From positions 1-40,429 of IMG/VR virus record IMGVR_UViG_3300010885_047290: a DNA stretch of 40,429 nt. One strand, given 5' to 3'. The notes under the pieces are model-generated. The model had not been told where the DNA came from and did not search any database. It saw only the letters and a list, made by a program, of their open reading frames with translations. The DNA is from a virus. The translations under genes were made by a program, and so were the position numbers. How positions within the stretch are numbered: position 1 is the first letter of the stretch; each line of letters begins with the position of its first letter. Of the stretch, positions 1 to 40,429 are shown piece by piece.

Positions 1-100
1 CGAGGATGGAGGAGGAGTCGAGGATGGAGGAGGAGTCGAGGATGGAGGAGGAGTCGAACTCGGAGGAGGAGTCGAACTCGGAGGAGGAGTCGAACTCGGA
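1..100. repeat. Terminal direct repeat (left copy)
   Basis: Bases 1-100 match 40330-40429 with one mismatch (position 17 versus 40346). Collapsing the overlap gives a 40,329 bp circle and restores one reading frame across the junction. This is most simply an assembly overlap of a circular or circularly permuted genome, closed inside a tandem repeat. A true terminal redundancy cannot be excluded. Because the overlap lies in an 18-bp tandem repeat, the real copy number may differ. Confidence 0.85.
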
Positions 101-127
101 GGAGGAGTCGAACTTGGAGGCGGAGTT
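1..127 (-). repeat. 18-bp tandem repeat encoding (S/T)PPPSS, left part
   Basis: About six and a half copies of an 18-bp unit, with a repeat core of GAGGAGGAGTCGA on the plus strand. Read on the minus strand they give a proline/serine/threonine hinge of PPPSST units. The array continues at 40246-40429. Two unit variants are seen, with GGATGG or ACTCGG spacers, and both encode the same peptide. The array lies inside the fiber-like gene and is in frame. Confidence 0.9.
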
Positions 128-735
128 GAGCTTGGCGCAACTCCGCATTCAACGTGCGGCACAAATGGGAATAGCGTCAGGACCCGGCCCGCGCTTGAGA
201 ATACCTCAAAATAAAGCGGCGCTACACTCGTTGATCCGTTGAGAAAAGTCTGCCCGACAGGACCGTCGAATGTCCGAGTGAAGGCCGAGCCTTCCTCCGC
301 GAAATTAACAATCTGCGACCCGCCTGTCCGAACAATTGTTTCGGACCAGATGATCTCTTCTGTGAGGTTGTCGCCAACGAACCGGTGCCAATACAGCCGT
401 AAAATGTACGGCGCGCCCGCGATTCCTCCATTGAGCGTAACGAACGGCGGGAGTTCGGATTCCTCGCTTCGATAAAACGTTGCGCTATACGGATAGGTGA
501 TCGGCAGTTCATCAACGCAGGCTCGGGTCATTGTTATGACCGCAGAGAGCGGAGCGGGCGGAGGCGGAGGAGTCGGCGGAGGCACCAGGGGCTCGTAAGG
601 ACGTCCGCGATCCCGGCGCGGCGTCCAAACAACCGAAGGCCAGCTCGCTTTGGGAATCGCAGGCCCGGGAGGAAACGCAGGCCGCGAAAACGTAACTGCG
701 ACCCGGCGACCGGAAATTTTCGGCGGCTTGATCAT
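1..735 (-). CDS. Fiber or tip-appendage protein with PPPSST hinge (N-terminal part)
   Basis: This is the 5' part of a gene that crosses the contig ends and finishes at 40015. It starts at ATG 735, overlapping the upstream stop by ATGA. The first 70 residues are rich in Pro and Arg. A globular region of about 150 residues follows (from TRACVDELPITYPYS to PFVPHVECGVAPS), and then the PPPSST array begins. A structural or host-contact role is inferred from the long Pro-rich hinge joining two small domains and from the position next to an Ig-like protein. No named family was recognised. The frame is continuous only if the 100-bp terminal overlap is collapsed. Confidence 0.75.
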   Translation of the reverse strand, partial: MIKPPKISGRRVAVTFSRPAFPPGPAIPKASWPSVVWTPRRDRGRPYEPLVPPPTPPPPPAPLSAVITMTRACVDELPITYPYSATFYRSEESELPPFVTLNGGIAGAPYILRLYWHRFVGDNLTEEIIWSETIVRTGGSQIVNFAEEGSAFTRTFDGPVGQTFLNGSTSVAPLYFEVFSSAGRVLTLFPFVPHVECGVAPSSTPPPSSTPPPSSTPPPSSTPPPSSTPPPSSTPPPSSTPPPSS

Positions 736-1082
736 TTCCGAATTGATTCAATGGTTGGAAGGTTGCAGCCCAATCCGAGCGGATCGGCGGAGTCGGGCAG
801 GCCATCATACGGTCGGATCGTCATCAGTTCCTGCATGTCCGGCTCCTTCGTCAGCAGCTCGCAATCGACTGGCAGGGTCGTCCAGTCCCAGCTTAGCAGG
901 TCATCGGCATCGTAATCGATCGATCGCACCGGAGCGTTTGGTTCGCCTGCCTCAATCTGGATGACGATCCCGCCCCGCCAGATCCACCACCGATCCGTCC
1001 AGCCGACCCGGCGCACAGCATGGCCTGCCCGGAGAACCCGGAGAGCATATGGAAAATGAAGCTTGGCGGGAATCGTCGTCAT
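732..1082 (-). CDS. DUF2829/Tad2-like protein, candidate anti-Thoeris sponge
   Basis: A 116-residue protein. Residues 9-28 show the DUF2829 start pattern: an aromatic residue, then A-L-..-L-..-G-..-V-R-..-GW. Residues 61-67 (DLLSWDW) match the family's DLL-x-x-DW ending. Tad2 proteins of this family bind the cyclic ADP-ribose signals of Thoeris defense and block it; that is established for other members. Here the function is inferred. The C-terminal 40 residues extend beyond the usual domain. Both ends are coupled by ATGA overlaps, to the Ig-like gene upstream and the fiber gene downstream, so it sits inside a structural-type operon. DUF2829 proteins are also often annotated only as hypothetical phage proteins. 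Confidence 0.65.
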   Translation of the reverse strand: MTTIPAKLHFPYALRVLRAGHAVRRVGWTDRWWIWRGGIVIQIEAGEPNAPVRSIDYDADDLLSWDWTTLPVDCELLTKEPDMQELMTIRPYDGLPDSADPLGLGCNLPTIESIRK

Positions 1083-1849
1083 GCGAGGTCGCGGTGCAAT
1101 ACCAGCCAGAAATTGAGAGATGAACGGTTGGCGGTCCGGGTTAATTCCTCACCGAGGTCGACGGTATATTCGGCCCGAATTTCCGCCAACAGGCTAACGT
1201 TTGTTCCGTCGTCATCCTCGTAATCGTAGAGAGCGGAATCAAGGGCAGCAGAGGTCAAATCGACCCAAATAATGTAGCGGGTAGTCTCGCCGGATCCAAC
1301 CTGTAGGATGACGTCGTCGCCTGCCGCCTGCAATGCGACAGCAGGCTCGGGCTCGTTGATTTTGCCAGCGATGGACAGTTCGACAATAGGAAGCTCGACG
1401 ATCTGCTCGCGCCGGACGAATTGGACCGACAATGGGAATTGGTCATTGGCTTTGCAATGAACGACAGCCAGGCCATCGTCGGAAACCTGATCCAACCCGC
1501 GAAACGCGACGGCACCGGAGTCTAAATCGAAAACGCAATGAATTGCGCCATCGATCTCCACCTCAGGGTATTCGACGCCGAACGTCAGGCGGACCGGAGA
1601 TGACGGCCCGCTGCCATTGGTCGCGACTAGCTGGGCCACCCAAATCGAGCCTTGCGCCTCGGTCGAAACGACGCCGGAAATGAGGCCGGAACCCTCGTCG
1701 ATCGAAACTCCGGTCGGGAGGCTTCCGCTGGCGATCGTCCACGAATCGGCGGCAGATGAAGTGCCGACCAGAGCGGGCTGAAAAGCATAGTATCGGCCTC
1801 GTTGCCAGGCGAGGACGGACGTCGTCGAGTCGATTACGGGTGCGGGCAT
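1079..1849 (-). CDS. Ig-like (putative-Ig/He_PIG-type) domain protein
   Basis: A 256-residue protein. Residues about 20-95 carry the He_PIG-type signature LPTGVSIDEGSGLISGV, followed by a beta-rich segment ending in RLTFGVEYP. Residues 95-256 are predicted by eye to be beta-rich and acidic, and no family was recognised. Ig-like domains of this type decorate phage virions and tails and bind surfaces weakly. The gene is coupled by ATGA to the Tad2-like gene and lies three genes ahead of the terminase block, so a virion appendage role is likely but inferred. There is no signal peptide. The start at 1849 follows the DUF4417 stop by only a few bases and has no Shine-Dalgarno sequence. Confidence 0.6.
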   Translation of the reverse strand: MPAPVIDSTTSVLAWQRGRYYAFQPALVGTSSAADSWTIASGSLPTGVSIDEGSGLISGVVSTEAQGSIWVAQLVATNGSGPSSPVRLTFGVEYPEVEIDGAIHCVFDLDSGAVAFRGLDQVSDDGLAVVHCKANDQFPLSVQFVRREQIVELPIVELSIAGKINEPEPAVALQAAGDDVILQVGSGETTRYIIWVDLTSAALDSALYDYEDDDGTNVSLLAEIRAEYTVDLGEELTRTANRSSLNFWLVLHRDLA

Positions 1850-1852
1850 ATA

Positions 1853-2542
1853 CTAGTCGGCGAGGAGTGTCAACCGAGGAACTGGATCGGCGGCTCCGTT
1901 GGTTGCGAGCCAAACCCTTGCGTCATGGTCCCGGTAGTAGTCGGAGAGCACAACCGGGATTTTGGCATCGCGGAGGACGCGGGCTTGAGTGATGCCGCCG
2001 CCGTAGACGTAGTATAGGATCTGATCCGTTCCTGCATGCTCGGATGCTCGGTAAAATAGAGAGACGGTCGCCTCGGGATCCTCCGCGCTCCCTCGGGTTG
2101 CGTAGGCACGCCAACCTTGCGGAATGCCCATCCAGTTGTGCGATTGGTATTTCGCTCCGACGTAGAGATCGGCGATGACATCTATTCCCTGATCCTGCCA
2201 CCATCGAGCCACCCATCGTTTTCGGTAGAGGTTGTTCCATCCGACTGGGAACGGCATCGAGTCGAGAGCCGAGAAATTGGGCTCGACGCAAATTTTTGCT
2301 CCGGTCGCGACGACATCCTGCGGATGACTCCAGAGTCGGCTGAACCGGTAATCGTCGGTGTAAAAATGCCACGAGTTGACGTTGTTTTGATCCCGCCTCC
2401 GGACCGTTCCCCAGCAGGCCATCGGCGCGACGATAGCCAAGGCCTGGCGGTCGAGTCGGAGCGTCGGAAGCTCAAGCGGGTTGTCCGTCGGCCATTCAAT
2501 ATCAAGCGGCGCGGCTGGTTGACTCGGGCTGTCGGTAGTCAT
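1853..2542 (-). CDS. DUF4417-like protein, paralog A
   Basis: A 229-residue protein starting at MTTDSPSQ; an in-frame extension to 2677 looks non-coding. DUF4417-type features are SWHFYTDDYRFSRLW (about 58-72), VEPNFSALDSMPFP, and NNLYRKRWVARWWQDQGI followed by DVIADLYV. The family is found in phages and mobile elements and has no proven function. It is clearly paralogous to 2943-3566, sharing LPTLRL, WHFY, VEPNFS, RW-AR-WQ-QG, P-GW-AYATR and VYGGG. It has about 40 extra C-terminal residues. A plus-strand ORF separates the two copies and overlaps this start codon. A TTGACA lies 45 nt upstream, but no good -10 was seen. Confidence 0.7.
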   Translation of the reverse strand: MTTDSPSQPAAPLDIEWPTDNPLELPTLRLDRQALAIVAPMACWGTVRRRDQNNVNSWHFYTDDYRFSRLWSHPQDVVATGAKICVEPNFSALDSMPFPVGWNNLYRKRWVARWWQDQGIDVIADLYVGAKYQSHNWMGIPQGWRAYATRGSAEDPEATVSLFYRASEHAGTDQILYYVYGGGITQARVLRDAKIPVVLSDYYRDHDARVWLATNGAADPVPRLTLLAD

Positions 2543-2948
2543 GGGATCGAACAAGACTGCGGGCGTAGGTTTGCCCGGTCGGGAGCCTGTCAACCCCGAG
2601 GGATCGAGCGTCGCCGTGTTAGGCGAGGCCGCGCGACTTGCAGGTCTTGTCGAGGACGCCTTGAGGGAATTGACCACGCTAAATCAGGATAAGGTTGTCG
2701 CCTCCCAGGAGTTTCGAGCCGCCCTTGATGGCGGCGATCAGCCGGAAATCGCCGCAAAACAAGCAAGGTTGGTTTTTTTGGCGGGCGAAATTGGGTATCA
2801 AACAGTTCAGGCCGCTTTTTTGTCAAAACAAAGCATCAATTTCCTCAGGCAGCATAACATTCAGACAACCTTAAGTGACCAGCTAAGGGTCTATCGTAAG
2901 TTGCGGAATCAAATTGCAGACCCCGGACTAACCTTCCCGGACTTATGA
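2541..2948 (+). CDS. Plus-strand ORF between the DUF4417 paralogs, unknown
   Basis: A 135-codon ORF on the opposite strand to almost everything else. From about residue 26 (LGEAARLAGLVEDALRELT) it reads as a convincing helical, coiled-coil-prone protein ending RKLRNQIADPGLTFPDL. The first 25 codons overlap the start of DUF4417 paralog A, so the real start may be a GTG near 2616. The 3' end overlaps the converging end of paralog B by 6 bp. No family was recognised. The competing reading is a 400-bp non-coding gap on the minus strand. Codon content and lack of a minus-strand candidate favour a real gene, possibly inserted between a duplicated pair. Confidence 0.5.
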   Translation: MGSNKTAGVGLPGREPVNPEGSSVAVLGEAARLAGLVEDALRELTTLNQDKVVASQEFRAALDGGDQPEIAAKQARLVFLAGEIGYQTVQAAFLSKQSINFLRQHNIQTTLSDQLRVYRKLRNQIADPGLTFPDL

Positions 2949-3566
2949 CGGGCGGCCCCGTCCCGTCGCCGGAATCCATTCCGCTGAGCGGCGGCGGCAC
3001 CAATCCCGAACGCGATCTCCACCTCCGTAGACGGCAAAAACCAGTTCCGAGGGATCATCGACCTCGGCGTGCGCCATCGCCAGCATATGCTCGTTTTCGA
3101 GATCGGCGATCCGAGTTTCGGCGGCTCGGGTCGCATACGCGTTCCATCCGGCTGGAACGCCGATGAGGTTCGTCATCTGGAATTTCGCTGGCACATGAAG
3201 GTCGACCAAAATCCGGCGACCCTGGGCCTGCCAGTAACGCGCAATCCAACGCTTCCATCCAATTTCGTGCAGCCCGAGCCAGTGCGGCGTGGAGTCGCCT
3301 ATCGAAAAATTCGGCTCGACCAACGTCGGAGCCGATGTCCTCATTGGCAGATCCGGCTCGCGTTTTAGCGCACTGAAATATTTGTCCGCAACGTAGAAAT
3401 GCCAGGTGCCGCGAAAGGCCGATTGACGCGAAATTCGCCAGTGTTTGGACTCGCCGCCCCACGGCAAAAATGGTTGATCGATCGCATCGGCCTGTAGAGC
3501 CAGGCGGAGGGTTGGAACCTCCGCCAGATTGTCGGTCGGGAAGACTGCGTTTGGAACTTCGCTCAT
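2943..3566 (-). CDS. DUF4417-like protein, paralog B
   Basis: A 207-residue protein. The start at 3566 (MSEVPNAVF) overlaps the upstream stop by ATGA, which decides against the longer ORF to 3698. Family features are TWHFYVADKYFSALKREP, VEPNFSIGDSTPHWLG and KRWIARYWQAQGRRIL with DLHVPAKFQ and GVPAGWNAYATR. It is the shorter of the two paralogs. After VFAVYGGG its C-terminus becomes Arg-rich (RRRSAEWIPATGRGRPS) and no longer matches paralog A, possibly because sequence was replaced at the junction with the plus-strand ORF. Function is unknown. The position in the accessory block suggests a host-takeover or counter-defense role, which is inference only. Confidence 0.7.
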   Translation of the reverse strand: MSEVPNAVFPTDNLAEVPTLRLALQADAIDQPFLPWGGESKHWRISRQSAFRGTWHFYVADKYFSALKREPDLPMRTSAPTLVEPNFSIGDSTPHWLGLHEIGWKRWIARYWQAQGRRILVDLHVPAKFQMTNLIGVPAGWNAYATRAAETRIADLENEHMLAMAHAEVDDPSELVFAVYGGGDRVRDWCRRRSAEWIPATGRGRPS

Positions 3567-3814
3567 GAAATCGGATACCATTTCCGATCCTCGCGTCGCA
3601 CGACGCATTCGACCTCCAATTCCCGGAGGATTTCTCCCAGTCTGAGTGCGGCTTCTATCCGCCCGATCTTGCGCCATGGCCGGATGGCTTGGAACCATCC
3701 GTAGGCGAGATCTCCGGTCGTGTGGCCGGGTTTTCGCTTGACCAAGGCGATGGTTTCGCGCCTGAGGATGTCCCTGACGATTTTCTGCTGCGTTGATTGG
3801 AGTATCCGCTTCAT
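3563..3814 (-). CDS. Small basic protein, possible winged helix
   Basis: An 83-residue basic protein (MKRILQSTQQKIVRDIL...). The end, ILRELEVECVVRREDRKWYP, resembles the recognition helix and wing of winged-helix DNA-binding proteins, but the match is loose. It is coupled by ATGA at both ends, to the 59-residue protein upstream and DUF4417 paralog B downstream, so the four genes from 4341 form one translational chain. No family was recognised with certainty. Confidence 0.6.
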   Translation of the reverse strand: MKRILQSTQQKIVRDILRRETIALVKRKPGHTTGDLAYGWFQAIRPWRKIGRIEAALRLGEILRELEVECVVRREDRKWYPIS

Positions 3815-3990
3815 TTGGTTTTCCTGGTTAGGCAGATCCCCTCGGTTTCGTTTTCATTGTCAGCCGTCTCGCAGACTATCCATCCGGCCGGGATTCTCCA
3901 ATCCTCACCAGCTAATTTTTTTTTCGAAAATACGGCCCAGCCCAATTCATCGCCGCCGTCCTCTTCGAACCAAGTGTGCAAAATTTTCAT
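3811..3990 (-). CDS. Small acidic protein, 59 residues
   Basis: Reads MKILHTWFEEDGGDELGWAV and continues to ICLTRKTK, 59 residues, with the stop overlapping the next start as ATGA. The content is acidic and Trp-rich, without membrane segments. The leader just upstream (3991-4016) closely copies the leader of the gene at 4341, so both genes may carry the same expression signal. No family was recognised. Coupling at the 3' end and the repeated leader support a real gene. Confidence 0.6.
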   Translation of the reverse strand: MKILHTWFEEDGGDELGWAVFSKKKLAGEDWRIPAGWIVCETADNENETEGICLTRKTK

Positions 3991-4016
3991 AATTTGTCGT
4001 TTGGCATTAATGCACC
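3984..4016 (-). promoter_or_regulatory. Repeated leader element, copy 2
   Basis: On the minus strand this reads AGGGTGCATTAATG, then CAAACGACAAATTATGAAAA into the start codon. It closely matches the leader at 4336-4370: AGGGTGCATT is identical, followed by CAACGATAAACTATGAAAA. There is no Shine-Dalgarno sequence. It could be a promoter-proximal, translational or protein-binding element; the sequence alone does not decide. Confidence 0.45.
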
Positions 4017-4029
4017 CTCGCGAGGCCGG

Positions 4030-4341
4030 TCAATCGTCAATCAAATGGCTGAAACACGATTCCACCTCTTCCTGCGTGCCGTGGTGCTGCGCAAACTGGA
4101 AAGCCTCCTCTTCGGACAGGGGGATGATTGCCTCACCTCCCGTCCGCGTGTTCCCGTCAAGCGAACGGGCGAACCGAGAGAGCGGACCCCCGAGTCCGGC
4201 AATGAAAAACCTGCCCGATTTCGGTGTCCGATAAACCGTAGCCTCCCAGTGGGAGAAATCAGTGCGATGACTATGCCACCCGGCACAAATTCGCGTAGCG
4301 TTTTCTGTGTTATACCGCACACCGTTAATAATGCTTTTCAT
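4030..4341 (-). CDS. Conserved hypothetical protein (MKxIINGxRYxT type)
   Basis: A 103-residue protein opening MKSIINGVRYNTENATRI. It has the central pattern LYRT or VYRT-PKSGRFF-GLGGPLSRFA and IIPLSEEEAFQFAQHH. It resembles a widespread small family on plasmids and phages that begins MKxIINGxRYDT and contains GGEQIIPL; this is recalled from memory and its function is unknown. It is the first minus-strand gene after the divergent control region, facing the HTH gene. This position is typical of an early expressed accessory gene. Confidence 0.65.
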   Translation of the reverse strand: MKSIINGVRYNTENATRICAGWHSHRTDFSHWEATVYRTPKSGRFFIAGLGGPLSRFARSLDGNTRTGGEAIIPLSEEEAFQFAQHHGTQEEVESCFSHLIDD

Positions 4342-4370
4342 AGTTTATCGTTGGTTGTATCAATGCACCC
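4336..4370 (-). promoter_or_regulatory. Repeated leader element, copy 1
   Basis: This leader of the 4341 gene matches the one before 3990: AGGGTGCATT, then about 20 nt, then TATGAAAA including the start codon. No AGGAGG-like site is present. A duplicated leader in front of two neighbouring genes suggests either a shared regulator or a duplication that carried the expression signal. Confidence 0.45.
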
Positions 4371-4488
4371 TGAGGATGCGATTCGTAGTCACGATTCGGA
4401 CAATACGTAATTTTTTCGTGCGCGCAACAAGAAATTGCATTTTTTGGTTTTTTGTTGCAAAAAGCGGAACTCGCTCAAATGTTTCAGC
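4342..4488. promoter_or_regulatory. Divergent control region
   Basis: This 147-bp region separates the plus-strand HTH gene from the minus-strand operon, so promoters in both directions are expected here. It is AT-rich with T-tracts. It contains an inverted repeat GCAACAA (4424-4430) / TTGTTGC (4452-4458) and a direct repeat CGATTCG (4379-4385 and 4392-4398). Both are candidate operator half-sites for the HTH protein. No consensus -35/-10 pair is convincing in either direction. Confidence 0.5.
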
Positions 4489-4734
4489 ATGACTATCGAC
4501 CTACATGAATGGAGCGAAATTTCGGCGGAGCATTATTTGCTACTTCGAAAACTATTGGGAAGCCAGCTCGAGGTTGCCAAATTGCTGGGGTTGACGACCG
4601 CCACCATCTGCCTTCGGGAGCGCGGAAAAATCCAAATCAAACGGGAGGCCTGGCTGGCTATGCTGGCCCTTTGCCGGGACCTGATGGGCGCAAACAAATT
4701 CTCGGATGCGTCCAGTGACGCGACGACGAGCTAA
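4489..4734 (+). CDS. HTH (Cro/CI-type) transcription regulator
   Basis: An 81-residue protein starting MTIDLHEWSEIS. A helix-turn-helix is seen at about residues 22-48: LLGSQLEVAKLLGLTTATIC followed by LRERGKIQIKREAW. This fits the Xre/Cro class. It is one of only two plus-strand genes, is divergent from the accessory operon at 4341 and converges on the thermonuclease. That layout suggests it represses or switches the divergent promoter. No integrase accompanies it, so a lysogeny repressor is not implied; an early/late control protein is equally likely. A longer ORF from 4435 exists, but its extra residues look non-coding. Confidence 0.75.
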   Translation: MTIDLHEWSEISAEHYLLLRKLLGSQLEVAKLLGLTTATICLRERGKIQIKREAWLAMLALCRDLMGANKFSDASSDATTS

Positions 4735-4759
4735 TTTAATCGCAGCCAATATGGACGGG

Positions 4760-4786
4760 CGGGCGGATCCGAAAAAGGTTCGCCCG
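4760..4786. terminator. Convergent hairpin between HTH and nuclease genes
   Basis: A stem of about 10 bp (CGGGCGGATC paired with GGTTCGCCCG, two G-T pairs) with the loop CGAAAAA. It starts directly after the thermonuclease stop codon and lies 25 bp past the HTH stop. On the plus strand a weak T-rich stretch follows (TTACATTTTC); on the minus strand there is none. It probably ends both converging transcripts. Confidence 0.6.
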
Positions 4787-5119
4787 TTACATTTTCACGG
4801 CATGGCCCAGATCGATCATCCGCTGATTGACGGAAGTTCCGCCGGAAACATAAATGGTTGCCAGCAGCCTGCCGTATTTGTCGGAGCGGTCTTTTTGGGT
4901 CGAGATCAAAACCTGATCCCGGCCCTGCTCGAACATCTCCCGAAGTCCGATGGCAGCTGCTTCGCCCTGTGGCGTTTCCAATTCCGGCGCGTTAATTCCG
5001 GCCAACCGCAGCCGGACGTTTTTCCGCCAGAGATCCATGCCAAGGTCGATATCGGCAATGACGGTATCTCCGTCAACGACCCGGGCGATTTGAGCCTTGT
5101 AAGTGTATGGCTGATTCAT
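4787..5119 (-). CDS. Thermonuclease (SNase-like) family protein
   Basis: A 110-residue protein with the SNase core: RVVDGDTVIADIDLG near the N-terminus, VRLRLAGINAPE (Arg and Glu of the active-site region), and KDRSDKYGRLLATIYV with the second catalytic Arg, then SVNQRMIDLGHAV. These nucleases cut DNA and RNA using calcium. There is no signal peptide, so it acts in the host cytoplasm, possibly on host DNA or in nucleotide recycling. It is the last gene of the minus-strand replication block and is followed by a hairpin. It lies downstream of the 7-deazaguanine genes, so phage DNA carrying the modification could be spared; that is inference. Confidence 0.85.
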   Translation of the reverse strand: MNQPYTYKAQIARVVDGDTVIADIDLGMDLWRKNVRLRLAGINAPELETPQGEAAAIGLREMFEQGRDQVLISTQKDRSDKYGRLLATIYVSGGTSVNQRMIDLGHAVKM

Positions 5120-5140
5120 TAAAGTTAGGTTTGGTTTTCT

Positions 5141-5284
5141 TTAGGATGCAGACAACGCTCTATGGGGTCTGGTGTCATATCTTCGTTTTGGGTTCGCGTG
5201 TCTGATCCTGGACGTTCTCCGAAACATGGCGTTGCCCTCGGCGGAACGGACGAAAACCCCCTCCTGCAAATAGTGCCAACTCAT
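5141..5284 (-). CDS. Possible small protein, MSWHYLQ start
   Basis: A 47-residue ORF beginning MSWHYLQEGVFVRSAEGN, then basic residues to the end. MSWHYLQ is the usual start of a small phage family, but the match stops after about seven residues, so this may be a decayed or frameshifted copy. A competing ORF in another frame (5175-5336, 53 residues, MRENCRLSQS) overlaps it. At most one is real. The space between queD (ends 5342) and the nuclease (starts 5119) holds nothing else recognisable. Confidence 0.35.
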   Translation of the reverse strand: MSWHYLQEGVFVRSAEGNAMFRRTSRIRHANPKRRYDTRPHRALSAS

Positions 5285-5341
5285 TTAATGTAGGTTTCTG
5301 TAATCGGGATTGGCTTAACCTGCAATTTTCGCGCATTACAC

Positions 5342-5686
5342 TCAGAGGGTGATAAACGCTCCGCATGAGTCTGTCTCCCTGACTTCAATCCGCGAGATAC
5401 CTGGAAGGATTCCGTCGAGTTTGTCAAGGAACCATTCGCAAAGTCCTTCTGCCGTCGTGTCGGGAACCAGGTCATTCAAAAGCGAATGATCCAACATTTC
5501 GACCAACGGAGCGACGACCGACCTGATGTCGTGGAAGTCGATCACAAACCCGTTCGCTTTTCGTTCTCCGGTGATTTCGATCCGCAGGGTGTAGTTGTGT
5601 CCGTGCGTCTTGCTGCATGGATGCCCCGGAATGTCGAGGTGATGGGCCGCACTAAAGGAGAAGCATTTGAAGACTGTCGTTTTCAT
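5342..5686 (-). CDS. queD: QueD, 6-carboxy-tetrahydropterin synthase
   Basis: A 114-residue protein of full family length. It converts dihydroneopterin triphosphate to 6-carboxy-5,6,7,8-tetrahydropterin, the first committed step to 7-deazaguanines. Zinc ligands are H16 (FSAAHHL) and H28, H30 (CSKTHGHNY). The catalytic Cys is C24. D66-H67 (LDHSLLN) and E104 (RETDSCGAF) fit the remaining active-site positions. The start at MKTTVFK overlaps the end of the DpdA gene by 35 bp, which supports co-translation. No FolE, QueE or QueC is present, so the phage must draw on host enzymes for the other steps. The product presumably feeds the transglycosylase encoded just upstream. Confidence 0.9.
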   Translation of the reverse strand: MKTTVFKCFSFSAAHHLDIPGHPCSKTHGHNYTLRIEITGERKANGFVIDFHDIRSVVAPLVEMLDHSLLNDLVPDTTAEGLCEWFLDKLDGILPGISRIEVRETDSCGAFITL

Positions 5687-7025
5687 GGTCGTATCTGTTG
5701 GTGTTTTGGGTGAGCCATTGGAGTTGCTGACCGATCCCAAGACCTTGCATCGGACGGTAGGTCTTGAACTCGTCGGTGATCCATTCGCAGTAACGGTTGC
5801 CAGCAAGAACGACGATTTCGTCGCCGATCCTCCCGGCAAGTTGCGTCCGCACGGTTTCGGCCCATGCCTTACGGTGAATCACCGGCATCTCGTTGAGCGT
5901 CACGTCGTAGCCTTCGATTACCGTTGACGGACTGACGACCCCATGAAGTGCGGACAGGATCGCCCAGTCGTCGCCATTCTGTTTGGCCCATGCTGCCGAC
6001 TTGCGGAAAAGGTCGGATTGATAGATGTCCTCCGCTCGGTGACGGCCCTTGAGCTTCGGTCCGCAACACGCCACAAGAACCAGCTTGCGGTGCATCGCTT
6101 CCTTTTGCGCCCTCATGAGCATGTTGAGATTGTGGGCCGCTCGCCCCATGTTGTGCTCGTTCGATCCATAGGACCGAGTGTCCACGCCTTCTCCGCGAAG
6201 GACGGAGCACGCCTTGCAGTCGCACGAGACCATATCCTCGGGAACCGTTTCACCATCCCGAGTGCGTGCCGCCGAACGCTTCGTCAACTTTGCGCCGTTC
6301 TGAGTGAAGAATGCGCCCCCGGTGAAAGCCTGTTTAAAGTGGGAGCTACCGTCAGCGGACTGGATGCCGATCTCGTTCCACGTCTTCATGAAGTCCGGCG
6401 AGGACAAGCCGAGGACGTGCAACCACACGTCAGGGACCGCATCGCGAATCGCACGGACCCATGAGACCACGAGTTTTTTCTGGCTTGCACGGGCTGCGAG
6501 ACCTCCGATAGCAATGTATCGGTAGCCGATGGAGACCAACCATTTCGCGTGTTCGACCCGTTCGTCGAGGTTCATGCCGTGGACGCAAGCCATGGCATTC
6601 ATACCAGGCGGGCAATCACCGAGGAACAGTTTGGCTTGGTCGGCATTCCATGCGCGGCGATACTCGACATCGGAACCCTCAATTAGCATGTGGTCGGGGG
6701 CAATTACCATGCTACCCGCAGGTGCGTGCGCAGCATAGAGCGCTGCAACCTGTTCCGAATTCACCGGGGGAATCTCGTCGTCTTTGTAGGACCACGCCCC
6801 GCAGTCGTAAATCATCGGCTTGCCCGTAGGGAGGTCTTTGCGCCGATAGGTGAGGGAGGTCAACCACCCGGAAGGTTGCTCATCAAGAAACTCCCAGAAC
6901 GGGCGTTTCTCGCCTTGCAGTTTGATGTAGTCCCGGTTGCCAACAACTCCGAAATACATGGTAGCCGATGCGGACGTGACCTTGACCCATTCTCCCTTGT
7001 ATTTGGATTCGATTCGGTAGCTCAT
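5652..7025 (-). CDS. dpdA: DpdA-like DNA 7-deazaguanine transglycosylase fused to DUF6884
   Basis: A 457-residue protein. Residues 1-310 form a TGT-type barrel: MIYDCGAWSY holds the active-site Asp74, ACVHG (146-150) takes the place of the VQG motif, and YIAIGGLAARAS (170-181) is the TGT YAIGGL motif. SADGSSHF holds a candidate second Asp (225). The zinc site is C268-x-C270-x2-C273 with His298, matching the CxCxxC-x25-H spacing of TGTs. Residues 314-437 match the DUF6884 type (LVLVACCGPKLKG, AEDIYQSDLF, AILSALHGVVSP). DpdA proteins swap guanine in DNA for a 7-deazaguanine. The DNA (not tRNA) substrate is inferred from the phage setting and the queD partner. The DUF6884 part may act on the base. 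Confidence 0.85.
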   Translation of the reverse strand: MSYRIESKYKGEWVKVTSASATMYFGVVGNRDYIKLQGEKRPFWEFLDEQPSGWLTSLTYRRKDLPTGKPMIYDCGAWSYKDDEIPPVNSEQVAALYAAHAPAGSMVIAPDHMLIEGSDVEYRRAWNADQAKLFLGDCPPGMNAMACVHGMNLDERVEHAKWLVSIGYRYIAIGGLAARASQKKLVVSWVRAIRDAVPDVWLHVLGLSSPDFMKTWNEIGIQSADGSSHFKQAFTGGAFFTQNGAKLTKRSAARTRDGETVPEDMVSCDCKACSVLRGEGVDTRSYGSNEHNMGRAAHNLNMLMRAQKEAMHRKLVLVACCGPKLKGRHRAEDIYQSDLFRKSAAWAKQNGDDWAILSALHGVVSPSTVIEGYDVTLNEMPVIHRKAWAETVRTQLAGRIGDEIVVLAGNRYCEWITDEFKTYRPMQGLGIGQQLQWLTQNTNRYDHENDSLQMLLL

Positions 7026-7026
7026 T

Positions 7027-7314
7027 TCAGAACGGGATGTCATCGGTTTCGGGCGGTTGGTCGAACGGGATTGGCTGGTTTACTGGCCGGGTAGATGGCT
7101 GGGTGTCTGGCAGGGTCAGCGATCCAACGAACGGCGATCCTTTTGCGCGTTCATCTCCGGCTGGGTAGCTCTGTTTGAGGCTGTGCGTTTCGCCGTAACG
7201 GCTTTCCCTTGTCGGCCAGGCTACCAAGTTCAGCCACTTGTCGCCGGATCGGCTTTCGAAAAAAGCCGTCTTGTCGAGCTTCGACAAATTGATTTTGATG
7301 CGGATCGGTTTCAT
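7027..7314 (-). CDS. SSB-like single-strand DNA-binding protein, small type
   Basis: A 95-residue protein starting MKPIRIKINLSKLDKTAFFE and ending in the acidic tip ETDDIPF, like the SSB tail that recruits partner proteins. The layout (INLSKLDK, a short beta core with DKWLNLVAW, KGSPFVGSL, then a Pro-rich tail) resembles a short SSB-like family common in Bacteroidetes phages; this is recalled from memory. It has a real Shine-Dalgarno CAGGAGG 8 nt before ATG, rare in this genome, suggesting strong translation. Its stop is one base from the DpdA start. Confidence 0.6.
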   Translation of the reverse strand: MKPIRIKINLSKLDKTAFFESRSGDKWLNLVAWPTRESRYGETHSLKQSYPAGDERAKGSPFVGSLTLPDTQPSTRPVNQPIPFDQPPETDDIPF

Positions 7315-7430
7315 CGTGCGGCCTCCTGAAGGATTTGGCCGAGTCGCCAGAATTCGGAAACTGCGATGGCGACGGAACCGCCGACAATGGCGACTAAAAT
7401 GAGCCAGGACAGGTGTTCAATTGGTTTCAT
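7311..7430 (-). CDS. Small single-pass membrane protein, 39 residues
   Basis: Reads MKPIEHLSWLILVAIVGGSV, then AIAVSEFWRLGQILQEAAR. Residues 8-25 form one membrane helix. The stop overlaps the SSB-like start as ATGA, the coupling seen across this genome, and the start lies inside the 3' end of the previous small ORF. No family was recognised. Confidence 0.55.
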   Translation of the reverse strand: MKPIEHLSWLILVAIVGGSVAIAVSEFWRLGQILQEAAR

Positions 7431-7629
7431 AATCAAAAAACGAGCAGGAAGGGTATTTTTGGAATGGTTCATGGCTGTCTGCTACCGTGAGTCGATTTTG
7501 GTCGAAAACCTCGAAATTCGGCCATTTCTGGCGCAGAAAAAAGGAATCTATTAGGCTGGCTGAAAGTCCGCCCGAGCCTTGGCGCCCATCCTGAAATTTT
7601 GTGAGAGATTTTTTTTGACAACCGCTCAT
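7417..7629 (-). CDS. Hypothetical protein, 70 residues
   Basis: It starts MSGCQKKSLTKFQDG at an ATG that overlaps the upstream stop as ATGA, and ends SCSFFDYETN. Composition is neutral and no motif is visible. Support comes mainly from the ATGA coupling and from filling an otherwise empty 200 bp. It could also be an untranslated AT-rich spacer, since poly-A and poly-T runs are frequent here. Confidence 0.4.
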   Translation of the reverse strand: MSGCQKKSLTKFQDGRQGSGGLSASLIDSFFLRQKWPNFEVFDQNRLTVADSHEPFQKYPSCSFFDYETN

Positions 7630-7868
7630 ATGCCTTTTTGAGCAGATACGGGTCGAAAATGCGGAGTTGCCCGAACGAATTCGCCCACTCGGATTCGGTA
7701 AACCGCTCGTTCCCAGGTTCGTTGCTCAACGCACCGGTTGAGCAGCTGACTCGCCCAGCATCGAGAGATCTTCTCGTCGTTCGCGATCTGCCGCACGGTT
7801 CTCCAACCGTCGGGAACTTCATCAGGAGCGAGTTGCGCGTGGCGCACGAGGTTTTGATTTGCGGTCAT
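7626..7868 (-). CDS. Small helix-turn-helix protein
   Basis: An 80-residue protein. The stretch GWRTVRQIANDEKISRCWAS followed by QLLNRCVEQRTWERAVYRIRVGEFVRAT looks like a helix-turn-helix with a wing. It probably binds DNA in the cytoplasm as a phage regulator. It is coupled by ATGA to the metallophosphoesterase upstream and to the 70-residue ORF downstream. Its family is uncertain. Confidence 0.6.
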   Translation of the reverse strand: MTANQNLVRHAQLAPDEVPDGWRTVRQIANDEKISRCWASQLLNRCVEQRTWERAVYRIRVGEFVRATPHFRPVSAQKGI

Positions 7869-8830
7869 TTGCTGAAAATCGACGATCCGAGGCTTACTCC
7901 GTCAATGATCGGAACATTGATCATCAAAAATTTCCCGGTCCGGCTGATCCACCGAACTAAATAACCATGCGTCCATTCGGTCGGTCGAGTCTGGCAATAA
8001 AGCGGCTGGAAGCGGCACAGGCAGCCCGGGTTCCAGGCCGCGATGTGGCCCGTTCCGATTTTCCTAACAGGCAGATAGTCCGCTCTGTGCGTGTCGAAAT
8101 AGACGACGTTTGCGGCCGCTGACTGCACGGCTGCCCGAGCAGAGTTTGCGGATCTCGACAATCGATGAACAAACCAAACGTCATCAAATCGCACCCAACC
8201 GGGCACGTGCGAATCTCCGTGGGTTTCGCCGGATCGATAGTAACGAATCCCGCGATCAGCTAAGCCGAGAACATGCTCGGCTGCGAATGTTCGGCGGAGC
8301 AGTTCAATGTCTCTTGCGTGGCTCAACTTTTGGCCCAAGGCCCATCGCTCCACCCGCCATTCATGGTTTCCCTCAAGATAGTGAATTTCCGAGGAAAACG
8401 GCTGCACCTGATCTAGCAGACCGTTTGCGGTCGCCACGTCATCCTCGTAACTGTCGGCACTCTCGGCGACGTAGCCGAGCGTATGGTGTTCGGCGAGGAA
8501 CCCGCCGCAATCGAGGATGTCTCCGCCGAGGATCAAACGATCGGGCTGGATCATTTTGAGGTCAGCAATGAACGCCGAAAACCCCGATGGATCGATCTTG
8601 TTCCCGTGCCAGTCGCCGGTGGTAACCTCGACTAGGTCGCCCTTCAGCCTCGGAGCCTTCGGCAGGGCAGGGCGTTTTTTCCGGCTGGCGGCGCGCGATT
8701 TCTCCAAGGCCTTGACAGCTTCCTCCCGGCGACGGGTTTCGGCGGCCAGCTGAGCCGCCAGCTCCATGTTCTTCGCCCTCTGGGTCTCGACGGTCATCGC
8801 GACCCCGCGCTCTGTTAGTTTTTCAGCCAT
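7865..8830 (-). CDS. Calcineurin-like metallophosphoesterase
   Basis: A 321-residue protein. Residues 1-60 are a charged coiled-coil-prone extension. The phosphoesterase domain follows with TTGDWHG (D73, H75), LILGGDILD (GGD 102-104), LEGNHEWR (GNHE 154-157), and later His motifs in FVHRLSRSANS and FDTHRAD. The family uses two metals to cut phosphomono- or diesters, and phage members are often near replication genes. Substrate is unknown. The start ATG has no Shine-Dalgarno sequence and follows a 98-bp gap with two hairpins, so this may begin a transcript. Confidence 0.85.
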   Translation of the reverse strand: MAEKLTERGVAMTVETQRAKNMELAAQLAAETRRREEAVKALEKSRAASRKKRPALPKAPRLKGDLVEVTTGDWHGNKIDPSGFSAFIADLKMIQPDRLILGGDILDCGGFLAEHHTLGYVAESADSYEDDVATANGLLDQVQPFSSEIHYLEGNHEWRVERWALGQKLSHARDIELLRRTFAAEHVLGLADRGIRYYRSGETHGDSHVPGWVRFDDVWFVHRLSRSANSARAAVQSAAANVVYFDTHRADYLPVRKIGTGHIAAWNPGCLCRFQPLYCQTRPTEWTHGYLVRWISRTGKFLMINVPIIDGVSLGSSIFSK

Positions 8831-8872
8831 TGACGATTTCCGTTGGGTGCGTTAGAATTTCTTCACATCCCT

Positions 8873-8920
8873 CCCGGCGCTCAGGTCACCGGGACGCAAG
8901 GCCGCCTCCTTGGGAGCGGC
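8873..8920 (-). terminator. Two adjacent hairpins, possible terminator
   Basis: The 98-bp gap between 8831 and 8928 holds two stems: GCCGCCTCC/GGAGCGGC with loop TTG (8901-8920, one bulged base) and CCCGG/CCGGG (8873-8893). Neither has a strong T-run on the minus strand, although the plus strand has TTTCGCATTT after the first. They could attenuate the transcript entering the metallophosphoesterase gene. Confidence 0.4.
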
Positions 8921-8928
8921 TTTCGCAT

Positions 8929-9153
8929 TTACGGGTTGTCATGGACGACGACTTCAATCTGATCGCTCATGGAGGGCCCGGAGACTCGAATGGAGGCCCT
9001 GATCCGCGCCGGATCTCCGTCCTCGATTTTGACCCGAAGGCCGAAACTGGCTTGGCCATCGTCACCGCGGGAATCAAGGACCGTGGCCCAGTGAGAAGTT
9101 ACGAGTTCGGCAATTGCCGAAGTCGTGCGTTCGAGAAAAATTTCAGAGTTCAT
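8929..9153 (-). CDS. Hypothetical protein, 74 residues
   Basis: Reads MNSEIFLERTTSAIAELVTS and ends in IRVSGPSMSDQIEVVVHDNP, which looks like a small alpha/beta domain. No family was recognised. The start codon sits inside a 27-bp sequence that is duplicated from the 3' end of the gene upstream, so its leader appears to have arisen by duplication. It is followed by a gap with two hairpins. Confidence 0.55.
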   Translation of the reverse strand: MNSEIFLERTTSAIAELVTSHWATVLDSRGDDGQASFGLRVKIEDGDPARIRASIRVSGPSMSDQIEVVVHDNP

Positions 9154-9231
9154 TGTAGATTGTTATGATAGACCGCTTTAGACCGCTTTAGACCGCCAAG
9201 AATGTCAGAGTTCGTTGTAGATCGTGATGAT
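9143..9231. repeat. 27-bp direct repeats flanking a GACCGCTTTA tandem array
   Basis: Bases 9143-9169 and 9205-9231 agree at 24 of 27 positions (TCAGAGTTC, TTGTAGAT, ATGAT blocks). Between them are GACCGCTTTA at 9171-9180 and 9181-9190, plus a third partial copy at 9191-9196. One outer copy is the coding end of the 9205 gene; the other carries the start of the 9153 gene. The array could be an operator or the scar of a local duplication. Confidence 0.75.
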
Positions 9232-9834
9232 TGGTTCCAAGTCCCGCTTGAGGGCGGCACGTTGCGAGCTTGCTGCCCGGTCAAGCCAGCCGGACGACTT
9301 GACCCGGGACCACCAGCCGACGAGGCGATTGACCCACGGAATATGGTTGTCGATGGATTTGTCGGACTCCGGTTGGCGAGTTTCCTCCGGTTCCAACATG
9401 CGACCCGAGTTGATCGAGCGACGAAGGGCGCGAGTTGAAACCGGGGTGCCAGCCGAAACCGATTGAGCCGCAGCGTCAAGCCATTCACGTTGCTCAACGG
9501 GGGGCAGTTTGGCGACGACCTTGTGATGCTCCCAGCTGAGGGTGGCGGTGCGGGATCTGGTGGGAATCTTTCGCGAAACGTACGCGTAGTTCAGGAGCGT
9601 TGAGCGATCAATGCCGGTGATCCGAACCGCGTCATCGATGACGGCGGCTGGGATTTTCCCGACCGCGGATGCGAAATGGTCCTGGCCGTAAACGAGCCAG
9701 TCACCGACCACGAATCCGACAGACTGAGCGATCTCGCCGATCTGCGGAGCGATCGCGAGCCACTCGTGGTAGTCGAGATCTCCATCGAATTTGAGGCCCA
9801 ACCTAGAGGCGTTAATTTTCGGGGCAGTGAGCAC
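9205..9834 (-). CDS. Phage protein with LxWxxHxxVAxLPP motif, possible DNA-binding regulator
   Basis: A 209-residue protein starting at GTG 9834. Residues about 20-55 (LDYHEWLAIAPQIGEIAQ, then FVVGDWLVYGQDHF) and 75-115 (YVSRKIPTRSRTATLSWEHH, KVVAKLPPVEQREWLDAA) match a pattern seen in many phage and plasmid proteins resembling ParB/KorB-type regulators; this is recalled, not searched. An HTH may lie at ITGIDRSTLLNYAYVSRKI. The C-terminus is Trp-rich. A regulatory or partition-like role is an inference. It lies directly after the sigma-like HTH gene and the replication initiator. Confidence 0.6.
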   Translation of the reverse strand: MLTAPKINASRLGLKFDGDLDYHEWLAIAPQIGEIAQSVGFVVGDWLVYGQDHFASAVGKIPAAVIDDAVRITGIDRSTLLNYAYVSRKIPTRSRTATLSWEHHKVVAKLPPVEQREWLDAAAQSVSAGTPVSTRALRRSINSGRMLEPEETRQPESDKSIDNHIPWVNRLVGWWSRVKSSGWLDRAASSQRAALKRDLEPIITIYNEL

Positions 9835-9860
9835 GGCAATCGTTTAATGTGGCCTTACAA

Positions 9861-10367
9861 TTAAGTCAAATTGTTTGTGCGAGCAGCCCGGTAGGCGTCT
9901 CTCGCGGCTAGCGAACGCATAGCCCGGGAGGGAGGCAGGCCCAGGGTCAGGGTGAGAGCGACGCATCGTTTGCTGACCGCCGCCCGTGTCACGCCGTGGC
10001 GCCTGCCGATCTCGGTCATCGAGTCGCCGAGGTAGGCTAGGCCGGTGACCAGGGCCAGGCATTCGAGCGAGAGCCGAGGGTTGGAGTCGTGCAGTAGCTC
10101 GCCGACCATCCGCCGAATAACATGATGGAGCCGGTCATCGGTTTCGGGCTCTGACTCTGTGACTTCTTGAGCCTCGCATCGAGCCGCCGGAGAGTCAGCC
10201 GCATCGCCGGAGAGGCATCCTCCGGCGCGGCCCGGGATCGATGGTTCGGCGACCCCCAACCGCTCCAGTTCCCGCAGCTCCTCCGGTTCGAGCGAGCTTA
10301 CCCATGCGGAATAGGCGTCCCTGTATTCGCGATCCCTGTCGGACTGGGTCGCCTCGTAGGAGTTCAT
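9861..10367 (-). CDS. HTH protein (sigma-factor-region-4-like)
   Basis: A 168-residue protein with an acidic, low-complexity middle. A helix-turn-helix is seen at about 114-138: GDSMTEIGRRHGVTRAAVSK followed by RCVAL. This fits the sigma-70 region 4 or Trp-repressor-type HTH. The preceding helix (LSLECLALVTGLAYL) fits the same fold. It is coupled by ATGA to the replication-initiator-like gene. A DNA-binding role is likely; whether it regulates transcription or assists replication cannot be told. Confidence 0.7.
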   Translation of the reverse strand: MNSYEATQSDRDREYRDAYSAWVSSLEPEELRELERLGVAEPSIPGRAGGCLSGDAADSPAARCEAQEVTESEPETDDRLHHVIRRMVGELLHDSNPRLSLECLALVTGLAYLGDSMTEIGRRHGVTRAAVSKRCVALTLTLGLPPSRAMRSLAARDAYRAARTNNLT

Positions 10368-11377
10368 GCCGTTTTTAGCTCAGCGGTCAGTTCCGCGACC
10401 CGAATTTTCAATCGATCGATCTCAGCCTGGGCCCCGGGCGTATATTTCCGCCTGAGCGTTTTTCGCTCAGGAACTTCTGGATCCTCCGAGACTCGGACCA
10501 TTTCGTAGTTCGAGAGCCGTTCCCGAACGTTGCCTAGCTGATCCCTCGCGGATTGGAGATCTCTCTCGACCTGCCACCGCTGCCGTTTTCCGGTCGCGGT
10601 CTGGCCGGATCCGGGAAAAGTGAGCGATCGATCGGAGGGCGCCACCGAGAACGCCTCAAGGGGGGAGCGCCACTGTTCAAGCTCAACCAGGTCGTAGACC
10701 GACGGCAAAAAACGTTTGTCCGGTTTCCGATTTTTCCGGGCAACTTCGCTGATCTGATCGAGCTTTTCGACGAGTTCCATGGCACTAACGGCGCCACTTT
10801 GCACCAAACGAACGGCGGAAACAAGCGCCGGTTGCGAAAATCGTTTCTCGGCAGCCGAGCAGTAACCCATCAGCGATTTCTGGATCTGTTCAATTGCTCT
10901 CGCATCCGCGCGTACACTCTCTATCTCTATTTCTCCTTCTCCTTCTCTTTCCGCATGTAGCTCCTGAGCGTTGAAGCTAGTAGCTGAGCTATCGTCGCCG
11001 CCGCCAGCTGAGTTTGTAGCTGAGCTATCGCCAGAGCTAGGGTTTTCCTTAGTGTTCCAGCGATTAGCTGCCCGCCTTTTTCCGGCTTCCCGCTTGGCTG
11101 CAATTTCCGCTTGCTTTTCAACCGGGTATTCGCGCACGACAAGGTCGTCGCCGTCCCAAAGCCACAAACCGCATACCCGATTGACCTCCTCCTTTGTGAC
11201 AGCCACGACCTGCTGCCACTTGCGGTCCGGCCAGTCACGACAGTTCACGAGAACACCGTGATTTTCCTGCGAGTGGCAGTAGCCAAGAATGCACAACCAG
11301 GTAGCCCGATCGGTTGGTTCACAGCCACGAAAAACCTCGCCTTGGAGGAATTCGGTCCGAATGTTGATCCAGTTCAT
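10364..11377 (-). CDS. Replisome-organizer-like replication initiator
   Basis: A 337-residue protein. The N-terminus (MNWINIRTEFLQGEVFRGCE, then DRATWLCILGYCHSQENHGV) resembles the N-terminal DNA-binding domain of phage replisome organizers. A KREAGKRRAANRWN helix follows at about 95-108. A low-complexity linker (110-160, two copies of DSSAT) leads to a C-terminal helical part ending in a coiled coil (RLKIRVAELTAELKT). Initiators of this plan bind repeats inside their own gene, as lambda O does. The linker DNA here does carry 15-bp direct repeats. RusA, SSB-like and recombination genes are in the same operon. Confidence 0.65.
   Translation of the reverse strand: MNWINIRTEFLQGEVFRGCEPTDRATWLCILGYCHSQENHGVLVNCRDWPDRKWQQVVAVTKEEVNRVCGLWLWDGDDLVVREYPVEKQAEIAAKREAGKRRAANRWNTKENPSSGDSSATNSAGGGDDSSATSFNAQELHAEREGEGEIEIESVRADARAIEQIQKSLMGYCSAAEKRFSQPALVSAVRLVQSGAVSAMELVEKLDQISEVARKNRKPDKRFLPSVYDLVELEQWRSPLEAFSVAPSDRSLTFPGSGQTATGKRQRWQVERDLQSARDQLGNVRERLSNYEMVRVSEDPEVPERKTLRRKYTPGAQAEIDRLKIRVAELTAELKTA
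10905..11030. other. Candidate replication origin inside the initiator gene
   Basis: GTAGCTGAGCTATCG occurs exactly at 10980-10994 and 11016-11030 (36 bp apart), with a partial copy between. A minus-strand purine tract (AAAGAGAAGGAGAAGG and AATAGAGATAGAGAG, about 10914-10953) lies next to it. The same core reappears in the hairpin at 11398-11424. Iterons plus an easily melted tract within an initiator gene match the lambda O plan. That this is the origin is an inference. Confidence 0.45.
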
Positions 11378-11397
11378 ACGTTTTCATTCATTCAGTT

Positions 11398-11424
11398 AAT
11401 AGCTCAGCTACAAACTGAGCTATT
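11398..11424. promoter_or_regulatory. 10-bp perfect inverted repeat upstream of the initiator gene
   Basis: AATAGCTCAG and CTGAGCTATT are separated by CTACAAA. The arms share ATAGCTCAGCTACAAACT with the iteron region at 11013-11030, in the opposite orientation. It lies in the 69-bp gap just before the initiator start (11377). No T-run follows on the minus strand, so an operator or initiator-binding site (autoregulation) is more likely than a terminator. Confidence 0.55.
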
Positions 11425-11446
11425 AGCTCAAAAAATCAAAAAGTCT

Positions 11447-11674
11447 TCAATTCCGCCCAATCGGAAATGGCGGGATCCTCTCAAGGAGGGAGGTCAGCAA
11501 TTCGTAGTCCGCGCAAGTCGGCTCATAATCATCCTCTCCAGCGCGCCAGCAGAGGTTTTCGTACTTCGCGAATTCGGCCCTCGAAAAGGCCAATTCGCCC
11601 GCTTCAAAGGCAATGTCGACATGGACTATAGCGGTATGGATCGTCGATGGATCCATGCTCGGGTCGGCGTTCAT
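11447..11674 (-). CDS. Hypothetical protein, 75 residues
   Basis: An acidic protein, MNADPSMDPSTIHTAIVHVD, ending in LLTSLLERIPPFPIGRN. It is coupled by ATGA to the gene upstream. No motif was recognised. It precedes the AT-rich gap with the inverted repeat, so it is the last gene before the initiator. Confidence 0.6.
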   Translation of the reverse strand: MNADPSMDPSTIHTAIVHVDIAFEAGELAFSRAEFAKYENLCWRAGEDDYEPTCADYELLTSLLERIPPFPIGRN

Positions 11675-11895
11675 TCGGACGCAGGTTGACGACGAACGGT
11701 CAATTGGTGTTGGTCTCCGGTCAGCTCGATCCGTTGCCCGGAGGCGTCCTCGTAGGAGACGATCAAGTCGCGCACGTGATGGCTGGCAAGGAAATTACGG
11801 TTGGCCTCCCGCGCCCAGAAAAAAGCGCGGATTCGGCATTCGGTTAGGATAGCCAACTGGTCCGCTGGCATGTTTTTTGGCATTTCGTAGTTCAT
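11671..11895 (-). CDS. Hypothetical protein, 74 residues
   Basis: Begins MNYEMPKNMPADQLAILTEC, ends LTGDQHQLTVRRQPASE. A helical N-terminus is followed by a short beta stretch (LIVSYEDASGQRIEL). It is coupled by ATGA to rusA upstream and to the 75-residue gene downstream. No family was recognised. Confidence 0.6.
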   Translation of the reverse strand: MNYEMPKNMPADQLAILTECRIRAFFWAREANRNFLASHHVRDLIVSYEDASGQRIELTGDQHQLTVRRQPASE

Positions 11896-12296
11896 TTTTG
11901 TGTAATTTTCAGATAGGTTTGAGGTTCATACAGATAAATCTTTGTGGCGCTGATTGAGACAACGGCTGAATCGTCGGGCCAGGCTAGGCCGTTGAGTGCA
12001 TCCAGGACGAATTTAATCAGGTTATCCAAGTCCGGCCGTCCGGTTGGCGAGCTGGGCGCATCTTCGCGACGGATGCCATTCCGAAAATGCGTTTTTGGTC
12101 GGACCATGCCGAACTCCAATTGTACGTGGAGCGGACCATGCCAGGTTGTGAGTCCACCCGCGATCGCAAGCGCGGCAAATCGCTTCTTTTCTGCCGCGCT
12201 CGGATCGTAAATTCTCAGACCGCCACCGAGCCTGACGGATCGATGGCGCTTCTGAGGAACGGGTTGGCCCTGGATCGTGATTATTTGAGACTTCAT
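11892..12296 (-). CDS. rusA: RusA-family Holliday junction resolvase
   Basis: A 134-residue protein of family length. The signature GRPDLDNLIKFVLDALNG is at 87-104, giving metal-binding D89 and D91, K95 and D99, with D108/D109 in WPDDS. The family cuts four-way DNA junctions as a dimer using magnesium. In phages it resolves recombination and replication intermediates before packaging. The start at MKSQIITIQGQPVPQKR overlaps the upstream stop as ATGA and gives the standard RusA N-terminus. The longer upstream ORF is rejected. Confidence 0.93.
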   Translation of the reverse strand: MKSQIITIQGQPVPQKRHRSVRLGGGLRIYDPSAAEKKRFAALAIAGGLTTWHGPLHVQLEFGMVRPKTHFRNGIRREDAPSSPTGRPDLDNLIKFVLDALNGLAWPDDSAVVSISATKIYLYEPQTYLKITQK

Positions 12297-12508
12297 GAAC
12301 CGAGCTTCACATCGTCGCAGCGATCGCATATCACCCATGCACTGGGCGTTTCCATCCCGTCGCCATTGTGCAGTCGATAGATGCCTCCGTCGCACCCATC
12401 ACACGGTTCGTCGATCAACATGTAGAGCAACGAAGGGTAATTTCGCTCCAGCCAGTCCAGACAGCCTCCGGCTGGGTATTCGTCGTTCGGATCGTCAATG
12501 TCAGGCAT
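12293..12508 (-). CDS. Small zinc-ribbon-like protein
   Basis: A 71-residue protein starting MPDIDDPNDEYPAGGCLDWL. Two Cys pairs (CDGCDGG and ICDRCDD) are separated by about 20 residues and form a likely zinc ribbon. Acidic overall. Such small ribbons mediate DNA or protein contacts, and the partner is unknown. It overlaps the DUF551-like gene by 8 bp and rusA by ATGA. Confidence 0.65.
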   Translation of the reverse strand: MPDIDDPNDEYPAGGCLDWLERNYPSLLYMLIDEPCDGCDGGIYRLHNGDGMETPSAWVICDRCDDVKLGS

Positions 12509-12719
12509 GACGCGGCCCCTCCACAGCCGCCCACGCCATGATGCCGCCGCCGTCCGATAACACCGTAACGGCTCCGGTATCGGCATAGATCCACCATTCG
12601 CTTCCGTCCCAAAAACCCAACCAAAGGTCGTCCAAATCGTCCAGGACAACAACCTTCATTTCAGCGTCCGGCTTTTCGTCGAATGCCGAGATCCATTCAA
12701 TTGTCTCGCGTGTGTTCAT
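12501..12719 (-). CDS. DUF551-like small protein
   Basis: A 72-residue protein starting MNTRETIEWISAFDEKPDAE. The pattern W-I-(S/A)-..-P near the start, a DGSEWWIYAD centre and MAWAAVEGPRHA at the end match DUF551, a small phage family of unknown function. The upstream extension to 12749 (MQHPAVTTIL) does not look like the family start. Confidence 0.6.
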   Translation of the reverse strand: MNTRETIEWISAFDEKPDAEMKVVVLDDLDDLWLGFWDGSEWWIYADTGAVTVLSDGGGIMAWAAVEGPRHA

Positions 12720-12755
12720 CAGTATTGTCGTAACTGCCGGATGTTGCAAACGGCA

Positions 12756-13727
12756 TCATGCGGGCTGAGATGCGAAAAGCGGCATCTCCTCTTGGTCCCG
12801 ACGTTCGCCAGCGGCGTCGATGTTTTTGACGGCCTGCCGGTAGTAGGAGGGCTTGAGTTCCGCGCCGACTCCTTTCCGTCCCATCACGACAGCCTGATAA
12901 ACCTCGGAGCCGACGCCCATGAAAGGGGTGAACACAATCTCGCCGGGGTTGCTGCGGAGTTCGATACATCGGGCGATCACGTCAAGCTGGAGAGGGTGAA
13001 CATGTTTCTCGTCCTCGGCATCCCGCGCCGCCTCGTAGGGCAAGACGTTGGAGATGTCGATGTCATGCCAGGACGAGGACGCATAGCGCCGCCAACACCA
13101 GTGGGAGAACCGGTTGAGTTTCTGGTCGCCCTCCATCCCGCGCAGGTGGTGAAGATCATGCGGGGGTTGATCGGTACCGTAGTATTTGAGCAACCCTCGC
13201 TCGTGAACGACTGGCACTTGATTTTTGCCGTCACGGCGGAACATCAAAAGGTAATCCGCCCCGGCGACATCGCACAAGGATGAATCAACGCAGACCGTCT
13301 TGTGAGCCAAGCCCTTGGCCATCGTGCGGTTTCGCACCGCAAGCGGCTCCTTCCAGATATGATGGCGGGCCACGTATTGGAACCCGTGCTTTTGATGGAG
13401 CCGGATAATGTCACCTGGGAAGTCCGTTAAGAAATTCCCTAGGTTGCACGAATCCGGGACATCCATCGCGTGAACTCCCGTGCAGCGACCCGGCTTGGTG
13501 ATCCTGGCAATTTGCTCAACCACGTATTCGTAGTGTTCGAAGAATTCCTTGTAGTTGCGTGAGTTGGAAAGGTCGCGGAGATCATTCGAATACGTGTAAA
13601 GGGCGCAGAATGGAGGGGAATACACCGAGAGGTCTAGCGACGCTTTCGGCATGTCAGACATGACCTCGATGCAATCTCCATTGTAGAGGGCGAAGCGGTC
13701 GGTGATATGTTGGTCGATTACAGCCAT
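12756..13727 (-). CDS. DNA methyltransferase (N4-cytosine or N6-adenine, beta order)
   Basis: A 323-residue protein. The catalytic motif IV SPPF is at 37-40, just after NGDCIEVM. The SAM-binding motif (VFTPFMGVGSE, about 273-283) comes at the C-terminal end, giving the beta-class order. SPPF rather than DPPY favours N4-cytosine but does not prove it. A middle region with HHIWKEPLAVRNRTMAKGL fits site-specific phage methyltransferases. No partner restriction endonuclease is present, so it probably protects phage DNA. It starts inside the last codons of the helicase gene, so the two proteins are made together. Confidence 0.88.
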   Translation of the reverse strand: MAVIDQHITDRFALYNGDCIEVMSDMPKASLDLSVYSPPFCALYTYSNDLRDLSNSRNYKEFFEHYEYVVEQIARITKPGRCTGVHAMDVPDSCNLGNFLTDFPGDIIRLHQKHGFQYVARHHIWKEPLAVRNRTMAKGLAHKTVCVDSSLCDVAGADYLLMFRRDGKNQVPVVHERGLLKYYGTDQPPHDLHHLRGMEGDQKLNRFSHWCWRRYASSSWHDIDISNVLPYEAARDAEDEKHVHPLQLDVIARCIELRSNPGEIVFTPFMGVGSEVYQAVVMGRKGVGAELKPSYYRQAVKNIDAAGERRDQEEMPLFASQPA

Positions 13728-15091
13728 GATGGAATTGCGGTGGTGGTTGTGTGTTGGGTGGATTTAGTGACAGAGTTCGCCTCGCCCATGAGTGAAACGA
13801 GGTTGGCGAAAAGGATCTCGGCGTTATCCGCCTTGCGCATGAGGTTGGCGAGAACGCCGCGTTCTCCTTCGCTCGCGATAATGTCCACCGTCACGGGATT
13901 CTTTTGGCCGAATCGCCACGATCGCCGAATGGCTTGGTGGAACTGCTCGAAGGAGTGCGACGGGAAAAAGGTTTGATGGGCGCAGTGCTGCCAGTTGAGG
14001 CCGAACCCGGCAATTTCTGGCTTCGTGACCAGCACGCGAATCTGACCGTGAGCGAATGCCATAAAGGACTCCTCTTTGGATTCCATGCTATCGCTCCCGG
14101 ATACTTCGACCGCGCCAGGGATGGCGGCTTTGAGCGCAGCACTTTCATCATTGAGATAGCACCACGCCACCGCAGATTCGTTGTGAGCGTTGATCAGTCG
14201 GGAAGCGGACTCGCACCGTTGCTCCAGCGTCCGGCGGCGCTCCTGGCGTTGCTCGCTCAATCCCACGGCGGGCATGGTGAATAACATCCCGGGAAGCGGC
14301 GAATCATTTCGCACTACGGTTTCCCGAGTGATGAGCGGAGGCAGGGCGAACGCATCGTCCGAGAATCCAATATCAGACGGCTTGCGCGCGGCCCGCGCCC
14401 ATGAGCAGACCCACGTGAAAAAGTGATCTTCGGCATGGCCCCGGAAGCGCCAGACACCGGAACGGAATTCATCCTTGCGGCTGTTGGTCTTGCGATCGGC
14501 GTCTTTTTTGAAAAACGTCCCCAGCATGTCGTTGAATCCCATGTAGCCAAGGGCTTCGCTGGATGTTCCAAGCTCGATCAGGTCATTCGGTGAAGGCGTC
14601 GCCGTGCAAAGGAGTCGGTAAGACATCTTGCGCATGAAGTCCGTCACCAGCGCCCGTGTCACGCCGTCGCAGTTTTTGAGGATAGACGATTCATCGGCAA
14701 CGCACCCGACAAAATCGGCGGCGTTGAAATAGTGGAGGCGTTGGTAGTTGGTCACGAGAATCTTTGCCCCAGCCGGGCACGTCCCATCGTTGGACCGGTG
14801 AGCGTCAATCCCAAACTTTGCCGCCTCTTCAACCATCTGAGAAGCGACGGCCAGCGGAGTCAGGACCAACACCCGGCCATTTGTCTTGCGGACTACGTTG
14901 GCGGCGAATGTCATTTGCATCGCCGACTTACCAAGCCCGCAGTCGGCGAAGATCGCGGCCCGTCCCTTTCGCACCGCCCACCGGACAAGCGATTGCTGAA
15001 AGTCGAAAAGCTTCGACGGCATAAACAGGGGTTCAAAACCGGCGTCGTCGTAGACGTGGCGCTTTTGCTCAAGTAGTCGGGCGTAGCTCAT
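13718..15091 (-). CDS. SF2 (SNF2/DEAD-type) helicase
   Basis: A 457-residue protein. Q-like motif region FDFQQSLVRWAVRKGRAAIF, Walker A ADCGLGKS (49-56), motif II ADES (132-135), motif III TATPSPND (163-170), and motif VI QAIRRSWRFGQKN (about 398-410). The family moves along or remodels duplex DNA with ATP. Its position between the Sak4-like ATPase and the methyltransferase suggests a role in replication or recombination. Such helicases often sit next to DNA methyltransferases in phages. The start ATG 15091 has no Shine-Dalgarno sequence; a 62-bp gap upstream holds nothing notable. Confidence 0.88.
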   Translation of the reverse strand: MSYARLLEQKRHVYDDAGFEPLFMPSKLFDFQQSLVRWAVRKGRAAIFADCGLGKSAMQMTFAANVVRKTNGRVLVLTPLAVASQMVEEAAKFGIDAHRSNDGTCPAGAKILVTNYQRLHYFNAADFVGCVADESSILKNCDGVTRALVTDFMRKMSYRLLCTATPSPNDLIELGTSSEALGYMGFNDMLGTFFKKDADRKTNSRKDEFRSGVWRFRGHAEDHFFTWVCSWARAARKPSDIGFSDDAFALPPLITRETVVRNDSPLPGMLFTMPAVGLSEQRQERRRTLEQRCESASRLINAHNESAVAWCYLNDESAALKAAIPGAVEVSGSDSMESKEESFMAFAHGQIRVLVTKPEIAGFGLNWQHCAHQTFFPSHSFEQFHQAIRRSWRFGQKNPVTVDIIASEGERGVLANLMRKADNAEILFANLVSLMGEANSVTKSTQHTTTTAIPSWL

Positions 15092-15153
15092 GGCAGGTAT
15101 CAGACAGGAAAAGTTTGGTGTTTCGGACCCTATACAGGGCAGTAGGTTACGCT

Positions 15154-16146
15154 TCAGATCAGAGGTTGGTCTTTTTCAATCAGGGAGAGGATTTTCCGTT
15201 GTCCGGCATCGGAGAGTAGCCAGTCGCACTGGGCGACCGACCACGTCAGCGTTTTTCCGAGGCGGGCGAATGCCTCGGAGAGTTCGTCGTCCTCGAGGTA
15301 TTCGCGACTCATCCAGTCGCGGACCAGCCTGACCATGTCGGGCGATGCTGCGACCGGTGCCGCAACAGAGATCGGCCTGGCCTGGATTGGTGCAGGCCCC
15401 GGCCTGGTCGCCGCTACCGGACCGAGCCCGCCAGCGATGGCCGCGCCGATCTCGACCGTTACCGGAGCGCCCTGTGTGATATGCGGCCTGAATGGTTCCG
15501 GCACCCGAGTCCACGTGGCTTTGTGATCGGCTCCGAAAAAGACGTGCAATTCGAGCGCGAATTTGGTGTTTTTTTCACACACTTCACTGAGGACCGTCGT
15601 GGGCGGTTTTGCGCTGAAATCGGTCGTCAAAACCTGCCGAAACGTCAGGATGACGTGTGCAGGCAAACCCCCAATATGATTCAAAAACCTGCGATGCCGC
15701 AATTTCGGCATCGACCATTTCTGTTGGCTGACCCCCCTGTTGTCCCGACCTCGCTTGACCGCCTCGGCCTCCAGCCGCTCGAGCTCCAGCTCAGCCATCT
15801 CCAGCAGCCCGCCCTCGCCGTCATGCTCAAGCGAAGCGCTGTCAAAAATGATGGCCTGCCAACCGTCCGCGATCGCAGCGTCAAAGGCCCCCGAGCAACT
15901 CTCAGGAGAATAGGGAGGCGGCATTTGCAGGTGCCGGAATCCGCCGATTTTCGGATCGTCCGCGTAGATAAGGGATCGTTTTCCTTCGGTATCGATAACG
16001 CCGATCCGACCGCCCGGACCAACCAGTCCTCGGGCGAAAAGCAGTGCGCTGTAGGTTTTGCCGGAGCCGCTTGGTCCAATGAATGCCGCCGTTACGGGCG
16101 CGTTTAGCCGGACTGCGTCCGCAATGATAAATGGTGTCGTAGTCAT
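15154..16146 (-). CDS. Sak4-like RecA-fold ATPase (single-strand annealing/recombination)
   Basis: A 330-residue protein. Walker A GPSGSGKT (24-31), Walker B AIIFDSASLEHDGEG (about 97-111), and a RHRRFLNHIGGLPAHVILTF stretch match AAA_24/Sak4 phage ATPases. The C-terminal 100 residues (Pro-rich linker, then VRDWMSREYLEDDELSEAFA) are an added helical domain. Sak4 proteins pair with exonuclease and SSB in phage recombination. The neighbour upstream is a RecE-like nuclease joined by ATGA, and an SSB-like protein is encoded at 7027-7314. Confidence 0.8.
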   Translation of the reverse strand: MTTTPFIIADAVRLNAPVTAAFIGPSGSGKTYSALLFARGLVGPGGRIGVIDTEGKRSLIYADDPKIGGFRHLQMPPPYSPESCSGAFDAAIADGWQAIIFDSASLEHDGEGGLLEMAELELERLEAEAVKRGRDNRGVSQQKWSMPKLRHRRFLNHIGGLPAHVILTFRQVLTTDFSAKPPTTVLSEVCEKNTKFALELHVFFGADHKATWTRVPEPFRPHITQGAPVTVEIGAAIAGGLGPVAATRPGPAPIQARPISVAAPVAASPDMVRLVRDWMSREYLEDDELSEAFARLGKTLTWSVAQCDWLLSDAGQRKILSLIEKDQPLI

Positions 16147-17207
16147 AGGTATTTCAAAGACGTTTGCTCGAATTCAACGGGCTCAATCTGCCAGCCCGTT
16201 AGCCAGGGCGTCTGGGTACCGTGGGAGTGCATGTAGCGGTTGTAGGTCTCGGCTGCCGAAAGAACCGAACACCATGCGATTTGGCCCATGTCAGTGTAGC
16301 TGCCGCCCTGGTCGCTGATCCAGACAGAGCGGAGAATGAACTCCGAAGGTCCGTCATTCCGATGATACAGGACGACGAACTCAGGATGATTCTGCGGGAG
16401 CAGATGACTCGGAGCATTTTTGACGGCCCGGATGATTTCCTCTTCCGCCAGAGTCGCGTGCCAGATATCGAGCGGAGCCTGGGCAATCGCCCGAATCTGA
16501 AACAGGGCGTCAATATCGTGGCGCTCCTGGCTGAATACCTGGCTGGTCCGCTGCCCTAGCGAGCATTTCCGCCCTTGGTGCGAAAAATCCTTCAGTTCAA
16601 CGATGCGAGCGTGCCCGGTATGGCTGATGCCCATCCAGTCGATCCGTGCCTTGCAAAGGCAGCCGAGAGCCCTGTCCTCCCAAACAACGGAGACTTCGGG
16701 GAGCCCCTCGCCGATACGTTCGGAGACGCCACGAAATGCAATCTCCGATTCCAAGATCGCACGATACTCACCTCCCGGGAGGAGCGTTTTCCCATCCGCC
16801 CTGGATGATTCAGCGATCCGGTCCCAGATTTGAGCATTCGGATCGACGGCCAGAACGGCCTCGATGAGGGCCGCTTTCCCTCCGGCAGTCGGAGGCTTTA
16901 GCCCCCGCCTTTTGAGCCACTCGCGGAGATCCTCAACGGTGCGCAACGCGCTAGGAAACTCCTCGGGCGCAGGGGCTGCCGCGAACCGTTGGGCGAATCG
17001 CTCCGGGCCCTCAAGAAGCATCGCATGCCGGGCCCTGCCGAGTCGCATATATCGAGTCTCTCCAGGCCTCTCGGCGTCGTGATTCCAGGGCGCGCTCGCC
17101 CAGTATTCCATTGGCGAAACGAGCAGCTTCTTGATGCCCGATTTGCTTAATGCAGGGATGGCGTGATGTTCGTCTTCGCTCAAAAATGGGTAATAGCCTG
17201 GCTTCAT
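16143..17207 (-). CDS. RecE/exonuclease VIII-like PD-(D/E)XK nuclease
   Basis: A 354-residue protein. Start MKPGYYPFLSEDEHHAIPAL, then SKSGIKKLLVSPMEYWASAP, the opening typical of DUF3799/RecE C-terminal nucleases. The active-site set is CKARIDWM (Asp) followed by RIVELKD (E-x-K), as in PD-(D/E)XK enzymes. It degrades 5' ends of duplex DNA to expose single strands for annealing. It is coupled by ATGA to the endolysin upstream and the Sak4-like gene downstream, so late and recombination genes share transcription here. Residues 90-140 include a SAP-like helix pair (VEDLREWLKRRGLKPPT), which may bind DNA. Confidence 0.82.
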   Translation of the reverse strand: MKPGYYPFLSEDEHHAIPALSKSGIKKLLVSPMEYWASAPWNHDAERPGETRYMRLGRARHAMLLEGPERFAQRFAAAPAPEEFPSALRTVEDLREWLKRRGLKPPTAGGKAALIEAVLAVDPNAQIWDRIAESSRADGKTLLPGGEYRAILESEIAFRGVSERIGEGLPEVSVVWEDRALGCLCKARIDWMGISHTGHARIVELKDFSHQGRKCSLGQRTSQVFSQERHDIDALFQIRAIAQAPLDIWHATLAEEEIIRAVKNAPSHLLPQNHPEFVVLYHRNDGPSEFILRSVWISDQGGSYTDMGQIAWCSVLSAAETYNRYMHSHGTQTPWLTGWQIEPVEFEQTSLKYL

Positions 17208-17953
17208 GCGATCAGTTGGAGGAATTTTGCCTTCTCAATCCGCGACCCGGGACAGGTCTTGTCCGTCTTTGGATCTTCCCGATGAAAATTGACCGCCGAG
17301 GTGTCGAGATTTAGGGATCGCAACAACTCGGCCACGATTGATGCCGTCATTGTTAGCACCTGACGTCCGCGGCCACTCCATGGATCCTCCCGATCGTAAT
17401 CGCCGAGCATTTCAACGCCGATGTGAGTTTTGTTAAACGACCGCGCGTGAATTCCTGGTTTAGTCAAGGGCGAGAACGCCCAGGCCTGGTCCTCATCAAT
17501 GAAAAAATGCGGCCCAGAACTCCACCCCAAACCTCGATAATACGATCGAAAATTATGGATGTGGGTTTCGAGAAACCCGTTTGGCCGCTGAGCCAGAGAG
17601 GGAGCAGAAGTGTGATGGATCGTAATTCCGCGAATCCACCTCGGGTCGGCGGATCTGACGTAGGCATCGATACCGTCGGCCAACAGCGGCCTCCCGATGA
17701 CCGGAAACTCCGGCCCCGGGTAAAGGGGGATCAATGGCGTGGGAGGCGATTGCGCTTGCTCGCCCAGGAGGCCATCAATGATGCTAATCATGGCGTCGCG
17801 GGTTTCCTGATCGGCGACACGCTTGGTCGCCCACCACCGGAGTGTGTGGAGTTGGTCGTTGTTCGTCACGGCGGAAGGATTAACAAAAAAATCGAAACCG
17901 CGCAACAGGAATTCACGCCTGTTCAAAAAGATCGAATGATCGATGGCGACCAT
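17204..17953 (-). CDS. N-acetylmuramoyl-L-alanine amidase, endolysin
   Basis: A 249-residue protein. Residues 1-85 are of unknown role. The Amidase_2 domain follows: ITIHHTSAPS (zinc H113), GLGWSSGPHFFID, GVEMLGDYD, and NFHREDPKTDKTCPG (H224, K232, C234). These match T7 lysozyme zinc and catalytic positions. It cleaves the bond between muramic acid and the peptide stem. There is no signal peptide, so release should depend on a holin or on virion contact. It sits after the tail-tip genes and couples to the RecE-like gene, far from the holin candidates. Confidence 0.9.
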   Translation of the reverse strand: MVAIDHSIFLNRREFLLRGFDFFVNPSAVTNNDQLHTLRWWATKRVADQETRDAMISIIDGLLGEQAQSPPTPLIPLYPGPEFPVIGRPLLADGIDAYVRSADPRWIRGITIHHTSAPSLAQRPNGFLETHIHNFRSYYRGLGWSSGPHFFIDEDQAWAFSPLTKPGIHARSFNKTHIGVEMLGDYDREDPWSGRGRQVLTMTASIVAELLRSLNLDTSAVNFHREDPKTDKTCPGSRIEKAKFLQLIA

Positions 17954-17969
17954 TCGGTTTTCGCTAATA

Positions 17970-20393
17970 CTAACCGCGAATGATGGCTCGACCGACGTCA
18001 GGGAACTCCGAACCGGCGTCTCCGGGAATCGTCAAGCCCGCCAGAGCGACGAGGCCGCGAGCGTCCGAAACGCTGTTCTCGGTGTCAAAGCGGATCAATC
18101 GACCGCGCATCGCGAAATTCGCGCTGGCTGGCGCGGTTCCGGCGCTGGACGCCCCGTAGAGGATCCGATCAAGGGTCAATGTTTCGACGTTGCTGATCAA
18201 GCTCCGTTTGACCCGAACGCCGAATAGGTGGCGGCAGGAAACGGGCGTAACGATCAGTCGTTGCGTCAGTGCAGGCGTGCTGGACCAGACGACGTTCTGG
18301 AGGTTGAGTCCGGGAGTTCCTGGAGATGAATCCTGCGGAGCGGTCCCGGTTTCGACGACCACGACCCATTGGCAATTTGTGCTCGAGTTGATGACCGCTG
18401 CCTCAACCGCAAACTGGAGCGAAAACTCAGTCCGAAGCCTCAATTGCTGCTCATTGACAAAGATCGAAAAAAGCTCCCGCGTAAAGTCGCTCGGGTAGTA
18501 GCTCGAACCGTTGTCGAACCGTTCGACCCGATACCAAACGCGACCATCGGAAGCCGCGAACTCGTTGTTTTTAAGGGCGACGCCGCGCCGACCGAGACCG
18601 CCGGGAAGCGTCACCGTCGAGCCCGTTTGGTTTTGGAAAACGCGACCGGCATGGCTTGAGGAAGGAAGGGTCAGCGGCGACGGCAATGCCTCGACGGCCG
18701 CGTCATGGACCGCTGCCAAGAGCCCGCCGATTTTGGGCAGTTCGGTCTTTGGAAGAGCGACCAGATCGGCGATCGTCGAGACCTCGATTGACTGTTTGGT
18801 CGGGTAGACTTCGAAAATAGTCGGCAAAGTCCACTCGGAGGAATAACCAATGGCCTCTGGAGAAGCCAGAACGCCACTAGGAGCGAGGTCCTCTAGGTCG
18901 GAGATCCGCTCGCCTAGTCCGTCAAGAATGGTCTGTAGCGTCTCAATCTGGGCGATCGTGTGGTTGTGGGCCTGGAAGGCCGAAACCGGGCCAGCCGAGG
19001 TGATGAGGACCGCCACCGAATCCTCATCCGGCGGATCCACAAAATCGACACTGATGGAATTCGCCGAATCAATCGAAACCGTGAACCCGTCGGTCAGGAT
19101 CTCGCCGCCCGCCGCGTTTTCGCGCAGGGTGATATGCAGGGCCTCGGTGTCGAGTTCGTGATCGATGACGAAATTCTCGGTTTCGCCATCGCCGATCACT
19201 ACTTCGTAATGCTGGTTCCCGGTAATGACCTGATCGGCTGTGAATGGAATATAATCGACCGGGAGCGGAGGCCGCAGCCAGTCGATATTTTGCGCCGTCG
19301 CGAGCGAATCATCGATGATGTCCCTCTGAATGGAAACCGTTCCGCGATAGGTCCACACGCGAGGTTCTTCATCCGGTCCTTCGTAGCCGACTTCGACCTC
19401 GAGGGCGAGTCCTTCGACGAGCGGAGCGGCTCGGAGGATCCGGCCGACCTCCGCAGTCGCAAGGCTCATTTCGATGGTCAGGTCGCCAGGCGGCGCGCTG
19501 ACGACGTAAACGTCAAGCAGATCGTGATCGATCCCGCCCATCTCGCCCGCGAACTCAATATACGCCGAATCGGTGACTGGGTTGGTAACAAAAAATTCGC
19601 CGCCCTCGTCAGCCAGCGGAGCGATCGCTGCCGCGATTTCGTCAGGCCCGTCCTCGATGCTCAAAAGACCGGATTTGACCGAGGTTTCCGGGCGCTGCAA
19701 ATAGTAAGCGCCGCGAAAATTTGCAGGCACCGTCAGCGACTGAATCTCGTTATAAAGGACATCCGAATCCTCTCCGCCTTCCCGGATCGACGCGATTGCA
19801 GGCGGGTCGGGAGCAACTCGCGCCCAAATGTCCGCGAAAGCAACGGGCGATTGAGTCAATCGAACCTCCCAGTTCGCATCGTTGCCTCCTATTGAGTAGG
19901 CTCGAACCCAGGCTGACGGCTCAAGGGCGTTCGCCGCCGCTGACCATCGAACGGCTTCGGCATAGGGCGACCCGTTGCGAAAAAGGCGGATCACGTAGCT
20001 CTGATCGATTAGCTCAACGGTTGCCGAAGTTGGCGGCGTTGCGGTATCCCAATCCAGTCCCGCCGTCAGCATGTTATTGATCGTGGTCTGCATGGCGGCC
20101 GCCGTGGCATTAAAGGCCAGGCTGGCAGTATCGTTGGGATCGTTGGTATTTGCGGGCCTCAATCGGAGAGCGAACGAACCAGCAGTCGGGCGGGCATCAA
20201 CCCGTCCCAGCGACAACTTAACGGTATTAACGGTCGGATAGACCTCCAATTCCGACTCATCGACCCGCGCCACCAACCGGAGGGCCAACTTGACGGTGTC
20301 GCCCTCGGTCAGAGTCGGCCAGTCGAATGCAGTGCCGCCGATCGTTTCGGCGAGGCTTCCGTTAGTGAGATTTCCGTAGAGGAGGGCTTCCAT
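17970..20393 (-). CDS. Large tail-tip/baseplate or fiber protein
   Basis: An 807-residue protein, the largest in the genome. It is beta-rich throughout, with a helical stretch at about residues 508-535 (AHNHTIAQIETLQTILDGLG, then ERISDLEDLAP) that could trimerise. The C-terminal part (from TIFEVYPTK on) reads as a separate beta domain. The absence of Cys-rich or signal features and the place between tail-tip genes and the endolysin indicate a virion protein. No named family was recognised. The start follows a 43-residue gene by 20 nt and has no Shine-Dalgarno sequence. Confidence 0.65.
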   Translation of the reverse strand: MEALLYGNLTNGSLAETIGGTAFDWPTLTEGDTVKLALRLVARVDESELEVYPTVNTVKLSLGRVDARPTAGSFALRLRPANTNDPNDTASLAFNATAAAMQTTINNMLTAGLDWDTATPPTSATVELIDQSYVIRLFRNGSPYAEAVRWSAAANALEPSAWVRAYSIGGNDANWEVRLTQSPVAFADIWARVAPDPPAIASIREGGEDSDVLYNEIQSLTVPANFRGAYYLQRPETSVKSGLLSIEDGPDEIAAAIAPLADEGGEFFVTNPVTDSAYIEFAGEMGGIDHDLLDVYVVSAPPGDLTIEMSLATAEVGRILRAAPLVEGLALEVEVGYEGPDEEPRVWTYRGTVSIQRDIIDDSLATAQNIDWLRPPLPVDYIPFTADQVITGNQHYEVVIGDGETENFVIDHELDTEALHITLRENAAGGEILTDGFTVSIDSANSISVDFVDPPDEDSVAVLITSAGPVSAFQAHNHTIAQIETLQTILDGLGERISDLEDLAPSGVLASPEAIGYSSEWTLPTIFEVYPTKQSIEVSTIADLVALPKTELPKIGGLLAAVHDAAVEALPSPLTLPSSSHAGRVFQNQTGSTVTLPGGLGRRGVALKNNEFAASDGRVWYRVERFDNGSSYYPSDFTRELFSIFVNEQQLRLRTEFSLQFAVEAAVINSSTNCQWVVVVETGTAPQDSSPGTPGLNLQNVVWSSTPALTQRLIVTPVSCRHLFGVRVKRSLISNVETLTLDRILYGASSAGTAPASANFAMRGRLIRFDTENSVSDARGLVALAGLTIPGDAGSEFPDVGRAIIRG

Positions 20394-20413
20394 AGGGTCG
20401 GTTTTTCAGGGTG

Positions 20414-20545
20414 TCAACGGTCGGGTAAGCTGAACGGTAGGATAGCGTATGGAAAGGGCGGATTCAACGGCAGAGGCTTTTCGACTTTCGCCCGCTCATC
20501 CTTCCGCTTTTTCTCGAGTCTGGCAGCTTTGTCGAGTCCTGTCAT
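20414..20545 (-). CDS. Small basic protein, 43 residues, in the tail operon
   Basis: Reads MTGLDKAARLEKKRKDERAK, then VEKPLPLNPPFPYAILPFSLPDR. The N-terminal half is a charged helix and the rest is Pro-rich. The start overlaps the upstream stop as ATGA. It fills an otherwise empty gap between two tail genes. No family was recognised; it could be a minor tail or chaperone-like peptide. Confidence 0.55.
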   Translation of the reverse strand: MTGLDKAARLEKKRKDERAKVEKPLPLNPPFPYAILPFSLPDR

Positions 20546-21561
20546 ACCGACCAATACTTCGCCTCTGCTTTGTTGGCGTTCAAGAATTCTTGGAGTTGGT
20601 CATTGGTGTCGTTGATCCGAGCCGCCAGATTGTTGATCGAAACGTCAGCAACGCCGAGGCCCAGCCCTCGCGGTATTCCAAGGCCGTCGGATTCATCCAG
20701 CCTCGGAGCCACGTTGATGTCCCGAAAAAGATTCCAGAACAAATAATAACGAACATGGATTTGCCAGTCAGGCCCGGGCATCTCATCAGCTTCGTAGAGC
20801 GGCGGAGAAATAGCGTAAATGGTCGCCAGCGGAATACGATCGACGCCAGTATCTTGCGCTGCTCCTAAAAATGTTGCGATCGGATCATCCGGCGGTGGAA
20901 GCGTTGGTTTTCGTTCGGCCCGGATCGTCGGCCTTTCATCTCCAGCGGGCTCGTAAAATACGTCAAACTGGGCGGCTGTTTCGTCGATGCCCTGGCCGAA
21001 CGTCCATTGGGTCCTGGTCGCGATCCGCCGCTGGAAAATGACCAGTTCGGTCGCCCGCACAAACCGTTTTCTCCCGCTATCTTGCGCCGTTGCAGGGGGT
21101 GGAGCCTGATTGATGGGCAGGCTGGACGTTGGCGGAGGACTAGCTCCCAAGGCGATCAATGCGGGAGGAACCGGATCGTAACTGGGCTCTCCGGTCGTCG
21201 AAACGCCAGCGGCGCCGTCTGCTCCGATGGCTCTCCACAAATTGAGAGCCATCCTAGGCCCCTCGGTCAGATGCGCGTCCAAACGGAGAGATCTGGCGGA
21301 AATCGGAGTGTGGCCAAGCCTTTCAAGCGTTTCGGGGGGCGCAAATTCTCCAACAACGCTGACCGATGGATCCAGGCCGCCTACGAACCCGGGTTTGATT
21401 TTTGCGGTCCAGCACAACTGCGTGTTGTCGTAGGAACAGGCGGCCGTCCACGGGTGCTGCCATTCGCCCTGAGGGTATGCCAGCACGCCCATGATCTGCG
21501 ATCTCCTCAGGCGATCGATCATCGCATTCCAGGTGCGTGCCGGTATATCCTCAGACGGCAT
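20542..21561 (-). CDS. Tail-associated protein, 339 residues
   Basis: Starts MPSEDIPARTWNAMIDRLRR. A Pro-rich linker (SPPPTSSLPINQAPPPATA) at about 140-160 separates two parts. The second part is aromatic-rich (HVRYYLFWNLFRDINVAP) and ends with the helix NNLAARINDTNDQLQEFLNA, a possible coiled coil. The first 20 residues resemble the start of the 189-residue protein encoded just upstream (W-x-x-(L/M)-(L/I)-D-x-L-R-R). Function is unknown; position between tape measure and tail fiber genes indicates a tail-tip role. Confidence 0.55.
   Translation of the reverse strand: MPSEDIPARTWNAMIDRLRRSQIMGVLAYPQGEWQHPWTAACSYDNTQLCWTAKIKPGFVGGLDPSVSVVGEFAPPETLERLGHTPISARSLRLDAHLTEGPRMALNLWRAIGADGAAGVSTTGEPSYDPVPPALIALGASPPPTSSLPINQAPPPATAQDSGRKRFVRATELVIFQRRIATRTQWTFGQGIDETAAQFDVFYEPAGDERPTIRAERKPTLPPPDDPIATFLGAAQDTGVDRIPLATIYAISPPLYEADEMPGPDWQIHVRYYLFWNLFRDINVAPRLDESDGLGIPRGLGLGVADVSINNLAARINDTNDQLQEFLNANKAEAKYWSV
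21082..21100 (+). repeat. Dispersed repeat, variant copy
   Basis: TTGCGCCGTTGCAGGGGGT, differing from the copies at 26007 and 38765 only by one extra C. It lies within the 339-residue tail gene, in its Pro-rich linker. The minus-strand neighbourhood also shares AATCA with the 38765 copy. Confidence 0.55.
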
Positions 21562-22120
21562 AGAATAGGTGTCTTGATCCTCTGGTCTCCGTTTGAATAA
21601 CGTAATAGTGACCTAGGTTGTGGTATACGATCTGAAACGCGGTCGGAATGCCTTGGGTCCATTTCAGCACTGCGAGAGGTTGCAGCCCGATTTCATTTGC
21701 GGTCCTGGCAATCGTTTGAACATGAACAATTTCGGCGACGCCTTTGGTTTCGGGGTCGAGACCACCCATCGTCGTCCTCACCTGGAGCGCAACATAGGAG
21801 CGACCGTTTTTTCCAGGCCCACCATTGAGCTTTAATTGCGGCGGATGGTCCGCATCAATCGGATCGGATCCGATTGTTGGGACAATACCCTCGATTGTGC
21901 CCTTCGTGATCCGCGCTTCGGTCAGGGCTGCGGTAACCCGGAATGGATGATCGAATGCGGCCCTGACGGGCTCAACAGCGATGAATGTTCCATCGGGCGT
22001 CTGGGAGAGGCTGACGCCTGGTCCGGCAACGAGTTTGAACCGCCGGAGGAAATCGAGCAGCTTGTCCCAGGCGGGAGCGACTGGCTGACCAGGCCGGACT
22101 TTCAAATCATCGATCCTCAT
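21551..22120 (-). CDS. Tail-associated protein, 189 residues
   Basis: Starts MRIDDLKVRPGQPVAPAWDK and continues LLDFLRRFKLVAGPGVSLSQ, then turns beta-rich. It is coupled by ATGA to the gene upstream and overlaps the next gene by 11 bp. Similar short N-terminal helices (W-DKLLDFLRR here, WNAMIDRLRR in the next gene) suggest a shared attachment motif. No family was recognised. Confidence 0.55.
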   Translation of the reverse strand: MRIDDLKVRPGQPVAPAWDKLLDFLRRFKLVAGPGVSLSQTPDGTFIAVEPVRAAFDHPFRVTAALTEARITKGTIEGIVPTIGSDPIDADHPPQLKLNGGPGKNGRSYVALQVRTTMGGLDPETKGVAEIVHVQTIARTANEIGLQPLAVLKWTQGIPTAFQIVYHNLGHYYVIQTETRGSRHLFYAV

Positions 22121-22836
22121 ACATAATTATCTCCGCCAAAACCGCCAGCGAGCGATTTGTATGTTTCAGAATTCCATTTTTTCCCGGGAGCGGACAGCAT
22201 CCATTCCTCGGTGACTTCCCAGTCTCGGCCTCGCTTGCTAATTTTCGGCGGCATAATCAGCCAGTTCCGACTTTTCGGAGTTGGAAGCCCTTTGGGCAAT
22301 TTCTCGCGGATCGTCATAACTGCCTCAATCTGTCGCAATGGGAAATTGCGCGTCATATAGCTCCGACGAAACACAACCATGAAAACCCGGTAGGTTTTGG
22401 TTCCGAGTAGCGGGTTGGCCACCTGCTCGCTTTGCTTTGCCTGGCTCAACCCCTTTCTTGAAATGTTGCCTCGCGGAATCTGCTCCGCCCATTCGACCTG
22501 CCCGTTAACGATTGTTCCTCCGTATTTTTCGGCGAGTGTGGGCCAGTCAGGGTGGTTTGCGTAACTATCCTCCTGGAATGAGGTGTCGAATTCGTAGGTG
22601 CTGGCCTCCTCTTCGCCTTTTTTCCCCTGCGTGCCTTCGTATCGAATTCGGACCTCATAGCCTCCCGTTTCGACCTGGGAAATTGACCGAGAAAATTCCG
22701 GGAGGCCGAACGGGTTGCCACCGGAAATCGTCAGAGCCTCGTTGATGGTCTCGCAATACATTGGGACCTCTGCGGTTATGAGGCCGCGCTCATCTACGTT
22801 GGCGCTGAACCCCTGAATCTGAAATGAATTAGGCAT
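22117..22836 (-). CDS. Tail protein downstream of the tape measure (distal-tail-like position)
   Basis: A 239-residue protein starting MPNSFQIQGFSANVDERGLI. Mixed alpha/beta with a basic Trp-rich C-terminus (PPKISKRGRDWEVTEEWMLS). It comes directly after the tape measure gene, where distal tail proteins are normally encoded, but no Dit signature was recognised. Coupled by ATGA to the next tail gene. Confidence 0.55.
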   Translation of the reverse strand: MPNSFQIQGFSANVDERGLITAEVPMYCETINEALTISGGNPFGLPEFSRSISQVETGGYEVRIRYEGTQGKKGEEEASTYEFDTSFQEDSYANHPDWPTLAEKYGGTIVNGQVEWAEQIPRGNISRKGLSQAKQSEQVANPLLGTKTYRVFMVVFRRSYMTRNFPLRQIEAVMTIREKLPKGLPTPKSRNWLIMPPKISKRGRDWEVTEEWMLSAPGKKWNSETYKSLAGGFGGDNYV

Positions 22837-22838
22837 AA

Positions 22839-24629
22839 TTACGGGTAGGCGAACACGGCCCCTCTTGGGATCTCGACAGTAACTGGTTTCGGTTTGGACG
22901 TGTTGGCCTCAATTTTTTCGAGGGCAGATTTCATTTCCTGCTGCGTCGCCGTTTGTTTCGCGTTTTCGGCCAGGATCATGTCGTTGACGCTTCTCCCAGC
23001 GAGCCAATTCAGGCTTTGCGCTAAACTCATGATGCCGGTCGGCTTTGGAACCGCCGCGGGTTTTGTCGCGCCGCCCAGCAGCTCGGCAGGACTGGGCATG
23101 CCGCCCATCAGTTCATTTGTCGTTTTGACGACCGACGGCGCAGCCTCGGCAACAGTCGCGGGCATTCCCGCGAGAAACTCCTGCTCGGCCTTCCGGGCAG
23201 CCAGCTTTTGTTCGCGGTTGCGCCGATATGTGCGCTCCTGCTGTTTTCCCGCTAACCTGTCATTTTTGGTCAGATCGTTGATTAGCATTTGCGTCCGATC
23301 GTTTTGTTCCTTGATCGCATCTGCCGAAAATACGGGCGTCTGATTTTCGCCGAATTGTTTGATTGTTTTGGCAGGATCGAAATCCTCTCCTGCGTTTCGC
23401 AGGTTGATGCTAGCGTCGTTAATCGCTTTTGAGGCCGCTTTGGCTGAATCCCCAAGCGGACCCCACATACCCGTCAAAGGATCAATAACCGATTTGATCG
23501 ATCCAAGGATGCCGCGAATCATGCCGATCAGACCATCAGCCATGCCATTAATGATCGCGCCTAGCAGCGGTCCGAACGCTAGAGCGGCCTTTCGCAGCCC
23601 CTCCATTAGGGCGTTAGCTGCGCTCATCATTGCCGACACGAGCGCGGACTTAACGATGTCCGCAACTGGAACAATGATGGACCCAATCGCCTCTGGGATG
23701 CCCTTCGACCAATCGGTCGAATCAATGATGTCCGTGAGCGTCGAACTAACCGAATTCAGAACGCTGCCTAGTGCCGCGCCCATCGCCTCGGCCTCGCCCT
23801 TCATTGATCGGATCAGACCGATGACCTGAGCGATCCATGGCCGAATCGCATCGTTGATGGGCGTTCCGAACGCGATCTGAATTTGGGTATAGACCTCATC
23901 TAAAGTCGAAAGGAGACCCGTCGTCGTTTGGGAGATCCGTTTGTTCATGCCCGAAAACCTGCCGCCTTCAGAGGTAACGTCGATGAAAGCTTGCTTAACT
24001 TCGTCGGCAGAAATTCCGCCAGCTTCCATCCGCTTTCTAAGTTCCATCATGGACTCGCCGGTCCTGATCGAGATTTGCTGCAACGGGTTGAATCCGGCGT
24101 TGATGAGCTGGAGGTTATCCTGGCCCATCAACCTGCCAGCTGCGCTGATCTGCCCGAATGCCAGAGCGATTCGTTGGAGTTTTTCGGAGGAACCGCCAGC
24201 GATGGACGTTAGGCTGTCCAATATATTGACCACGCCTTTGGTCTCCACTCCGAACCCGACCAATGTGGACATTGCCTGGCCGACATCGGCGAACGTAAAC
24301 GGAGTGATCTCGCTAAGGGCCCTTAGGTCGGCGATCATTTTGTCGGCGTCCTCTTTGCCTCCTAGCATGACCTCCAGGGAGATCTGCGTTGTCTCGAACT
24401 GCATCGCTTTCTGGACCGACTGGCCCAACTGCGATTGAACGGTTGATGCAAGTTGTTGCACTCCGTTGGTTAAGGCTGAAAAGAGGCCCGTAACAGCTCC
24501 CGCGCCTAAAACGCCACCCATGACGTCCAGCATGTTTGGAGCTTTAAACCCCTTGACGGCAGTGCTGACCTTTTTGAGACCGGGCGTGACGTTGTCCTTG
24601 AAATTTGCGCTAACCGTAAAAGCGGCCAT
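22839..24629 (-). CDS. Tape measure protein
   Basis: A 596-residue protein. The N-terminus (NFKDNVTPGLKKVSTAVKG) and LEVMLGGKEDADKMIADLRA, SEITPFTFADVGQAMSTLVG and FGQISAAGRLMGQDNLQLIN are classic tape-measure features. A hydrophobic Ala/Gly/Ile-rich middle (about 330-400) is followed by a Lys/Glu-rich coiled coil. By the usual 0.15 nm per residue the tail would be roughly 90 nm, fitting a siphovirus. The start shares one base with the upstream stop (TAATG). Confidence 0.92.
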   Translation of the reverse strand: MAAFTVSANFKDNVTPGLKKVSTAVKGFKAPNMLDVMGGVLGAGAVTGLFSALTNGVQQLASTVQSQLGQSVQKAMQFETTQISLEVMLGGKEDADKMIADLRALSEITPFTFADVGQAMSTLVGFGVETKGVVNILDSLTSIAGGSSEKLQRIALAFGQISAAGRLMGQDNLQLINAGFNPLQQISIRTGESMMELRKRMEAGGISADEVKQAFIDVTSEGGRFSGMNKRISQTTTGLLSTLDEVYTQIQIAFGTPINDAIRPWIAQVIGLIRSMKGEAEAMGAALGSVLNSVSSTLTDIIDSTDWSKGIPEAIGSIIVPVADIVKSALVSAMMSAANALMEGLRKAALAFGPLLGAIINGMADGLIGMIRGILGSIKSVIDPLTGMWGPLGDSAKAASKAINDASINLRNAGEDFDPAKTIKQFGENQTPVFSADAIKEQNDRTQMLINDLTKNDRLAGKQQERTYRRNREQKLAARKAEQEFLAGMPATVAEAAPSVVKTTNELMGGMPSPAELLGGATKPAAVPKPTGIMSLAQSLNWLAGRSVNDMILAENAKQTATQQEMKSALEKIEANTSKPKPVTVEIPRGAVFAYP

Positions 24630-25369
24630 TAGCTCATCTCTCCTTTCATCTCCTTAACCATCTCTTTTGCCAGATAGCTGTCAATTTGCCGCTTCATCGC
24701 GTTTGCTTGCATCGCCATCGCGATGTAAACACCTCGCTGAAAGTTGAACTGCTCCGACGCATGGTCAATACCGTTGGTTGCCCTGAATTTGACTCCTCCG
24801 CGCCCGCCGACTTCGAGGACGACCGAACCCGGCGAGGAGTGTCGCTTGACCCATGCAGGTACGCGAACCCGGAGGCGATTGGATGCGCTGTTCCATCCCG
24901 CCGCGAGCTTGCCGACATGATTTTGTTTTTTTTTGATATAGGCCCGCAAAATTGCCCGTGTCACCGGCACCTTGTCCTTCCGGTTCCGGGCTCTCGTCCG
25001 GCCCTTTTTGTTCCTGGCTCCTTTGTGGAGTCGTTCGAGATCCGATTCGGTCGCGATAGGTTTGAGCCTCCGAATCTGACGCTCGGATCCGACCGGCCGG
25101 AACACGTTGAGGATGTCATTTTTTACGCTCCGGGTTCCGCGAGTCTTCGGTTTTGTCGGTTTAATGATCTGCCCTGGCTCGTCGGTGTTTTGACTGCCGC
25201 TGATGTCAGCGACTCTACCTGGCGGAGTGATGGCCACCAGCCGAGCCACAAACCCCCTAAACGACCGTTCAGCGACCCTCTGGGCTCCGAACTTGCTGGT
25301 CCGCTGCATACGGAAAAGCTGCTCCTCGAATCGCCTCGTCTCAACGGTCATCGTCACGCCTCTAGCCAT
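24629..25369 (-). CDS. Basic tail/neck protein, 246 residues
   Basis: Very basic, Arg/Lys-rich (RARNRKDKVPVTRAILRAYI, KKKQNHVGKLAAGW). Starts MARGVTMTVETRRFEEQLFR. It has a clear Shine-Dalgarno (GGAGGA 4-5 nt before ATG). The plan resembles HK97-gp10-like minor tail proteins (KLAAGWNSA, N-terminal helix pair), but this is weak. It sits between the tail assembly chaperone and the tape measure. Confidence 0.5.
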   Translation of the reverse strand: MARGVTMTVETRRFEEQLFRMQRTSKFGAQRVAERSFRGFVARLVAITPPGRVADISGSQNTDEPGQIIKPTKPKTRGTRSVKNDILNVFRPVGSERQIRRLKPIATESDLERLHKGARNKKGRTRARNRKDKVPVTRAILRAYIKKKQNHVGKLAAGWNSASNRLRVRVPAWVKRHSSPGSVVLEVGGRGGVKFRATNGIDHASEQFNFQRGVYIAMAMQANAMKRQIDSYLAKEMVKEMKGEMS

Positions 25370-25587
25370 TGTTCCTCCGTAGCGTCAACCAGTGCCTCGA
25401 GCCTCCCTAGCATGGCCTCGCCATCCTCTGAAGGCGCTACAGTCCAGGCCATCGCGGCCCTGAGGGCGCAATGGTAGTATTGGAGGGCCCGAGGGAGCGG
25501 CAGGTCCCAAAGAAGGAAGGATTCCGGCCAACTCGTTTCTTTGGCCAGGCTGAATACGATCGATGCCGTCCAGCCTGGCTCAACTAT
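25354..25587 (-). CDS. Tail assembly chaperone, -1 frameshift extension (GT-type)
   Basis: This is the downstream frame reached from the 25988 gene by a -1 shift. The slippery heptamer CCCAAAA (25593-25587) lies just before the zero-frame stop TAG (25586-25584) and follows the X-XXY-YYZ rule. The extension reads IVEPGWTASIVFSLAKETSW, then PESFLLWDLPLPRALQYYHC, to EEQWLEA, about 77 residues, with its stop inside the next gene. This matches the G/GT arrangement of siphovirus tail chaperones, which helps assemble the tail tube around the tape measure. Confidence 0.85.
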   Translation of the reverse strand: MVEPGWTASIVFSLAKETSWPESFLLWDLPLPRALQYYHCALRAAMAWTVAPSEDGEAMLGRLEALVDATEEQWLEA

Positions 25588-25988
25588 TTTGGGCTGTTCG
25601 CCTCCGGTTTGTCGCCAGGCTTGGCCTCGACATCAACGCTCGCCGCGGCGGCCATCTCGGCCAGTCGTTGGATCTCAATCATGAGGTCCGGCAGATCGGA
25701 AACAGCCAGACCGAACTCGAACTCGGAGACCTCATCCTCATAACAGCCCGACCGGATCGCCAAGAGAACCCGTTGAAGCGGCTGGCTCTGCATCCAGGCG
25801 AAGGTGACGATCTGGCGCTGCTTTTCGTCATCAGTCAGACCGTCGTCGCCTTCCAGAAACAGGGTCAGGTTGAGTTTCCGGCACAACGATAGAGTGCCCA
25901 ACGAAAACGGTCGCAGGGTAACGGTTCCCACTTTTGCTGCGGCTGGTTCGCAAAAAGCGGATTCAATGTCGGATTCGCGTTTGGTCAT
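25584..25988 (-). CDS. Tail assembly chaperone (G-type)
   Basis: A 134-residue zero-frame protein starting MTKRESDIESAFCEPAAAKV, with ETFELGLAV-like helices and a charged C-terminus (AKPGDKPEANSPK). It is the short partner of the frameshift pair. Its last codons contain CCCAAAA followed by TAG. It lies two genes ahead of the tape measure, as expected. The start overlaps the upstream stop as ATGA. Confidence 0.8.
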   Translation of the reverse strand: MTKRESDIESAFCEPAAAKVGTVTLRPFSLGTLSLCRKLNLTLFLEGDDGLTDDEKQRQIVTFAWMQSQPLQRVLLAIRSGCYEDEVSEFEFGLAVSDLPDLMIEIQRLAEMAAAASVDVEAKPGDKPEANSPK

Positions 25989-26428
25989 AGATTTTGAAGG
26001 AGAGATTTGCGCGTTGCAGGGGGTGCATCTGCCGGAATGATAGCAAATCGATTCCGTTTGCGAACAAGCAGGGCTGGCTTGCGACCCTTGATTGCGCTCT
26101 GAAACCCTAAAAGCTGATCCGATTGGGCCCGGAGATAGCTGATCGGATGATCTGCGTTTGCTCGGATCCAGTCGTCATCGAGAAACCGCCTTCGGAACTC
26201 GGCGAACTCTACGCTTTCGGAGCCGAACATGCAGGCCACGCTGCCGTCGATTGACCAAACGTAGGAGCGCACCGGAGCGGCCTCGATCTCTTCGACATAA
26301 TCAACTAGCGCCTTGTCGGAGGCCAACTTGCCGCCCGAAATCAACCAGGCGGAAACCATTGCAGTTTCTCGCGAAAACAGAGGCGAACCGTTACCTCTGA
26401 CAAAGGCTATTTTTTGTCCGATTTTCAT
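25985..26428 (-). CDS. Hypothetical tail-region protein, 147 residues
   Basis: Starts MKIGQKIAFVRGNGSPLFSR. Contains RRRFLDDDWIRANADHPISY and ends APPATRKSLLQNL. No family was recognised; the position is between tube-like proteins and the chaperone. A dispersed 18-bp repeat lies in its last codons, and a 13-bp sequence shared with the region upstream of terS lies just before its start. Confidence 0.55.
   Translation of the reverse strand: MKIGQKIAFVRGNGSPLFSRETAMVSAWLISGGKLASDKALVDYVEEIEAAPVRSYVWSIDGSVACMFGSESVEFAEFRRRFLDDDWIRANADHPISYLRAQSDQLLGFQSAIKGRKPALLVRKRNRFAIIPADAPPATRKSLLQNL
26007..26024 (+). repeat. Dispersed 18-bp repeat, copy 2
   Basis: TTGCGCGTTGCAGGGGGT, identical to 38765-38782 and nearly identical to 21082-21100. 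Here it lies within the last codons of the 147-residue protein, so part of the conservation could be coding (APPATRK). Confidence 0.65.
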
Positions 26429-26435
26429 GCACCGA

Positions 26436-26448
26436 CGGGTAGCGCGAC
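26436..26448 (+). repeat. 13-bp intergenic repeat, copy 1
   Basis: CGGGTAGCGCGAC in the short gap before the 147-residue gene; the same 13 bases occur at 38897-38909, also between genes and in the same orientation. Confidence 0.4.
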
Positions 26449-26464
26449 CGGTTTATCCCGGTGC

Positions 26465-26794
26465 TCAGTCAGCCGCCGGATAGTTCGTTCCGCTGATATC
26501 CCACGAATTAAAATCCGTATTATTTTCCGTCAGGCTAACCGATGTTACAATTGTCGTTCCAGCAGAGAACAACCCATCAATTCCGTCTCCGGCGATTCCA
26601 ACGGCCAGACCGGCAGGAAGATCTCCGCGACCTGAGATAGAGAACTCGGTCACCGGGTCGTAGGCTTCCGCGTGACCAAATCCGCCGAGGTAGTTCATGA
26701 CCGAGGCGTTTTCGGTGCGAGTGGTTCGCTCAACCGATTGAGCGAGGCTATACTCGACCGATTGGATGCCAATGTTAGTGAGCGTTACGGGCAT
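26465..26794 (-). CDS. Tail-tube-like protein, paralog 2
   Basis: A 109-residue protein starting MPVTLTNIGIQSVEYSLAQS. It carries FSISGRGDLPAG and ends in NTDFNSWDISGTNYPAAD. It is a divergent paralog of the upstream 106-residue gene: SI-GRGD and a C-terminal (D/N)-F-..-(I/W)-..-T-.-Y-..-D ending are shared. Small beta-rich proteins before the tail chaperone usually form the tube, so a major tail protein role is likely. It starts one base after the upstream stop (TAACATG). Confidence 0.55.
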   Translation of the reverse strand: MPVTLTNIGIQSVEYSLAQSVERTTRTENASVMNYLGGFGHAEAYDPVTEFSISGRGDLPAGLAVGIAGDGIDGLFSAGTTIVTSVSLTENNTDFNSWDISGTNYPAAD

Positions 26795-26795
26795 G

Positions 26796-27116
26796 TTAGT
26801 CGATGTCTTGGTAGGCGGTTGCGGTGATCTCAAATTCCGGGAAATCGTCATTCGTTTCGCTTTGGCGGGCGGAGACGATTTTCAGGGCTCCGGCAGTAAA
26901 GGCGCCGGACGTTACTGCGCTCAATTCAGCGTCGCCGCGTCCGCGAATTGAAACGGAACGGGTAATCAACGGTTTCGGAACGGCAACAACAGTCGTTCCG
27001 ATTTCATTCCGGATCGTCGCGACCTCGATTGAGTCCTCTCTGGATGCCTCCTGAACGTATCCGCCGGATGGCGTCGTCAGGCCGAAATTTGTGTCAATGC
27101 CGAGGTGGGCTGCCAT
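26796..27116 (-). CDS. Tail-tube-like protein, paralog 1
   Basis: A 106-residue protein starting MAAHLGIDTNFGLTTPSGGY. Contains VSIRGRGDAELSAVTSG and ends FPEFEITATAYQDID. It is paralogous to the next gene. It is likely a virion protein of the tube or head fiber type. The leader has TTGACA 14 nt before ATG and no Shine-Dalgarno sequence. Confidence 0.55.
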   Translation of the reverse strand: MAAHLGIDTNFGLTTPSGGYVQEASREDSIEVATIRNEIGTTVVAVPKPLITRSVSIRGRGDAELSAVTSGAFTAGALKIVSARQSETNDDFPEFEITATAYQDID

Positions 27117-27139
27117 TTGTTGAGGAGGGTTGTCAACGC

Positions 27140-27523
27140 TCAGATCGCGAGGATCTGAGGCCAGGCCGCAGCAACGTCGAGGTCGAGAGCGTCCGCGACG
27201 AGGCCAACCAATGGATGATCGAATGGAAATTCAGGGGCGTGCTGCCAGCGGAGAATGGCCTCATCCTGCTCTGGTCCGGCAGCGATTGCTTGCCGAATTG
27301 TCGCCTCAATATCAGCCGAGGAAAGACCCTGACGGATCAGCCACACTTTGACCTGCCAGCTAGGTGCAGGCCCGAAAACGATCGGGCGAACCCACCGCGG
27401 AATGCCCGCTGCAACGGCATCCTCTTCCAGCATCTGGGTGCCGTTTTCGGGCGGCGTCCAGTCGTCATTTGCTAGGCTAACGCTAACGATTTGCCCGTAG
27501 GCGATGTGTGCAATTCGTCTCAT
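27140..27523 (-). CDS. XkdW-like / fiber-associated small protein
   Basis: A 127-residue protein. The stretch VKVWLIRQGLSSADIEATIR, then ILRWQHAPEFPFDHPLVGLV and ADALDLD, fits a widespread phage pattern (R-W-x-A-x-x-F-x-x-x-HPLV-x-x-L) found in small proteins next to tail fibers. It follows the Gly-rich adhesin by ATGA and may assist its folding. Family assignment is from memory. Confidence 0.55.
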   Translation of the reverse strand: MRRIAHIAYGQIVSVSLANDDWTPPENGTQMLEEDAVAAGIPRWVRPIVFGPAPSWQVKVWLIRQGLSSADIEATIRQAIAAGPEQDEAILRWQHAPEFPFDHPLVGLVADALDLDVAAAWPQILAI

Positions 27524-28827
27524 AGATAGGCAATCACCAGCACGTAGCCCGGAGCGCCGTCGCCCCCTTTACCGGAATTGGTCCCGTTTAACGACGCGCC
27601 TCCTCCTCCTCCGCCCGCGCCAAACCCTCCGCCGTTGCCTCCATTATTTGCGCCGCCGCCGTTGCCCCCGCCGCCTCCGGTTCCGGCCCCTTTCCCAGCA
27701 TTGCCGTTTGTGCCAGCCGCGCCGCCTGAGAGCTGTCCGAGGGTCGCGTTGCCGATTATTCCGCCAGCAGATCCTGCGCTATTCGCGTTGCCACTGGTTA
27801 TGCCGCCGCCCGCACCGCCTCCCGTCGGAATCGACGGACCGGCTGCCGTAACGGTCCCGCCTACTCCGCCCGTGGCCGAAGCCGCAGCTCCGCCAGATCC
27901 GTTCAGGTTGGTCAGGCCAATATTGTTTCCGAGGCTAACCCCCGCGCCGCCGCCGCCACCGGTCCCGGATCCTCCGCCCGAGCCAAAACTTCCGCCACTT
28001 GCCCGAAAATCAGAAAATAGCGAAAACCCTCCATCGACCCCATTCGCACCAGAACTGCTGTCAGCCGTTTGAGCAGAGCCTCCAGTTCCTCCGGCTCCGA
28101 CGGTCACGCTAACAGTCGATCCTAGGTTAGTCGTCAACAGCCATCCCTCGGCAACGCAGCCAGCTCCGCCGCCACCGCCTCCAACCCGAGCCGATCCGGC
28201 AGCGCCTCGCCTACCTGCTCCGCCGCCACCTCCGCCACCAACTAACCGGACGAAAACGCGCTTGGCGACGCTAGGCGATGGATTTGTCCAGGTGCCGTCG
28301 GCTGTATAGAGCCTAACGTCTGTGAAGCTAACAGAGGCCCACGAACCGTCACCGCACAGAAAACTTGTTGTCTGGCCGCTCAATTTTGGGAGCAGCCCGT
28401 GCGCCGAGGTCGTTGCGTTTAGGCTTGTGTTGTCGCCGGGAAAAGCCAACTCATCGAGTTTAAACAATGCCTCGATCCCGTTGACCTGTGGCGCCAATGT
28501 CAGTCCGGCGGCGTTGAAATTAGTCTGATTCTGCCAAGGCGTTAGGCCAGTGTTTCCAGCGGTCTGGACGGGATCGCCGTTGTTCGGGTATTCGACCAAA
28601 TGCCATTGCTGACCCAACCGCACGATTTCGTTATACCCGCCAGCATAAGTTTTTGTCCAAATGGCGTTGGAGGCATTAGGCAGATAAGTTCCGACGCGGA
28701 TGTCATTGCCGCTGCCGCTGACCACGATATTGATCCTAAGATCGGAAAAATTGTGGGAGTGGCCAGTGGCAGCGAAACCTTTTAGCTGCCACTGGCTTCC
28801 AGTCCAAACTTGAGCGAGGTCGGGCAT
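27520..28827 (-). CDS. Glycine-rich tail adhesin
   Basis: A 435-residue protein. Residues 1-190 hold a GHSHNFSDL-type fiber start and a beta region. Residues about 190-435 are extremely Gly-rich (GGGGGGGAGRRGAAGSARVG, GGAAGTNGNAGKGAGTGGGG), ending PGYVLVIAYL. The TWTNPSPSVAKRVFVRLVGG entry and the YVLVIAYL end bracket a Gly-rich domain like those of phage tail fibers that form polyglycine helices and bind receptors. The plus strand under it shows a Pro-rich open frame, which is a shadow. It is likely the main receptor-binding candidate with the PPPSST protein. Confidence 0.75.
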   Translation of the reverse strand: MPDLAQVWTGSQWQLKGFAATGHSHNFSDLRINIVVSGSGNDIRVGTYLPNASNAIWTKTYAGGYNEIVRLGQQWHLVEYPNNGDPVQTAGNTGLTPWQNQTNFNAAGLTLAPQVNGIEALFKLDELAFPGDNTSLNATTSAHGLLPKLSGQTTSFLCGDGSWASVSFTDVRLYTADGTWTNPSPSVAKRVFVRLVGGGGGGGAGRRGAAGSARVGGGGGGAGCVAEGWLLTTNLGSTVSVTVGAGGTGGSAQTADSSSGANGVDGGFSLFSDFRASGGSFGSGGGSGTGGGGGAGVSLGNNIGLTNLNGSGGAAASATGGVGGTVTAAGPSIPTGGGAGGGITSGNANSAGSAGGIIGNATLGQLSGGAAGTNGNAGKGAGTGGGGGNGGGANNGGNGGGFGAGGGGGGASLNGTNSGKGGDGAPGYVLVIAYL

Positions 28828-29342
28828 TAGGCGATGACCGGCGGGTTCGTGTCAGGCTGGTAGAGCAGTTTGGTGGCCGACACTGCCTGACCAACGAACT
28901 GAATCAAGTTTCCGGTCGTCGTTGGAACCGATGCCTCGATAGTCAGTCCGCCAGCGGTCGCGGAGAGGTAGTAGCGTCCTCCGACAGTTAGAGACGTTAG
29001 CCCGGTAATCGCGCCATCATGGAAAACCATAGCATTCGCTGGACTGGTAACTCCGGCCAACACGTAACCGTCGGCCCGTTTTGACGAGGAGGTTGCGTCA
29101 GCTTTTCGGACCTTGAGAGTGCCAGAATCAGCCCAAATATTTACGAGGTCGCCAGCTGCTAGGTTCTCGCTTGCTGGCAGGGTAGTTGTGTCCGCCAGCT
29201 GATTCGGGAGCATGGACGAATCGATTTCGCCGGAATTGTTAAGGGCAACAGGTTTCCCAGCATCGGCTGCTCCGGCTGAGGTCTGGAGGAACGATTTGAG
29301 TTTTTGACCCCCATCCCAGGTCTGATATTTTTCCAGAGGCAT
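28827..29342 (-). CDS. Fiber protein with DGYVLAG/GLTxGxxYYLS beta domain
   Basis: A 171-residue protein. A short N-terminal region (KYQTWDGGQKLKSFLQTSAG) is followed by a beta domain: KRADGYVLAGVTSPANAMVF, GAITGLTSLTVGGRYYLSA, then TTTGNLIQFVGQAVSATKLL. The same domain forms the C-terminus of the gene upstream. Such domains are common on phage heads and fibers. It shares the TAATG junction with the Gly-rich adhesin. Confidence 0.6.
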   Translation of the reverse strand: MPLEKYQTWDGGQKLKSFLQTSAGAADAGKPVALNNSGEIDSSMLPNQLADTTTLPASENLAAGDLVNIWADSGTLKVRKADATSSSKRADGYVLAGVTSPANAMVFHDGAITGLTSLTVGGRYYLSATAGGLTIEASVPTTTGNLIQFVGQAVSATKLLYQPDTNPPVIA

Positions 29343-29351
29343 TTGATTATA

Positions 29352-30113
29352 TTAGGTTGCTGAAATAGGACTGTCAATTTCGACTAGAATGACATCGGTC
29401 GAAATCGACCGACCGAGGAACTGAATGATGCCTGACGCAGTGCTAGGGTTGAGCGTCGGCTGACCGTTTGCGCCGAGGTAATAGTCCCGATCTGCCGTCA
29501 ATCCGGCCAGCCCGTCGAGGCGGCCTTGACGATAGACCCGCACGCTGTCGCCTGAGACAACCGCCTGCTTAATGTAACCCATTGCAGGCAGGCTGGAACC
29601 TGCGTTGGCGTAGGATGCGCTGGATCCTGACAGGTATACAAACCGCCCGCCCGATAGGTTCGCGGCGGCATCGAAATAGTCATCGGTCGCAGGCTCCGGC
29701 CATGGCGCCGCCTCAACGTCCGTTTCGAGTCCGCAGATCAGCCGAATCGTGTGCGTCCACGAATCATCGGTCTGGCTCTCAGATGAATCCTGGATGGCGA
29801 TTCCGCGAAAAGCTGCTACTGGCGCAAGGGCGGTGAGCAGAGTTCCGAAATTCTGCGACCGGATCGGCTCCATCACTTCCGCTGCGACGTTTCTGTAGGC
29901 GCTTAACGAAGCGTGAAAGGCAGGGCCTCCGATGAGAATTTCAACCGTTGCTCTATGAAGCTGATAGAGGACAAATTCGATTTGCGGGACTGTTACGACA
30001 ATCGCCAAATCGGTCACATCCATCTCCGCCGCAGAACTGCCGGTATAGATTGGAGCCGAATTGACCAGGCCGCCGATCCACGTTGCGAATGCCGATTCGA
30101 CCTGCGAGTTCAT
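29352..30113 (-). CDS. Tail terminator/completion-like protein fused to a beta domain
   Basis: A 253-residue protein. Residues 1-145 (MNSQVESAFATWIGGLVNSA, LHRATVEILIGG, DDSWTHTIRLICGLE) resemble small tail-completion proteins. Residues 150-253 (LSGGRFVYLSGSSASYANAG, GLAGLTADRDYYLGANGQ, SGIIQFLGRSISTDVILVEI) form the beta domain also present in the next gene. The fusion of a neck protein with a fiber-like domain is unusual. Coupled by ATGA upstream. Confidence 0.5.
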   Translation of the reverse strand: MNSQVESAFATWIGGLVNSAPIYTGSSAAEMDVTDLAIVVTVPQIEFVLYQLHRATVEILIGGPAFHASLSAYRNVAAEVMEPIRSQNFGTLLTALAPVAAFRGIAIQDSSESQTDDSWTHTIRLICGLETDVEAAPWPEPATDDYFDAAANLSGGRFVYLSGSSASYANAGSSLPAMGYIKQAVVSGDSVRVYRQGRLDGLAGLTADRDYYLGANGQPTLNPSTASGIIQFLGRSISTDVILVEIDSPISAT

Positions 30114-30418
30114 TTTCTGGCGACATGCAAAACCAGCATCGGAGAGGGCGGAGAGTCAGTTACTCCGCGCACAACGTAGACCGCTCCGGCAATTGTAATT
30201 TGGTCTTTCGCCTGCGGAAATGCGCCCTCCGGCAGATCCGTTTTCCGAACCTTCACCGAGTAATCCGCTTCAGCCGAAAACCCGCCAGTCGTTAGGTCGA
30301 GATCCACTCGCGGTTCTGTCAGGATCGCGTCGTAGTCATCGCCATCCCATTGGATCTGGACCCCTACGTCAGCCAGGATTTCGGCCATGTCGGCCTCGAT
30401 TTCGGAATACCGGCTCAT
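30110..30418 (-). CDS. Head-tail connector-like protein
   Basis: A 102-residue protein starting MSRYSEIEADMAEILADVGV, with VDLDLTTGGFSAEADYSVKV and ITIAGAVYVVRGVTDSPPSP. This beta-barrel plan matches the gpFII/HK97-connector class that completes the head-tail joint. It lies after the capsid and cement genes and a hairpin, as connectors usually do. Confidence 0.55.
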   Translation of the reverse strand: MSRYSEIEADMAEILADVGVQIQWDGDDYDAILTEPRVDLDLTTGGFSAEADYSVKVRKTDLPEGAFPQAKDQITIAGAVYVVRGVTDSPPSPMLVLHVARK

Positions 30419-30426
30419 ATAGCGAA

Positions 30427-30457
30427 GGGCGGACCAGGGTAGAAGCCTGGCCCGCCC
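30427..30457 (-). terminator. Strong hairpin after the capsid genes
   Basis: Stem GGGCGGACCAGG / CCTGGCCCGCCC with a 7-nt loop and one A-C mismatch. It lies in the 67-bp gap between the cement protein and the connector gene. No T-run follows, so it may be a processing or attenuation hairpin that lowers expression of tail genes relative to the capsid, rather than a full terminator. Confidence 0.6.
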
Positions 30458-30485
30458 AATTATGCGTACTACGGACCAAAACGAA

Positions 30486-30878
30486 TCAAAAAATCAACGC
30501 CAACGTGTAGGAGACAGCCGTATTCGTTCCGCCCGCGTTTTCAACGGCGGCCTTGGCCCGAATATAGCGGCGGGTCACTCCCGGAAGGCGCACAATGGTT
30601 TCGGCTGCCGCGCCACCGGTGGCAGTTCCGGTTACGACCAGCGTTGCGAGCGGAGCGATGGCGGCGAACGAGCTGTTGTCAGCCGAATCCTCGAACGTGA
30701 ACGTGATTTTTTTGGTATCGGCCAGATTAGGCGTCGCCGGAACCGAGAGGCTGACCTCGAAATACGTTTCGTCCTGGGTTGTCGCCGTCAGGTCGATGGA
30801 GGCCGTTGCGTTGTTTGCATTTGCGGCGGGCAGCGCAGAAGATTTGATGAGAAGAGCGTCTTGAAGATTGCGAGTCAT
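30486..30878 (-). CDS. Capsid cement/decoration-like protein
   Basis: A 130-residue protein starting MTRNLQDALLIKSSALPAAN. Beta-rich, with RYIRAKAAVENAGGTNTAVS near the end. The plan resembles Bbp16-type capsid stabilising proteins (LP-GVTRRYIR near the end). It follows the major capsid gene, the usual position. The decoration role is inferred. Confidence 0.55.
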   Translation of the reverse strand: MTRNLQDALLIKSSALPAANANNATASIDLTATTQDETYFEVSLSVPATPNLADTKKITFTFEDSADNSSFAAIAPLATLVVTGTATGGAAAETIVRLPGVTRRYIRAKAAVENAGGTNTAVSYTLALIF

Positions 30879-30890
30879 GGTGGAGAAGAG

Positions 30891-31790
30891 TTAGGATTCG
30901 CTGGAGGTGATCGAGGCGGTTCGGATGATCGGGATGCCTTCCCATTCGGTTGGGAGAGGAGCCGGAAGGCCCGCCGGGTTCGTGGCGGTGCGGCCACTGC
31001 GAAGCTGTTCGCGAGAACGACCGTTCATAAAAATGTGGGTCGGCTCGAATCCGAACTCGGTGAACTTTTCATAGGCACTGTAGAGCAGCGCATCGGTCAG
31101 TTTTTTGGTCGTCGATTCGATGTTTTTAATCCGAACCGCAGCATGGCGGTTGGCCAAACGAAGACCGACCCGGCCAGTCAGCCAGTTGGTCCAGGCCTGG
31201 TAGGGGTTGCCGCTCCCGTCGGTAACCGTTTCCTGCTCCCATTGATCATTGAGACGCAAAGTCTGGTCGTTGCCGAACAGGATCTCAAGCGTTTCGACTC
31301 CAAGGCGAACCATCCAGACGGAGGTTTTGTTACTCGAACCGGTAGCATCGACCTCGTGAGCCGAGTCAGCAGAATATTGAGCAAGCAGGCCCGGGAAACC
31401 CTTGGCGTCGTTCCCAGTGCCATAATAGATCTGGGAGCCAATATAGCGCATCGCAGCCTCAACCGCACCGGTGGCGTGATTGCTCAACCAGCGACCCGGA
31501 TCCTTCGCTCCGGCCAGAACTTGCTTGTCCACCGCGATTTGGTGGTCCAGGATGTGGGTCTGGAAAATTTTCGTGTCGTAGGTCGATTTGCTCCGGGCGA
31601 CGCCTTCGTTGGCATCGCGGAATGCGACACTCGGCAGGCCGGTTCGCACGGTTAGTTCCATCGTCGAGCCGTTGATGGTCGCGGCTGGGAAGATGCTCAT
31701 TTCCGGTGCGGACTTGAGCGAATCTTCGATGATCGGATAGAGGATCCCGGCGTCAGTCCGGGCGAGGTCAAGCAGAGTGGGAAAGGACAT
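30891..31790 (-). CDS. Major capsid protein (HK97-type)
   Basis: A 299-residue protein starting MSFPTLLDLARTDAGILYPI. It contains MELTVRTGLPSVAFRDANEG, ARSKSTYDTKIFQTHILDHQ and the C-terminal FGFEPTHIFMNGRSREQLRS and EWEGIPIIRTASI, typical of HK97-fold capsid proteins. It follows the S49 protease/scaffold gene. There is no N-terminal delta domain in the protein itself, which fits a separate scaffold. The start has no Shine-Dalgarno sequence; the leader is CTGACAAACTACAATG. Confidence 0.85.
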   Translation of the reverse strand: MSFPTLLDLARTDAGILYPIIEDSLKSAPEMSIFPAATINGSTMELTVRTGLPSVAFRDANEGVARSKSTYDTKIFQTHILDHQIAVDKQVLAGAKDPGRWLSNHATGAVEAAMRYIGSQIYYGTGNDAKGFPGLLAQYSADSAHEVDATGSSNKTSVWMVRLGVETLEILFGNDQTLRLNDQWEQETVTDGSGNPYQAWTNWLTGRVGLRLANRHAAVRIKNIESTTKKLTDALLYSAYEKFTEFGFEPTHIFMNGRSREQLRSGRTATNPAGLPAPLPTEWEGIPIIRTASITSSES

Positions 31791-31812
31791 TGTAGTTTGT
31801 CAGGGAAAAGAG

Positions 31813-33024
31813 TTAGCGTTTGGCAAATTGGCGGTTCCAGACTTCGGCGGCGCTCAGAGCCTTCTGAGGCTGGTCGTCTCCGACTGGAGAAACCGTGAGA
31901 GGAGCGGCACCGGAGTCAGCAGCGATCTGGGCGGCGCGGGCTGCGATGCGAGCATCGACTTCCTCGGCCTTGGTCTTGAGCTGCTCATTTTCGATCGCGA
32001 GCTGCTCGGCAAGTTCGGTCAGGGCGGCAACATCTTCGGCCAGTTTGCCGATCCGCTCTTCGTAGGAGGTCCGGGCGGTGTCGAGCGATGCTTGGAAATC
32101 AACAAGGGCCGACTGGCTTGCTTCCAGCTGTTGGAGCCGTTCGATTGCGGCCTGTAGAGTTTCTTCGGTGCTGTCCATCGTGCGGTATTTTCCGACCTTT
32201 GTTTTGTCAACTGCCATAGCCATCGCGGCGCCGGTCATGGCTTTGAGATTGCGCCTGACCGCTTCCTTGTTTTTTTCGACTCGGCTCAAATTTCGAGCGG
32301 ATGCCTGGCGAGCCGAAAACATCTGGCCTTGCATGCTCTCCTCGCTAATTTTCCGACCTTTCGCCAAGACCGCGCTTTTGAAGTCGCCGAAAAGCTCCTC
32401 AACGTCGGCTTGGATCGATGCCCGCTGCTCGTCGGTCAGGGAAACGCCTGGCATTCCGGCGGCCTTGTATTTGCCCGAGGCGAAAACTTCCATTTTGAGG
32501 CCATCTCTTTCCATCGCCCTCGATCGATCCAGAAATGGAACGACAACTCCGATCGATCCGACCCGGGCAGACGGCGATGCGAAAATACCATCGGCCTGGG
32601 ACGCGACCCAATACGCTGCGCTCGCCATCCGGCCACCCGTCCAAGCGTAGATCGGTTTTTTCTTCGAGGCCTCCGCGACAGCCTCCGCCAACTCAGGAAC
32701 TCCGGCGACGGATCCTCCGGGAGAATCAATATCGAGCAGGATCGATTCGATGGAATCGTCAGCAGCCGCCAGCCGAACTGCCTCGAGGACCTGCTCGGTG
32801 TCCGTTGCCTCAGTGAGCCAGCGGGTCAAATCGTTTGGCCTCCTGGCCATGGTTCCATGGATCGCGATCTCGGCGATGCCTTCCCGAACTTCGGTCAGCG
32901 GGATCTGCGAAGTCGGTTGCTCCTTGATGAGACCGCGACCGTAGGCCTCAGCCCGGGACGCGAGATGATCGAGGGCGTCTGGCGCAATGAGCCAGGAATC
33001 ATGAGCAAGCAGCAGGTCGAGCAT
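31813..33024 (-). CDS. S49-family capsid protease with scaffold domain
   Basis: A 403-residue protein. The S49 domain: DIDSPGGS (98-105), catalytic Ser135 in GGRMASAAYW, and Lys187 in ASGKYKAAG (52 residues after the Ser, as in SppA). Residues 265-403 form a helical coiled coil (EETLQAAIERLQQLEASQSA) that acts as internal scaffold, as in lambda C/Nu3. It guides prohead assembly and then cleaves itself. It lies between portal and capsid. Confidence 0.9.
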   Translation of the reverse strand: MLDLLLAHDSWLIAPDALDHLASRAEAYGRGLIKEQPTSQIPLTEVREGIAEIAIHGTMARRPNDLTRWLTEATDTEQVLEAVRLAAADDSIESILLDIDSPGGSVAGVPELAEAVAEASKKKPIYAWTGGRMASAAYWVASQADGIFASPSARVGSIGVVVPFLDRSRAMERDGLKMEVFASGKYKAAGMPGVSLTDEQRASIQADVEELFGDFKSAVLAKGRKISEESMQGQMFSARQASARNLSRVEKNKEAVRRNLKAMTGAAMAMAVDKTKVGKYRTMDSTEETLQAAIERLQQLEASQSALVDFQASLDTARTSYEERIGKLAEDVAALTELAEQLAIENEQLKTKAEEVDARIAARAAQIAADSGAAPLTVSPVGDDQPQKALSAAEVWNRQFAKR

Positions 33025-33039
33025 CGACCCGCAGGCCTG

Positions 33040-34461
33040 TCAACCCGGAATCGGCAATGCAGGCGCGGGCGGCGGAGATGCTGGTTGCCAGAGTAGGCCC
33101 GCCGGAACTCCGAACTCGGCAGCGACGTCAAGAACAAGCCTCATGTCGCGAGCCCTCCGCCGAAGCTCCTCCGAAAAGTCTGCGCCTAGCTCCTCGTAAT
33201 GGTCGGAGAGGGTTTTGAGGCCAACGATAACGTCTTCCCGGTTGGCCTGCGCCTCCCTGCCCGCATCGGCAGTTACCCGCCGAGGTGTCACCGCGCTGAT
33301 GCGCCACCAATCTGCGGTTGCAGGCAATTGGCCGGATTGGATCGCATCGCCGATGACGTAGAACCATACTGGTTTGATTAGGCGATTGATGATTGCGTTT
33401 TGGCGTTGCTGGAAGCGGCGATCCGCCTTGGCGATGACCAGCCTAGTTGATGCGCCTCCGACCTTCGACGGATCGGCAGCGAATTCATAGGGAAGAACCC
33501 CCAGAGCAGTGTCGCGGCGAAGGTGTTCAAGGAACCCGGTGAAGGTCGGCGAGGGCCTGGATGGCTGGAAGGATTCGAGACTTTCGTGCGGCTTCAACGC
33601 CACAACCTTTCCGCCTGTGATCTGTTGCAGGCTGGCTGGATTTGAACTTGAAATCTGCTCGGATGAATCGACGAACGCAAAATCAGTTCCCTCATCAAGA
33701 GCCGTATCGGCTTTCAAGATCCTGGTTATGTCGCAATTGTCTTTAACCGCGTGTTTCTCTAACGCCAGCAACTCCATCTCATCAACGACATGGTTGATCG
33801 AATGCTGGATCACCGGAGCGCACCGAATCGCTGATGCGGCCTCGGGCTCGTAAATGTGACAGAGCGAATTTGCCGGAACGTCCCGGTAACCAACATCCTC
33901 CACGACCCGGTAGGCAGCCGGAGCGCCGAACCGATCCATGATGATTCCGTCGATTGCATCAGTTCCGTATTCCTCGCCTCCAACCCGGTGCGTCTCGACC
34001 AGCTGAAGCGATGGAAGTCCGTATCGGTCGCGAGTTTTGAGCACGAAAATTTCGCCATCGACGTCGATCGCCCGACAAACAAGGTGCTGCACTTCCTCCC
34101 AGGAAAATCGCCCGGTCACTTCGCACCTAGAGGACCAATCCCGAAAATAGCGTTCGGCCCGAGTATTCCAGTCGGCATCTGTCGACTGAGCCTGGGCCCG
34201 GATGCCGTCGCCGATTGAGTACGTCGCCATGTTCGCGACCAGCTCGCGGACGAACCCAGAGTTGCGAGCCAGATACCTTGCCCGCCTAACCAACTCCTTG
34301 CGCGTTGAGGGCGTCAGGTCCCGCCTGGCATCTCGAATCGGAGCGCCCGGAATTGACCCTCGGCGGATTGACTGCTGGGCGTTGTCATAGCTCGATGTCC
34401 ATCCGCGAAAATCGAGGCCGGGGAACAGGGATTGAATCGCGTTGAGGATCGGGTTCGCCAC
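33040..34461 (-). CDS. Portal protein (lambda-type)
   Basis: A 473-residue protein. ARYLARNSGFVRELVANMAT, then WEEVQHLVCRAIDVDGEIFV and VPANSLCHIYEPEAASAIRC match lambda-family portals. It forms the DNA-entry ring at the capsid vertex and binds terminase. Pro-rich C-terminus (PASPPPAPALPIPG). Its start shares one base with the preceding gpW-like stop. Confidence 0.92.
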   Translation of the reverse strand: MANPILNAIQSLFPGLDFRGWTSSYDNAQQSIRRGSIPGAPIRDARRDLTPSTRKELVRRARYLARNSGFVRELVANMATYSIGDGIRAQAQSTDADWNTRAERYFRDWSSRCEVTGRFSWEEVQHLVCRAIDVDGEIFVLKTRDRYGLPSLQLVETHRVGGEEYGTDAIDGIIMDRFGAPAAYRVVEDVGYRDVPANSLCHIYEPEAASAIRCAPVIQHSINHVVDEMELLALEKHAVKDNCDITRILKADTALDEGTDFAFVDSSEQISSSNPASLQQITGGKVVALKPHESLESFQPSRPSPTFTGFLEHLRRDTALGVLPYEFAADPSKVGGASTRLVIAKADRRFQQRQNAIINRLIKPVWFYVIGDAIQSGQLPATADWWRISAVTPRRVTADAGREAQANREDVIVGLKTLSDHYEELGADFSEELRRRARDMRLVLDVAAEFGVPAGLLWQPASPPPAPALPIPG

Positions 34462-34718
34462 TATTTTTCGATTGAGATGATCCGTGTCACACCAACCCGC
34501 CGCTTTTTCGCGTAGGTCTCAGGGTCCAATATAGGGAGAGCGTAGGCGCATTCGGCTAGGACATCGACAACCGGCATCGCGAACTGCTTCGAGGCCGAGG
34601 AGCCGCCTTCGCCCCAGGACATCAGGGTTTTTCCCTCGGTCAGCATTTCCTTGGCTTTCGCCAGAATAGCTTCGACTTCCTCGGCGGTGAATCCGACAAC
34701 GAACAACCCCTTAGCCAT
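34461..34718 (-). CDS. gpW-like head-tail joining protein
   Basis: An 85-residue protein starting MAKGLFVVGFTAEEVEAILA. KAKEMLTEGKTLMSWGEGGS and SKQFAMPVVDVLAECAYAL follow the gpW plan (helix, short beta turn with G-x-x-(S/T), helix). gpW closes the portal before tail attachment. Position between terminase and portal supports this, but the match is by plan, not close identity. Confidence 0.55.
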   Translation of the reverse strand: MAKGLFVVGFTAEEVEAILAKAKEMLTEGKTLMSWGEGGSSASKQFAMPVVDVLAECAYALPILDPETYAKKRRVGVTRIISIEK

Positions 34719-34923
34719 GATTTTTCCTCCTCGTCGGCTTTTTTTTTCCTTCCTTGATCTCTTGAATTCGCAGGTAAATACCTAGTCCTAAAAAAACGCA
34801 GGTCAGCAATCCCACGAAGACTTTAAGCAGGTTGTCGGCTTCCGACGCCGCGAGGGCAAACATGCTCCCAGCTGACAATGCCAGCCCGTCGCTCATCGAT
34901 TTGTGAAGGTCCAGAGACATCAT
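34711..34923 (-). CDS. Small membrane protein, holin or spanin candidate
   Basis: About 70 residues. One membrane helix (NLLKVFVGLLTCVFLGLGIY, about 31-50), then a basic Lys/Arg-rich tail (KKKPTRRKNHG). This is the class II or III holin plan. It follows another membrane-prone gene by ATGA. The endolysin is 17 kb away in the same direction, so the lysis genes are split. Confidence 0.5.
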   Translation of the reverse strand: MMSLDLHKSMSDGLALSAGSMFALAASEADNLLKVFVGLLTCVFLGLGIYLRIQEIKEGKKKPTRRKNHG

Positions 34924-35354
34924 CGGCCCGGGATCCTGAAACGACCATAGAGAGCGGTGACTAGTCCGACAAATTCGAGGACCGTCGGCCAGTTGATTTG
35001 AACGAAATCGACCAATGCCTGAATATCTGCGAGCGGAAGCGGAATGCCGGTTGTTTGGGCGAATGCCCCCAACGCAGTCATGATCAGGCCGATGTAAGTC
35101 ATTTTACCCTGAAGGAATTGTTGTCCGAGTTTTTCGGCGGTTTTTGCGATGAGGGCCTCCTTGATTTTCGCAATCAGATTGCCTTTCGGCGGCTCGACCG
35201 GCGCAGGCTTGAGTGCAGGTTCAGGGGCAGGAGCAGGCCTTGGAGCAGGAGCCGGGGCAGTTGACGAAGCGGGCGCAGGCTTCGGCGCAGATGCAGGCGC
35301 CGATTTGGCGTTTTGTTGTGGTTGGCGTTTTCGAGGAGCGGGACGGTCGGCCAT
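34920..35354 (-). CDS. Pro/Ala-rich membrane-associated protein, holin candidate
   Basis: A 144-residue protein. Residues 1-58 are a Pro/Ala-rich disordered linker. Residues about 85-140 carry two hydrophobic helices (KMTYIGLIMTALGAFAQTTG and WPTVLEFVGLVTALYGRF). It may be a holin with an N-terminal extension; the evidence is hydropathy and the neighbouring small membrane protein. TTGACA lies 12 nt before ATG. Confidence 0.5.
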   Translation of the reverse strand: MADRPAPRKRQPQQNAKSAPASAPKPAPASSTAPAPAPRPAPAPEPALKPAPVEPPKGNLIAKIKEALIAKTAEKLGQQFLQGKMTYIGLIMTALGAFAQTTGIPLPLADIQALVDFVQINWPTVLEFVGLVTALYGRFRIPGR

Positions 35355-35372
35355 GGCAGTTTTTTTGTTTTG

Positions 35373-35627
35373 TCAACGGATCTCAATTTCGGAAATGCGA
35401 AGGGTCCTGCCCTCGGCTTTTGCTTTCTTCATTTTTACCCGAATCAAAAGATCTCGATATTCGATGTAAGCCCTAACGGCTTTCCCCTCGCCGTTGCGAA
35501 ATATAGGCATTGCCAAAATACCGTCTTGGGGACGAGGGAGGAGCTTTTCGCCCATCCGGATCAGCTCCTCCGTGGCTTCCGGCAGGAAGACCTGAAGGTC
35601 GGCCAGTTTCTGTTTCTCGATCTTCAT
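35373..35627 (-). CDS. Hypothetical protein, 84 residues
   Basis: Starts MKIEKQKLADLQVFLPEATE and ends RTLRISEIEIR. Charged, helical, coupled by ATGA to the metallopeptidase gene. No family was recognised. It lies between terminase and portal, so it may be a minor head protein or chaperone. Confidence 0.55.
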   Translation of the reverse strand: MKIEKQKLADLQVFLPEATEELIRMGEKLLPRPQDGILAMPIFRNGEGKAVRAYIEYRDLLIRVKMKKAKAEGRTLRISEIEIR

Positions 35628-36274
35628 AGGTTGTGTTTTTCCACGATACGCATAACTTTTTTTGTGTACCTATCAGGAGCACCAGATGCGTGCTTCGCCA
35701 TCGCCTCCGCGAAGAATTCGCCAACGTCCTGACGAGCCAACGAACCCCACCCTTGCCTGCGCTCGCGCTTGAACTGCCGAAAGATTTTTGTCATCTCCGG
35801 CCTGGCCCCGCGAGCTTTCCGCGAGGAATTAAATTCCTGCCAACGAGCGTGGGCCAATTCATGAACGATCGCATGCCGAACCGGCCTAGGCGTTTTGCTC
35901 AATATACCATCATCCATCAGCTCTTTGATGATTCGAGTCGTTTCTTTGTTGTTTCTCCAGACGGCTTTGTTCAGGAAAATACCGCGAATATTGAGGCTTC
36001 GTTTGCCGCCCTGGAACTGCAAAGCGAGGGTATTTTGCATCGGGCCAGGAGCGAGGGCGACTGTAAAGTCGGCGATTTTAATTTGCCGCTCAGGGAGCGA
36101 GCCGAAAATTGAAACATAACGACTGATGGCAGATTGAACCTCTTTTCTTAGGGACGGGTCAGGAATCGCGTCGATAGACTCCGATCCGTAAAGGATGACG
36201 TCCTTTTTCGTCGACCGTTCGGGTCGAACGCCTCCCGCCCCAAAGCCTTTTTTCCTCTGTCCGCCTTTTGCCAT
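35624..36274 (-). CDS. Head-module zinc metallopeptidase-like protein
   Basis: A 216-residue protein. HAIVHELAHARW gives HExxH at 138-142. A downstream glutamate (E186 or E190 in VGEFFAEAMAKH) could be the third zinc ligand, as in gluzincins. The N-terminus is basic. Such zincins occur in phage head operons and may be injected or act in head maturation. There is no signal peptide. Substrate is unknown; the protein follows the large terminase gene. Confidence 0.7.
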   Translation of the reverse strand: MAKGGQRKKGFGAGGVRPERSTKKDVILYGSESIDAIPDPSLRKEVQSAISRYVSIFGSLPERQIKIADFTVALAPGPMQNTLALQFQGGKRSLNIRGIFLNKAVWRNNKETTRIIKELMDDGILSKTPRPVRHAIVHELAHARWQEFNSSRKARGARPEMTKIFRQFKRERRQGWGSLARQDVGEFFAEAMAKHASGAPDRYTKKVMRIVEKHNL

Positions 36275-36314
36275 CTATGCCAAGTTTAGCAATGTAAGGG
36301 TTTTCCAATAAACT

Positions 36315-38093
36315 CTATTCTTCTCCCGTTTCGCGATCGCCGCCAAGCAATTTTAGCATTAGTGCTGCCGTCACCTGCATTGCCTCGCAGTCGAAATAAT
36401 GGTTCGCTCTTTTTCCGATTCTCTCCCAAATGTATTTGTCCGCTTTTTTGACTCGGCGCTCGCTCTCCAATTGCTGGAGGTAGTCCGGCGATGCGTCGCC
36501 CGCAACTTCCCAAGTCGGCCCGCCGGATCCAGATCGAAGCCTAGCCAACACGTCTTTGACGTTCAGGTTAGACCAATAGAAGACCGAACAAGCGACAGTC
36601 GGAGTTAACGCCACCTTCCGTTTCGGGCTGTAAAATCGCCAGACCTTGCGACCGTTCGGCAGACGATGTTGATAGGTCGCTCGGGCGTCGCCCATCAGCG
36701 CGGTCCATCGTCTGGCGGCGCACCCTCGGTAAACGTCGTAGGTTGCGTAGCCCGCATCAACGAAAACAAGCGAGGGATGAACCTCCAGCCGTTGGGCCAA
36801 GCTGGAAACATCATCGAAACTGATGAGTTTTTCATGCCAGAGGAGGCGCGAGGACCCGTCGGCGGCCCAACTTCTAGCGACGACGAAAACGTGATCCATT
36901 TGGCAGTCTACGGTGATGATGCGCAATTTCGCGCTGGCCATCGATTGTTCATAGGGTGCAGGCAAGACGTGGCCGGATTTGTCCAAAGACGCCTCTTTTT
37001 CCCAGTCTTCGCCGAGCTGGTAGTCAGAGGGCGTTAGATCTACCGAGTAATCCTCATACGCCTCGGCCCACGGTTGTCCTAACCTTTTCTGGTAGAAAAT
37101 TTTGAGAGGCTCGATATCACCCAGTTTTGCGCTCTGCTTGGCTCGCAGGTAAAGCTCCGCCAGCCTTCCCCAACTCATGGCGCACAAGGCGTTCCAATGG
37201 AAGCCTACGTTTTCGGGCGAGGCGGTCGGGTTTTGACGGACGTAACAACCCGCCTGGTTGAGCCGTTTTCTGGTTCGGTCATCATCCAGGAACTCGGCCT
37301 GGCAGGTCGCGCAAAGCATAACCGTCGAGGCTCTCACTGCTGCATAATCCCAGCCTTGTTCGGTTCTGGCGTCTGCCGACCATTTGATTTGTTCCCACTG
37401 GTATGGCTGACGGGATTCGCATTCCGGGCAGGCGAACGTCCATTCCCGCTGGTCGGTCATTTGATGCCGTTTGGTCATGTCGTCGTCGGCGTGACCTCCC
37501 TGGCTCATGAACAGGCATTTGCCTAACCATCCGAATGCCGTAACCCGGGCCTCGGCCTCGGCCATATGGCCAGTCGGCCACCTCCAACATTCGTCGCCGA
37601 TCAGCCATCGAATCGATCTCCGCTGAAGGTTAGTTTTATTGTGCGCTCCCAGCACCCACAACGTCATTCCGTTGGTAAATTGCTTGATCGCGGTTTTGTT
37701 CAGATGCCGATTCGGCGGGAAAAGCGAGGTCACCGCCTGACATTCCCCGAATAGGAGCCCCATCCGGCTCTCCGCCTGGTCGCGTGCATCCTCATCCGTC
37801 TGATCCAGCCAGAGCGTGGGACCGGGAAGGTTCGCGATGATGTAGCAGAGCCCGACCTCGGCGACGGTTGTTTTGCTGGACTGGACCGACGCTAACAATG
37901 TTATGACCCTAACCGTTGGATCGACGAGAGCTTCGAGTGGATCTTTGAGCCAAGGCGAATTGTCCGAGCGGAATCGTCCCGGAATCGGCGAATACGGGAT
38001 CCCGCGAATGTTGTCCTCCGCCCATGCCCACGGTGGCCTTCGGTCGGGCGGACGCCAGGCCTCACGCCAGATCTGTTGAAGCCTCGGGTTCAT
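36315..38093 (-). CDS. terL: Terminase large subunit (GpA/lambda-type)
   Basis: A 592-residue protein. The ATPase part has Walker A LASVQSSKTT (66-75) and Walker B IRWLIGDE (161-168). A CPEC/CATC zinc pair follows. The nuclease part has RIITVDCQMDHVFVVARSW and LVFVDAGYATYDVY, with metal-binding Asp residues. It pumps DNA into the prohead and cuts cos. Overlaps terS by 32 bp. GpA types pair with cos packaging. Confidence 0.93.
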   Translation of the reverse strand: MNPRLQQIWREAWRPPDRRPPWAWAEDNIRGIPYSPIPGRFRSDNSPWLKDPLEALVDPTVRVITLLASVQSSKTTVAEVGLCYIIANLPGPTLWLDQTDEDARDQAESRMGLLFGECQAVTSLFPPNRHLNKTAIKQFTNGMTLWVLGAHNKTNLQRRSIRWLIGDECWRWPTGHMAEAEARVTAFGWLGKCLFMSQGGHADDDMTKRHQMTDQREWTFACPECESRQPYQWEQIKWSADARTEQGWDYAAVRASTVMLCATCQAEFLDDDRTRKRLNQAGCYVRQNPTASPENVGFHWNALCAMSWGRLAELYLRAKQSAKLGDIEPLKIFYQKRLGQPWAEAYEDYSVDLTPSDYQLGEDWEKEASLDKSGHVLPAPYEQSMASAKLRIITVDCQMDHVFVVARSWAADGSSRLLWHEKLISFDDVSSLAQRLEVHPSLVFVDAGYATYDVYRGCAARRWTALMGDARATYQHRLPNGRKVWRFYSPKRKVALTPTVACSVFYWSNLNVKDVLARLRSGSGGPTWEVAGDASPDYLQQLESERRVKKADKYIWERIGKRANHYFDCEAMQVTAALMLKLLGGDRETGEE

Positions 38094-38742
38094 GGAGAAT
38101 AGTTAGGACCTCATCAATCGCCTTCCGGGCCTCGGCCTGGATCTCGGCGGCTTGCATGCCCGCCAGAATCGGCGGAAGCTCGGACTCAAATTTGTTTCGC
38201 AAAAGATTTACGGCCCTTCCGGCCCGGGTTGTCCATTCTCGCGCCACTTCGTCGATCTGGACGTATTCGCCGCGGCGAATGGCTACCTTCAGCTCCCGTT
38301 CCTCGACCTCGGCCAGAAGCTTCCGCGCCTTCAGCTCCTCGGAGTCCTGCGGCTGTGATTGCTGCGCCTGGTCCTTGTTGGCCATGAATTCCTGCCATTC
38401 GGAGATAAGCAGCCTCCCATCCGGTCGAGGCGCCGGGCATCCTATGAGTTTCCGCCATGCCTGCAGCGTTCTCCGATGCACGCCCAGCACGGCGGCCAGC
38501 TCAACGTAATTTTTGGCGAACCCGACCGGCACTGGATCAGCGGGAGCGGTCGGCTCATCAGCCTCATCATCAGCCAGTTGGCGCAACATCTCTCGCTCGG
38601 CCTTGGTCAGGCGCCTTCCATCCGCCACCCGACGCTGCAGCTCGTCGAGGTCCTGCTCTAGGACCGCTCTCGCCAACTCTGGTGTTCGTTTTTTCACTGG
38701 TCTGGTGGTGGGATCTTCGTTGCGCAACGAAGATCCCACCAT
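38062..38742 (-). CDS. terS: Terminase small subunit
   Basis: A 226-residue protein. HTH at about 77-97 (YVELAAVLGVHRRTLQAWRK) and the helical region KARKLLAEVEERELKVAIRR match Nu1-type small subunits, which bind cos DNA and recruit TerL. The start is ATG 38742; a TTG directly before it (38745) is also possible. A GTG at about 38694 (VKKRTPELAR) would exclude the palindrome at 38706-38741 from the coding region, and this shorter start is equally plausible. Confidence 0.85.
   Translation of the reverse strand: MVGSSLRNEDPTTRPVKKRTPELARAVLEQDLDELQRRVADGRRLTKAEREMLRQLADDEADEPTAPADPVPVGFAKNYVELAAVLGVHRRTLQAWRKLIGCPAPRPDGRLLISEWQEFMANKDQAQQSQPQDSEELKARKLLAEVEERELKVAIRRGEYVQIDEVAREWTTRAGRAVNLLRNKFESELPPILAGMQAAEIQAEARKAIDEVLTILHEPEASTDLA
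38706..38741. other. Perfect 36-bp palindrome at the terS start
   Basis: The left half is TGGTGGGATCTTCGTTGC, and the right half is its exact reverse complement, with no loop. It covers the first codons of the annotated terS or its leader. It has no T-run on the minus strand. Candidates are a terminase-binding (cos/pac) site or an operator. A perfect 18-bp half-site is far beyond chance. Confidence 0.8.
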
Positions 38743-38870
38743 CAAGCGGTTTTTACGGGCGTTCTTGCGCGTTGCAGGGGGTTGATTGTGTTGGGACGAG
38801 TCAACGGATGCGCGTCTGTCCGAATGCCTAGCTGACTGCCTAATTGGTCGCTTTTATGGATAGGTGGCAT
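38742..38870 (-). CDS. Possible small protein, 42 residues, before terS
   Basis: Reads MPPIHKSDQLGSQLGIRTDA, then basic residues to ARTPVKTA. Its stop overlaps the terS start as TGATG, a common coupling. It may be a leader peptide or only a spacer: the gap also holds a dispersed 18-bp repeat (38765-38782) and the region is likely packaging-related. No family was recognised. Confidence 0.35.
   Translation of the reverse strand: MPPIHKSDQLGSQLGIRTDAHPLTRPNTINPLQRARTPVKTA
38765..38782 (+). repeat. Dispersed 18-bp repeat, copy 1
   Basis: TTGCGCGTTGCAGGGGGT, identical to 26007-26024 and with a one-base insertion at 21082-21100. It lies about 25 bp upstream of the terS palindrome, in the candidate cos region. 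Confidence 0.65.
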
Positions 38871-38896
38871 GTTTTTTCTCTGTCAGGGCGCACAAC

Positions 38897-38909
38897 CGGG
38901 TAGCGCGAC
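38897..38909 (+). repeat. 13-bp intergenic repeat, copy 2
   Basis: CGGGTAGCGCGAC, identical to 26436-26448. On the minus strand it lies between the methyltransferase-GT29 gene and the 42-residue ORF, followed by CTGACA and an A-rich leader. Confidence 0.4.
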
Positions 38910-38914
38910 GAGAG

Positions 38915-40018
38915 CTACACCGTGCCGATGTTGAAAATTCTGCCCGCTTTTCGCAACTCGTCGAAAATATCCCCCTCAACATCTCCGTCATGTTCTCTTG
39001 GCGTTCCGAACGCGCCTGGGAGCCAATAATGATGTTGGCTTGAGCGATCCTTGGCGAAGTGGTCAAATCCGATCAAACTCAATTGATCCACGCCAACTAC
39101 ATTCAGCAGGTATGTGGCTGCCAGTAGGCCGGAACTTGGAAGCAAGCCGGTGCTGTCTCGCCGATATCCCGATCTGACCAACGCCCGTTCCTGAATTATC
39201 CGGCGGAGTTCATTGTAGTGCCTCGCCGGCACCTTGTAGACTTCCTTCGCGCTCGAGTCGGCGTTGGTCTGTTCGTGCGGGAGCAGAATTCTAGGGTGTT
39301 GGGCTTTTTTGGAAATCGGGGCAAAACATGACCAGAGCGTTGTTTTGCTGCCAGCATGCTTTTCAAATCCGGTTGTTAGATAATCGTTGAACCGAACGAT
39401 TTCGTCGAATTCGTCGATCTGTTCGCCGAGCTTTTGCGCCAAAATTGAAGGACCGTTGCCAACAAGGATGACCCTAGCGTTTTTCGCGACCCGCAAAGGC
39501 TGGATCCAGCGGCCATAGATATAACGTCCCTCGATTTTGATTTCCATCGCTCCGGCACGCATCAATCGATCAATCCACCATCCCTCTGGCCGAACGGTCG
39601 GATGCAGAGTTTCGCCCTTGTAGCGGTTGATGCTATCGACGTAGCTGATCGAAACGCAGAATCTTTTAGAGATCCGAGCCCACTCGGAAAGCGTCCTATC
39701 CACGTCCTCGGGAGGAAGATGCTCCAAAACGTCGAACGCGGTCAGAACATCGAAATTTTTGTCAGGTTGCGGAATGTCATGTCCCCAGCAGATCAGATCC
39801 GCTGAGGGGCAGGCAAAGTCGCAACCAATGATGCTCGCTTCTGGAAGCGCCTGACGGAGTCGTTGAGCAAACTCATTATGACCGCAGCCGACGTCAATGA
39901 CTGTTTTCGGCTGCCACCGAGCAATAATAGGAATTGCTCGCGCGCCGTGGCATGTATGGCCGTAGCTAGAAAAGTCGACAGATCCGTAGATACCCTGATA
40001 TTTTTCCAGTTCGGTCAT
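38915..40018 (-). CDS. Methyltransferase-GT29 (sialyltransferase-like) fusion
   Basis: A 367-residue protein. Residues 1-175 are a class I methyltransferase: VIDVGCGHNEF (SAM-binding, about 40-50), IIGCDFA, and FDVLTAFDVLEHLPPED. Residues 182-367 match GT29: RVILVGNGPSILAQKLGEQI with DEFDEIVRFNDY (sialylmotif L), GLLPSSGLLAATYLLN to LIGFDHF (motif S), and HHYW (motif III/VS region). GT29 enzymes transfer sialic acid from CMP-sugar in animals; phage and bacterial relatives have unknown donors. It is coupled by ATGA to the fiber gene, so virion or host-surface glycan modification is likely. Confidence 0.8.
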   Translation of the reverse strand: MTELEKYQGIYGSVDFSSYGHTCHGARAIPIIARWQPKTVIDVGCGHNEFAQRLRQALPEASIIGCDFACPSADLICWGHDIPQPDKNFDVLTAFDVLEHLPPEDVDRTLSEWARISKRFCVSISYVDSINRYKGETLHPTVRPEGWWIDRLMRAGAMEIKIEGRYIYGRWIQPLRVAKNARVILVGNGPSILAQKLGEQIDEFDEIVRFNDYLTTGFEKHAGSKTTLWSCFAPISKKAQHPRILLPHEQTNADSSAKEVYKVPARHYNELRRIIQERALVRSGYRRDSTGLLPSSGLLAATYLLNVVGVDQLSLIGFDHFAKDRSSQHHYWLPGAFGTPREHDGDVEGDIFDELRKAGRIFNIGTV

Positions 40019-40429
40019 GAGCAGTTGCCGAGAATTATGATCGTCCCGCCGTCAGCCACTTGATACCATTGTCCTCCGTTTGAATAATACCCCCCCGACG
40101 CTGGGAGGCTCATCGCTATGTTTGCCCACAGCGATGCGCCCTCCACCAGAGGAGAGAACGGGCTGTAGTACGTCGATGCCGACCCGAACATGCAGGCGGA
40201 AGCGGCGCTATATAATTCGTAGGAGAGACTGTAGTCGTACGGTATTGGAGGAGGACTCGAGGATGGAGGAGGACTCGAGGATGGAGGAGGACTCGAGGAT
40301 GGAGGAGGAGTCGAGGATGGAGGAGGAGTCGAGGATGGAGGAGGACTCGAGGATGGAGGAGGAGTCGAGGATGGAGGAGGAGTCGAACTCGGAGGAGGAG
40401 TCGAACTCGGAGGAGGAGTCGAACTCGGA
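40015..40429 (-). CDS. Fiber or tip-appendage protein with PPPSST hinge (C-terminal part)
   Basis: Continuation of the gene that starts at 735. Read after collapsing the overlap, PPPSS units run to PPPIPYDYSLSYELYSAASA. Then comes a domain of about 75 residues (CMFGSASTYYSPFSPLVEGA, SLPASGGYYSNGGQWYQVAD) ending GGTIIILGNCS. The Trp/Tyr/Gly-rich end resembles small receptor-contact or chaperone-like domains, but no family was recognised. The stop overlaps the next start as ATGA. Bases 40330-40429 repeat the left end. Confidence 0.75.
   Translation of the reverse strand, partial: PSSTPPPSSTPPPSSTPPPSSTPPPSSSPPPSSTPPPSSTPPPSSSPPPSSSPPPSSSPPPIPYDYSLSYELYSAASACMFGSASTYYSPFSPLVEGASLWANIAMSLPASGGYYSNGGQWYQVADGGTIIILGNCS
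40246..40429 (-). repeat. 18-bp tandem repeat encoding (S/T)PPPSS, right part
   Basis: Continuation of the array at the left end. Units are GGATGG-GAGGAG with GACTCGA or GAGTCGA variants, each encoding PPPSS plus S or T. Adding both sides and removing the overlap gives about eleven units. Copy number is uncertain because assemblers collapse such arrays. Confidence 0.85.
40330..40429. repeat. Terminal direct repeat (right copy)
   Basis: Matches 1-100 with one mismatch. See the left copy. Joining 40329 to 1 keeps the fiber frame open, which supports circular or permuted ends rather than two unrelated tandem arrays. Confidence 0.85.

Follow-up and report, generated by a model that had tools for sequence, protein, structure and literature searches.

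A probable replication origin within the linker-coding DNA of a phage initiator gene, and lineage-specific DNA repeats at the same place in its relatives

The stretch of DNA analyzed here (the window) is a virus record of 40,429 bases, in which PHROG profiles match terminase, portal, head protease, tape-measure, endolysin, Sak4-like and exonuclease genes. Its minus strand carries a gene of 337 codons whose product is composed of an N-terminal domain, a disordered linker, a helical C-terminal domain and a coiled coil, and whose start codon (11377) is separated by 69 bp from the end of the preceding predicted ORF (11447). The end of this gene is overlapped by a small gene with weak helix-turn-helix matches (9861-10367), at a place occupied in some relatives by genes for DnaB- or DnaC-like proteins, and an SNF2-type helicase gene is found at 13718-15091. 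Farther away, at 5342-7043, one gene encodes what we take, from its sequence, to be a protein resembling 6-pyruvoyl-tetrahydropterin/QueD-type proteins, and its neighbor matches a queuine tRNA-ribosyltransferase PHROG (phrog_887); these genes are possibly a 7-deazaguanine DNA modification set. The features of the locus are as follows:

10364-11377, minus strand: initiator gene, 337 aa (ORF; relatives in PHROG replication-initiation families; structure model)
10649-10888, minus strand: C-terminal helical part, aa 164-243, related to the C-terminus of the PHROG-matched initiator of relative L018
10917-10952, minus (coding) strand: purine tract, A+T-rich for the gene; putative unwinding element
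10970-11045: repeat-bearing linker-coding DNA, with 7 AGCT half-sites in 76 bp as against 127 in the whole window
10980-10994: iteron copy 1, GTAGCTGAGCTATCG, containing a dyad at 10981-10991
11016-11030: iteron copy 2, GTAGCTGAGCTATCG, containing the dyad TAGCTGAGCTA at 11017-11027 and overlapping a 23-bp composite at 11006-11028
11045-11377, minus strand: N-terminal domain, aa 1-111, winged-helix-like and putatively DNA-binding (model with weak fold matches; conserved in relatives)
11398-11424: upstream palindromic copy with 10-bp arms and a 7-bp center, in the 69-bp gap; possible operator or extra initiator site

The initial annotation had labeled this gene a replication initiator, a name that library scans of the window protein itself (Pfam, PHROGs, NCBIfam) do not return, as they yield no naming family match and, for PHROGs, none at all at E<=0.001; the label holds through relatives only. 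When 40 family members including the window were scanned, up to four each matched the PHROG families "replication initiation O-like", "replication initiation protein" and "primosomal protein". The O-like family phrog_678 was matched by four of the 40, with the match beginning at aa 96 in L044 and aa 153 in L074, the two looked at, and the replication initiation protein family phrog_3926 was matched weakly, via the N-terminal part, by L011 (E 4.8e-4) and L023 (E 3.3e-4) and not by L040, all three of which have the same core motif as the window. NCBIfam names none of 39 members scanned, and Pfam gives incidental matches to a few of 40. Among the downstream ORFs of relatives (69 scanned of 125 listed, from 42 loci), ten match DnaB_C and nine match IstB (DnaC-like ATPases).

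A model of the full-length protein is confident for the N-terminal domain (aa 1-111) and helical in its C-terminal parts, whereas pLDDT falls below 50 at aa 119-127 and 129-149 of the linker, which is the part encoded by the repeats and the tract. Foldseek found no match at E<=0.001 for either the whole model or a model of the isolated N-terminal domain. The VIA list for the whole model was filled by C-terminal helices, and the isolated N-terminal model (mean pLDDT 90) was used instead; the N-termini of plasmid RepA initiators top both of its structure lists, weakly (Foldseek E 0.14-0.16; VIA Z 4.1, rmsd 3.5, 79 aligned).

The initial annotation had reported an exact repeat 36 bp apart next to a purine-rich tract, a duplicated DSSAT peptide and an inverted core copy 21 bp before the gene, and all of these are borne out. 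The 15-mer GTAGCTGAGCTATCG recurs with a start-to-start distance of 36 bp (10980-10994 and 11016-11030); both copies lie in the same reading frame, and DSSAT is encoded twice. The core TAGCTGAGCTA, or TAGCTCAGCTA on the opposite strand, occupies three sites in the window (10981, 11017 and 11400). With up to one mismatch allowed, it gives six strand matches, all at those three sites, as compared with a mean of 0.12 and a maximum of 3 in 100 dinucleotide shuffles. The inverted copy upstream is better than had been claimed, since 11399-11421 agrees with 11006-11028 at 22 of 23 positions (96%); 21 bases lie between 11399 and the start codon. When viral contigs were searched for exact copies of the 23-bp composite, none turned up. 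Adjoining the repeats, 34 of the 36 bases at 10917-10952 are purines on the coding strand, including an unbroken run of 23 (10930-10952). This tract has an A+T content of 0.58 against a gene mean of 0.44, and no 36-mer of the gene is richer in A+T than the one (0.61) that begins one base beyond its start, so that an A+T-rich, purine-asymmetric tract is present beside the iterons. GC skew, proposed earlier as a check, shows no clear-cut change around 11 kb and argues neither for nor against an origin.

To separate these features from the demands of the protein, we replaced the codons of the linker by synonymous ones, following the codon usage of the phage itself. Of 5000 such recodings, 14 recreated the 15-bp direct repeat, and of 2000, none recreated the exact inverted match of 18 bp with the 120 bp upstream; the codons for aa 141-156 were never as purine-rich (0/5000), and a purine run of equal length appeared in 59 of 5000. 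Pairs of repeated 8-mers were in excess for aa 96-165 (p 0.012) and, with purine words counted, for aa 96-175 (p 0.002). Dyads alone were less distinctive, with 3 in the window's linker versus 0.71 expected (p 0.056) and likewise 3 in its C-terminal control part (p 0.007).

Three Akkermansia phages had been found as relatives ahead of a search with the N-terminal domain, which returned 68 viral loci and five genome loci, the latter titled Planctomycetota, Lentisphaerae, Akkermansia (two) and a Clostridiales bin. L001 was dropped because it is on the same contig as L022, and of 64 distinct proteins including that of the window, two shorter than 170 aa (L018, 111 aa; L046, 146 aa) were left out, leaving 62 genes in 27 lineages. 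Just upstream of the initiator gene, L001 (5900-6000) and L020 have terminator-like GC-rich inverted repeats, with a similar TTCGTCGTTGTC stretch in both.

The linkers of the relatives carry DNA repeats of their own, which differ from one another (for example ACCNACGTNGGT, AACCNNNNGGTT, AACCCAAGC (11-12 bp steps), TGCCTCAAGGCA and TGCGTCACGCA). With purine words included, repeated 8-mers exceed the recoding null at p<=0.05 in 61 of the 62 distinct genes. In a stricter test, which masked purine words and took a single gene from each lineage (n=27), the linkers contained 484 8-mer pairs versus 66.2 expected (7.3x), as against 29 versus 25.2 (1.2x) in the N-terminal and 79 versus 38.5 (2.1x) in the C-terminal control parts. 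Individually, p<=0.05 was reached by 16 of 27 linkers, one N-terminal part and six C-terminal parts, and 11 of the 27 lineages thus fall short for linker repeats alone. Dyads behaved similarly in total (linker, 50 versus 16.9; N-terminal, 15 versus 17.2; C-terminal, 15 versus 20.0), with seven of 27 linkers at p<=0.05 individually. The 36-mer with the highest purine content in the gene (0.78 to 1.0) falls at nt 371-472 in 26 of the 27 lineages and at nt 531 in the remaining one, and the tract is A+T-richer than its gene in 23 of 27.

An out-of-sample set was drawn from the phylum of genome G001 (387 genomes, 15 with a match). After removal of loci that repeat earlier ones (L082, L084, L087) or belong to earlier lineages (L081, L083, L086, L096), of one without an ORF (L095) and of a short one (L098), nine further lineages were left. 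The excess of linker pairs recurred in these (156 versus 26.0; 7/9 at p<=0.05, L093 and L097 being non-significant), with controls at 16 versus 10.1 (N-terminal) and 35 versus 15.8 (C-terminal). The dyad excess was absent from the nine (6 versus 5.8), and the purine-run excess failed to repeat, appearing in two of them. The linker DNA of a distant family member, L092, is a dense array of ATGCAAATGCA-like units that codes for the peptide ADANADANA.

Retention of the peptide repeats with loss of the nucleotide repeats, named in the initial annotation as evidence against a function in the DNA, is the opposite of what the relatives display: the linkers keep DNA repeats while their peptides change. 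The same 9-mer is repeated in more than one reading frame in the linkers of 11 of 27 lineages (recoding mean 2.1, maximum 7; 0/300 as high). The linker is not alone in this, because the C-terminal control is raised as well (7/27; 1/300 recodings as high), with the N-terminal control at 2/27 (75/300 as high). The consensus AGCTSAGCT occurs in the linkers of L011, L026, L040 (twice) and L023, in the last of these in another frame; outside the linkers, the loci of the other 61 genes hold three occurrences, two of which belong to L005 and L006, a near-identical pair. Because lineages differ in their repeat, which often turns up in more than one frame, the repeats seem to be conserved as DNA, with the reservation that the C-terminal control is also raised.

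These data also bear on the simplest alternative, namely that repeats and tract do nothing but encode a low-complexity, charged, disordered linker. The linker is indeed predicted to be disordered, DSSAT is repeated, and peptides rich in E, R, K and G require many purines; moreover, cross-frame repeats are raised in the C-terminal parts too, so some of the repeat excess has other causes. However, synonymous recoding preserves the protein and loses the repeats, the repeats are found in different frames, and the window has a further copy in non-coding DNA upstream, all of which makes an explanation by coding alone quite unlikely. The earlier suggestion that DNA function may shape the protein linker gains support, as the repeat-encoded part is the one predicted to be disordered, which suggests that a role of the DNA itself limits the coding sequence of a disordered segment.

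The gene also appears to be modular. In L018, two initiator-type genes stand in tandem (4001-5121), and the second has linker repeats and a purine tract by eye. The first encodes the N-terminal domain alone, as a protein of 111 aa with 50% identity to the window's domain, and the protein of the next gene, which matches phrog_2509 (replication initiation protein, E 9.5e-51), has a C-terminus 45% identical to the window's over 80 aa (pairwise E 6e-21). The window gene looks like a joining of the two kinds of gene found in L018. Across the family, the C-terminal parts beside the shared N-terminal domain fall into 17 groups with no mutual similarity detectable at the cut-off used. We compared seven pairs of relatives, picked by eye, and found a sharp change of identity at the purine tract in four of them (L060/L068, L071/L047, L075/L060 and L038/L009). 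For L060/L068, identity is 98% in the last 60-base block before the tract end and 40-49% in the next five such blocks, and L075/L060 is alike; L071/L047 goes from 57-73% before the break to 98-100% over the next 240 bases, and L038/L009 from 54-75% to 85-97%. The break is ragged in L071/L066, and no break can be located in L038/L040 and L060/L005, whose sequences have diverged too far. Because identity shifts so sharply at the tract, the N-terminal domain and the repeats seem to travel together, and binding domain and repeats would then seem to form one exchangeable cassette. On a tree of the N-terminal domain, motif classes, which were drawn by eye prior to the regular expressions, cluster (14 changes versus 33.8 when shuffled; 0/200 as low), a result inflated by near-copies. 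The AGCTSAGCT class is unclustered on this tree (4 changes; 67/500 shuffles as low), and given this and the inflation of the overall clustering, we do not claim a single origin of the core.

The closest precedent is the phage lambda origin, which is located within the O gene (PMC5043065; PMC6022878). The lambda initiator sites lie inside the initiator gene, between the parts for the N- and C-terminal regions, and consist of inverted-repeat iterons with an A+T-rich neighboring tract that has nearly all purines on one strand (PMC5043065), all of which resembles the window. Even the position of the most purine-rich 36-mer is similar (nt 428 in lambda O, nt 426 in the window). When lambda O was subjected to the recoding test, with codon usage taken from O alone, its linker gave 12 pairs versus 0.91 expected (0/2000), its C-terminal part 0 versus 0.69 and its N-terminal part 4 versus 0.88 (p 0.042); neither its purine run nor its dyads went beyond the recoding null. 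There are also differences: lambda has four annotated 18-bp iterons, whereas two complete dyads, of 11 bp each, are present in the window together with half-sites, the window protein is without a match to O-like profiles, and no P-like gene is named beside its gene. Still, the proposal of a lambda-O-like in-gene origin is well supported by comparison, through the linker repeats of the relatives, the behavior of lambda O in the repeat test and the position of the tract.

A second precedent is the RepA_N-type Rep of plasmid pSK41, a protein of 319 aa whose N-terminal winged helix is described as binding boxes central in rep; its central linker is encoded by the origin, and in pPR9 the N-terminal domain and origin differ as a block (PMC5703833). 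The window family is similar in having repeats central in the gene and in the breaks at the purine tract in four of seven pairs. RepA_N structures are the top, weak fold matches of the window's N-terminal domain (Foldseek E 0.14, Z 4.1). At the profile level, Pfam RepA_N (PF06970) is unlisted at E<=1 for the window and matches none of 40 members at E<=0.01. In contrast to pSK41 Rep, the window initiator is carried by a phage and has a strong coding-strand purine tract.

In iteron plasmids such as mini-F, the iterons lie outside the rep coding sequence, and the operators are inverted repeats with sequence common to the iterons. The window likewise has a palindromic site bearing the iteron sequence ahead of the gene (11398-11424, compared with 11006-11028), an arrangement seen in the window only, and it is the upstream copy that is symmetrical, not the in-gene copy over the same span. 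For mini-F, the source describes RepE dimers as repressing at the repE operator and monomers as initiating replication (PMC5785507), a parallel that we consider suggestive. The upstream copy could serve as an operator or as an additional site for the initiator; as RNA, it could form a leader hairpin. Autoregulation of the initiator gene, as envisaged in the initial annotation, is possible in the window and finds no support beyond it: the upstream copy occurs in one of 27 lineages, as the longest exact match to the linker repeat within 200 bp is 18 bp in the window and at most 9 bp in the other 26, where diverged copies could be missed. It is conceivable, if rather doubtful, that one phage combines two schemes derived from the same site, an in-gene origin of the lambda/pSK41 kind and a palindromic operator of the iteron-plasmid kind. 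If true, initiator dimers at the palindrome would shut the gene, and other forms bound to the asymmetric in-gene copies would start replication.

Alternatively, the sites in and before the gene could serve solely as operators through which the protein represses its own transcription, with the origin located elsewhere. The palindromic copy 21 bp ahead of the start codon would suit such a role, but an upstream copy is found in none of the 26 other lineages, the strand-asymmetric tract beside the repeats is an origin feature in lambda (PMC5043065), and a scan of 10300-11900 found no sigma-70-like promoter, although host promoters may differ; we therefore hold this explanation to be highly improbable. 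There is similarly little chance that the upstream copy acts as RNA, with a leader hairpin or leader/linker mRNA pairing controlling translation, for while the leader (11365-11446, minus strand) folds at -25.2 kcal/mol (z -4.4; 0/200 shuffles as stable), any DNA palindrome yields such a hairpin, what the two copies share is the site and not the symmetry, and the window has no Rfam match.

The repeats, their DNA-level nature across the relatives, the tract and the modular structure of the gene are evident from the sequences themselves. Taken together, they make it likely that 10364-11377 is the gene of a phage replication initiator and contains an origin, of the lambda O/pSK41 kind, to which its own product binds. 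The origin would then be the central, linker-coding DNA of the initiator's own gene. The winged-helix-like N-terminal domain would bind the AGCTSAGCT dyads at 10970-11045, binding would strain the adjoining purine-asymmetric, A+T-rich tract (10917-10952) and promote its opening, and the C-terminal part would subsequently recruit the helicase machinery, probably that of the host, since none of the 19 window ORFs scanned has a DnaB- or DnaC-like match.

The in-gene origin arrangement as such is already known; the new part is the family, its lineage-specific repeats and the upstream palindrome of the window. Judged by titles, the best-ranked papers of one open-access library contained no description of this initiator family or of an Akkermansia/Verrucomicrobia phage origin. 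Our analysis indicates likely origins of replication for a large set of phage initiators, which occur in viral contigs, in phages and genomes of Akkermansia, and in genome bins of Planctomycetota and Lentisphaerae. Because each lineage has its own repeat beside its own binding domain, with swaps at the tract in some relatives, the group may provide a natural series for following how an initiator and its DNA site change together.
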